Positions 1 through 36,271 of a stretch of DNA of 36,271 nucleotides are shown here, one piece after another. The notes beneath the pieces were generated by a model, which was not told the DNA's origin, made no database searches, and saw nothing but the letters and a program-made list of their open reading frames with translations. The stretch's first letter is position 1. Every line of letters begins with the position of its first letter. Both the position numbers and the translations under genes were made by a program. Origin of the DNA: a virus; IMG/VR virus record IMGVR_UViG_3300037502_000824, positions 1 through 36,271 of that record; one strand, written 5' to 3'.

Positions 1-127
1 GGGGTTTCCTTGTTCCATAGTGATCCGTAGTGTAGTTCATTGATTCTGGTGATGCAATGCACCCATTGGGTTTTTGATTTTTGAAAAAATTTTCACGGGT
101 TCTGTGATGCCGCCCCGCCAGTGACCC
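1..127. repeat. Terminal direct repeat (circular closure overlap), left copy
   Basis: Bases 1-127 are repeated exactly at 36145-36271. The shared piece contains the first six codons of the small terminase gene (minus strand, start codon at 16-18) and its upstream promoter. A length of exactly 127 equals a common large assembly k-mer, so the likeliest reading is an assembler overlap of a circular or circularly permuted molecule. P22-like phages package headfuls and give circular assemblies. A true short terminal repeat cannot be excluded from sequence alone. Confidence 0.93.
29..57 (-). promoter_or_regulatory. Putative late promoter of the terminase/structural operon (left copy)
   Basis: On the minus strand a -35-like TTGCAT (52-57) is followed after exactly 17 bp by a -10-like TACACT (29-34). 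The same site recurs at 36173-36201 in the right copy of the terminal repeat, where it lies just upstream of the small terminase start. TTGCAT also serves as the -35 in two other predicted promoters of this genome (6555-6582 and 30830-30858). The call rests on consensus match only. Confidence 0.5.
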
Positions 128-210
128 ACCCGCCTCCGGCCCTCCCCCGCCCCCGTCGAACCCAGCGCCGCCCGGGTACCACCCCAGCGTGGCCGCGGAT
201 CCCCGCGCCC

Positions 211-273
211 CAGCGGGTCCAGGGAATCGCTGACCCAGCGGGTCCAGGGAATCGCTGACCCAGCGGGTCCAGG
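211..273. repeat. 25-bp tandem repeat, about 2.5 copies
   Basis: The units begin CAGCGGGTCCAGGGAATCGC at 211 and 236 and are identical over 25 bp. A third copy starts at 261 and diverges after 13 bases. A related stretch, CCAGCGGGTCCAGGGAAT, recurs near 372-389. Each unit carries the core of the operator-like element that also lies inside the early promoter at 642-652, so the array may be a protein-binding array. Confidence 0.85.
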
Positions 274-534
274 TGATCCGCGGATCTGGCGCTGCTGATC
301 TGGCGAATGATCACCGGATCCAGGGGGTCCAGATTGTCCAGGGGAATCCTGACCCCCTGGGTTCATGCGGTCCAGCGGGTCCAGGGAATTCCCGGGAAAT
401 CCTGGGGGAAAACCTGACCCAGCGGGCAAAAAGGGGCCGCGGTGACAAAAGCGCCTTTCGCGCGCAGGAGGCGTTTAATAGAGTACTTTTCGATTTGCAC
501 AGATTTTAAGCAATCCCAGAAACCTACCCCCTGA

Positions 535-553
535 GACAAAAGGGCCATTTGTC
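535..553. repeat. Inverted repeat GACAAA/TTTGTC
   Basis: GACAAA at 535-540 pairs with TTTGTC at 548-553 across a 7-base centre. The left arm continues as GACAAAAGGGCC and has a near-identical direct copy, GACAAAAGCGCC, at 444-455; a looser copy (GGCAAAAAGGGGCC) starts at 425. This could be a second class of regulator or replication-protein site. No partner protein is identified. Confidence 0.5.
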
Positions 554-629
554 ACTAGCTTACACCCAGCTGACACCGTGAACCCAGCGGGTCAGGGAAA
601 ATACTGATGATCTTTTTTTGCTGCACCTA

Positions 630-658
630 TTGACAATAATCACCCGCTGGGTTATATT
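630..658 (+). promoter_or_regulatory. Early promoter with embedded operator-like element
   Basis: A perfect -35 TTGACA (630-635) is separated by 17 bp from a -10 TATATT (653-658). The spacer contains ACCCGCTGGGT (642-652), the reverse complement of the ACCCAGCGGGT element repeated upstream at 233, 258 and 582. A protein recognising the array could therefore also block or bend this promoter. It is the best sigma70-type promoter in the window and is placed to drive genes from 697 onward as host RNA polymerase meets entering DNA. Confidence 0.85.
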
Positions 659-667
659 TACATCACC

Positions 668-689
668 GTAACCCGTAACCCTGAAAGGA
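668..689 (+). repeat. Intercistronic leader repeat, copy 1
   Basis: GTAACCC is repeated in tandem and followed by TGAAAGGA, which supplies the ribosome binding site for the gene at 697. The same cassette precedes the next two genes at 917-937 and 1080-1101. A cassette conserved across unrelated genes suggests either duplicated gene-plus-leader units or a common post-transcriptional signal. Confidence 0.7.
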
Positions 690-696
690 CCTGATC

Positions 697-885
697 ATGA
701 ACAAGAGCGAAATCCGCGAAGTCTCGAAGATCGCACAATACCGCGCCGCAGGCCTGGGCGCTGATTTTGTAGCCCGTGCGCTGTCTGCCCTGATCCGCGC
801 CGCCCGTACAAATAAGAGCCGCGCCGCGCTGATGGAATACGCCCAGATCTTCGCTGTCGCTGATCACCCTGAATTCATTGTCTGA
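697..885 (+). CDS. Small hypothetical protein (first early gene)
   Basis: This 62-residue protein is the first gene behind the strong early promoter and has a good GAAAGGA ribosome binding site. It is Ala-rich, predicted largely helical, and has scattered basic residues (KSEIREVSK near the start, RAARTNKSRAA in the middle). No membrane segment, signal peptide or Cys motif is visible. I recognise no family. Immediate-early position and small size suit a host-takeover or regulatory role, but that is inference from context only. Confidence 0.75.
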   Translation: MNKSEIREVSKIAQYRAAGLGADFVARALSALIRAARTNKSRAALMEYAQIFAVADHPEFIV

Positions 886-894
886 TGTAACCCA

Positions 895-911
895 GGGGGC
901 GCGAAGCCCCC
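895..911 (+). other. Hairpin between the first two early genes
   Basis: GGGGGC (895-900) pairs with GCCCCC (906-911) around the loop GCGAA. It lies just after the stop of the gene at 697 and before the second leader repeat. There is no U-run, so it looks like an mRNA-stabilising or processing hairpin rather than a terminator. Confidence 0.5.
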
Positions 912-916
912 GCCCT

Positions 917-937
917 GTAACCCGTAACCTGAGGAAA
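917..937 (+). repeat. Intercistronic leader repeat, copy 2
   Basis: The tandem GTAACCCGTAACC is followed by TGAGGAAA, a slightly divergent form of the cassette at 668-689, and provides the ribosome binding site for the small membrane protein starting at 943. Confidence 0.7.
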
Positions 938-942
938 TCAAA

Positions 943-1083
943 ATGAGCCGTCACCAATTAACGTACATCGATTTGCACCCTGAACCTGTGCGCCAGGATC
1001 CGCCCGATTGGCTGATCATTGTCGGCGCTGTCCTGGCGCTGCTGGCCCTGTACGTGATCACCGTTTTTCTGTTCACCCTGTAA
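943..1083 (+). CDS. Small single-span membrane protein
   Basis: This 46-residue frame starts with ATG behind a GAGG ribosome binding site and ends in a TAA that forms part of the next leader repeat. Residues 1-22 are polar and end in RQDPPDW. Residues 23-46 are almost continuously hydrophobic (Leu, Ile, Val, Ala), giving one C-terminal transmembrane helix and a likely N-in tail anchor or N-out topology. No family is recognised. Tiny membrane proteins in phage early operons can act in superinfection exclusion or host envelope interference; here that is only a hypothesis. Confidence 0.75.
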   Translation: MSRHQLTYIDLHPEPVRQDPPDWLIIVGAVLALLALYVITVFLFTL

Positions 1084-1101
1084 CCCGTAACCCTGAAAGG
1101 A
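1080..1101 (+). repeat. Intercistronic leader repeat, copy 3
   Basis: This copy matches copy 1 at 668-689 exactly over GTAACCCGTAACCCTGAAAG plus GA. The stop codon of the preceding membrane protein (1081-1083) is inside it, and GAAAGGA serves the gene at 1109. Confidence 0.75.
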
Positions 1102-1108
1102 TCGCATC

Positions 1109-1417
1109 ATGAATGCACCCGTGAAAACCCCCGTTATCCTGTCCGCCCTGGTGGACCGTCTCGCCGCGGTGAAAGCTGCGGCCGCTGATCTGGCCGCTGA
1201 GGAAAAATCCCTGAAGGCTGAACTGATCGCCGCGGGTCTGCCCGTGATCGAAGGATCCGCGCACCGTGTTGCCGTTTCGTTTTGTGCTGGCCGTGAAGTG
1301 ATCGACTGGCAGACTATCGCGGAAAAGCTGAACCCGTCCCGCCAATTGATCACCGCGCACACTGCCCAGGGTGAACCGTTTTACACTGTCCGCGTGTCCG
1401 CCAGGAAGGGGGCCTGA
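1109..1417 (+). CDS. Conserved phage hypothetical protein
   Basis: This 102-residue protein has an N-terminal helical, probably coiled-coil segment of alternating Ala/Leu/Lys/Glu (about residues 8-45), then a beta-rich part with HRVAVSF, and ends in YTVRVSARKGA. This architecture is familiar from small proteins in betaproteobacterial phages, where a coiled coil precedes a conserved ending like TTVRVSAR. I know of no assigned biochemical function. It is in the early operon, nearly abutting the next gene (3-nt gap), so the two are probably co-translated. Confidence 0.75.
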   Translation: MNAPVKTPVILSALVDRLAAVKAAAADLAAEEKSLKAELIAAGLPVIEGSAHRVAVSFCAGREVIDWQTIAEKLNPSRQLITAHTAQGEPFYTVRVSARKGA

Positions 1418-1419
1418 TC

Positions 1420-1641
1420 ATGAAAGCCGATCGTTTTGATTTCACTGGCCGCAAACCCTCAATGCGTCAATGCCTGGCCGCTGCCCAGCGCCTGGCGAAA
1501 ACTGGCGCCGATCATATCGAGCTGGCCTGGGGTGAAAACTGGCTGCAGCTGATGCGCCAAGCTAACGGATACTGGGCGGGTTTTGGATTCATCCGAGACA
1601 TTGACGCCGATCGAATCGCTCGGGAGATGAATCATGCATAA
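1420..1641 (+). CDS. Small hypothetical protein
   Basis: This 73-residue protein starts two bases after the preceding stop and overlaps the next gene by 8 nt, so the three are likely translationally coupled. It has a basic N-terminus (KADRFDFTGRKPS), a short helix (RQCLAAAQRLAKTG), then a Trp-rich segment with three Trp residues. No motif is recognised. Function is unknown. Confidence 0.7.
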   Translation: MKADRFDFTGRKPSMRQCLAAAQRLAKTGADHIELAWGENWLQLMRQANGYWAGFGFIRDIDADRIAREMNHA

Positions 1642-1873
1642 CCCGATCGATGCTGAATTCATGCGCCGTCACTTTACCCTGGTGACCGTCACCGATAAAC
1701 CCGCGCCCCAGGTTCACCCCCTGGACCCGCAGGATCTGCGGGAAATCCTGGCCGCGATCACTTCGGCCGCCGCCCGACTGCGGGGGACCCGCTGCCCGTT
1801 TTCTGACAATCGCGCCGCGGGTGAACTGGACTATTCCGCGGCCGTGATCCGCGAAGCCCTGGAAAGGATCTAA
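1634..1873 (+). CDS. Small hypothetical protein
   Basis: This 79-residue protein starts within the end of the previous gene. It has an N-terminal strand-like part (FTLVTVTD), a Pro-rich linker (APQVHPLDP) and a C-terminal helical region (LREILAAITSAAARLRG and AAVIREALERI). No family is recognised. Context is the coupled early operon. Confidence 0.7.
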   Translation: MHNPIDAEFMRRHFTLVTVTDKPAPQVHPLDPQDLREILAAITSAAARLRGTRCPFSDNRAAGELDYSAAVIREALERI

Positions 1874-1875
1874 AA

Positions 1876-2559
1876 ATGACCGCTTACCATTTTGTCCCCG
1901 TGTCCGCCAATCGAAAGACTGGACCGATACCCGTCACCTATTCTGAGCGGGGGACCTGCCCGCCCAGCTGCCCGCATTATCGGGCGGACTGCTACGCGGA
2001 GGACTATTACACCCGGATGACCTGGGACAAGGTCCCCGCCCGCGGGGGATCCCTGGCGGACCTGTGCGCCAGGATCGCCGCGTTGCCCGCGGGGTCCTTG
2101 TGGCGTCACAATGTCGCGGGGGACCTGCCTGGATCTGGTGAAGATCTGGACCCCGCTGCCCTGGGCGAGATCGTCCGCGCCAATATCGGCCGCCGCGGGT
2201 TCACGTACACCCACAAGAAAAGCCCGGAAGCCCTGGACTGGGTCCGGCATGCGAACACTTGGGGGTTTACCGTGAACCTGTCCGCGGATGACGCGGGCGA
2301 AGCTGACACCCTGGCGGAAGCTGACGCGGGGCCAGTGTGCGCGATTGTCCCCCAGGACACCCCCGCGAAGTCCTGGACCCCCGCGGGGCGGGTGATCATT
2401 GTTTGCCCAGCGCAAACCCGGGACGATGTTACCTGTCAGTCCTGCGGATTGTGCGCGATCCCTGACCGCCAGGTAATCATCGGTTTCCGCGCCCACGGGA
2501 CCCGCGCCGCGGTGACTGACGCGAAGGCCCGCCGCGTGATCCCTATTGTGAAAGGATGA
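1876..2559 (+). CDS. Cys-rich DUF7227-like protein
   Basis: This 227-residue protein carries two Cys clusters. C28-x3-C32-x6-C39, in the context CPPSCPHYRADCYA, lies near the N-terminus; C177, C187, C190 and C193 lie near the C-terminus. Between them are motifs such as WRHNVAGDLPG (about 76-86) and GFTYTHK (about 108-114). I recall the combination GPIPV, CPxSCP, CYAE, WRHNxAGDLPG and FTYTHK from a widespread phage and bacterial family of unknown function (DUF7227). The strand-end motifs resemble a TIM-barrel-like fold, and the clusters suggest metal or Fe-S binding. Neither is proven. It is the largest protein of the early operon. Confidence 0.75.
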   Translation: MTAYHFVPVSANRKTGPIPVTYSERGTCPPSCPHYRADCYAEDYYTRMTWDKVPARGGSLADLCARIAALPAGSLWRHNVAGDLPGSGEDLDPAALGEIVRANIGRRGFTYTHKKSPEALDWVRHANTWGFTVNLSADDAGEADTLAEADAGPVCAIVPQDTPAKSWTPAGRVIIVCPAQTRDDVTCQSCGLCAIPDRQVIIGFRAHGTRAAVTDAKARRVIPIVKG

Positions 2560-2563
2560 CAAT

Positions 2564-2926
2564 ATGCCCAAAAAACTATTTTTCGATCTGATCCGCGCTG
2601 GCGGGATCCGTGAACCTGTCCAGTATTACCCGATTGTTTTCCTGCGGGGGACTGAATCCTGGCGTTTAGCTTTGCACCGGGACCCCGTCCTGGCGGGGAA
2701 GGGTGACTGGATTGTCTCTGACCCCGTGAGCGGGTATCGGGTGACCCGCGTCACCGCGTCATTTAAGGGGGTCCCCGTGTCTTCGAAGGATCTGACCGTC
2801 ACCCAGGCCCGCGGCGCTGCCCTGGCGGATCTGGATCTGACCGTTGACCGTGTCGGACTGGATCGATTCTCTGCGGTCCTGGCCGCTGCTCAAAACCCGA
2901 AACCCGCTCACCCCCTGAAAGGATGA
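2564..2926 (+). CDS. Hypothetical protein
   Basis: This 120-residue protein has an alternating strand pattern in the middle (WRLALHRD, WIVSDPVSGYRVTRV), suggesting a small beta fold, and a helical C-terminal part (ARGAALADLDL, FSAVLAAAQ). Its ribosome binding site is the GAAAGGATGAC box typical of this operon. Gly is often GGG and Pro CCC here, unlike the replication and structural genes. Function is unknown. Confidence 0.7.
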   Translation: MPKKLFFDLIRAGGIREPVQYYPIVFLRGTESWRLALHRDPVLAGKGDWIVSDPVSGYRVTRVTASFKGVPVSSKDLTVTQARGAALADLDLTVDRVGLDRFSAVLAAAQNPKPAHPLKG

Positions 2927-2930
2927 AATC

Positions 2931-3143
2931 ATGCCCCTGGATCTGATGAAATTACCCGCTGATGAAGCTGAGGCCCTGGCCTATTCCGAAGGGTTCACCG
3001 GGACCGCGTCACTGTTCGCCAGGATCGCGGACCTGCAGAAAGCCCTGGGGGAAGCCGTCGCCCAGATTGAACAGCTGGAAGCTGATCTCCGCGCTGCCCA
3101 GTTCGTGAACCGATATGAACGGGCATTCCCGCGGGGGGATTGA
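2931..3143 (+). CDS. Small coiled-coil hypothetical protein
   Basis: This 70-residue acidic protein has a C-terminal heptad-like helix (ADLQKALGEAVAQIEQLEADLRAAQ), probably a short coiled coil for dimerisation. It follows the previous gene after 4 nt, and its TGA overlaps the ATG of the 28-residue hydrophobic peptide. Function is unknown. Confidence 0.7.
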   Translation: MPLDLMKLPADEAEALAYSEGFTGTASLFARIADLQKALGEAVAQIEQLEADLRAAQFVNRYERAFPRGD

Positions 3144-3229
3144 TGCTGACCTTGTCTGTTTTTGTCTCGCTGATCTTCGCCGCTGTCCGCGCCCTGCTGC
3201 TGCTGATCGCGTCACTGATCAAACCCTGA
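3143..3229 (+). CDS. 28-residue hydrophobic peptide
   Basis: This frame starts at ATG 3143-3145, overlapping the stop of the upstream gene (TGATG), and ends just before the operon terminator. The peptide, starting MLTLSVFVSLIFAAVRALLL, is a single hydrophobic helix with one internal Arg and a C-terminal Lys-Pro. It would insert in the inner membrane. It resembles toxin-like or regulatory micropeptides only in general character. The start overlap, codon bias matching its neighbours and the immediately following terminator support it as a real gene. Confidence 0.6.
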   Translation: MLTLSVFVSLIFAAVRALLLLIASLIKP

Positions 3230-3236
3230 AACCCGC

Positions 3237-3265
3237 GCCCCAGGGGATCCCCTGGGGCCTTTTTT
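3237..3265 (+). terminator. Rho-independent terminator of the early operon
   Basis: A perfect 22-bp palindrome (3237-3258) with arms GCCCCAGGGGA and its complement is followed by C and six T residues (3260-3265). It ends the 697-3229 transcription unit. The HTH gene follows only 22 bp later with its own ribosome binding site, so it must be reached by readthrough or a separate weak promoter. Confidence 0.92.
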
Positions 3266-3286
3266 CGCCATTGAAAGGATGACATC

Positions 3287-3574
3287 ATGCCCGATGCAAA
3301 ACCCGCCCCGCTGCCCCTGTTCGCCCAGGATCTGGCCGCGCTGATCACGCGCCGCGGACTGGATGAAACCCGCGCCGCTGGCCTGCTGGGGGTCCCCGTG
3401 TTCACGCTCAGAAAATGGACCGCGGGGACCCGCGCCCCCAGCGCCGCGGCTGTCCGCCTGCTGGATGTCCTGGTGACCCTGGACACCCTGGCCCCCGCGC
3501 TGCTGGACGCGCTGACCCCGCCCGCCAGCGCCCCCAAGCGGCCCCGGGGGCGACCGAAGGCCAAGGCTGACTAA
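3287..3574 (+). CDS. HTH DNA-binding protein with AT-hook-like tail
   Basis: This 95-residue protein has a helix-turn-helix region of the XRE/phage-repressor type at about residues 12-55, including TRAAGLLGVPVFTLRKWTAG, where Trp and Gly match the end of the recognition helix in this class. It ends in a basic tail PKRPRGRPKAK with a Gly-Arg-Pro core at 88-90, the AT-hook signature. It sits right after the early terminator, so it may regulate the early promoter. The repeated ACCCAGCGGGT sites are candidate targets, but this link is inference. Confidence 0.78.
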   Translation: MPDAKPAPLPLFAQDLAALITRRGLDETRAAGLLGVPVFTLRKWTAGTRAPSAAAVRLLDVLVTLDTLAPALLDALTPPASAPKRPRGRPKAKAD

Positions 3575-3592
3575 GGCTCCCAACCAGCCAAC

Positions 3593-3652
3593 GGCCCCAA
3601 GTTTTAAGGCATCGAACCAACCGATGGCCCCAAGTTTTAAGGCATCGAACCA
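3593..3652. repeat. 33-bp tandem repeat, two copies
   Basis: The segment GGCCCCAAGTTTTAAGGCAT, continuing CGAACCA, occurs at 3593 and again at 3626, a period of 33 bp. It fills the gap between the HTH gene and the glutaredoxin gene. It marks the boundary between the compositionally distinct left island and the rest of the genome. It could be an operator pair or a recombination scar. Confidence 0.85.
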
Positions 3653-3667
3653 TGGGACAATCCAAAA

Positions 3668-3907
3668 ATGCACCTGATCATTTACTCGAAAAGCCACTGC
3701 CCCAACTGTGAAATCGCCAAGGATTTGCTGGGACAGGCTGGCATGGACTACCTCGAACGCAGCGTGGACGAGGAGCAGTGGCGCGATGTGTTCACGCGCA
3801 CATACCCCGATCTCAGGCAGATGCCCCAGATCTTCTACAAAGGCGAACGCATTGGTGGCCTGGCTGGCCTGCGTGAGTGGCTCAAGTGGCGCAAGGAGCA
3901 CCAGTAA
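3668..3907 (+). CDS. Glutaredoxin
   Basis: This 79-residue protein is a compact glutaredoxin: a first strand LIIYSK, the redox motif C11-P-N-C14, a cis-Pro element MPQIF around Pro53, and a GG pair at 63-64. The family reduces disulfides and supplies electrons to ribonucleotide reductase; phage versions such as those of T4 support dNTP synthesis. No ribonucleotide reductase is encoded here, so it would serve the host enzyme. It converges with the primase gene, and both share the hairpin at 3910-3932. Confidence 0.9.
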   Translation: MHLIIYSKSHCPNCEIAKDLLGQAGMDYLERSVDEEQWRDVFTRTYPDLRQMPQIFYKGERIGGLAGLREWLKWRKEHQ

Positions 3908-3909
3908 AA

Positions 3910-3932
3910 AAGGCCCGGTGATCCCGGGCCTT
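3910..3932. terminator. Bidirectional terminator between glutaredoxin and primase
   Basis: AAGGCCCGG (3910-3918) pairs with CCGGGCCTT (3924-3932) around a 5-base loop. On the minus strand the stem is followed by a run of six T residues, a strong terminator for the primase mRNA. On the plus strand the tail TTCTTC is weaker but adequate for glutaredoxin. Confidence 0.88.
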
Positions 3933-3934
3933 CT

Positions 3935-6433
3935 TCATTCCATCGTGTCGGGGCCATACCCCTTGACCAGCTTGCGCTCGTAACCCTTCTCGTAGGCGTG
4001 GCGGTAGATGTAGTCTGCGTGGCGCTGCTTGGCCTTGATGACCTTCTCGCGGTATGCCTTGAACATGGTGGGCAGACTCGGGTTGATGGCCCATGTGACC
4101 TTCTTCTTGTGCAGTTCGCTCTCCACCTGCACAACCCAGCCCGCCTGCTCCAGCACCAGCATGGCGTCCATGACCGCCTGATCCTTCTGCCAGTCGGTCT
4201 TGCCCTCAAGCTGACGCCGCGCTGACTTCTTCAGGGTGCGCAGGTCGATCATCTGCGTGTCCCCGCTGATCTGGATCACATGGTCGATCACCCACTGGTC
4301 GAAGTCGTTCGTGATCGCACCACCCACCTCACCCAGCGAGTACCGGTAGGCCGGGATCACGTAGCCACGGATCAGGCTCACGACCCTGTGGACAACCTCG
4401 GCCTGCACCTGCGGCGCAAACGGAGACTCGATGATGTGGAACAGCAGGATCAGACGGCCAGCAAGACCCTCCAGCTTGCCGAACGCCGTCATGTACTCGG
4501 TGCCAGAGTCCAGCACCCGCTCGTCCTGTTTGGCCTGCTCATACCACGCTTGGAACTCGCGGAACGCTGTGAATGCTTCTGTGGATAAGTGGTAGGTCTG
4601 GGGTGGCAGTGCGAAGGTCAGGCGCAGGGTGTTCTCCCATGCGGCCGCGCTGGTCATGTACTCGGGGATCGGGTGGCCCAGCTTGGTCTTGCTGCCGCGC
4701 AGCACGGCTGGTATAAATCGCTGCAACAGGCCATCCGCTGCGAGAGAGGCCAAGTTTTGCCTGAACACTTGGGGCTGGATGTTCCCGTAAATCGAAACCG
4801 CAAGGTTCTCGCAGTAAATCGACCCAGCAGCCACCCGGTCCATCTCGTAGTGTTCTGACTCATAGCTGACAACCCATGCTGACCGATCCTCGCCGCTGGT
4901 CTTGTCCGTCAGCTTGCGCACCCATGAGTTCATCTCGTCGAGGTGACACAGCAGGCCACGGGGACGATCAGCAGCTTGGCGCACCAGCTTCTGACTCGTG
5001 ATGTCGCTGACCGTGATCTTGAGCGGCACAGGCTGCGGGGGCATCTCGGGCACACTGGGGGCTTGATCTGCGCCCAGCATGGCTTCAGGGCTGGCTGAGA
5101 ATTCGAGAAAGGCTTTCTTGGCGCTGGCATAAGCTGCTTCCTTGCCCTCCCAGTCCAACAGTTCCTTGCTATACCGGGGCCGGTCTTCGGCCTCGATGTT
5201 CTTCAGGGGCGAGAGCATCGGCCGGGAGCCGGGGGACTTCTTGTCCGCTGGGTCACCGAGGGTCATGAGCCACAGCACGGGCGGCACACGGAACCCGGGC
5301 ATGAGTTCGAGCCGGATGCGGGCGTCAACGACCCCACAGACAGCGGCCAACCCAGCGAACAAAGGGACCAAAGGGTCACAGCCCACGCTTTCGCTGATCT
5401 CTTGTGACCGCTGGCGCAGGATACCGGGCCACAGGTCCATGTTCATCTCGGGCGGCTTGGGGCGCAGGCCGTCCACCACGTCCAGCGGCTCCATGACCGG
5501 GATGTCGATCTTGCTGAACAACTCGGACGCATCGGGGATCGGGCGAGTCCAGCCATGCTGGCGGGCGATGTGGAACAGTGTCCCCAACTTGACAGCGGTG
5601 GCCTTGTCCGGCCGGAAGCTGACCCACTGCGTCAGGATTTCCCGCTCACCGGGGTACTTGAACTGGGCTGTGGACGACCACTCGTTCCACAGTTGCAGCG
5701 CCTGTTCAAGCTGGTCGGTCTGGGTGCCTGCCCAGTGCAGCGCCATACCAATCGACACCCATTCGTCACGGGAGCAGTCAGCGGGCACCGCATCGAGGGC
5801 TTGTCTGATCTCCTCCCACGAGGCGTCAATCGCGCCGTCCGTGCTGATCGTGCGCTCTTTGTCCTGCGCCAGCATCCCGTTCCACAGGTCCAGCAGGGGC
5901 TGGGGGATCACCGGCAGGCGGGTCCAGTGGCCGCTTCCTGCCCAGTGATAGGGCTGGCGTGTCTCGGGGTGGATGCTGGGCGGCAGCACGTCCTGCACCG
6001 TGAGGCCGCTGGCCGTGGCGCAGCGCAACTCGTAGGCGGTGATGCCGTTGTGCAGAATCTTTTTGCTCGGCAGCGCAGCGCCGAAGGGCATCGTGTACAG
6101 CAGTTTGCCGTGCCCGGGCTTGCCCGAGTTGATGACCACGGCGTCCGGGGCGTTGTACAGGGCTTGCAGGTCGATGCCGTGCTGGGCCAGCAGGCTGGTA
6201 GTGACGGTCCAGTTGTCGATGTCGAGGGCCATCGTGCCGCTGTACGCATGGGCCAGCCCGATGCCGTAGCCCTGCGGCAGATCGGCTTGGGACTTCAGGG
6301 CGTTCTCGCGCAGGTTCCAGCCGGGAGTGCGCGGACCCTTGGTGTTCGCTGGGATGGGGACAAGGCTCCAGCCGTGTCGGATGTAGGCGTCAACAGATGC
6401 CGGATGGGATTGCACGGTGTGCGCTGCTGTCAT
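3935..6433 (-). CDS. Primase-polymerase / DUF3987 helicase-like fusion
   Basis: This 832-residue protein begins with a bifunctional primase/polymerase domain (about 12-190) showing the catalytic LDID pair at D71/D73, GKPGHGKLLY and the VLPPSIHP segment. A PriCT_2-like helical domain follows (about 202-295). A DUF3987 ATPase-like domain (about 335-780) has a P-loop variant GDPADKKS at 393-400 and a Walker B-like LLCHLDE at 494-500. It should prime and unwind phage DNA at the fork. It is the only minus-strand gene in the replication half. The start overlaps the stop of a 14-codon leader (ATGA) and has only a weak binding site of its own, so translation is probably coupled. Confidence 0.9.
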   Translation of the reverse strand: MTAAHTVQSHPASVDAYIRHGWSLVPIPANTKGPRTPGWNLRENALKSQADLPQGYGIGLAHAYSGTMALDIDNWTVTTSLLAQHGIDLQALYNAPDAVVINSGKPGHGKLLYTMPFGAALPSKKILHNGITAYELRCATASGLTVQDVLPPSIHPETRQPYHWAGSGHWTRLPVIPQPLLDLWNGMLAQDKERTISTDGAIDASWEEIRQALDAVPADCSRDEWVSIGMALHWAGTQTDQLEQALQLWNEWSSTAQFKYPGEREILTQWVSFRPDKATAVKLGTLFHIARQHGWTRPIPDASELFSKIDIPVMEPLDVVDGLRPKPPEMNMDLWPGILRQRSQEISESVGCDPLVPLFAGLAAVCGVVDARIRLELMPGFRVPPVLWLMTLGDPADKKSPGSRPMLSPLKNIEAEDRPRYSKELLDWEGKEAAYASAKKAFLEFSASPEAMLGADQAPSVPEMPPQPVPLKITVSDITSQKLVRQAADRPRGLLCHLDEMNSWVRKLTDKTSGEDRSAWVVSYESEHYEMDRVAAGSIYCENLAVSIYGNIQPQVFRQNLASLAADGLLQRFIPAVLRGSKTKLGHPIPEYMTSAAAWENTLRLTFALPPQTYHLSTEAFTAFREFQAWYEQAKQDERVLDSGTEYMTAFGKLEGLAGRLILLFHIIESPFAPQVQAEVVHRVVSLIRGYVIPAYRYSLGEVGGAITNDFDQWVIDHVIQISGDTQMIDLRTLKKSARRQLEGKTDWQKDQAVMDAMLVLEQAGWVVQVESELHKKKVTWAINPSLPTMFKAYREKVIKAKQRHADYIYRHAYEKGYERKLVKGYGPDTME

Positions 6434-6474
6434 ATACTTTTCTCGCTGGTGATCGCAGTTGCCAGTTTCTTCAT
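6430..6474 (-). CDS. 14-residue leader peptide upstream of primase
   Basis: A strong GAGGAG ribosome binding site (complement of 6481-6486) lies 6 nt before an ATG at 6474. The encoded peptide is MKKLATAITSEKSI, and its TGA overlaps the primase ATG. The frame is too short to judge by homology. Its strong binding site, the ATGA coupling and the weak site of the primase itself support real translation. It may set primase dosage by coupling. Confidence 0.55.
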   Translation of the reverse strand: MKKLATAITSEKSI

Positions 6475-6493
6475 GGATGTCTCCTCAAAGGGT

Positions 6494-6531
6494 TGCCCCG
6501 GGGTTCACAAGACCCCGGGGCATTTTCTTTT
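6494..6531 (+). terminator. Hairpin with plus-strand U-tract in the primase leader region
   Basis: TGCCCCGGGGT (6494-6504) pairs with ACCCCGGGGCA (6512-6522) around a 7-base loop, and the plus strand continues TTTTCTTTTC. As a plus-strand terminator it would stop antisense readthrough across the primase gene before the promoter at 6555. On the minus strand the same hairpin lies in the primase 5' leader, shortly before the leader-peptide binding site, with no U-run, so it could also affect translation or stability. Confidence 0.8.
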
Positions 6532-6554
6532 CGGAAATTTTTTTGTGGCATGGG

Positions 6555-6582
6555 TTGCATTGTGGCACAAGTGTGCTACACT
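6555..6582 (+). promoter_or_regulatory. Promoter of the replication operon
   Basis: TTGCAT (6555-6560) is followed after 16 bp by TACACT (6577-6582), preceded by TGC, giving an extended -10. It lies 31 bp before the ATG of the RHH protein at 6614. The inverted repeat AAGTGT-GCT-ACACTT (6569-6583) overlaps the -10, making it a likely operator. Confidence 0.65.
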
Positions 6583-6587
6583 TTCAA
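6559..6587 (-). promoter_or_regulatory. Putative primase promoter with shared inverted repeat
   Basis: On the minus strand TTGAAA (6582-6587) is followed after 17 bp by CACAAT (6559-6564). The spacer holds the inverted repeat AAGTGT-AGC-ACACTT, overlapping the divergent promoter at 6555-6582. The stretch TTGAAAGTGT-N3-ACACTTGT is found again at 14565-14585 in front of another gene. A weak -10 makes the promoter call less certain than the shared element. Confidence 0.5.
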
Positions 6588-6613
6588 CATCGACACAGAA
6601 ATTTTTCACCGTC

Positions 6614-6823
6614 ATGATCCCCATCAACAAATCTGCGTACCTGACTGTCCGAGTGGCAGACAAGACGCGCACCAAGTTTCACGCGAAGGCCAGAAAGTTC
6701 GGCACACCGAGCGAGGTCTTACGTGAACTCGTTGACGCTTTCATCGAAGATCGCGTCACCATCAACCCACCTGTAACCGGTAATCCCAAGGAGAAACTTT
6801 ATGAGCCTCGAATCCAAAATTGA
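6614..6823 (+). CDS. Ribbon-helix-helix DNA-binding protein
   Basis: This 69-residue protein has the Arc/MetJ-like pattern of a beta strand (AYLTVRV), a helix (KTRTKFHAKARKFG) and a second helix beginning TPSEVLRELVDAFIE. RHH proteins dimerise and bind inverted or tandem operators through the strand. It is the first gene behind a promoter containing AAGTGT-N3-ACACTT, a good candidate autoregulatory site. The start chosen is the ATG at 6614 that begins the RHH strand region; the longer frame upstream has no family support. It overlaps the next gene by 23 nt. Confidence 0.78.
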   Translation: MIPINKSAYLTVRVADKTRTKFHAKARKFGTPSEVLRELVDAFIEDRVTINPPVTGNPKEKLYEPRIQN

Positions 6824-7217
6824 AGCCCTGACCCAAGCTGTCGTGACCCTCACTGCCAAGCTGGAATCTGCCAATGTAGCAGCCCCGGCACCTGTTGCAC
6901 AAGCACCCGCACCCGTGGCTGCTCCTGCACCAGCACCTGTTGCCGCACCGGCTCCCGTGGCCGCTGCTCCTGCGATGCCTGCTCCCCCGGCGTTTGTGGC
7001 TCCCGCTCCTGCCGCAACACCTGCTGCTGGTGGCGCACCATTCTCGGATGGTAAGGGTCTGATCGACTACGTGATGGGTGCCTACAAGGCCCTCGGCCCG
7101 CAGAAGGGTGCCATGATCCAAGGCGTCCTGACTGGTCTGGGATACCAGAACATCAACGATGTGAAGCCCGAGCACTACGGCCAGTTGTTCGCTGGTGTGG
7201 AAGCACTGAAAGGCTGA
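6801..7217 (+). CDS. Coiled-coil protein with Ala/Pro linker and conserved C-terminal domain
   Basis: This 138-residue protein has three parts. An N-terminal heptad-like helix (about 3-25, ESKIEALTQAVVTLTAKLES) is followed by a low-complexity Ala/Pro/Val linker (about 26-75) and a C-terminal globular domain of about 60 residues (from FSDGKGLIDYVMGAYKALG). The architecture suggests an oligomer presenting a small binding domain on a flexible tether. It stands at the head of the replication genes with a good AAGGAG binding site. The C-terminal domain is not one I can name. Confidence 0.75.
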   Translation: MSLESKIEALTQAVVTLTAKLESANVAAPAPVAQAPAPVAAPAPAPVAAPAPVAAAPAMPAPPAFVAPAPAATPAAGGAPFSDGKGLIDYVMGAYKALGPQKGAMIQGVLTGLGYQNINDVKPEHYGQLFAGVEALKG

Positions 7218-7219
7218 TC

Positions 7220-7411
7220 ATGAACGCCAAAAAGTGCAAACAAATTCGAGCCAGCCTGCGCAAAAGTGGCGTCAACTGGCGCGATGCTCAGTACAAGGTG
7301 GGTCCGGGTAGCCGTTTCTTCACTGGTCACGTCACGCTTGACCGCAACTGTGGCCGCGCCGCCTACAAGTGGGTAAAGTTTGGCGCAGACGAAGTTGGTG
7401 CTGTCCGATGA
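7220..7411 (+). CDS. Small basic hypothetical protein
   Basis: This 63-residue basic protein has two Cys (C6 and one near residue 44) and the segment KCKQIRASLRKSGVNWRDAQY at the N-terminus. It starts 2 nt after the previous gene and overlaps the nuclease gene by ATGA. Its high Lys/Arg content is consistent with nucleic acid binding. No family is recognised. Confidence 0.7.
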   Translation: MNAKKCKQIRASLRKSGVNWRDAQYKVGPGSRFFTGHVTLDRNCGRAAYKWVKFGADEVGAVR

Positions 7412-8706
7412 GCGATCACGCCAAGCTGTCCCCATCGAAGCGCAGCCGCTGGGCCTTGTGCCCCGGCAGCATTCGAGAGGAGGCCAAGTACCCTGACGAA
7501 GGCAGCGGCCCCGCTGCTGCCGATGGCACACACTCACACACGCTGCTGGAAAAGTGCATCCTCCGCGCCTGTAACACTGACTTCTTTGTTGGCACAACAT
7601 TGACCGATCACGAGGGCACGTTTGTCGTGGATGCTGATCGTGCAGCCCGTGTGCAGACTGCGCTGGACTACATTGAGCAGCGCAAGGCCGAACATTTTGG
7701 CTTTTGCAAAGTCATCACTGAAACCCGTGTGGACCCCGAGCACCTGTTGGGTCGCTCCGACCTGTCGGGCACTGTGGACGTGCAGATTCTTGGTGGCGAC
7801 ACCATTGAACTCATTGACTACAAGGACGGCATGGGCATTGTGAAAGCCGAGGGTAACATGCAGCTTGAGCAGTACGCCTACGGTGTGCTGGCAGGCTACA
7901 AGCTGCCCGTCAACGGTGACTACCCGTTCAAGACGATCCGCATGACCATCATCCAGCCCAAGCTGGCTCTGAAGGGCATGAAGCCGATCACCTCGCATGA
8001 GGTGTCGGTGCGTGACTTGTTGGCGAACATGGGTACAATCATCACGCAAGCCGCTGCCACTGACAAACCAGATGCACCGCTTGTACCGGGTGAAAGTCAA
8101 TGTAAATTCTGTCGTGCGAAAGGCTCTTGCGCCGCGCTGGCAGGTAACGTAATGAAGGAGGTAGGAATCATGTTCCAGCCAGTCGTAACCGAAACACTCG
8201 ATGTCGCGCAGCAGTCTGCCGATAAAGACCCGGCCCAGATGGACGATGCCCAGATTCGTCAGATCATGGAAGCCGCACCCCTGATGCGCCAACTCCTCGA
8301 AGCAGTGGAAAAAGAAGCCTTGCGCCGTCTGGAAGCGGGCACTCCCATCCCCGGCCTCAAGCTGGTCCACGGTCGTGGCTCTCGCGCTTGGGCGCTGCCC
8401 GAGGAGGAGATGGCCGAGAAGCTGGTGAAGATGGGCATCCCCAAAACCGCGATCTATGAAACCAAGCTGGTGACCCCCGCCAAGGCTGAGAAGCTGACGT
8501 GGGAGAAACGTGATGGCACCAAGGTGTCTCTCACCGACCGCCAGTTGAAGCGTCTGGATCAGGAGTATGTCGCCAAGCTGGCTGGCAAACTCACCGTGGT
8601 CCCCGAATCTGACAGCCGCCCCGCTGTCATCACGAATGCTGCGCCGATGTTCAGCGCAGTAGAAGCAGCACCCGCTGCCGAATCCCTGCCCTCGTGGCTC
8701 TCGTAA
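7408..8706 (+). CDS. DUF2800 Cas4/AddB-like PD-(D/E)XK nuclease
   Basis: This 432-residue protein has the PD-(D/E)XK core: D124 in GTVDVQ, then ELIDYK with D137 and K139. Cys residues at 18, 232, 235 and 241 (LCPGS and CKFCRAKGSC) match the split Fe-S cluster arrangement of Cas4 and AddB nucleases. A C-terminal helical extension (about 255-410) is typical of DUF2800. The family is thought to act in phage DNA end processing and recombination, often next to DUF2815, as here. The start is the ATG overlapping the preceding stop; the longer upstream frame is in a different gene's reading frame. Confidence 0.88.
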   Translation: MSDHAKLSPSKRSRWALCPGSIREEAKYPDEGSGPAAADGTHSHTLLEKCILRACNTDFFVGTTLTDHEGTFVVDADRAARVQTALDYIEQRKAEHFGFCKVITETRVDPEHLLGRSDLSGTVDVQILGGDTIELIDYKDGMGIVKAEGNMQLEQYAYGVLAGYKLPVNGDYPFKTIRMTIIQPKLALKGMKPITSHEVSVRDLLANMGTIITQAAATDKPDAPLVPGESQCKFCRAKGSCAALAGNVMKEVGIMFQPVVTETLDVAQQSADKDPAQMDDAQIRQIMEAAPLMRQLLEAVEKEALRRLEAGTPIPGLKLVHGRGSRAWALPEEEMAEKLVKMGIPKTAIYETKLVTPAKAEKLTWEKRDGTKVSLTDRQLKRLDQEYVAKLAGKLTVVPESDSRPAVITNAAPMFSAVEAAPAAESLPSWLS

Positions 8707-8725
8707 TCACTGAAAGGTAATCGTC

Positions 8726-9406
8726 ATGTCTGAAATCATTTTCCTGTCCAACGTCCGTCTGTCCTTCCCTCACCTCGCTGAACCTCAGAAGCAGGTCAAC
8801 GAGCAGACCGGCAAAGAGCGCATCTCGTACAACTGCGAGTTCCTGATGCCCCAAGACCATCCCGGCTTCCAGCAGTTCATGGCCCGCTATGGTGCCATTG
8901 CACTGGAGAAGTGGAAGGAACACGCACAGGCTGTCATGAACATGATCCAAAACGACCGCAAAACCCGCTGCTACGGTCGTGGCGAGGAGAAGGTCAGCCG
9001 CAAGACCATGCAGCCGTATGACGGCTACGCTGGCAACGTGTACATCACTGCTGGCCGCGACACCGCGCCTCAGATGATCCAAGCAGACGGCACACCTGTC
9101 GATCCTGCCAACACGATGGCCTACCAGCAACTGGCCCGCAAGATGTACGGCGGCTGCCGTGTCAACGCTGCTGTCAAGCCTTGGCCGCAGGACAACAAGG
9201 TCGGCCGTGGCATCCGCTGCGACTTGATCGCTGTCCAGTTTGCTGGTGACGACACACCGTTTGGTGAAGGTGCTGTTGACGCCTCGAACCTGTTCGGCGC
9301 TGTCGCTGGTGCTCCTGCTGGCTTTGGTGCTGTGGCTCCCGCTGCTGCCATGCCTGCTGCACCCTTTGGCGCACCTGCTGGCCTGCCATCGTTCTTTGGT
9401 CAGTAA
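8726..9406 (+). CDS. DUF2815 ssDNA-binding protein
   Basis: This 226-residue protein begins IIFLSNVRLSFPHL and contains YDGYAGNVYITAGRD and GGCRVNAAVKPWPQ, characteristic of DUF2815, an OB-fold family regarded as T7 gp2.5-like ssDNA-binding proteins. The last 40 residues are Ala/Gly/Pro-rich and end in PSFFGQ, a flexible tail with terminal aromatics as in other SSB proteins, though not acidic. It directly follows DUF2800 and precedes the polymerase, as in other phage cassettes. Confidence 0.88.
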   Translation: MSEIIFLSNVRLSFPHLAEPQKQVNEQTGKERISYNCEFLMPQDHPGFQQFMARYGAIALEKWKEHAQAVMNMIQNDRKTRCYGRGEEKVSRKTMQPYDGYAGNVYITAGRDTAPQMIQADGTPVDPANTMAYQQLARKMYGGCRVNAAVKPWPQDNKVGRGIRCDLIAVQFAGDDTPFGEGAVDASNLFGAVAGAPAGFGAVAPAAAMPAAPFGAPAGLPSFFGQ

Positions 9407-9498
9407 TTGAATCGGGGCTGAAAGCGGATGCTGCGTAGTGCCGTCACGGACTCTAGAGCGCAGTGCAGCGAGTAGGCCCCACCTACCCGGTAACCGTA
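9407..9498 (+). other. 92-bp non-coding gap before the homing-endonuclease-like gene
   Basis: This is the longest gap in an otherwise tightly packed operon. A tiny 15-codon frame (9428-9475, with GAAAG before its ATG) is present but lacks any other support. The gap has no clear promoter or terminator. Its presence next to a mobile-type gene suggests the gap came in with it. Confidence 0.5.
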
Positions 9499-9924
9499 AT
9501 GAGTAAAACACCTGAATACATCGCATGGGTCAACATGCGTCAAAGATGCAACAACCCACATGGTCACAACGCCATTTACTACATTGACGTTTCAGTGTGC
9601 GATGAATGGAACGACTTTGCGAGATTCGTTGCAGACATGGGTTTGCGACCAAGCGCCAAGCATCAACTTGACCGGCGCGACAACACCAAGGGTTACTCGA
9701 AAGACAACTGCCACTGGGTTGAGAAGAAACCACAAATGCAAAACACGCGACTCAGCAAGTGGTGGGTCATTGACGGCGCACGGTATGCCAGTTTGAGCGA
9801 AGCCTCTGCCGCCGTTGGTGTGACAGTCGGCAGAGTTAAAGCATGGTGTGAAGGGCGCACCGATGGTGGCTACACGTACCCTCCGAAGCCAAATTGCTGG
9901 TCGGAGAAAAAATATGCGCAATGA
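9499..9924 (+). CDS. Homing-endonuclease-like protein (HNH/AP2-associated family)
   Basis: This 141-residue protein contains EYIAWVNMRQRCNNP, VCDEWNDFARFVADMG and QLDRRDNTKGYSKDNCHWV, which match a widespread family of small mobile phage proteins with the signature LDRIDNNKGYSPENCRW. The C-terminal part (ARYASLSEASAAVGVTVGRV) looks like a NUMOD/HTH DNA-binding module. It probably nicks DNA and spreads by homing. It lies between the ssDNA-binding and polymerase genes, a typical homing neighbourhood, and overlaps the polymerase start by 11 nt. A GTG at 9463 would add 12 residues but lacks a binding site. Confidence 0.72.
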   Translation: MSKTPEYIAWVNMRQRCNNPHGHNAIYYIDVSVCDEWNDFARFVADMGLRPSAKHQLDRRDNTKGYSKDNCHWVEKKPQMQNTRLSKWWVIDGARYASLSEASAAVGVTVGRVKAWCEGRTDGGYTYPPKPNCWSEKKYAQ

Positions 9925-11767
9925 TTATGTCTACGATGTGGAAACCTACCCCAACGTCTTCACGCTGGCAGTGGAACATGCAGACGCACCGCTGCGCTGG
10001 ATGTTTGAGATCAGCGACTGGCGCAATGACTCCCGTGAGATCGTCGCGTTCCTCCAGTTCTTGAAAGAGACTGACGCCCGCATGGTGGGCTTCAACAACC
10101 TGGGGTTCGACTACCCGGTACTGCACACGCTGATCCGCATGGGTCACAGTGACGCCAACACGCTGTACCAGAAGGCGATGGCGATCATCAACTCGCAGGA
10201 TGAAGACGGCAGCAAGTGGATGCACCTCGTCAAGCCCACTGATCAGTTCGTCACGCAGATTGACTTGTTCAAGATTCATCACTTCGACAACAAGGCCCGA
10301 GCCACCAGCCTCAAGGTGCTGGAGTTCAACATGCGGGCCGACAGCATCGAGGACTTGCCGTTCAAGGTGGGCACCACGCTTACTCGTGAGCAGGTCGAAG
10401 TGCTCAAGCGATACAACCAGCACGACGTGAGCATGACCAAGGCGTTCTATCACAAGAGCCTTGACATGATCCACTTCCGCGAGGAGTTGACACGCAAGTA
10501 CCAGCGTGACTTCATGAACCACAACGACACCAAGATCGGCAAAGACTACTTCGTCATGAAGCTGGAAGAAGCCGGTGTCGCCTGCTACGACTTTGGACCC
10601 AAGGGTCGCACACCCCGGCAGACCAAGCGCCCAGTGATCCACCTCAAGGACGCCATCCTGCCGTGGATCAGCTTCGATCAACCCGAGTTCACCAGGGTGC
10701 TGGGCTGGCTCAAGGCTCAATCAATCACCGAAACCAAGGGAGTGTTCAATGACCTTACTGCTAGCGTCAATGGATTCACTTTTGTCTTTGGCCTTGGAGG
10801 AATCCACGGCTCCGTCGAATCGGAGGTCATCGAGTCAGACGCTGAACACGTCATCGTGGACCTCGATGTCACTTCGTACTATCCAAACTTGGCAATCACG
10901 AATGGGTTTCACCCGGCCCATCTGGGCAAGGATTTCGTAAGCATCTACAAGCACCTGTTCGAGCAGCGCAAGCAGTACCCCAAGAAGTCCGCAGAAAGCG
11001 CGATGCTGAAGCTGGCGCTCAACGGGGTGTACGGTGACAGCAACAACCAATTTTCAGTGTTCTACGACCCGCTGTACACCATGACCATCACGCTCAATGG
11101 TCAACTGCTGCTGTGCTTGCTGGCCGAAGGGTTGATGACGATCCCCGGTCTGCGTCTGATCCAAGTGAACACCGATGGCCTGACCGTGCTGGTGCCACGC
11201 ACCCACAAAGTGCTGATTGATCTGGCCCGCATGGCGTGGCAGGAGCGCACTGGCCTGAACCTTGAGGAAGCCATCTACAAGGCCATGATGATCCGCGATG
11301 TCAACAACTACATTGGCGTGTTCGAGGATGGCAGCACCAAGCGCAAAGGTGCCTACGAGTACAAGATGGGCTGGCACCAGAACGCAGGTGGTCTGGTGGT
11401 CGCCAAGGTGGCCGAGAAGGTGCTGGTCGAGGGTGCGCCGATCCGCGAGACCGTGCAGCAGTGGCCCGAGATCATGGACTTCATGCTGCGCACCAAGGTG
11501 CCCCGCAGTAGCTATCTGGCAATCGAGTGGGACGGTCAGCCGCCCCAGCAGTTGCAGAACATCACGCGCTACTACATCGCCGAAGGCGGTGGCCGACTGT
11601 TCAAGTGGATGCCCCCTCTAAAGGGCAAGCAGGAGTGGCGCAAGATCGGCGTCGAGAGTGGCTGGGGTGTCCAGCCATGCAACGACATCCGCGAAGCTGG
11701 CAAGCTGCCGGTTGACTTTGATTACTACGTCCGCGAGGTCGAGAAACTTTGTTTGGGGTTGGCATGA
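9914..11767 (+). CDS. Family B-type DNA polymerase with 3'-5' exonuclease
   Basis: This 617-residue protein has exonuclease motifs D8-V-E10 (ExoI), NNLGFD ending at D66 (ExoII) and Y167-x3-D171 (ExoIII). Polymerase motifs follow: D318-V-T-S-Y-Y-P (motif A), K366-x3-N370-x2-Y373-G374 (motif B) and N419-T-D421-G (motif C, normally DTD). The second Asp of motif C, which with the motif A Asp binds metal in family B enzymes, is retained. Length is closer to phi29-type than to T4-type polymerases. The start at 9914 has a GGAG site 7 nt upstream; longer in-frame extension would overlap the upstream gene. Confidence 0.87.
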   Translation: MRNDYVYDVETYPNVFTLAVEHADAPLRWMFEISDWRNDSREIVAFLQFLKETDARMVGFNNLGFDYPVLHTLIRMGHSDANTLYQKAMAIINSQDEDGSKWMHLVKPTDQFVTQIDLFKIHHFDNKARATSLKVLEFNMRADSIEDLPFKVGTTLTREQVEVLKRYNQHDVSMTKAFYHKSLDMIHFREELTRKYQRDFMNHNDTKIGKDYFVMKLEEAGVACYDFGPKGRTPRQTKRPVIHLKDAILPWISFDQPEFTRVLGWLKAQSITETKGVFNDLTASVNGFTFVFGLGGIHGSVESEVIESDAEHVIVDLDVTSYYPNLAITNGFHPAHLGKDFVSIYKHLFEQRKQYPKKSAESAMLKLALNGVYGDSNNQFSVFYDPLYTMTITLNGQLLLCLLAEGLMTIPGLRLIQVNTDGLTVLVPRTHKVLIDLARMAWQERTGLNLEEAIYKAMMIRDVNNYIGVFEDGSTKRKGAYEYKMGWHQNAGGLVVAKVAEKVLVEGAPIRETVQQWPEIMDFMLRTKVPRSSYLAIEWDGQPPQQLQNITRYYIAEGGGRLFKWMPPLKGKQEWRKIGVESGWGVQPCNDIREAGKLPVDFDYYVREVEKLCLGLA

Positions 11768-11970
11768 CTGGAAATGAAATTGATCTGTTGTCGCGGAACA
11801 AGTTCCAACGTCACCCTGACATCGTGGAAATCGAGTTGGCGTTGGCGGCTTGCAAAGAGGAACGCGCACGAATCATCCGTGAGATCGAACGATGCGCGAA
11901 GGCAGTGGACGCCGGTGTCAGCAAGCCTGATCTGTGGGCACTGGCTCAATACGTGGAGAAGATGTTATGA
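11764..11970 (+). CDS. Small helical hypothetical protein
   Basis: This 68-residue protein overlaps the polymerase stop by ATGA and the next gene by ATGA. A central charged helix (EIELALAACKEERARIIREIERCAKAVD) may form a coiled coil. No family is recognised. Tight coupling to the polymerase suggests a replication accessory role, which is inference. Confidence 0.7.
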   Translation: MTGNEIDLLSRNKFQRHPDIVEIELALAACKEERARIIREIERCAKAVDAGVSKPDLWALAQYVEKML

Positions 11971-12236
11971 AAGCACGAGACATTCAAATCGGTGGTGACC
12001 ATTACAAGAACATGGGCGTCGAGCCTTGGGATGTGGTGGACACATGGCCCATCGAGCAGCGCATCGGGTTCTACCGTGGCGGCGCTCTCAAGTACGTCAT
12101 GCGCATGGGCACCAAGGACGAGAACGTCCAAGAGATTCGCAAGGGTGCCCACTATATGCAGAAGCTGGCCGAGGTGCTGCAAGAGCGCGATGACGAAGCG
12201 AAACATCGACTTGATGGGGAGTGCGGCGGTGCTTGA
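11967..12236 (+). CDS. DUF3310 protein (T7 gp1.7-related)
   Basis: This 89-residue protein contains GGDHYKNMGVEPWDVV, LKYVMRMGTKD and a following helix with QEIRKGAHYMQKLAEVL, the DUF3310 signature. T7 gp1.7, which shares this region, is a nucleotide kinase acting on dGMP and dTMP. This protein is about the length of the DUF3310 module alone, so kinase activity is not assured. Context with an NTP pyrophosphohydrolase and a glutaredoxin suggests nucleotide pool functions. Confidence 0.85.
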   Translation: MKARDIQIGGDHYKNMGVEPWDVVDTWPIEQRIGFYRGGALKYVMRMGTKDENVQEIRKGAHYMQKLAEVLQERDDEAKHRLDGECGGA

Positions 12237-12516
12237 AAAAGACATTGAGAAAAAGGTCTGCGACTACGCCAAGTCCAAGGGTGTGCTGGCGTACAAGTTC
12301 ACCAGCCCCGCCCGCGCCGCTGTGCCTGATCGTCTGTTCATCGGACCCGATGGGCGCATGTGGTTCTGCGAGTTCAAGCGCGAGGGTCAAGTGCCCACGC
12401 CAGCGCAGTACCGGGAGCACGACAGACTCAGGCAACAGATGGTCAACGTGTTTGTGATCGACAACGTGGCCGAGGGTAAGTTGATGGTTGACGTGATGGT
12501 GATGGGGGCTGTATGA
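12229..12516 (+). CDS. VRR-NUC domain nuclease
   Basis: This 95-residue protein shows the PD-(D/E)XK pattern of VRR-NUC: an N-terminal helix EKDIEKKVCDYAKSKG, P33-D34, then E48-x-K50 in FCEFKREGQ and a following helix. Stand-alone VRR-NUC proteins are resolvase or nickase-like nucleases common beside phage SNF2 helicases. I chose the GTG at 12229 because GGGGAG lies 6 nt upstream and family members begin at this helix; ATGs at 12190 and 12214 would give longer forms with poor binding sites. The end overlaps the next ATG. Confidence 0.85.
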   Translation: MLEKDIEKKVCDYAKSKGVLAYKFTSPARAAVPDRLFIGPDGRMWFCEFKREGQVPTPAQYREHDRLRQQMVNVFVIDNVAEGKLMVDVMVMGAV

Positions 12517-12719
12517 AATTCAAGATTCAAAAAATTGATCCCCCAAAACACGGCAACACCCGAACCCGTCGAGTGTTTGCGTGGAGAAAGACAACGGTTG
12601 GTGATTACCAAGTGTGGCTAGAACACTACGAGGTGCATGAAAGATTTTATGAACCCGTGGGTGGTAATGCCGGGTGGTGGTCAGAGACAAGTCGCAACGT
12701 ATTAGAGTGGTATTACTGA
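12513..12719 (+). CDS. Small hypothetical protein
   Basis: This 68-residue protein is rich in aromatic residues (six Trp) and has a basic N-terminus, KFKIQKIDPPKHGNTRTRR. It is coupled by ATGA to VRR-NUC and by TGATG to the helicase. The predicted beta-rich pattern suggests a compact domain. No family is recognised. Confidence 0.7.
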   Translation: MKFKIQKIDPPKHGNTRTRRVFAWRKTTVGDYQVWLEHYEVHERFYEPVGGNAGWWSETSRNVLEWYY

Positions 12720-14125
12720 TGCTGACACCTGACCTGCTCCACGACTACCAGAAGAAGGCGGTCAACTTCCAATGCACCCATGCCAACTCGATGCTGTGGC
12801 TGGACATGGGCTTGGGGAAGACCGTCATCACGCTGACCAGCCTTGCACACCTGATCAACACCGGCTTCCTGCGCGGCGTGATCATCGTTGCCCCGATCCG
12901 AGTAATTCGGCTGGTGTGGCGGCAGGAAGCTGCGAAGTGGGAGCACACCAAGCACCTCAAGTTCAGCATGGTCGCGGGCACCAAGGACCAGCGCACCCGC
13001 GCTCTCCTGCGCCCTGCTGACGTGTACATGGTGAACTACGAGAACCTTGGTTGGTTGGCCGAAACGCTCCAGACCTACTTCGTCAAAAAAGATCGCCCGA
13101 TGCCCTTCAACGGAATCGTCTGGGACGAGATCAGCAAGATGAAGAACAGCGCCACGAACCGGGTCAAAGCGTTTCGCAAGATCGCAGACCAGTTCGACTG
13201 GACTACGGGCCTCACCGGCACCCCGGCCAGCAACGGCTACAAAGACCTGCACGGCCAGTTCCTCGTGGTGGACAGGGGTGAGCGTCTGGGCACCAGCAAG
13301 ACGGCCTTCCGCACCCGGTTTTACAAGAAGGTCGGACCGTACAAGGAAGTGCCTTACGAGGACACCGAGGACACCATCAAGAAGCTGATCGGTGACATCA
13401 CGCTGGAAATGTCAGCCGAGGACTACAACCCGCTGCCGGACCTGATCGTCAACAACATCGAGATCGAGATGCCCGACGATCTGCGGGCCAAGTACGACAG
13501 GCTGGAGAAAGAGTTCTTCATGGTGCTGGACAGCGGCAAGGAAGTCGAGGCGTTTAACCAAGCGGCTCTGACCAACAAGTGCCTCCAGTTCTCCAACGGG
13601 GCCATGTACCCGATTGCCGGGATGCCGCTGTGGGAGCCGGTTCATGACATGAAGCTGGACGCGCTGGAGGACATCATCGACGAGGCCCAAGGCTCACCGA
13701 TCCTGTGCGCCTACGCCTACCGCAGCGATGCCGAGCGCATCATGACCCGGTTCAAAGACCTGCGCCCGATCAACCTGACCGAGTGCAAGAGCGAGGCCGC
13801 GCTGACCAACGCCATGCACCGCTGGAAGACTGGCGACTGCCAACTGATGATCGGCCACCCTGCGTCGATGGGTCACGGTATCGACGGCCTCCAGAAGAAC
13901 GGCCACATCCTCGTGTGGTATGGCCTCAACTGGTCGCTGGACCTATACGAGCAGTTCAACGCTCGGGTGCGCCGCCAAGGTCAAGGTGCCCCGGTCATGT
14001 GTCACCGCATCCTGATGCAGAGCACCCTTGACCAAGCACAAGCACTGGCCCTCGACGAGAAGGCCACAACCCAAGCTGGGCTGCGCAACGCAGTCAAGCA
14101 ATACCGTCAATCCAAAGGAGTATGA
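12719..14125 (+). CDS. SNF2-family DEAD/DEAH-like helicase
   Basis: This 468-residue protein has motif I GLGKT at 31-35, motif Ia-like VAPIRVI, motif II DEIS at 136-139, motif III TGTP at 166-169, and in the C-terminal RecA domain MGHGIDGLQ and the arginine-finger motif VI QFNARVRRQGQ. The family translocates on dsDNA. In phage cassettes with DUF2800, DUF2815 and VRR-NUC it is presumed to act in replication or recombination. The ATG at 12719 overlaps the previous stop and precedes the Q-motif-like DLLHDYQKKA; the longer upstream frame is an artefact. Confidence 0.9.
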   Translation: MLTPDLLHDYQKKAVNFQCTHANSMLWLDMGLGKTVITLTSLAHLINTGFLRGVIIVAPIRVIRLVWRQEAAKWEHTKHLKFSMVAGTKDQRTRALLRPADVYMVNYENLGWLAETLQTYFVKKDRPMPFNGIVWDEISKMKNSATNRVKAFRKIADQFDWTTGLTGTPASNGYKDLHGQFLVVDRGERLGTSKTAFRTRFYKKVGPYKEVPYEDTEDTIKKLIGDITLEMSAEDYNPLPDLIVNNIEIEMPDDLRAKYDRLEKEFFMVLDSGKEVEAFNQAALTNKCLQFSNGAMYPIAGMPLWEPVHDMKLDALEDIIDEAQGSPILCAYAYRSDAERIMTRFKDLRPINLTECKSEAALTNAMHRWKTGDCQLMIGHPASMGHGIDGLQKNGHILVWYGLNWSLDLYEQFNARVRRQGQGAPVMCHRILMQSTLDQAQALALDEKATTQAGLRNAVKQYRQSKGV

Positions 14126-14127
14126 AC

Positions 14128-14568
14128 ATGACAATCGAAGCCATTGAACTTTGGCACAAACGTGCCCGCCCTGAACCCACCGACAAAGACTTCAACGTGC
14201 AGCTTGGGTGCCACTTCGAGGAGATTCAAGAGATGGCATCCACACTCGAAGGCGTCGATGTCATCATGATCAAGCTACTCGACGAATTTGATTCGGTCAC
14301 TTCGCAGATCGCAAGTCGATTGAAAAAAGGACTCAGTGCTGTCGAAATCATCGACCGCAAAGAATTCCTCGATGGTGTTGCCGACCAAGTTGTCACTGGT
14401 GTCGGTACAGCTTACTGTGCAGGCATGAAGGGTGCTGACGCTTGTGAGCGTGTGAACACCAGCAACTGGTCCAAGTTTGACGAGAGCGGCCAGCCAATCC
14501 GTGACCAGAATGGCAAGATCGCCAAGGGTCCAAATTACCAGCCGCCAGTGCTTGACGGCCTCTATTGA
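14128..14568 (+). CDS. MazG-like all-alpha NTP pyrophosphohydrolase
   Basis: This 146-residue protein has the metal-binding helix pair of all-alpha NTP-PPases: HFEEIQEM early in the protein and the second-helix D in LDGVADQVVTGVGTAYCAG, followed by the family ending NTSNWSKFDESG, GKIAKGPNYQPPVL. Such phage enzymes hydrolyse dNTPs or related nucleotides and adjust pools. AAAGGAG at 14114-14120 is 7 nt from the ATG at 14128 and only 1 nt from an in-frame ATG at 14122, so 14128 is preferred. Confidence 0.82.
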   Translation: MTIEAIELWHKRARPEPTDKDFNVQLGCHFEEIQEMASTLEGVDVIMIKLLDEFDSVTSQIASRLKKGLSAVEIIDRKEFLDGVADQVVTGVGTAYCAGMKGADACERVNTSNWSKFDESGQPIRDQNGKIAKGPNYQPPVLDGLY

Positions 14569-14593
14569 AAGTGTGATACACTTGTTGCACATC
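14565..14593 (+). promoter_or_regulatory. Promoter/operator element matching the primase upstream region
   Basis: TTGAAA (14565-14570) is followed after 17 bp by CACATC; alternatively TGATACACT (14575-14583) is an extended -10 with TTGACG at 14552 as a distant -35. AAGTGT-GAT-ACACTT (14569-14583) is the same inverted repeat as at 6569-6583, and the flanking TTGAAA and TGT are also shared. It overlaps the stop of the pyrophosphohydrolase gene and precedes the ATG at 14612. Confidence 0.6.
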
Positions 14594-14611
14594 AACCAAG
14601 GAGTAATTGTA

Positions 14612-14821
14612 ATGTTCCGTGAAGTCATCAACTATCTGAAGAATGTGTACACCGTGCCCACAGCCGAAACCTTGGCGCTGCGGGAACTGGAGGACAGCAA
14701 ACGCAGGCTGCTGGAGGCCCAGACAGCGCGTGAATACGCTGACTCCATGTGCAAGTACCGCGAGGCACAGATCAAGCGCCTGACGGCATACCTGCACAAG
14801 GCCACTGAGGAGCAATCATGA
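14612..14821 (+). CDS. Small coiled-coil hypothetical protein
   Basis: This 69-residue protein follows a promoter-like element and has an AAGGAG binding site. It is mostly one charged helix (LALRELEDSKRRLLEAQTAREYADSM and on), a likely coiled coil. Its end overlaps the next gene by ATGA. Function is unknown; the layout suggests the first gene of a middle or delayed-early sub-operon. Confidence 0.72.
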   Translation: MFREVINYLKNVYTVPTAETLALRELEDSKRRLLEAQTAREYADSMCKYREAQIKRLTAYLHKATEEQS

Positions 14822-14934
14822 CCACATGGCCCTTCCCTCCCCCGGGCGGGCCTGTGCCGTGGACCGCACAGCAGGAACGCGACTACCAGCGCCAGCAGCG
14901 TGAACAGCTACCGGAGGCACCGTGGGTACACTGA
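14818..14934 (+). CDS. 38-residue Pro/Gln-rich peptide
   Basis: This frame starts with the ATG overlapping the preceding stop (ATGA) and ends inside the start region of the next gene. The peptide has a Pro-rich N-terminus (TTWPFPPPGGPVPW) and a Gln/Arg-rich helix (QQERDYQRQQREQ). Coupled position on both sides supports translation. Function is unknown. Confidence 0.6.
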   Translation: MTTWPFPPPGGPVPWTAQQERDYQRQQREQLPEAPWVH

Positions 14935-15290
14935 ACCGAGGACGCCGGGTCATTGACACCACTGCGGCCATTGTCGAGTTTGGCGAGATCACTGCGATGG
15001 AGTTGGCCGAGTATTTGGGGATCACCCGATATGACGCCCACGCCGTCCTGCGGCGCATGAGCAAGCGCACCAAGGCCGGGGTCAAGCGCATCCATGTCGT
15101 GCGGTACATCGACGACCATGACGGTGCCCGCAAGTACCCCCGGGCCGTCTATGCGATGGGTGACAAACCTGACGCCAAAAAGCCCAAGGCTGACCAACTC
15201 AGGGTCAAGCGGGAATACTATGCGCGGGTCAAGTCTCGCACGACCATGAACAGCGTGTTCAATCTTGGGATTCAGTGGAGAGCAGCATGA
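14922..15290 (+). CDS. Winged-helix DNA-binding protein
   Basis: This 122-residue protein starts at a GTG within the preceding gene. Residues about 13-60 form a winged HTH (AAIVEFGEITAMELAEYLG followed by TRYDAHAVLRRM), then a basic wing (KRIHVVRYIDDHDGARKYPRAVYAMGD) and a basic C-terminus. This arrangement is common in phage regulators whose role is not established. It could time middle-to-late transcription; that is inference. Confidence 0.72.
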   Translation: MGTLNRGRRVIDTTAAIVEFGEITAMELAEYLGITRYDAHAVLRRMSKRTKAGVKRIHVVRYIDDHDGARKYPRAVYAMGDKPDAKKPKADQLRVKREYYARVKSRTTMNSVFNLGIQWRAA

Positions 15291-15769
15291 GGAAGCGCAG
15301 CAAATACCGACCCAAGGGTGTACGGCTTGACCTTATTGGGTACGTCACGGAATCGCTCAAGCCTGTCGCGGCGCACGAAAGCTACCTGATTGACCTCAAG
15401 ATCAAGAACAGCGAAGCGATGGTGGCGCTCATGCGCGGCACAGCGGTCAAGGCCGACATCGACACGCTGATCGCCATGTCCAACATCGTCGAAGCCCTCT
15501 ACCAACTGGGTTTCGGTTCGGAGTACAAAGACGTGGGGATTGACGGACGCGAGGCGCTGCTCCAGATCGTTCACCGCGCCGTGGAAACCAAGCGATTCGT
15601 GCCCACGGCCGAACAGATCAAGGCGCTCCAAATGCTCATGGAATTGCACGATGCCCAGATGGATGTGATCACGATCAAAGACATGGAGAGGGCACTGGAA
15701 TTTGCCCGCGACCAATTCCGCAACAAGCGGATGACCCGACTGCCAACAATTCAGGAGTGGACTGTATGA
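15287..15769 (+). CDS. Conserved phage hypothetical protein
   Basis: This 160-residue helical protein begins MRKRSKYRPKGVRLDLIGYV and contains SYLIDLKIKNSEAM and MERALEFARDQFRNKRM. I recall similar unnamed proteins in betaproteobacterial phages, located near the end of the early region. The ATG at 15287 overlaps the preceding stop (ATGA), and the family starts at this basic tail, so a GTG at 15275 is less likely. Its late-early position and basic start would fit an antitermination-type role, without direct evidence. Confidence 0.75.
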   Translation: MRKRSKYRPKGVRLDLIGYVTESLKPVAAHESYLIDLKIKNSEAMVALMRGTAVKADIDTLIAMSNIVEALYQLGFGSEYKDVGIDGREALLQIVHRAVETKRFVPTAEQIKALQMLMELHDAQMDVITIKDMERALEFARDQFRNKRMTRLPTIQEWTV

Positions 15770-15981
15770 ACTGCTGCGACTATGAGTGCAATGACGCTTT
15801 GAATTGCCCAGCCCACGGGGCCAAGGTTGCCAAAGTGAAACAGCGATACCCGAAGCACCCGCAGCCGGTGTTTGTGCCATACATCAACCGGCAACTCAGG
15901 GCGCTGGCAAAGTGGATGCTGCTGGCAATCCTTGGCTGGCTGATCTGGGTACCGGTGCTTTACTTGCTCTTGCGGGCATAA
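15766..15981 (+). CDS. Small Cys-rich membrane protein
   Basis: This 71-residue protein has an N-terminal Cys cluster (CC, C and C within the first 15 residues: NCCDYECNDALNCP) and a C-terminal transmembrane helix (about 49-69, WMLLAILGWLIWVPVLYLLL). The Cys-rich end could bind metal. It is coupled to the preceding gene by ATGA. Its last 22 bp overlap the end of the convergent holin gene. Confidence 0.72.
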   Translation: MNCCDYECNDALNCPAHGAKVAKVKQRYPKHPQPVFVPYINRQLRALAKWMLLAILGWLIWVPVLYLLLRA

Positions 15982-16328
15982 AACAGGGTGCGATCCCCGA
16001 ACAAATAGAACCCGACAGCCCCGGCAAAGTTGTCCACCGACTCGCTGGGGATGTTGTTGATCTTGAGGTATGCCCAAGTACCCAGCACAATGACCCCGAC
16101 AGCGGGGCGCATCAAGCGCACAGCAGCCTCAACCCACGGGTATGAGGGGTTGGTGCCCCCGGCGTCATTCATCGCCTTGAACATGTCCAGATCGAGTTGG
16201 CGCATCTTGACGTACTCGTCCACGTTCACCGGCTTGTAGCTGTCAGTCTGAATAAATCGCCCGATCAGGGATTTCCCTAAGTCGACGGCCAGCGGGCCAA
16301 GGGCGGCAAGAATGGTCAACGGGTCCAT
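15960..16328 (-). CDS. Holin (GTA-holin/3TM-like)
   Basis: This 122-residue protein starts MDPLTILAALGPLAVDLGKS, with a first amphipathic/hydrophobic helix, a charged middle (EYVKMRQLDLDMFKAMND), and two further hydrophobic segments (LMRPAVGVIVLGTWAYL and FAGAVGFYLFG), matching the three-helix phage holin type PF11351. It would form inner-membrane lesions to release the endolysin. The ATG at 16328 overlaps the endolysin stop and has GGAG 8 nt upstream. The longer frame reaching 16493 reads through the endolysin gene and is spurious. Confidence 0.8.
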   Translation of the reverse strand: MDPLTILAALGPLAVDLGKSLIGRFIQTDSYKPVNVDEYVKMRQLDLDMFKAMNDAGGTNPSYPWVEAAVRLMRPAVGVIVLGTWAYLKINNIPSESVDNFAGAVGFYLFGDRTLFYARKSK

Positions 16329-16723
16329 CACGGGTACTCCTTGCGGGGCAGTTGGAAATGCGGTCCGTCGCGGAAGGTCTTCCAGTCGCCACCCCACTCG
16401 ACTGGGACTTTGACCTGTTTGGCCGCTTCTTTCATCGCCGCAGCGATCTTGTTGTACAGAGGCCAAGACCAATCGACCTGATCGTCTACCCATGCACCGA
16501 GGTCCACCGCTTTGGCGAATCCGTCAGCACCCGGGATGTGCCGAGAGTTCATGGTCTGACTGGCTCCTGACTCCACCAGTGTGCGCTGGCGCTCTGGGGT
16601 GCGGACACCTTCAAGAACGGTGAAGTCAACAGTGGTGATCTGGATGGCCCGCTCGACAACCTTCACGAGGTCCGGGTGGACCCCTTGAAGACGCATCTTT
16701 GATCGGGGACCGAGGCTGAACAC
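16328..16723 (-). CDS. Endolysin, M15 peptidase
   Basis: This 131-residue protein has the M15/VanY-type zinc site: SRH with H62, AVD with D74, and PHFQ with H122, plus VEWGGDW before it. T5-type endolysins of this family cut L-alanyl-D-glutamate bonds in peptidoglycan. No signal peptide is visible, so export relies on a holin. The start is GTG at 16723 with GGAAG upstream; an internal ATG at 16696 is possible but lacks a binding site. Confidence 0.9.
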   Translation of the reverse strand: MFSLGPRSKMRLQGVHPDLVKVVERAIQITTVDFTVLEGVRTPERQRTLVESGASQTMNSRHIPGADGFAKAVDLGAWVDDQVDWSWPLYNKIAAAMKEAAKQVKVPVEWGGDWKTFRDGPHFQLPRKEYP

Positions 16724-16724
16724 G

Positions 16725-16940
16725 TCAGGGCTTCCAGTGGCTGGTAATCCAACCGATCATGCCGCCGACACCAGAGGCGATGGTCATGCCCATCCAGAAC
16801 CCGCCTTTGGACTTGTTGGCAAGTTCAAGAAGCTGGTCAATCTGGGCTTCCATCTTGTCCATCTTTTTGTCCATCACCTGCACTCGTTCCCAGAGCACAC
16901 CGTATTTCACCGGGTCAAAGTTCGTTTCGTTGAACGCCAT
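16725..16940 (-). CDS. XhlA-like coiled-coil membrane protein
   Basis: This 71-residue protein has an N-terminal coiled coil (about 18-45, VQVMDKKMDKMEAQIDQLLELANKS) and a C-terminal Gly-rich transmembrane segment (FWMGMTIASGVGGMIGWI). The pattern resembles XhlA-type accessory lysis proteins. Being next to the endolysin and holin supports a lysis role. A small tail or ejection role is an alternative. Confidence 0.68.
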   Translation of the reverse strand: MAFNETNFDPVKYGVLWERVQVMDKKMDKMEAQIDQLLELANKSKGGFWMGMTIASGVGGMIGWITSHWKP

Positions 16941-16943
16941 TGA

Positions 16944-18884
16944 TTACTCCATAACAAGCGAGTTTTGAATTTCGGCGGCTGGAGCAAGCATGTTCACAGC
17001 AGCAGGTGTGCGCAAGACCTTCGACGCAGCCTTGCTAGTTTTCTGGAAGGGGTCTGCCAGCTTCTGACCTTTGGCCTGACGCGCCATCGCTTTTTCAAGC
17101 GCGGCAGCGGCCGACGCAGGGTCCAGCATCTCAGCAGCCAACTCGATTGCCAGCTTCTGGTCCAGCTTGCCCTGCATCCGGCGCAGCAGATCGTTGGCGA
17201 CCGTGGTCACGTTGTTGATGAAGTTGGGAGCGCGGACGCTGCCCATGACCTCGGTGCCCATCAGGTTCACGTCAGGACCAGCCCCACGGGCGGCTGCGGC
17301 CTGCGCTTCGGTTTGACGAGCACGGGCCAGATCGGCGCGGACATCCTCGACGATCTTGATCTGCTCGGGGGTCAGCACGTCAGACAGCGCCTCGAAGCGC
17401 GATTCACCGGTGGCCCGCTTGATGGTACCCGGGGCGCTTTCCAGCGCACCAGCGTACCCAGCGGCCCGCAGGCGGGCGGTTTCCTCACCCAGTGCAGGCT
17501 TGAGTTTGCCTTCAAGGAACTGACCGACCTGCATCTGGTTGATCGGTTTGCTCTGGGCGGCAAAGGTTTCCCGGGCCGTCTTGTAGGCGGGAGCCTTGTC
17601 CTCGACCCAGTTGAGGAACTGCGACCGGGTGCCCTTGATTGCACCCACCTCAGCAGCACCGATACCGAACCGCTCGGGGTTCTTGATCAGGTCATCAAAA
17701 GCCATCTTCATGGCGTGAAGGCTGCTGCCGGGATACTGGGCCACTTCGCCCGGGATCACGGTCTGACCCATTGGGCGACCGGCTTCATCGACGATGCTGG
17801 ACGGCACAACTTGAGCAGGACGATTCTGACCAATCTGGAACGGCTGACCTTTTTCCGCAGCCAGATCGGCGGCGCGGGCGATCACCTTGTCCATCGAGGG
17901 GCGATCCAGCAGCGAAGCAAACGCATCATCTGCGGCCACCATTGCTTTGTCGGAAATACCGTAGAGTTGACCGGCCGTCGTCTTGCGGGCAGCTTCTGCG
18001 GCCTTGAGTTCCGCAGGAGTTTTGCCGACCTGCTGCACGGCAGCAAGCTGCGCCGCCTTTTGAGCCTCGGCCCGCTCATAGAACGGGGTCGGGGTGGTCT
18101 TGGCAGCAGACGCCCCCATTGCCGAGAACCGGGTGGCTCCGGCAGGCGCAGCGGCTTCCGCAGCCGTGGGCAGGCTACCCGGGACGATCTCGGACGGCTG
18201 GCGCAGGGCGTTGAGCACCTCGGGGCCACGACCCTCCACGGCCGTCAGGTACGCCGCCGACTTGGGGTCGAGGGCGTTGTAGACAGCACCGGCACCCTTT
18301 GCCGCCAGCTTGAACGGAGCCTCGATGATCGGGGCGATGGGGCGCATCGGGTTGATCGCGGTACCGGCTTTGGACAGCGCAGCACCAGTCTGCGTGGCAC
18401 CCAGCTTGGTCGCGGCAGCACCGCCGCCACTGAGCAGCGTGGACAGGTCAGCAGCAGCACCCACGGGGTCTTCGGCAAACGTGCGCTTGATGCCCTCGTA
18501 ACTGCCGTAGCGGTCCTTGTACATGCCCCCGATGGCGTTGGCTGTCTGGACCGCCCGCTGCGTGGCTTCTGGGTTGGTGTCGAATTTGTCGATGAAGTTG
18601 ACCACGCCTTGGGGCAGCGCGTTGCGCAGCGCCCCAGCACCAGCATCGAGAATGCCGGTGAGGGTCTGAACCGGGCTGGTCACAGCTTGCAGGACACCAC
18701 CGACGAAGCGGCCCGCACTCTCGGGCACATTCTTAACGGCCTCCACGGGCACCTCGGTCAGCGAATAACTACGGCGCGGGCCGGGGATGCCGCCAGTGGC
18801 AGCAGCAGGAGCAAACTGCTCAAATGGATTAGCAACAGGTGCCTGCGGTTGAGCGGCAAACTGGGCAAACGGGTTTTCTGCCAT
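16944..18884 (-). CDS. Internal virion/DNA ejection protein (gp16 position)
   Basis: This 646-residue Ala-rich protein starts with a duplicated NPFAQF/NPFEQF motif in a Pro/Ala-rich tail, followed by Gly/Ala helices and long charged helices. P22 gp16 is 609 residues and occupies the same position after genes 7 and 20. Sequence alone does not prove homology, but order and length support a protein ejected with DNA that helps form the translocation channel. It starts just after the stop of the preceding gene with GGGGAAG as binding site. Confidence 0.68.
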   Translation of the reverse strand: MAENPFAQFAAQPQAPVANPFEQFAPAAATGGIPGPRRSYSLTEVPVEAVKNVPESAGRFVGGVLQAVTSPVQTLTGILDAGAGALRNALPQGVVNFIDKFDTNPEATQRAVQTANAIGGMYKDRYGSYEGIKRTFAEDPVGAAADLSTLLSGGGAAATKLGATQTGAALSKAGTAINPMRPIAPIIEAPFKLAAKGAGAVYNALDPKSAAYLTAVEGRGPEVLNALRQPSEIVPGSLPTAAEAAAPAGATRFSAMGASAAKTTPTPFYERAEAQKAAQLAAVQQVGKTPAELKAAEAARKTTAGQLYGISDKAMVAADDAFASLLDRPSMDKVIARAADLAAEKGQPFQIGQNRPAQVVPSSIVDEAGRPMGQTVIPGEVAQYPGSSLHAMKMAFDDLIKNPERFGIGAAEVGAIKGTRSQFLNWVEDKAPAYKTARETFAAQSKPINQMQVGQFLEGKLKPALGEETARLRAAGYAGALESAPGTIKRATGESRFEALSDVLTPEQIKIVEDVRADLARARQTEAQAAAARGAGPDVNLMGTEVMGSVRAPNFINNVTTVANDLLRRMQGKLDQKLAIELAAEMLDPASAAAALEKAMARQAKGQKLADPFQKTSKAASKVLRTPAAVNMLAPAAEIQNSLVME

Positions 18885-20264
18885 TTACTTCCCCTTGAGG
18901 GCTTTGGCTGCTGCACCAGCGCCAAACACTGCGTCAAACTGCTCGGCGGTACCCTGACCAGCCCGCAGCGCCTGAATTGCGGCAGCGGGGATGTTTGCCG
19001 TGCTTGCGCCAGCACCGGGTTGGCGCTTGGGCACCATGATCGGCTCAGTGGTGATACCGGTACCTTCGAGGGCAGCGGCCGGGATTTGCTTGACGCGAGA
19101 ATTCCACGACTCGGCGCTCTTTTCGGCCGCGAGGCGCGACAGACGGGCCAGTTCAGACAGCGACTTGGCATCGTAGCTAAGTTGACCAGCTTTGGCCTTT
19201 TCCAAGAAGTCCCTGTCGGCGTTGGTGAAGCCCTGACCCGCGCCGAGGTTGGACGACTTGATCGCCCCAAGGGTGGTTTCAGCCAGCGAGGACACCAACA
19301 CCTCGGTGTTCTTGATCTTCTCCGAATCCGTGCCGCCGGCCAGATTGAGCGCCTTGGCAAGCTGCAACCGAGCATTTGCACCAGTGCCAGTGATGACCTT
19401 GCCGGTGGAGATCAAATCCATGACTCGATCAGCCGTGGCTGCGGCTTCCGGTGCCTTCTCGGCAGCGGCCAGCTTGGCAGCGTCTTGATCAGCGATCAGG
19501 CCACCAAAACGCTCACCGTACTTTTTCTCGGTGCTGACGTTGACATTGGTGGCACCAGCCTTGGCGATGCGAGACTTTTGAGCCTCGACAGCGGAAGGCA
19601 GTGGCACATCGGCGTAGGTGCCCACGGTGGTCGGCGCACCGCCCAGACCCGGCAACTGGATCACTTGGCGCTGACCGCTCTGGTCGATAACCTGCGTCGT
19701 AGGCTTGTTCAGTTCCATGAACTTCTCAGTACCCAGCTTCGACTGTGCGATCAGTTGAGCGAAAGCCTGCGGACCTTTGGCGATGGCATCATTGATGCGA
19801 CCGAGGGATTGTTCGGCAGTGATACCCCGAGACTTCAACACAGGACCGAGCACCGGGTCAGCGTGGTTGGCCTGATGCCATGCCAGATACTGCTGGGGTG
19901 CGTTGGGGTCCATTGGGTCGATGGTGTCGAGGAATGAGCGCGACTGCTTCAGCTTGGCGTCCACCAGTTCGGTGTCAGCCTTCATCGTTTCACGGCGCGT
20001 TTTTACAAATTCTGAATAGCCTTTCAGATCACCGGCTTTCAACAGCGCGTTGGCGATGGCCGTGTCGTCGCTTCCTGCTTGCGCAAGAGCGTTGGTGCGG
20101 GCGATGTCCTTCGCTTCAGCGCGTTGCGCCGCACCCAGTTGATACTGAGCCAGTTGGTTCTGATTCTGGGCACTTTGGATCGCGGCCACGCGACCGTATT
20201 GAGCCAGCGGGTCTTGAATTTCGATGCCTTTGACACCAAGAGCGATTGCGGGATTGACAGCCAT
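18885..20264 (-). CDS. Internal virion/DNA ejection protein (gp20 position)
   Basis: This 459-residue protein is Gln/Ala-rich and predominantly helical (for example QSAQNQNQLAQYQLGAAQR near the N-terminus), like P22 gp20 (471 residues), which lies between genes 7 and 16. A conserved-looking central part contains ITGTGANARLQLAKAL and GFTNADRDFLEKAKAG, seen in other phage ejection-type proteins. It has an AAGGAG binding site. It presumably leaves the virion with the DNA. Confidence 0.72.
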   Translation of the reverse strand: MAVNPAIALGVKGIEIQDPLAQYGRVAAIQSAQNQNQLAQYQLGAAQRAEAKDIARTNALAQAGSDDTAIANALLKAGDLKGYSEFVKTRRETMKADTELVDAKLKQSRSFLDTIDPMDPNAPQQYLAWHQANHADPVLGPVLKSRGITAEQSLGRINDAIAKGPQAFAQLIAQSKLGTEKFMELNKPTTQVIDQSGQRQVIQLPGLGGAPTTVGTYADVPLPSAVEAQKSRIAKAGATNVNVSTEKKYGERFGGLIADQDAAKLAAAEKAPEAAATADRVMDLISTGKVITGTGANARLQLAKALNLAGGTDSEKIKNTEVLVSSLAETTLGAIKSSNLGAGQGFTNADRDFLEKAKAGQLSYDAKSLSELARLSRLAAEKSAESWNSRVKQIPAAALEGTGITTEPIMVPKRQPGAGASTANIPAAAIQALRAGQGTAEQFDAVFGAGAAAKALKGK

Positions 20265-20273
20265 GTTGACTCC

Positions 20274-20975
20274 TTACCCGATGTTGGCCGTGTACGGCAC
20301 TTGGTACGACGGGTATGTTGCTGCTGGCGCGGTCGGAGCGCGAAGTGCGTTCAGCATGTTTTGACCTTGCGAGTAGTTCAGGTAGGTACCTAATCCCTGC
20401 GTCAGCGCGTTGGCACCACCAACGTAACCGGAGGCGCGGGCAGCGGCACCACTTGTCAGGGCTTCTCCGACGTTGGACGCCATTGTTTGACCAGCCTGAC
20501 CAAGCTGCTGCGCAGTCGTTTGACCCACCCCTGCGAGGGATTGCAACGGTTGAAGACGTGCGGCGCGCTCGGTCTGATACCGATTGAAAGCATTTTGATA
20601 CTCCTGAGAGCCGAGGTCTTGACCAAATCGCTGGATGCCTTTGAGCGTGGCACCCGAGAGCAGGCCACCACGGGCCGCAGCCGAGCGCTCCAGCGCTTTC
20701 ATGCCTTCCGACATGCGGAACCCGTAACCCGGGTCAGCTTGGAACTGAGACATGCCAAACGGGGTGTACTCGGTTGCCAGCGGCACCAGCTTGTTGAGCG
20801 CCTGTTCGCCTGCCTTGAGCCAAGGCATTTGATCTTCGCGTGTTTGGTAGTATTGCTCGTTCTGAAGCTGTGCAGCGCGATCAGCCGCAGCAGCCTGAGT
20901 TCCGGCCGCGCTTTTGGCCGCGCTTGCACCGATAAGAGAACTGCCGACAACGGCACCAGCAACCCAAAAAGTCAT
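20274..20975 (-). CDS. DNA transfer protein, P22 gp7-like
   Basis: This 233-residue protein (P22 gp7 is 229) carries the family core DPGYGFRMSEGMKALERSAA, then ARGGLLSGATLKGIQRFGQDL and the following QEYQNAFNRYQTER. The N-terminus is hydrophobic (WVAGAVVGSSLIGASAAKSA), as in ejected proteins that enter the periplasm or membrane. It overlaps the cupin gene by ATGA. Confidence 0.85.
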   Translation of the reverse strand: MTFWVAGAVVGSSLIGASAAKSAAGTQAAAADRAAQLQNEQYYQTREDQMPWLKAGEQALNKLVPLATEYTPFGMSQFQADPGYGFRMSEGMKALERSAAARGGLLSGATLKGIQRFGQDLGSQEYQNAFNRYQTERAARLQPLQSLAGVGQTTAQQLGQAGQTMASNVGEALTSGAAARASGYVGGANALTQGLGTYLNYSQGQNMLNALRAPTAPAATYPSYQVPYTANIG

Positions 20976-21445
20976 GGCTGCACCTCGATTTCTTTGTGTT
21001 TGACCTGATTACCGAGACTGTACATTGAATCGGGTTCGACCTCAACCAGTTCGGCTTCGGCTTCCTCGACTGTTTTTGACTCGGTGGCGTGGAACGTCAT
21101 GCAAAGCGTGTCGGTAACTGCATACACCGCCCGCTTTGTCCCGGGTTTACTTTGAAACAAATGAGGCCCGGTGACCTCTTGCGCATTCCCCTCGCCGTCC
21201 GTGATCTGGACAGTTCCCGACACGATGAGGTAAAAATGTTCTTTCTTGTGAACTGCACCAACCACGAGCACCCCGGCATGACGAAACACTTCACGGCAGT
21301 ACATGCCGCCGTGGAAATAGTGTTTTGTCTCGGGTTCGTATTGCGGCAGCTTGGACAACTCCTGCTGCAAGGTTTCCACCTTCTGCCGCATCATCTGCGG
21401 CACGGCAACCCCGAACCCTTGACCGTAGGTAACAGTCATGTTCAC
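20972..21445 (-). CDS. Cupin-fold virion-operon protein
   Basis: This 157-residue protein has a cupin barrel at about 42-120: GAVHKKEHFYLIVSG with H66, E69, H70 and G77 forms motif 1, and PGTKRAVYAVTDTLCMTFH with H119 forms motif 2. Retained His/Glu ligands suggest metal binding. An acidic Glu/Val-rich tail follows. P22 has assembly gene 14 immediately before gene 7. Here the cupin takes that place, so it may be an assembly factor or minor virion protein. A GTG at 21445 has GAGGTG nearby; ATG 21439 is an alternative start. Confidence 0.75.
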   Translation of the reverse strand: MNMTVTYGQGFGVAVPQMMRQKVETLQQELSKLPQYEPETKHYFHGGMYCREVFRHAGVLVVGAVHKKEHFYLIVSGTVQITDGEGNAQEVTGPHLFQSKPGTKRAVYAVTDTLCMTFHATESKTVEEAEAELVEVEPDSMYSLGNQVKHKEIEVQP

Positions 21446-21780
21446 TGGGTCACCTCACGGCCACTGACGCGCATGTTGATGGCGCTGGCGGTTCCGGCCA
21501 GAGTGGAAATGAAATCGCCATTACCCAAGACCTGACCCACCAGTTCCGGGAACGTGTATACCTCGGACGGCTGGAGCGTTTTGGTCTTGGTGATCAAATC
21601 AGCATTTCCAGCAGTGCCTGCCGTAGTCACCAAATTCACCGAGATCGTCGCGGCCGTGGCACTGTAATTGGTAGCCGTGAACTTGTCGATGATGGTGGTC
21701 ACGTTGGTGGCTGTGTACTGGGTTGTTTGGGTGTTCTCGACAGTTTTTGCCGGGACCAGAACTTTGACGGTGACGGTCAT
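21442..21780 (-). CDS. Small beta-rich structural protein
   Basis: This 112-residue protein is Thr/Val-rich with alternating strands (TISVNLVTTAG, SAINMRVSGREVTQ), and looks like a small virion or tail component. It is translationally coupled to the cupin gene. No precise family is recognised. It could be an adapter associated with the tailspike gene upstream. Confidence 0.65.
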   Translation of the reverse strand: MTVTVKVLVPAKTVENTQTTQYTATNVTTIIDKFTATNYSATAATISVNLVTTAGTAGNADLITKTKTLQPSEVYTFPELVGQVLGNGDFISTLAGTASAINMRVSGREVTQ

Positions 21781-21792
21781 AAAAGTTTCTCC

Positions 21793-23820
21793 TTATACTG
21801 CGGTGCCGTCAGTATCACTGGTCGGCAAAGAACCATTGCTGCGCAGAACAGCGGATGCATCAAACCAGACGTAACGAGGTGCGCCAACTTGTGAAGCAGA
21901 AATGACACTGGGGTTCAGCCATCCACCCGCAGTAGTTTTCACGGTACCTGTGCTCGCACCGGTTTCAAAACTACCGACATACAAATACGCAGCGTTATCC
22001 GATTTAACCGGATAACCAAATGACCCGATGACCCAACCTGTCGTGCTTGCGGCAAGTGAAGGAGTACCGGCATTATCGTATAAATACGCATAGTATCGGG
22101 TGTTCGCTGTCAGCCCTGCGGGATTGAAATAAATACCCGATGTGGAAATCTGATGCTCAATCCATTCGCCATTGACCGATGCAACACCCACACCGGTCTG
22201 GTTTTTCGGTCCACGCAGTCGCAAAGGAACCGAAACACCTTCGGGTAAGTAAGAAGGAGGTTTCAGATAAACCTCAGAACTGCTTGCAACAATCAGCGTC
22301 GCATTGTTTGGAACATTGTCAAACTCCCAACCGTCAAAGCGAACTTGACCGGTGTAGTCAAAGTTTTCCCAGTTGACGTTTCGCACACGGCAGGTGTCAA
22401 AGTTGACGTTTGCGCCCGACAGTTTGAACGCCGTGCAGGGGTTATTGCCCGAGGTGGCTCGAATGGTCACACCGTCGATGTCGACCTGATTGATTGTGAA
22501 AGAGCCGCCAATGAATTCGCATTGGTTTGTTGCGGTGAAATCATTGTTGTTGTAGAACTGGAGGTTGCGCCCCTTAAACATGTTCACACCGGTCACATAC
22601 AGACCGCGCTTTTTGCAGTTCTCGAACGTAGTGTTGCGCAGGTCAACTGTTTGACCGAGGCCCGATTCACCTTTGATAAACAGACCCACGTTCTCCGTGC
22701 CGTTGGCAAATGCGCAAGACTCCATCACCAGAACCTGACCTTTCCAGATCATGCCGCCCGATGGAGGAGTAGCGTCCGCACTGGTCGTGCCGTTGACTTG
22801 GAAAAACACTTCGCGCAGGTATGTATACGAGCCTTCATTACGCCCGGATGTGCCGTCGGCCTTGATGCCCCATCGCGCACACGAATCAATCCACATTTGC
22901 GTCAGGCTGACCATGTTCCAGCCGTCGTCGGTGTACAGTCCGTTTGCCATCTCGATGCCGTCTTGCGTCATCTGCTTGATGTAAAGATGGTCCATCTTTA
23001 CCTCGTAAGCGTTGAGAATGCGAACACCTGTCGTACCAGCAGTGGATGCCGGATTGATGATGGCAAACTCACTGAGCACCGCACCCATTGACGCCGTGTA
23101 AGAGCCGCCATGCGTTGCGCTGTCGATGTCAATCAACGGCTTGTTTGCTGCCCGATGGTCGAAGAACGTCAGGTTCATACCATCGCCGACAATCTTCACA
23201 CCGGCACCAGTGAACCCAAAAATAGCAGGACCGTTGTACGACAATGTGTCATCGATGCGGTAGGTACCGGCGGGGAAGTACACAAAGCGCCCTGCGGCAG
23301 CAGTCAACGCATTTTGAGCGGCCGTGGTGATATCAGATGCGGAGACACCGCTGTACGTGTTTGTCTGCACAGCGGTAATTTGAGCAGCCGTCATGAAGTC
23401 AAAAACGCAAATTGCATCTCGCAACTTCGACTGGACGGTACGTGCAACCGCGCCCGCACCAGACTGAATAAATCCGACCAAAGATGAGCCATTGGACGCC
23501 GACAATGCGCTGTACACCACACTGATGTCGTTGACAGCGCTCAGATTGTCATAGGAACCAATCTGGACATCGTTGGAGTCCTTGAGAACGAACTTGTACG
23601 TCGTGGCCTCAGTGAGCCAGATTTGACTGGGGGTGCGACCGGCAGAATCAAGAATGATCGGGTTGGTGTTTGCAACAAGACCGGTGTTTGACGTGTACGT
23701 TGCTTGAGGAGTCGTGGTGCCTGCTGCGTAGGTGTACAGCTTTCCGCCAGACAACGGGTCACCGTTGTTGTCGAAAAACTGCCAACCTGCGCCAGCAAAA
23801 TACGAAAGATAGACAGCCAT
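21793..23820 (-). CDS. Tailspike protein (right-handed beta-helix)
   Basis: This 675-residue protein (P22 gp9 is 667) has an N-terminal attachment module with DPLSGGKLYTYAAGTTTPQA and ILDSAGRTPSQIWL, then a beta-helix start typical of pectate-lyase-like spikes (ALTAAAGRFVYFPAGTYRID), repeated short strands with polar turns through about residue 520, and a C-terminal beta region. Such spikes bind and often cleave host surface glycans and set host range. No catalytic residues can be assigned by eye. Confidence 0.85.
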   Translation of the reverse strand: MAVYLSYFAGAGWQFFDNNGDPLSGGKLYTYAAGTTTPQATYTSNTGLVANTNPIILDSAGRTPSQIWLTEATTYKFVLKDSNDVQIGSYDNLSAVNDISVVYSALSASNGSSLVGFIQSGAGAVARTVQSKLRDAICVFDFMTAAQITAVQTNTYSGVSASDITTAAQNALTAAAGRFVYFPAGTYRIDDTLSYNGPAIFGFTGAGVKIVGDGMNLTFFDHRAANKPLIDIDSATHGGSYTASMGAVLSEFAIINPASTAGTTGVRILNAYEVKMDHLYIKQMTQDGIEMANGLYTDDGWNMVSLTQMWIDSCARWGIKADGTSGRNEGSYTYLREVFFQVNGTTSADATPPSGGMIWKGQVLVMESCAFANGTENVGLFIKGESGLGQTVDLRNTTFENCKKRGLYVTGVNMFKGRNLQFYNNNDFTATNQCEFIGGSFTINQVDIDGVTIRATSGNNPCTAFKLSGANVNFDTCRVRNVNWENFDYTGQVRFDGWEFDNVPNNATLIVASSSEVYLKPPSYLPEGVSVPLRLRGPKNQTGVGVASVNGEWIEHQISTSGIYFNPAGLTANTRYYAYLYDNAGTPSLAASTTGWVIGSFGYPVKSDNAAYLYVGSFETGASTGTVKTTAGGWLNPSVISASQVGAPRYVWFDASAVLRSNGSLPTSDTDGTAV

Positions 23821-23830
23821 GTTCTTTCCT

Positions 23831-26005
23831 TTATGTGAAGTATGTCATTGACACACGAATTTGAGCGTTTGTTGCAATGGCGGTGGCATTGGCATAATTT
23901 TGAATGTTCATTGTTGCAGAACTGGCGTTCACCCTACACTGCAACTGAAAGCCTGTCAAAGCGTTCTCCCGACCTGTGCCGTTGGCGATCACTGCACCGT
24001 TTGTGAACGGCAAGGTCACATCCAACGACCCAGCACCTGTGCCCGCATTCGTGATGGTGACAGCAAAGTTCACATGCACCACACGACCAATTTTAGTGTA
24101 ATTGGCCCCTACTAGGGTATAGCTTGTGATGGTTCCCGAACTCGATGTAACCGTGGGCGTCCATGTGCCTTCCTCGTAGTCGTCGAGGGTGTTGGCGTCG
24201 GTTGATGGGTCTTGCGTTGCTGGGAAAGAAATGCCAGAGCCGCTGGATGATGCGCCAACGCCGCCAACACCCAGAGTCGTGTTGACAGTTGGTTGACTAG
24301 AGCGCATCACAGCACCGGTACCGGTGTTGGCGGTCCAAACAGGTGCTGCACCGTTCGATGTCAGCACATAGTTGCCGGTACCGATTCCCAATCCACTCAG
24401 GGAAGTGCCGCCAGAGTAGTACAGGAGGTCGCCCGAAGTAAACCCTGAACGCCCTGTACCGCCATTGGTGGTGATCAAAGTGCCCGCCAGTGTCAGGGTA
24501 CCGCTAGACGTTACGGGACCACCCGAGAAGGTCAGACCTGTTGTGCCACCAGAGGCGTCAACACTTGTGACCGACCCGTTGCCAGTACCAGCACCGATTG
24601 CTGTGCGGAACGTGGCAGCATCCAGCGTCGAAACACTGTTGTCGGCATTGATCCTCATGTATGTAACCGCACTCGGATTTGCCAACGTGAACAAATTGGA
24701 GCCGACTGTCGTTGCCCCGAAATTTGTTCGCGCATCGGCGGCTGTTGCTGCACCAGAGCCACCCCGAGCAATCGACAACTGCCCAGTCCACCCCAACGTG
24801 AGCGAAGCCGCTGCCAGCAGCGCGTTGGTCGGATTGCCACCCAACGTCAGTGTCACGTTGGTGTCGTCAACTTTACTCAGTGCGGCGGGGGAAACCCATT
24901 CCGGTGCTGTCGCACCAGCATTGACCCTGAATACTTGATTAGCCGTCCCAATGCTGCGGAAAGTCGTTGTGCCGGGGGCTGTTTGGTAAGGAACCGCGCC
25001 CGCTGTGCCGCCCGCTAAGTTGGTAGCCGTGCCGATTGAAATGGCAGACGGTGCGACATTCTTCCAATACTGGAGATCACTGTCGTACTGAATTAGGTCG
25101 TTGTTTGACAGCGTTCCAAACTGCACGTTGGAGTCGGTGCCGCCCAGCACAGAACCTGTCGAAATCCTGACAAACACATCACCCGAGCCTGCGGGGGCAG
25201 CGTTAACCACAACGGCAATTGTCGCCTTGACGTTGGGCGCAGTCGGCTGCGTTTTGGTCAGGCCACCGGCCACCGATGGGTTGTAGTACAGAATGTCGCC
25301 GTCAGCCCACACTTCACCGATCGGCGCACCGGTGGTATTCCAGCCCCGGACGTGACCAAACGAGGTGACCAGCCCGAACCCGTTGGATGCGATGTTTTCG
25401 GCGGCGATGCCCATGATGTATTGACCGTCGGTCAACCCGGTGGCGGGAGCACCCCGAATTACGCCGCTGGCACCCACTGCGCCAGTGAACATGATCAACT
25501 GACCCTTGGTAATGGTGCTGTCGGCCTTAATGTAGAAGTATTGCGACTCACCAACTTGCTGAAGCACGTTAGCTGTCATCTGGATACCGAGCGTCGTGCC
25601 ACCATCCCACGCCACAGTACCCACATCAGGCGGTACACCCTCGGCGGTAGTGTCAAACGTCACCCACGGTAAGTTGGCTTGCTGAAGCGCCGACATCGTA
25701 CCCAGTTCAGGACGTGTCTGAACTTCAAGGGCTTCGATCTGCTTGCGCAGTTCTGCGATCTGCTCTAGCAGACTTTCGGTAGAAGGTGCTACGTTGGCGG
25801 TGGCTTGATTAATCGAGTTGTTGATCTCGTCAACGGTGAGACTCGGCGGTCCTTTTTGCAGGTCGTCGAGTGACACACTGCTACCACCAGAAGTCTGGTA
25901 CAGCGACAAAAAGAACATGTACCATTCACGCGACACATTGTTGGTGCGAGGGTCGATAAACGCCACACGAGGTGGCGTGATTGGCACATTCAACGGATTA
26001 GGCAT
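23831..26005 (-). CDS. Tail fibre protein
   Basis: This 724-residue protein starts with PNPLNVPITPPRVAFIDPRT, then a coiled coil (about 75-98, ESLLEQIAELRKQIEALE). A middle region has Gly/Thr/Ser repeats common in phage fibres (GGSGAATAADARTNFGA, GTGNGSVTSVDASGG, TTNGGTGRSGFTSGDLLYY). The C-terminal head domain begins DDYEEGTWTPTV. It overlaps the gp10-like gene by 8 nt, the place where P22 encodes the tail needle gp26, so it may combine plug and fibre functions. Confidence 0.82.
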   Translation of the reverse strand: MPNPLNVPITPPRVAFIDPRTNNVSREWYMFFLSLYQTSGGSSVSLDDLQKGPPSLTVDEINNSINQATANVAPSTESLLEQIAELRKQIEALEVQTRPELGTMSALQQANLPWVTFDTTAEGVPPDVGTVAWDGGTTLGIQMTANVLQQVGESQYFYIKADSTITKGQLIMFTGAVGASGVIRGAPATGLTDGQYIMGIAAENIASNGFGLVTSFGHVRGWNTTGAPIGEVWADGDILYYNPSVAGGLTKTQPTAPNVKATIAVVVNAAPAGSGDVFVRISTGSVLGGTDSNVQFGTLSNNDLIQYDSDLQYWKNVAPSAISIGTATNLAGGTAGAVPYQTAPGTTTFRSIGTANQVFRVNAGATAPEWVSPAALSKVDDTNVTLTLGGNPTNALLAAASLTLGWTGQLSIARGGSGAATAADARTNFGATTVGSNLFTLANPSAVTYMRINADNSVSTLDAATFRTAIGAGTGNGSVTSVDASGGTTGLTFSGGPVTSSGTLTLAGTLITTNGGTGRSGFTSGDLLYYSGGTSLSGLGIGTGNYVLTSNGAAPVWTANTGTGAVMRSSQPTVNTTLGVGGVGASSSGSGISFPATQDPSTDANTLDDYEEGTWTPTVTSSSGTITSYTLVGANYTKIGRVVHVNFAVTITNAGTGAGSLDVTLPFTNGAVIANGTGRENALTGFQLQCRVNASSATMNIQNYANATAIATNAQIRVSMTYFT

Positions 26006-27431
26006 TCGTCGGACTCACGATCAGTTCTGCACCCACGATAGCGATCTTCACAGGGTCGGTGCCCGAAAGTTCATACACTCGGTCGCGCAGCTTCATGGTC
26101 ATACCCAAGCGACGCCAGATGGCGCGACGATAGTACTGGCCGATCTTGCCGATACTGACCCAGTGCTCGTTGGACCATGTATGCCCACCATCATCACTCC
26201 ATCGCAGCATGACCTGTGGGTCGTCACCTTGACCGAGGTTCAATCCCACACCAGTCTCACAATCAAGCTGAAGACTGTGTTGTGCGCTGCGTTTGAGGTT
26301 GTTTTGACCGGTGGGCAGTGCTCTCCATGACCGCAACCATTTTTGGATACCGCCATTATCCGAGAAGTCGTCAAGGTCAAATGCGTAGACGTTGCCGTTC
26401 AAGTAGTCTCCCACAAGAACATCACCGTTGAAAAACGCTTGGCAGTTGCTGCGGTGACGGGTGAACTCACCATTGGTGAATCCAGCCCTTTCATGCCACG
26501 CTTGCGTTGCCACGTCATACACCCAAGTGCGATTGGCCTGCGGGAAAATCAGCACGTAGAAGCTGTGACCGTCCTGCTGGTACGTGTAGCCGATGGCATC
26601 CGACATGTTCTCGTATTGCTGAATCTGCCATTCGACGGCGTGGGTCGAAATGCGCTGACCGGTGTAGCCATTGGCCCGGTAAACAATACCCTGACCTCGT
26701 GCATCCTTGCCCAGCCAGAACAGACCGTTGTCCATTTTTGCAATTGAATAGGCGGCGGCGCACCCCAACTCGTTGTAAGCACCTTGAATTCGAGAAAGAG
26801 GAAAGTCAGCGTTTCCGCTGTTGTACCAGACCTCGACAGAGTTGGTACCAAACACCCACACCTCGCGGTGATCGGCAATGATGCCGACTACGCCATCCGG
26901 CGAACCCTCGGCGCTGGCAAAGTCCAAAGGGTCCACACTCAAACCGTCCAGCAGGCTCGTGACCCAAATCTTCTGACTGTTTGGTTCGTTGAACACAAAA
27001 TAGCCATCAAGGTAGGCCACCGTTACCGCGCCGGGGAAGTCACCATCAGTGATCTGAGAAAACACGTCGGTGGTTGAGTTGTAGATGTAACTAGGTCCGT
27101 TGCAAGCCACAAACAACTGAGTTCCGTTGTCAGCCATGCTGACCGACCCGCTGGTGCCCGACACGGTACCAATCGTGGTAACTGCATAGTTGGGGTCAAT
27201 TCGGTAAAGCGTGTCGCCGCTGACAGCGTATACGTACCCACCAAACTGCCACATTCCGCGAATAGGTCCAGTGCCCACAGCAACTTTCAGCTTGAGGCCC
27301 GGAGCGCGGTTCAGAAACGCAGGCTCCTTGCCACCCTCGGGAATGATCTCGGGGAACAAGTTGATCATGCGGTTGTCCGCAGCATTGACACTGCGGGCAA
27401 CATATGCGGAGCCAAGGATCGGGGTCTTCAT
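25998..27431 (-). CDS. P22 gp10-like tail hub / DNA stabilisation protein
   Basis: This 477-residue protein (P22 gp10 is 472) begins IPLG-like with ILGSAYVARSVNAADNRMIN, followed by LFPEI, and shows beta-propeller-like repeats (GGYVYAVSGDTLYRID, NGTQLFVACNGPSYIYNS, DGYFVFNEPNSQKIWVT). In P22 this protein forms part of the tail machine and keeps packaged DNA from leaking. The start codon overlaps the stop of the gp4-like gene. Confidence 0.87.
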   Translation of the reverse strand: MKTPILGSAYVARSVNAADNRMINLFPEIIPEGGKEPAFLNRAPGLKLKVAVGTGPIRGMWQFGGYVYAVSGDTLYRIDPNYAVTTIGTVSGTSGSVSMADNGTQLFVACNGPSYIYNSTTDVFSQITDGDFPGAVTVAYLDGYFVFNEPNSQKIWVTSLLDGLSVDPLDFASAEGSPDGVVGIIADHREVWVFGTNSVEVWYNSGNADFPLSRIQGAYNELGCAAAYSIAKMDNGLFWLGKDARGQGIVYRANGYTGQRISTHAVEWQIQQYENMSDAIGYTYQQDGHSFYVLIFPQANRTWVYDVATQAWHERAGFTNGEFTRHRSNCQAFFNGDVLVGDYLNGNVYAFDLDDFSDNGGIQKWLRSWRALPTGQNNLKRSAQHSLQLDCETGVGLNLGQGDDPQVMLRWSDDGGHTWSNEHWVSIGKIGQYYRRAIWRRLGMTMKLRDRVYELSGTDPVKIAIVGAELIVSPTNA

Positions 27432-28141
27432 CAGAAGTTACCGGCGTAGATGTTGTACCGCTGACGATTTGCCACGATGCCGTAGGGCATGGACATGATG
27501 TCGTTCGGGTTGTTGATGCGCTTCAAGTTACGCTTGCTGGTCATGGCGATGCGCTGGACCTGCGGCGACGGCTCGACACCGAACTCGGGGGCGATTTCCA
27601 TCGCCAAGTTGTACGTGAAAGCCCGCATGTAACCCGGTGGGAAGTGCAACTGCGTTGACAGCGTTGCGGGCTGCGACAGTTCTTGCACCGAGATGAAGTG
27701 CCACTCCAAGGTCTGCGTAGGCCGGGGGTAGATGTACATCTCCACGTCGGGAAATGTCTCGTTGACGAAGATCACCTGTGGGAATGTGGAAGTGGCCGTC
27801 TTGACCGCGATGCCGTTGTACTGGTCTTGGTTGATGAACTTGATGCCATACGACACGCCGCTGGGGGCGATGTAGTAGGTGGCAGTGTCCAGCAACACGG
27901 GGCGGTTGCCCACGAAATCACCAGTGGGACCAAGGGTGCGTTTGATCTCGCCTGAAGGCCAATTGAAGACCTGATCTTGGGTGCAAAACACAGACAGTCG
28001 CTCGGTGTTCCACGAGTCAACCATCTGGTCAAATGCGAGAAGGGCGTCTTGACTGGTCGCCGCTGACGGGGTTTCACCCTCGGCCAATACGCCAAGCAGG
28101 CGCAGTGCCCGGTTAATTTGATCGCCAGCGGTCGTTGCCAT
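27431..28141 (-). CDS. P22 gp4-like head-completion / tail accessory factor
   Basis: This 236-residue protein has the gp4 pattern: N-terminal helices (DQINRALRLLGVLAEGETPS and DALLAFDQMVDSWN), a beta middle, and C-terminal helices with FPPGYMRAFTYNLAMEIAPEFG. It is longer than P22 gp4 (166). It should bind the portal and nucleate tail assembly, followed by the gp10-like protein encoded next. Confidence 0.87.
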   Translation of the reverse strand: MATTAGDQINRALRLLGVLAEGETPSAATSQDALLAFDQMVDSWNTERLSVFCTQDQVFNWPSGEIKRTLGPTGDFVGNRPVLLDTATYYIAPSGVSYGIKFINQDQYNGIAVKTATSTFPQVIFVNETFPDVEMYIYPRPTQTLEWHFISVQELSQPATLSTQLHFPPGYMRAFTYNLAMEIAPEFGVEPSPQVQRIAMTSKRNLKRINNPNDIMSMPYGIVANRQRYNIYAGNF

Positions 28142-28142
28142 T

Positions 28143-28400
28143 TCAGCTTCCTTCGGATTCGTCGCTTGCCGAAGTCAGAAAGGATGGGACTTCGTTGGGC
28201 TGTTCGATGGGTTGTTCGGTCACTTTGCGGGTGTACTTGCGCTTGGCAGGTGCTTCCTCAACAGGTGCCGCTTCAGCCGGTTTCTCGGCGGGCGTGTCAG
28301 GATTGTAGCGCGTCCAGCCAAGTTTTTCATCATGTTCGATTTCTTGCTCATTGATGGCAACTTTGGCACCGTGGATCGGATGTACGAGTACGACGTTCAT
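28143..28400 (-). CDS. Small hypothetical head-operon protein
   Basis: This 85-residue protein has a short N-terminal globular piece (NVVLVHPIHGAKVAINEQEIEHD) and a long acidic Pro/Ala/Glu-rich low-complexity tail with a basic patch (KRKYTRK). I choose ATG 28400 because GGAG lies 7 nt upstream; the ATG at 28412 overlaps that binding site. Function unknown. The short N-terminal domain looks like small head-joining proteins in related phages. Confidence 0.7.
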   Translation of the reverse strand: MNVVLVHPIHGAKVAINEQEIEHDEKLGWTRYNPDTPAEKPAEAAPVEEAPAKRKYTRKVTEQPIEQPNEVPSFLTSASDESEGS

Positions 28401-28416
28401 AAAAATCTCCATGTGA

Positions 28417-28438
28417 AAACGGGGCCGAAGCCCCGTTT
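28417..28438 (-). terminator. UUCG-loop terminator after the small head protein
   Basis: On the minus strand AAACGGGGC pairs with GCCCCGTTT around a TTCG loop, followed by TTTTC. It lies just after the gene ending at 28455 and before the gene starting at 28400. The stable UUCG tetraloop and U-run suit partial termination in a late operon. Confidence 0.82.
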
Positions 28439-28454
28439 CAGGTCAGCCTAAGAA

Positions 28455-28706
28455 TTAGGCAACGACAGCATACTGCCACTTGGTGCCGTCGGAGATGAAC
28501 ATCTTGCCGAGGCCAGTAGCATTGGTGGTCACACCAATCGAACCGGCAGGAGCGTCGGTCGTGGTGCTGTTGGCTGTAACAGCCGTGTCGAGGAAGTACA
28601 GACCTGCGCCAGTCGAGGACAGCAGGATAGTACCACCCAAGGATTTGGCAGCGTTGGTGTTGCCGTCAGAGACTTGATAAGCGGAACCGCCGTTAGGGAG
28701 TGCCAT
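28455..28706 (-). CDS. Small head protein, possible decoration protein
   Basis: This 83-residue Gly/Ala/Thr-rich protein starts ALPNGGSAYQVSDGN and has beta-like segments (GGTILLSSTGAGLYFLD, SIGVTTNATGLGKMFISDG). It lies immediately after the coat gene, with a strong GAAAGGAA binding site and its own flanking terminators, which suggests high and separately tuned expression. That fits a capsid decoration protein. No specific family is recognised. Confidence 0.7.
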   Translation of the reverse strand: MALPNGGSAYQVSDGNTNAAKSLGGTILLSSTGAGLYFLDTAVTANSTTTDAPAGSIGVTTNATGLGKMFISDGTKWQYAVVA

Positions 28707-28737
28707 GATGATTTCCTTTCAAATTGAGTTCAGAAAA

Positions 28738-28755
28738 GAGGGGCCGAAGCCCCTC
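28738..28755 (-). terminator. UUCG-loop terminator after the coat gene
   Basis: On the minus strand GAGGGGC pairs with GCCCCTC around TTCG, followed by TTTTCTG. It is 9 bp past the coat stop and upstream of the small head protein at 28706. As the operon must continue to lysis genes, termination is probably partial, or the hairpin protects the coat mRNA 3' end. Confidence 0.85.
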
Positions 28756-28763
28756 GGTTCAGA

Positions 28764-29972
28764 TTAGCCCCACACGCGGCAGGCCATCTGCGGGCGGATC
28801 GTGTTGTAGCCGTACAGAACGTCAACACGGCACGGCATGCGGTCGTTGTTGATGTCGTACTGGCGAACCACACGCAGGCTGATACCGTTGTGAACGGCAC
28901 GGCTGGCCATGTCCACGCCCTGGGGCAGCAGCAGGTCAGCGGTGGCGAACGCGATGGCGTCACGGTGGTAGGCGATGTTCTGAGCGTAGGTGGTGCCAGA
29001 AGCGCCCACGAACACCACAGCTTTACCCGAGGCGGGCAGGCTGTTGACGGTAGCCAGAGCGTTGCTGGCCGAGTAGATCGGAGCAACGGTGATCGTGCCA
29101 GCGCCAGAGCCGTCCAGAGTCACATCAGCGGTAGCGACGAACTGGAACAGCGAACCGGTGGACTCGCGGGTCTGGGGGTTCACAGCATAGCAGTCAGCCA
29201 CGGTGAACACGTCGCCAGCTTTCACGGTGTCGTTGGCACCAGCGCCGGTGATGGCGATGGAGGTAGCGCCTTCGCTCGTCACAGCAGCGGACAAAGTGCC
29301 ACCGGTGGCGTCGCGGGTACCGCAGGTGAACGACTTGATCGACTGGCTCATGTTCACTTCGTCATAGCCCAAAACCTGCTCGCCCATCATGCCGTTCTTG
29401 AACTGACGGGAGATCACGTCGGTGGGGTTGAAGAAGCCGGACAGGCCGTTGACCAGCGCAGCGTTGGCGGCGGGGTTCACGGTCAGGTAGCGCGGCGACA
29501 TGGTGGCAGCGTTCTCGTTCAGTTTCTGCTGGGCTTGCAGCATCACCAGAGCGGTGGCGGGCGTGGTGCCGGGGGTACCGACGCTGTTGCCGATCTGCTT
29601 GAATGCGTTGGCAACGTCAGCGTCCACGGTGGAGGCCAACTGGCTGATACGAGGCTTCAGAACGCGCTCTGCGAAGTCGTCCAACTGCATGGTCAGTTCG
29701 GCAGAGGTGAAGTTGATACCAACGTGCTTCTGCGAGGCCACGGTCAGGGTGGTGTACTGTTCGTTGTCGTCCTGAGCTTGCAGGGCGGCACCGTCAGTCA
29801 CCAGAGCGCGGTCGGGCAGGCGGATACGCAGGGTCGAACCAATCTTTGCACCTTCAACAGCGAAGCTGTCGTCGTACTGGCGGTTCACGTTGCGGGTGAT
29901 CACGAGGTTGTTCTCCAGAATTTCCAGAGATTTGCGCGTGATCATGTCAATGGTAAGAAGGCTGTTTGCCAT
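28764..29972 (-). CDS. Major capsid protein, P22 coat-like
   Basis: This 402-residue protein (P22 gp5 is 430) has the P22-coat family pattern: LLTIDMITRKSLEILENNLV near the N-terminus, DDSFAVEGAKIGSTLRIRLP, INFTSAELTMQLDDFAERVL, an inserted Gly/Thr-rich domain (about 210-320), and the C-terminal LRVVRQYDINNDRMPCRVDV. It forms the HK97-fold shell with the scaffold upstream. It has a GGAAATC binding site before the ATG. Confidence 0.92.
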   Translation of the reverse strand: MANSLLTIDMITRKSLEILENNLVITRNVNRQYDDSFAVEGAKIGSTLRIRLPDRALVTDGAALQAQDDNEQYTTLTVASQKHVGINFTSAELTMQLDDFAERVLKPRISQLASTVDADVANAFKQIGNSVGTPGTTPATALVMLQAQQKLNENAATMSPRYLTVNPAANAALVNGLSGFFNPTDVISRQFKNGMMGEQVLGYDEVNMSQSIKSFTCGTRDATGGTLSAAVTSEGATSIAITGAGANDTVKAGDVFTVADCYAVNPQTRESTGSLFQFVATADVTLDGSGAGTITVAPIYSASNALATVNSLPASGKAVVFVGASGTTYAQNIAYHRDAIAFATADLLLPQGVDMASRAVHNGISLRVVRQYDINNDRMPCRVDVLYGYNTIRPQMACRVWG

Positions 29973-29985
29973 GATGATTTCCTAT

Positions 29986-30783
29986 TTAACGGTTGCGGAG
30001 TGCCTGAGCCTTGGCGATTTGTCGTTGACGCTCGGCTGCGATCCACTCCGATGCACTCATGGTCTGGACAGACCGAGGATCGGTGGTGTCAGTGACACCG
30101 GGGTTCGTTGCACGGGCAGTCACCGGCTTAATCGGTGCTGGCGCAGACGTTGTTTTCTTTTGGGGAGGTTCGGCACTGATTTTGGCCTCAATCTTCCCAA
30201 TTTCACGCGCTTGCAGGAGCGGCGACAGACGCGAGATTCGGTCAGCTTCTTTCGGATTGCTGCCCAGCCAGTAGGCCAGATCAGGTCCGAGATCGGACGC
30301 CTTGATTGTCTCGGCCATCACGTCGGTGATGCGAAGTTGTGGATTGTAGGCAACTTGGTCAAAGTCGTCGTACTTACCACGGGCTTCTTCTTCACTTTCA
30401 GCGTAGGCTTCTTCAATCTGAGCGCGTTGCTTTTGGAGTTCACGCTGCGCGATCAGTTCCTCGGCCTTCTTCATCGCCAGTGCTTCCGCATAGGCTTCAG
30501 GAGACTCAAACTGGTCAACAGGCGGCAACTCTGACGGCACCGACTGCCTCACTTGCATTTCTGCTTGCTTGGCTTGCTGCTCACGTTCCCACTTACGTTG
30601 CTCTCTTGCGAGGCGCTTGCCGATCATCGCATCGAGTTCGGCCTGAGAGAACTTTTTCTCCTCGACTTGTTCGTTGCTCTGGTCAGCGACTTCCGGCGCG
30701 TTTTGTGCCTGATCCGTGGTGGCCGTCACCTCGGGGGCTGGCGCGGAGTCTACTTCCGCTAGGTTTTGGACTTCATCAGTCAT
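29986..30783 (-). CDS. Capsid scaffolding protein
   Basis: This 265-residue acidic, highly charged and helical protein has a Glu/Gln-rich centre (EEKKFSQAELDAMIGKRLAR, then EQRKWEREQQAKQAEM) and a basic C-terminus (SEWIAAERQRQIAKAQALRNR), typical of scaffolds that bind coat through a C-terminal basic helix. It is directly upstream of the coat gene, as in P22 (gene 8). ATG 30783 with GGAA upstream is preferred to a TTG at 30795. Confidence 0.85.
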   Translation of the reverse strand: MTDEVQNLAEVDSAPAPEVTATTDQAQNAPEVADQSNEQVEEKKFSQAELDAMIGKRLAREQRKWEREQQAKQAEMQVRQSVPSELPPVDQFESPEAYAEALAMKKAEELIAQRELQKQRAQIEEAYAESEEEARGKYDDFDQVAYNPQLRITDVMAETIKASDLGPDLAYWLGSNPKEADRISRLSPLLQAREIGKIEAKISAEPPQKKTTSAPAPIKPVTARATNPGVTDTTDPRSVQTMSASEWIAAERQRQIAKAQALRNR

Positions 30784-30829
30784 TTCATGTTCCAAAGGAA
30801 CCCCGGTCTACTGGGCCGGTACAGTTTGT

Positions 30830-30858
30830 ATTACACACGAATTGTCATTCGTATGCAA
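30830..30858 (-). promoter_or_regulatory. Internal late promoter for scaffold/coat genes
   Basis: On the minus strand TTGCAT (30853-30858) is followed after 17 bp by TGTAAT (30830-30835). The spacer contains the inverted repeat ACGAAT-N4-ATTCGT (30838-30853). It sits between the gene ending at 30845 and the scaffold start at 30783, where extra transcription of scaffold and coat would be useful. Confidence 0.6.
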
Positions 30859-31114
30859 TGGTGCAGGATACAGTGCCGGAGATCACCACATACAGTCCTT
30901 TGTTGGTGTACATACCGTCAAAGAAGTTGTAGTTGGTGCCCGCGACAGGGGTGAACGTGTCGAGAATCTTGGGGTCGGTGTTATCCGAATCCGGCGAATC
31001 GTACACGGTGATGGTGGGGGTGCTAGATGCAGCACTCACAAAAATGCCTTTCAGCTTTGCAGCCATCGGTTTGATCTGAGTGCTGGCGCTGATTTGGGTA
31101 TACGTTGAAGCCAT
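30845..31114 (-). CDS. Small virion-operon protein
   Basis: This 89-residue protein is beta-rich (KLKGIFVSAASSTPTITVYD, NKGLYVVISGTVSCTIAYE), resembling small unnamed phage structural proteins. It has a good GGAG binding site. Its last bases overlap the predicted scaffold promoter. Function is unknown. Confidence 0.68.
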   Translation of the reverse strand: MASTYTQISASTQIKPMAAKLKGIFVSAASSTPTITVYDSPDSDNTDPKILDTFTPVAGTNYNFFDGMYTNKGLYVVISGTVSCTIAYE

Positions 31115-31126
31115 GAGGGTTTCTCC

Positions 31127-31489
31127 TTATGCGAGGAATTTGAGTTTGTACAGGGTGGACAGATAAACCGCGACGATCTCGTCGATGATGTTCTGAAGCG
31201 GGGTGTCGGTTTTTTCACAGACCTCGTACCGCATCTTTTCGACTTCCTTGAGGGAGTCTTCCAAAAACTCAGTGATGTTCGCGGTCTTGCGGGCGTTGCG
31301 CAGCGTGATGGGGCCGATCAACCCGTGACGGCCTTGGTAGGCTTCGGCAAACTTGTCGGCCGCTTCGATCACGTCTTCATAGAAATGACGCAGGGCTTTG
31401 TGCTTGGAGTAGCTGCGGGTGTTCAGGTGGACGGAATGCGCGACATCCCGAGCCAAGAACAACTCGCCCACGAAATCAGCGCATTTCAT
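31127..31489 (-). CDS. DUF5856-like four-helix protein
   Basis: This 120-residue helical protein contains VHLNTRSYSKHKALRHFYED, then EAADKFAEAYQGRHGLIGP, matching a widespread phage family (DUF5856) with a ferritin/Dps-like four-helix look. The role is not known; metal-binding His and Glu are plausible but unproven. It starts within the last 14 nt of the portal gene. Confidence 0.78.
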   Translation of the reverse strand: MKCADFVGELFLARDVAHSVHLNTRSYSKHKALRHFYEDVIEAADKFAEAYQGRHGLIGPITLRNARKTANITEFLEDSLKEVEKMRYEVCEKTDTPLQNIIDEIVAVYLSTLYKLKFLA

Positions 31490-33650
31490 TCATCTCTCCT
31501 TGTTCAGGCATCTCGGCAGGTAATTCCATCATTGGTTGTGAACCAGTGACCAGATCACCGGTGTCGATGGCAGCAGCGATTGTGCCCATCACGATGTCTT
31601 GAATTTGCTCGGGTGTCATGCCAGCCTGCACCGCAGCGATTCGCTTGGTCTCGGCGTCGTATGCCTTGATCTGGTTGGCCTGCTCTTTGATCTCCAAGTC
31701 GCGGGCTTCCATGCTCTGCTGGACGTTTTGCAGCATGGCCTGCATGGCCTGCATCTGCTGGGCCATCTGTTCCATCTGCTGATTCGCAGCCACCAGAGCC
31801 GGATTGTCCTCGTCGGCCAGCACCTTGGGGTCCAGAGTCTTCTGAAACCGCTTTGCAAGGTCTTGGGCACCGGGCCAGTCCATGTTCTTGACGAACAGGT
31901 CACCGGCCACGCTCCACAGTTGCGGGTTGCCCTGCAACAGTTGGGCCATCGACTCCAAGGCTTCCTGACGCTTAGTGGCGTAGCCGGGGCCGGTGATGAC
32001 ACGCACGTCGTACTTGCCGACTGCCGGGTTGTAGATTTTGTCGATCACAACGCCTTCAGGATTGACGATTTTTTTGACCGGCTCCTGCTGCATCGGGTTC
32101 ATCTTGACGGTCGATGGTTCGCCGTCTTCACCAATGATGCGGGCGATCCGCTCGGTGTCGTAAATCTTGGGGATCAAATCCACCAGTTGACGACCAACAT
32201 GGCGAATAGCGCGGGCCAGATTATCCACATAGTGATAGGTTCCTACGTCGCCCTCACGCTGACGCGCAAGGATGGCTTTACCAGAACGCTCATTGCTGGT
32301 CATGCCCAGCGAAGCGTTGTACTGACCGGTGGCCGACTTGATATCTTCCGATGCACCCGCCTTGGCTTGCAGGAGGCCGCTGGAGGCCATCGGAGGCTGT
32401 GCCCGCTGGGGTAGGGGCAGGATGTTTCCCTGACCGTCTGTAACGTCCGGATTGACCTCCAGATACGGCCAGTTCTGGGTGTTGGCGGTCTTCCACTGGG
32501 TTTCGTAACCCTCAAACTGACCGCCGTAGCCAATGAACGGGGCTTTGGGGGCCAGCGCCAACATCTCGGCTTCCTGCGACACCCAGTAGTTGTACATGCG
32601 CTGGGCGTCTTTGGCGTTGCGCACCAGACCGCTCACGTACAGACGACCATCGACCTCGAACTCGTTGCCGATCACGCGCACCACGGGGATGTACTGACCA
32701 GCCCAGTCGCGTTCTTCAAGAATCTCGTAGCCGTTGATCTTGCACCACTTGACGCGCTTGCGATCCGACTGGCGAGAGCGCAGGGGCTTGCCAAACATCA
32801 TGCGCAGCGACTTGTCTTCGGGGGTGCCGTCAAACGCAGTCACGTTGCCGGGGTACAGGTTCAGCGTGGCCTTGTCGTGCTCGATGTAGAAGTACTCAGC
32901 GATGCGGACTGTGTTCTCGTTGAGCCAGTTGCTGATGGACTGATCGCCCACACCCAACGACATCAGGGTCGAGATGGGGGCGGCGTCCGGGTACATGCGC
33001 TCGTACTCGGCTTTGGTCAGGTCTTCCGTGATGAAACACCAGCGGGCGTCTGCACCGGTGGGGTCTTGAATCAGCGGGTCCATGTAGACCGAGAAGCTGT
33101 TGCGCACTCGGCCGATCTTGATGTCCTGATCGAATGTGCTTTCGTCGCAGTACTCGGTCAGCAGACGGATGTAGCCTTCGCCGTAGGAAACTTGGTTTTC
33201 GCAGGCAGTGTCGTAGGCCACATCGGCATCGGAGATGTACTCAATGTGACGGATCACGCCGTTGTAGACCTCGGCCACCTCAACGTCGCCCTTGTCGTCG
33301 GCCGGGATCACCTTGATGCCGGGGCGGTTCATCCGCTGTTCGTTGGTGATCTGCTTGACGTGCTGGGGTAGCTTGTTGATGGTCAGCGTGGGTCGGGCGT
33401 TGATGGTCTGACCTTGGACCGCGCCACGGGTCTGGAGCACGTCAGCGGGCCACTGCCACTGGTTGTCCGGGGAACCTGCATAGAACCGCAGGTCATCGAG
33501 TTCGCTTTCGCGGGTCTCGGACATGGCCGAAATCGCCATCGTCATGCGAGACCGGGCGACGGTCAGGATGTCCTCGGAACCGCCTTTTGACGGGTACGGG
33601 CCGTTCTTTGCCACATTCGCTGCGGCCACGATTCCGATGTTGTCTTTCAT
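31476..33650 (-). CDS. Portal protein, P22 gp1-like
   Basis: This 724-residue protein almost equals P22 gp1 in length (725). Recognisable segments are SELDDLRFYAGSPDNQWQWP, QHVKQITNEQRMNRPGIKV, and the AYDTACENQVSYGEGYIRL block. The last 120 residues are Gln/Met-rich helix (QMAQQMQAMQAMLQNVQQSM), corresponding to the barrel region of P22-type portals. It forms the dodecameric DNA gate at one capsid vertex. Its ATG overlaps the GroES-like stop. Confidence 0.93.
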   Translation of the reverse strand: MKDNIGIVAAANVAKNGPYPSKGGSEDILTVARSRMTMAISAMSETRESELDDLRFYAGSPDNQWQWPADVLQTRGAVQGQTINARPTLTINKLPQHVKQITNEQRMNRPGIKVIPADDKGDVEVAEVYNGVIRHIEYISDADVAYDTACENQVSYGEGYIRLLTEYCDESTFDQDIKIGRVRNSFSVYMDPLIQDPTGADARWCFITEDLTKAEYERMYPDAAPISTLMSLGVGDQSISNWLNENTVRIAEYFYIEHDKATLNLYPGNVTAFDGTPEDKSLRMMFGKPLRSRQSDRKRVKWCKINGYEILEERDWAGQYIPVVRVIGNEFEVDGRLYVSGLVRNAKDAQRMYNYWVSQEAEMLALAPKAPFIGYGGQFEGYETQWKTANTQNWPYLEVNPDVTDGQGNILPLPQRAQPPMASSGLLQAKAGASEDIKSATGQYNASLGMTSNERSGKAILARQREGDVGTYHYVDNLARAIRHVGRQLVDLIPKIYDTERIARIIGEDGEPSTVKMNPMQQEPVKKIVNPEGVVIDKIYNPAVGKYDVRVITGPGYATKRQEALESMAQLLQGNPQLWSVAGDLFVKNMDWPGAQDLAKRFQKTLDPKVLADEDNPALVAANQQMEQMAQQMQAMQAMLQNVQQSMEARDLEIKEQANQIKAYDAETKRIAAVQAGMTPEQIQDIVMGTIAAAIDTGDLVTGSQPMMELPAEMPEQGEMNEMR

Positions 33651-33895
33651 GCGTCAAATACTCCGAGGGTGTGGGCTTCTCGCATCACGAGCAAGCCTTC
33701 TCCCTGCCATTGTAAGTCTTGACCGATGGAATCGCCAAATAGCACTTTATCGCCGACTTTCACGTCTTTGGCATCTGGTCCAGCGGAAATGACAATACCA
33801 GTGCCTGTCTGTTTCTGTCGCAGAAGCACAAACAACTCGTGTTTCTCCATGTCTGGACGGACGATCAGGCAGTCTTGCAGGGCTTGAATGTTCAT
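33647..33895 (-). CDS. GroES-like co-chaperonin
   Basis: This 82-residue protein matches the Cpn10 fold: LQDCLIVRPDMEKHE, then GTGIVISAGPDAKDVKVGDK and VLFG, and a C-terminal LLVMREAHTLGVFD. The short segment between (LFVLLRQKQTG) corresponds to the mobile loop that contacts GroEL. T4 gp31 is a known phage co-chaperonin for capsid folding. Its place between TerL and portal suggests it helps host GroEL fold the coat or portal. Confidence 0.85.
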   Translation of the reverse strand: MNIQALQDCLIVRPDMEKHELFVLLRQKQTGTGIVISAGPDAKDVKVGDKVLFGDSIGQDLQWQGEGLLVMREAHTLGVFDA

Positions 33896-34056
33896 TTTTT
33901 GGACTTCATTGGGGCTTTTGTGCCGGACTTTTTGGCGGCTTCGCGCTTAACTGAATACGCGATGGCAACGGCCTGTTTGACCGGTTTTCCGCTGGCAACT
34001 TCGGCCTTGATGTTCTTGCGGAAAGCATTTTTGCTGGTGGATTTCACGAGTGGCAT
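33892..34056 (-). CDS. 54-residue basic protein
   Basis: This frame starts MPLVKSTSKNAFRKNIKAEV, contains GKPVKQAVAIAYSVKREAAK and ends in a Lys-rich tail. Such short basic proteins recur in phage genomes beside terminase or head genes with no assigned function. The ATG lies one base after the TerL stop, and the gene overlaps the GroES-like start by ATGA, so the chain is coupled. The high charge suggests DNA or RNA binding. Confidence 0.75.
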   Translation of the reverse strand: MPLVKSTSKNAFRKNIKAEVASGKPVKQAVAIAYSVKREAAKKSGTKAPMKSKK

Positions 34057-34057
34057 G

Positions 34058-35599
34058 TCAAGACCCCATCCAAGATGTTAAAACGGCCCCGTTTTGGGCA
34101 TTGCGCCGGGGCACTACGCGATCATTGTACTCCCGATGTGCAACAGGAAATGCGAAAGTCACGGCGATGGCGTCAGCGGCATCCGGTGAGGCCAGACCAC
34201 GGGCTTTCATTTCCTTCTTGCCTTCCAAGAATATGGTGCCCGCAGAGTTGGGCTTCTTCATCGGCCCGACGAGATCGGCCTTCAAAAGCCTGTCCTGCGG
34301 CAAACTGGCCGACTTGAGCCAATCGCGCATGGCTCCCCAAATCTCGGCCCTCTTGTTGCCCCACATCACGGGGTTCTTGGCCTTCCAGCCAAAGTTGACC
34401 CCGCGCACTTTGTACTTCTGCTCGGTCAGTCTGTCAAGGATGCCATACCCGAGGCCACCCTCGTCGATCACCGTGAGTGCTGGCCGGTACTCTTCGATGG
34501 CGTCGATGACGTGACCCACGGTGGTCATGGTGTCGTCACCTCGGAACCGCTTGATCGCCACAATGTCACGCCCTTGGCGCACGGCGATCACGGTGCTGTC
34601 CATGCCGCCCCGGGCCGGGTCCACGCCGATCACGATGGGTGCGGTCATGTCCTTGTACTTGGGGCGCTTCATGGCGTCATCGACAAGATGCGGCGCGATG
34701 AACTGGTCTTGGCCGGACTTGGGGAAATCCCCATAGACCTCGACCCGGGCCTCGTCGGAGTCCTCGCCGTACTCCTCGATGATCTGCTGGTAGATGGTCT
34801 TGTCGGTGCCCTCGACTGTGCGGGCGTCGATCTTCTCGGACTCCCAGAAATCCCGCTTGTTACCGTCCACGGCCTCGTAGAAGTACCCGGTGTTGCGACG
34901 GCCGTTGGAGAACGCGAACCAATACCGGTCAAGAATGTTCTCCGTAAAGAAGCCCGCCGCCACGGACCAGATGCTGTCCGGGATACCGCTGGCTTCGTCG
35001 AAGATCACCATCATGCCGTCCATGTTGTGAACACCGGCGTAGGCGTCTGGGTTCTCCTCGCTCCACAGTTTACCCTCGGCACCCCAGTACCGGGTGCCCT
35101 TCTTGAGGTCCCGCTCGACCAACTCGGTCAGCCATGCGGCCGGGTTTAGGCTTGTGGCCGTCGGCTCCCACCAGTGGGCGTTGATCGCCATCGTGACCCA
35201 CTTGGTGAGTTCACCCCACGTCACTTTACGCAACTGGTTCTCGCTGTTGGCCGACACGATGACAGACGACCCGATCCGGGTGGTCAGCATCCACAGGATT
35301 AACCACGACACGAGTGCGGACTTACCGACACCCCGGCCGGACGAAACAGCCCTGCGCAGCGCATCAATCAGATCACCCTCGGTCAGCTTGCCCCGGTTCT
35401 CTTTGATGAAGTCCCGTATCCGACGCAGCGTCCTGCGCTGCCACGCTCGGGGTGCCTTGAAGTGCTCGAGGGGTGTGTTCTTCTGCCCCCACGGGAACGC
35501 GAACAGCACGAACGCCTCGGGATCGTCCTTGATCGCGGGACTCCACAACTGCGACATCAGCAGTTGCTCCTCCTCTGGCGAGTAGCGCATCTTCTGCAT
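34058..35599 (-). CDS. Terminase large subunit
   Basis: This 513-residue protein has the packaging ATPase P-loop SGRGVGKS (87-94), Walker B VIFDEAS (D201, E202), a possible coupling segment SNGRRNTGYF, and the C-terminal RNase H-like nuclease with D327 in GVDPARGGMD, D379 in TVIDEGG and a late Asp in SPDAADA. It cuts and pumps DNA into the prohead with TerS. It starts at an ATG overlapping the TerS stop (TGATG), with GGAG upstream. Confidence 0.94.
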   Translation of the reverse strand: MQKMRYSPEEEQLLMSQLWSPAIKDDPEAFVLFAFPWGQKNTPLEHFKAPRAWQRRTLRRIRDFIKENRGKLTEGDLIDALRRAVSSGRGVGKSALVSWLILWMLTTRIGSSVIVSANSENQLRKVTWGELTKWVTMAINAHWWEPTATSLNPAAWLTELVERDLKKGTRYWGAEGKLWSEENPDAYAGVHNMDGMMVIFDEASGIPDSIWSVAAGFFTENILDRYWFAFSNGRRNTGYFYEAVDGNKRDFWESEKIDARTVEGTDKTIYQQIIEEYGEDSDEARVEVYGDFPKSGQDQFIAPHLVDDAMKRPKYKDMTAPIVIGVDPARGGMDSTVIAVRQGRDIVAIKRFRGDDTMTTVGHVIDAIEEYRPALTVIDEGGLGYGILDRLTEQKYKVRGVNFGWKAKNPVMWGNKRAEIWGAMRDWLKSASLPQDRLLKADLVGPMKKPNSAGTIFLEGKKEMKARGLASPDAADAIAVTFAFPVAHREYNDRVVPRRNAQNGAVLTSWMGS

Positions 35600-36162
35600 C
35601 AGTCATTCTCCAATCTCGGGGTCACATCGACCACATCGGCTTCAATCACCCGGGCCTGAGCCTGCGCCAGCGCCTCAGTGATCGAGATCGTCCCGCCCAC
35701 CTCAATCTGCTTGGTTTCCCCGTACCGCTTCCGGTTATGCGCCGACATGAGCCACTTGCGCGTGTCGATGCGCAGCTTGTCGCGGTTGACGGTATCACTC
35801 GATGACGGGTCAATCGCTTCGACCCCATCGGCAATCTCAAGAATCTCCCCGGCAAGGAACTCGGTGCGCATCTCCTGCGCTTCCTTGAATCGCTCGTGGC
35901 GTTGGGGGTCGCGCTTGACCCAGCGCAGGAAGTCCTCATACGAGATGATGCGCGGGTCGTCTTCGATCAGGGATTGCAGGGAGCGGCCCCGATAGATGTC
36001 CTCGATGACACGCTCGAAGATTTGCTCATATTCGAGGTGCAGCAGTTCTCTCGCGGCCTTGGTGGGCCGTGGGGGCTTGGGGTCTGGGCACGACAGCCAG
36101 TTTGGGAGTGGGGTTTCACCGGTGACAACCGTGCCTACGAACTGGGGGTTTCCTTGTTCCAT
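35599..36162 (-). CDS. Terminase small subunit, Sf6-like
   Basis: This 187-residue protein has an N-terminal Pro-rich tail, an HTH-like segment (GRSLQSLIEDDPRIISYEDF followed by LRWVKRDPQRHERFKEAQE), a helical oligomerisation part (LAGEILEIADGVE) and the family signature DKLRIDTRKWLMSAHNRKRYG. It recognises phage DNA for headful packaging. The ATG at 36160-36162 lies only a few bases below the predicted promoter -10, so the mRNA may be nearly leaderless. The first codons are repeated at 1-18 through circularity. Confidence 0.88.
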   Translation of the reverse strand: MEQGNPQFVGTVVTGETPLPNWLSCPDPKPPRPTKAARELLHLEYEQIFERVIEDIYRGRSLQSLIEDDPRIISYEDFLRWVKRDPQRHERFKEAQEMRTEFLAGEILEIADGVEAIDPSSSDTVNRDKLRIDTRKWLMSAHNRKRYGETKQIEVGGTISITEALAQAQARVIEADVVDVTPRLEND

Positions 36163-36271
36163 AGTGATCCGTAGTGTAGTTCATTGATTCTGGTGATGCA
36201 ATGCACCCATTGGGTTTTTGATTTTTGAAAAAATTTTCACGGGTTCTGTGATGCCGCCCCGCCAGTGACCC
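36145..36271. repeat. Terminal direct repeat (circular closure overlap), right copy
   Basis: This is the second exact copy of bases 1-127. Joining the copies gives a 36,144-bp circle in which the small terminase gene is intact and the control region at about 19-696 lies directly upstream of it. Confidence 0.93.
36173..36201 (-). promoter_or_regulatory. Putative late promoter of the terminase/structural operon
   Basis: On the minus strand TTGCAT (36196-36201) and TACACT (36173-36178) are 17 bp apart. The expected transcription start, 6-7 bp past the -10, is within about 5 bp of the TerS ATG. This is the right-hand copy of the site at 29-57. Confidence 0.5.

Follow-up and report, generated by a model that had tools for sequence, protein, structure and literature searches.

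The lambda repressor CI represses one promoter and activates a divergent one from the same region (lambda OR), and the stoperators of mycobacteriophages L5 and Bxb1 are many copies of one phage operator spread over the genome; both the L5/Bxb1 stoperators and lambda OR serve lysogeny. In phage phi29, protein p4 switches the early promoters A2b/A2c and the late promoter A3 (PMC3100819), while the Escherichia coli antitoxin and repressor MqsA recognises the operator AACCT-N3-AGGTT (PMC4894380). The family 'Luchaoviridae' was proposed for Phage DSL-LC05 (PMC10611076); the words repressor, promoter and intergenic are absent from the text of that paper, and therefore the operator array analyzed here is not described there.

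The window is the whole stretch of DNA that was analyzed (36,271 nucleotides), and its first and last 127 bases are identical and form a direct end repeat. The contig is therefore a circle of 36,144 bp, and the intergenic region under study runs on past position 1. The source phage is a freshwater phage encoding P22-like portal, coat and stabilisation proteins, together with a DNA polymerase, a DNA helicase and a primase/polymerase, and is probably a lytic P22-like podovirus. Its kin is Phage DSL-LC05 (OR003940), with 83.8% DNA identity over 54% of 20 kb, 89.9% TerL identity and a shared gene order; judged by core-gene identity and gene order, the window phage is a member of the proposed 'Luchaoviridae'. 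No integrase is annotated in DSL-LC05, and a host and prophage search for TerS relatives in bacterial species genomes and plasmids found nothing close. Thus, neither the DSL-LC05 annotation nor the TerS search of bacterial species genomes revealed lysogeny genes or prophage relatives, and the absence of TerS relatives from bacterial species genomes is compatible with a lytic life style, although it is no proof of it. The relatives compared below were gathered by TerS, polymerase and HTH searches; they are a non-random set of non-independent samples in which some contigs are present more than once, and counts are based on non-identical sequences where so stated.

Positions 19-696 form a divergent intergenic region, flanked on one side by the small terminase gene on the minus strand and on the other by the early operon (plus strand, from 697). 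The sequence upstream of TerS continues at 1-71 through the end repeat. The features of this region are as follows:

35599-36162, minus strand: small terminase subunit gene (TerS), first gene of the late operon, with its ATG at 18 (equal to 36162)
29-57, minus strand: predicted TerS late promoter, -35 TTGCAT (57-52), 17-bp spacer, -10 TACACT (34-29)
61-71, unstranded: terminase-side operator ACCCATTGGGT, exact ACCC-N3-GGGT, with a second copy at 36205-36215 in the end repeat
208-427, unstranded: operator array, from the motif search
208-218 and 417-427, unstranded: array copies with one mismatch
209-273, plus strand: 25-bp tandem repeat carrying three operator copies
233-243 and 258-268, unstranded: exact array copies with an AGC centre
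318-328 and 370-380, unstranded: degenerate array copies
352-362, unstranded: exact array copy ACCCCCTGGGT
about 440-555, unstranded: conserved block lacking operators, whose inverted repeat has its arms at 442-458 and 539-555; candidate origin
582-592, unstranded: companion operator, exact, 60 bp upstream of the promoter-embedded copy at 642-652
630-658, plus strand: early promoter TTGACA-17-TATATT, with no better sigma-70-like site within the first 1.5 kb
642-652, unstranded: embedded operator between the -35 and -10 of the early promoter

The original prediction, made from the letters of the window, had listed exact copies of ACCCAGCGGGT at 233, 258 and 582, near-exact copies upstream, an inverse copy at 642-652 and 25-bp tandem repeats carrying some of the copies. 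All of these were recovered: the near-exact copies have one mismatch at 208 and 417 and two at 370, the tandem repeat spans 209-273 (2.6 copies, 100% matches), and the inverse orientation at 642-652 concerns only the 3-bp centre. The real unit is the palindrome ACCC-N3-GGGT, three being the enriched spacer length. The circle contains seven exact sites, six of them within the intergenic region between TerS and the early operon, and two of these, at 61-71 and 352-362, were absent from the original prediction; the array is thus wider than first described. With up to two mismatches allowed, the window contains 39 motif occurrences versus 13.9 +/- 3.8 in shuffled sequence, a density never reached in 100 shuffles. 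No helical periodicity was detected among the sites inside the array.

The sites are also kept in relatives, so that neither of the two outcomes named in the original prediction as refuting it, a density equal to that of shuffled sequence or a lack of conservation in relatives, was observed. The intergenic regions of 50 non-identical relatives contain 322 exact sites versus 1.9 expected from shuffles, and 354 sites together give the consensus ACCCA-N-TGGGT; 86% of them have A at -1 and T at +1. Among complete relatives, those with the motif show between four and 11 exact sites each, versus none to two for a reversed control pattern, and one relative (G018/L212) shows one exact site plus near-exact ones, the embedded copy among them. 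In this relative (L212:2500-3850), an inserted ORF at about 3134-3650 parts the array from the early promoter, with the embedded operator intact. DSL-LC05 has its sites in unchanged places, with AGT or CGT rather than AGC at the centre, and the spacing of the array sites varies freely among relatives. Seven contigs (L204, L205, L211-L213, L216 and L234) were considered as exceptions that carry the HTH protein but few sites, and were rejected as such: inserted DNA separates their sites, which are either four scattered exact ones or near-exact ones that include the embedded copy. Contigs L188, L200, L214, L224 and L233 have too little upstream sequence and were left out of this judgement. Some more distant relatives show an array of the unrelated palindrome GTTTAYGTAAAC instead of ACCC-N3-GGGT; in L166:28219-28590 and L257:6942-7400 it is present in six to nine copies in the same intergenic place, and L166 also encodes a DnaA-like HTH protein at 31423-31719.

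The early promoter consists of TTGACA (630-635) and TATATT (653-658), and the embedded operator lies within its 17-bp spacer, precisely between the two hexamers as had been predicted. The same arrangement was found in 70 non-identical promoters of relatives, in which TTGACA is followed after 4-7 bp by the operator and then generally by a -10-like hexamer. The companion operator is mostly located 58-60 bp upstream of the embedded one in relatives. How far the embedded site lies from the last array site follows a weaker preference of 11 bp (R 0.67), and no periodicity was found between the embedded and the terminase-side sites. A dimer occupying the promoter spacer would have to compete with RNA polymerase, which suits repression, the standard reading of such a site. 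Several early genes are preceded by a repeated leader, GTAACCCGTAACC(CTGAAAGGA), at 668-696, 917-945 and 1080-1108; it is also present in DSL-LC05 and is taken to be a copied ribosome-binding cassette.

On the terminase side, the predicted start of transcription lies 3-4 nt before the ATG at 18, and the same short distance is predicted in all 79 relatives (CACTATG; window 18-34), so that the terminase mRNA would be almost leaderless. A TAnnnT hexamer ends 9-10 nt before the TerS ATG in 79 of 79 relatives, and an extended TG is present in 46 of these promoters. The -35 is poor, with a mean score of 3.9 out of six across the 79 promoters (2.8 in shuffled sequence). The consensus TTGACA is found in five of them, and by sequence not all would therefore need an activator. 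Relative to the predicted start, the centre of the proximal operator falls at -44 to -46, -54 to -56 or -64 to -66 in all 79 promoters, a phasing with R = 0.91 near 10.25 bp. Left out of this set are three promoters with 84, 95 and 96 nt between site end and ATG, where a second, near-exact copy lies nearer the gene, and eight promoters with 172 nt or longer, in which the exact proximal site is lost or insertions are present. On a tree of TerS DNA, the three spacing classes changed at least 32 times and cluster no more than shuffled labels; closely related phages thus differ in this spacing by full turns of the helix. Exchange of promoter cassettes by recombination may have a part in these changes, and the counts are not strictly independent; spacings between the classes, however, are absent.

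Whole-turn phasing suggests a face-specific contact with RNA polymerase, or looping, and the terminase-side phasing would also fit repression by either route. The main rival to activation at this promoter is an array of pure repression, in which the HTH protein described below would block the early promoter directly and the terminase promoter through contact with the polymerase or through DNA looping, late expression then needing another factor or relief from repression. The embedded site suits repression, and looping needs phasing too; between the last array site and the embedded site there is the weaker 11-bp preference. However, the terminase-side site lies upstream of the -35 and not over the core promoter, which together with the weak -35 is how activated promoters are usually built, and periodicity is absent inside the array as well as from the terminase site to the embedded one. 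Repression of both divergent promoters is therefore considered the less probable reading, though a serious one.

The candidate for the binder, and the element in front of its gene, are located downstream of the early promoter:

3237-3265, plus strand: terminator-like hairpin with a T-run, directly before the HTH gene
3287-3574, plus strand: 95-aa MqsA/HigA-like HTH protein, proposed operator-binding switch protein

The HTH protein is present in all 27 complete relatives with the motif (in one of them, G004, as a fragment only, at the contig end) and in none of the three without it. In Rhodoferax phage P26218, MW202898 and MW202483, motif and HTH protein are both lacking, and the latter is also absent from the entire set of relatives with the GTTTAYGTAAAC array. 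For 41 embedded-site promoters, 4.5 kb or more of sequence is available, and in every case the HTH gene lies downstream on the promoter's strand. The protein's recognition region, GVPVxTxRKW, hardly varies among relatives, and neither do the operator arms. Co-variation between motif centre and recognition helix was considered and set aside, because the arms are constant wherever the HTH protein exists and there is nothing to correlate.

An AlphaFold model of the protein (pLDDT 89.9) shows a five-helix HTH of the XRE/MqsA/HigA type. Among solved structures, MqsA is its closest match by profile, a weak one (E 0.013), and the best folds for the model include HigA2 (Z 9.3) and MqsA (3gn5; Z 7.9), middling Z scores being common for HTH folds. 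A Phmmer search of the single HTH sequence against the PDB gave chance matches only. In the profile alignment, Arg101 of MqsA, a DNA-contacting residue, falls on the invariant Lys43 of the phage protein. The original prediction had named this protein and an RHH protein as candidates for binding; for the HTH protein, the co-occurrence with the motif and an operator geometry like that of MqsA support the proposal, and it is likely the operator binder. The hairpin before its gene is present in 82 of 100 loci of relatives versus 21 of 300 random windows, and read-through past 3237-3265 could delay production of the switch protein. Just after the HTH gene, at 3572-3652, there is a 33-bp tandem repeat (AAGGCATCGAACCAACC...CCCCAAGTTTT), and a similar repeat occupies the same place in DSL-LC05.

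The same operator, ACCCANTGGGT, might instead be bound by another protein, either the RHH protein (6614-6823) or a host regulator. The RHH protein co-occurs with the motif as well as the HTH protein does (27 of 27 complete relatives), and a host regulator is compatible with the phage sequence alone. However, the promoter spacer of the RHH gene contains a different palindrome, of the GTATCAC-N4-GTGATAC type, and on this ground the RHH protein was rejected and probably binds a different operator. In addition, the more distant relatives with the GTTTAYGTAAAC array are without the HTH protein, as one would expect of a motif that moves together with its phage regulator, and the geometry of the operator matches that of MqsA; a different binder is accordingly judged improbable. 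The RHH gene (plus strand) and the prim-pol gene (minus strand) flank a second divergent region at 6540-6614, whose conserved palindrome is a second operator of the same inside-spacer design, probably serving autoregulation by the RHH protein. A winged-helix protein (14922-15290) was also rejected as binder, being present in only eight of the 27 relatives with the motif.

The original prediction had left the choice between a repressor/activator array and an origin whose initiator also controls early transcription. The first part is well supported by the operator in 70 early promoters and by the phased TerS promoter, while an origin, which gained no clear support, may still lie in the same region. 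As an iteron origin, the repeats would be initiator sites, the initiator would also repress the early promoter, and the block at 440-555, whose long inverted repeat is GTGACAAAAGCGCCTTT / AAAGGGCCATTTGTCAC, would be the unwinding region. The repeats do adjoin this conserved block, in the single large intergenic region. Yet an origin has no need of sites inside the early promoter or in phase with the late one, and, unlike in typical iterons, the array spacing is free to vary: the window has three copies in a 25-bp register, whereas relatives show irregular spacing. The repeats are thus doubtful candidates for iterons, although an origin in 440-555 may coexist with a switch. No RNA family match was found within 1-1000.

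We consider an early-off/late-on switch like that of phi29 p4, run by one phage-encoded HTH protein, the best reading, and somewhat favour it overall. The sites, the promoter geometry, their conservation, the helical phasing and the co-occurrence with the HTH protein are observed in these genomes, and from them we infer binding, repression, activation and a terminator acting as timer, in the following order. Host RNA polymerase would start early transcription at the strong promoter (630-658), and the early operon would pass the leaky terminator (3237-3265) into the HTH gene (3287-3574), so that the HTH protein would accumulate with delay. As a dimer, it would bind ACCCA-N-TGGGT. At 642-652, between the -35 and -10, it would shut the early promoter and thereby its own synthesis; at 61-71, on a fixed helix face upstream of the terminase promoter with its weak -35, it would aid the start by the polymerase. 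The late genes would thus come on as the early genes go off, and the array (208-427) and the companion site (582-592) would raise the local concentration or help to form a higher-order complex.

A broader proposal, which we hold to be evenly balanced, is that an MqsA-like HTH protein lacking both a zinc domain and a toxin partner is the master switch, early-off and late-on, of a widespread environmental phage family, in which the distance between activator site and late promoter has been repeatedly re-set by whole turns. If true, these phages would be a natural experiment on face-of-helix activation, their 79 natural promoters with whole-turn jumps offering a large data set of a rare kind on regulator position with respect to RNA polymerase, and a toxin-antitoxin-type HTH would be seen to serve as a lytic-phase switch. 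With a single 11-bp operator, a small protein and two promoters, the proposed circuit lends itself to direct testing, and it bears on how uncultured lytic phages time their early and late genes.

Like the L5/Bxb1 stoperators and lambda OR, the locus has many copies of one phage operator; however, the sites are confined to one region, and neither lysogeny genes nor prophage relatives were found. DSL-LC05 has the same genome layout, operators in the same places, differing in their AGT or CGT centres, and a homologue of the HTH protein annotated as 'repressor protein C'. The C-terminal HTH of MqsA is the closest solved relative by profile, and in its operator ACC/GGT stand as far from the dyad as in the phage consensus. 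The phage operator differs in its innermost arm base, which is C (C/G) and not T, and in its mixed outer base, and the exact MqsA operator is not found at the phage sites. The 95-aa protein contains no cysteine and hence no zinc-binding CxxC domain, and the gene downstream encodes a glutaredoxin, not a toxin. With 13.6 bits against a cut-off of 61.8, it scores far below the NCBIfam MqsA model (TIGR03830), and given this score and the missing zinc domain it was not assigned to that family. The likeness to phi29 p4 lies in the organization: one early phage protein, as proposed here, several sites between divergent early and late promoters, a site overlapping the early promoter core, a late promoter with a poor -35, here with an upstream site on a fixed helical face, and A-tracts beside the activator site. 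Membership of the p4 protein family was rejected, because fold and operator differ: the fold of p4 is unique, its operator, CTTTTT-15-AAAATG, is long (PMC3100819), and it acts with p6 in a DNA hairpin, whereas here no p6-like partner was identified, the protein is an XRE/MqsA-type HTH, the operator is an 11-bp palindrome, and the late-promoter spacing varies by whole helical turns.
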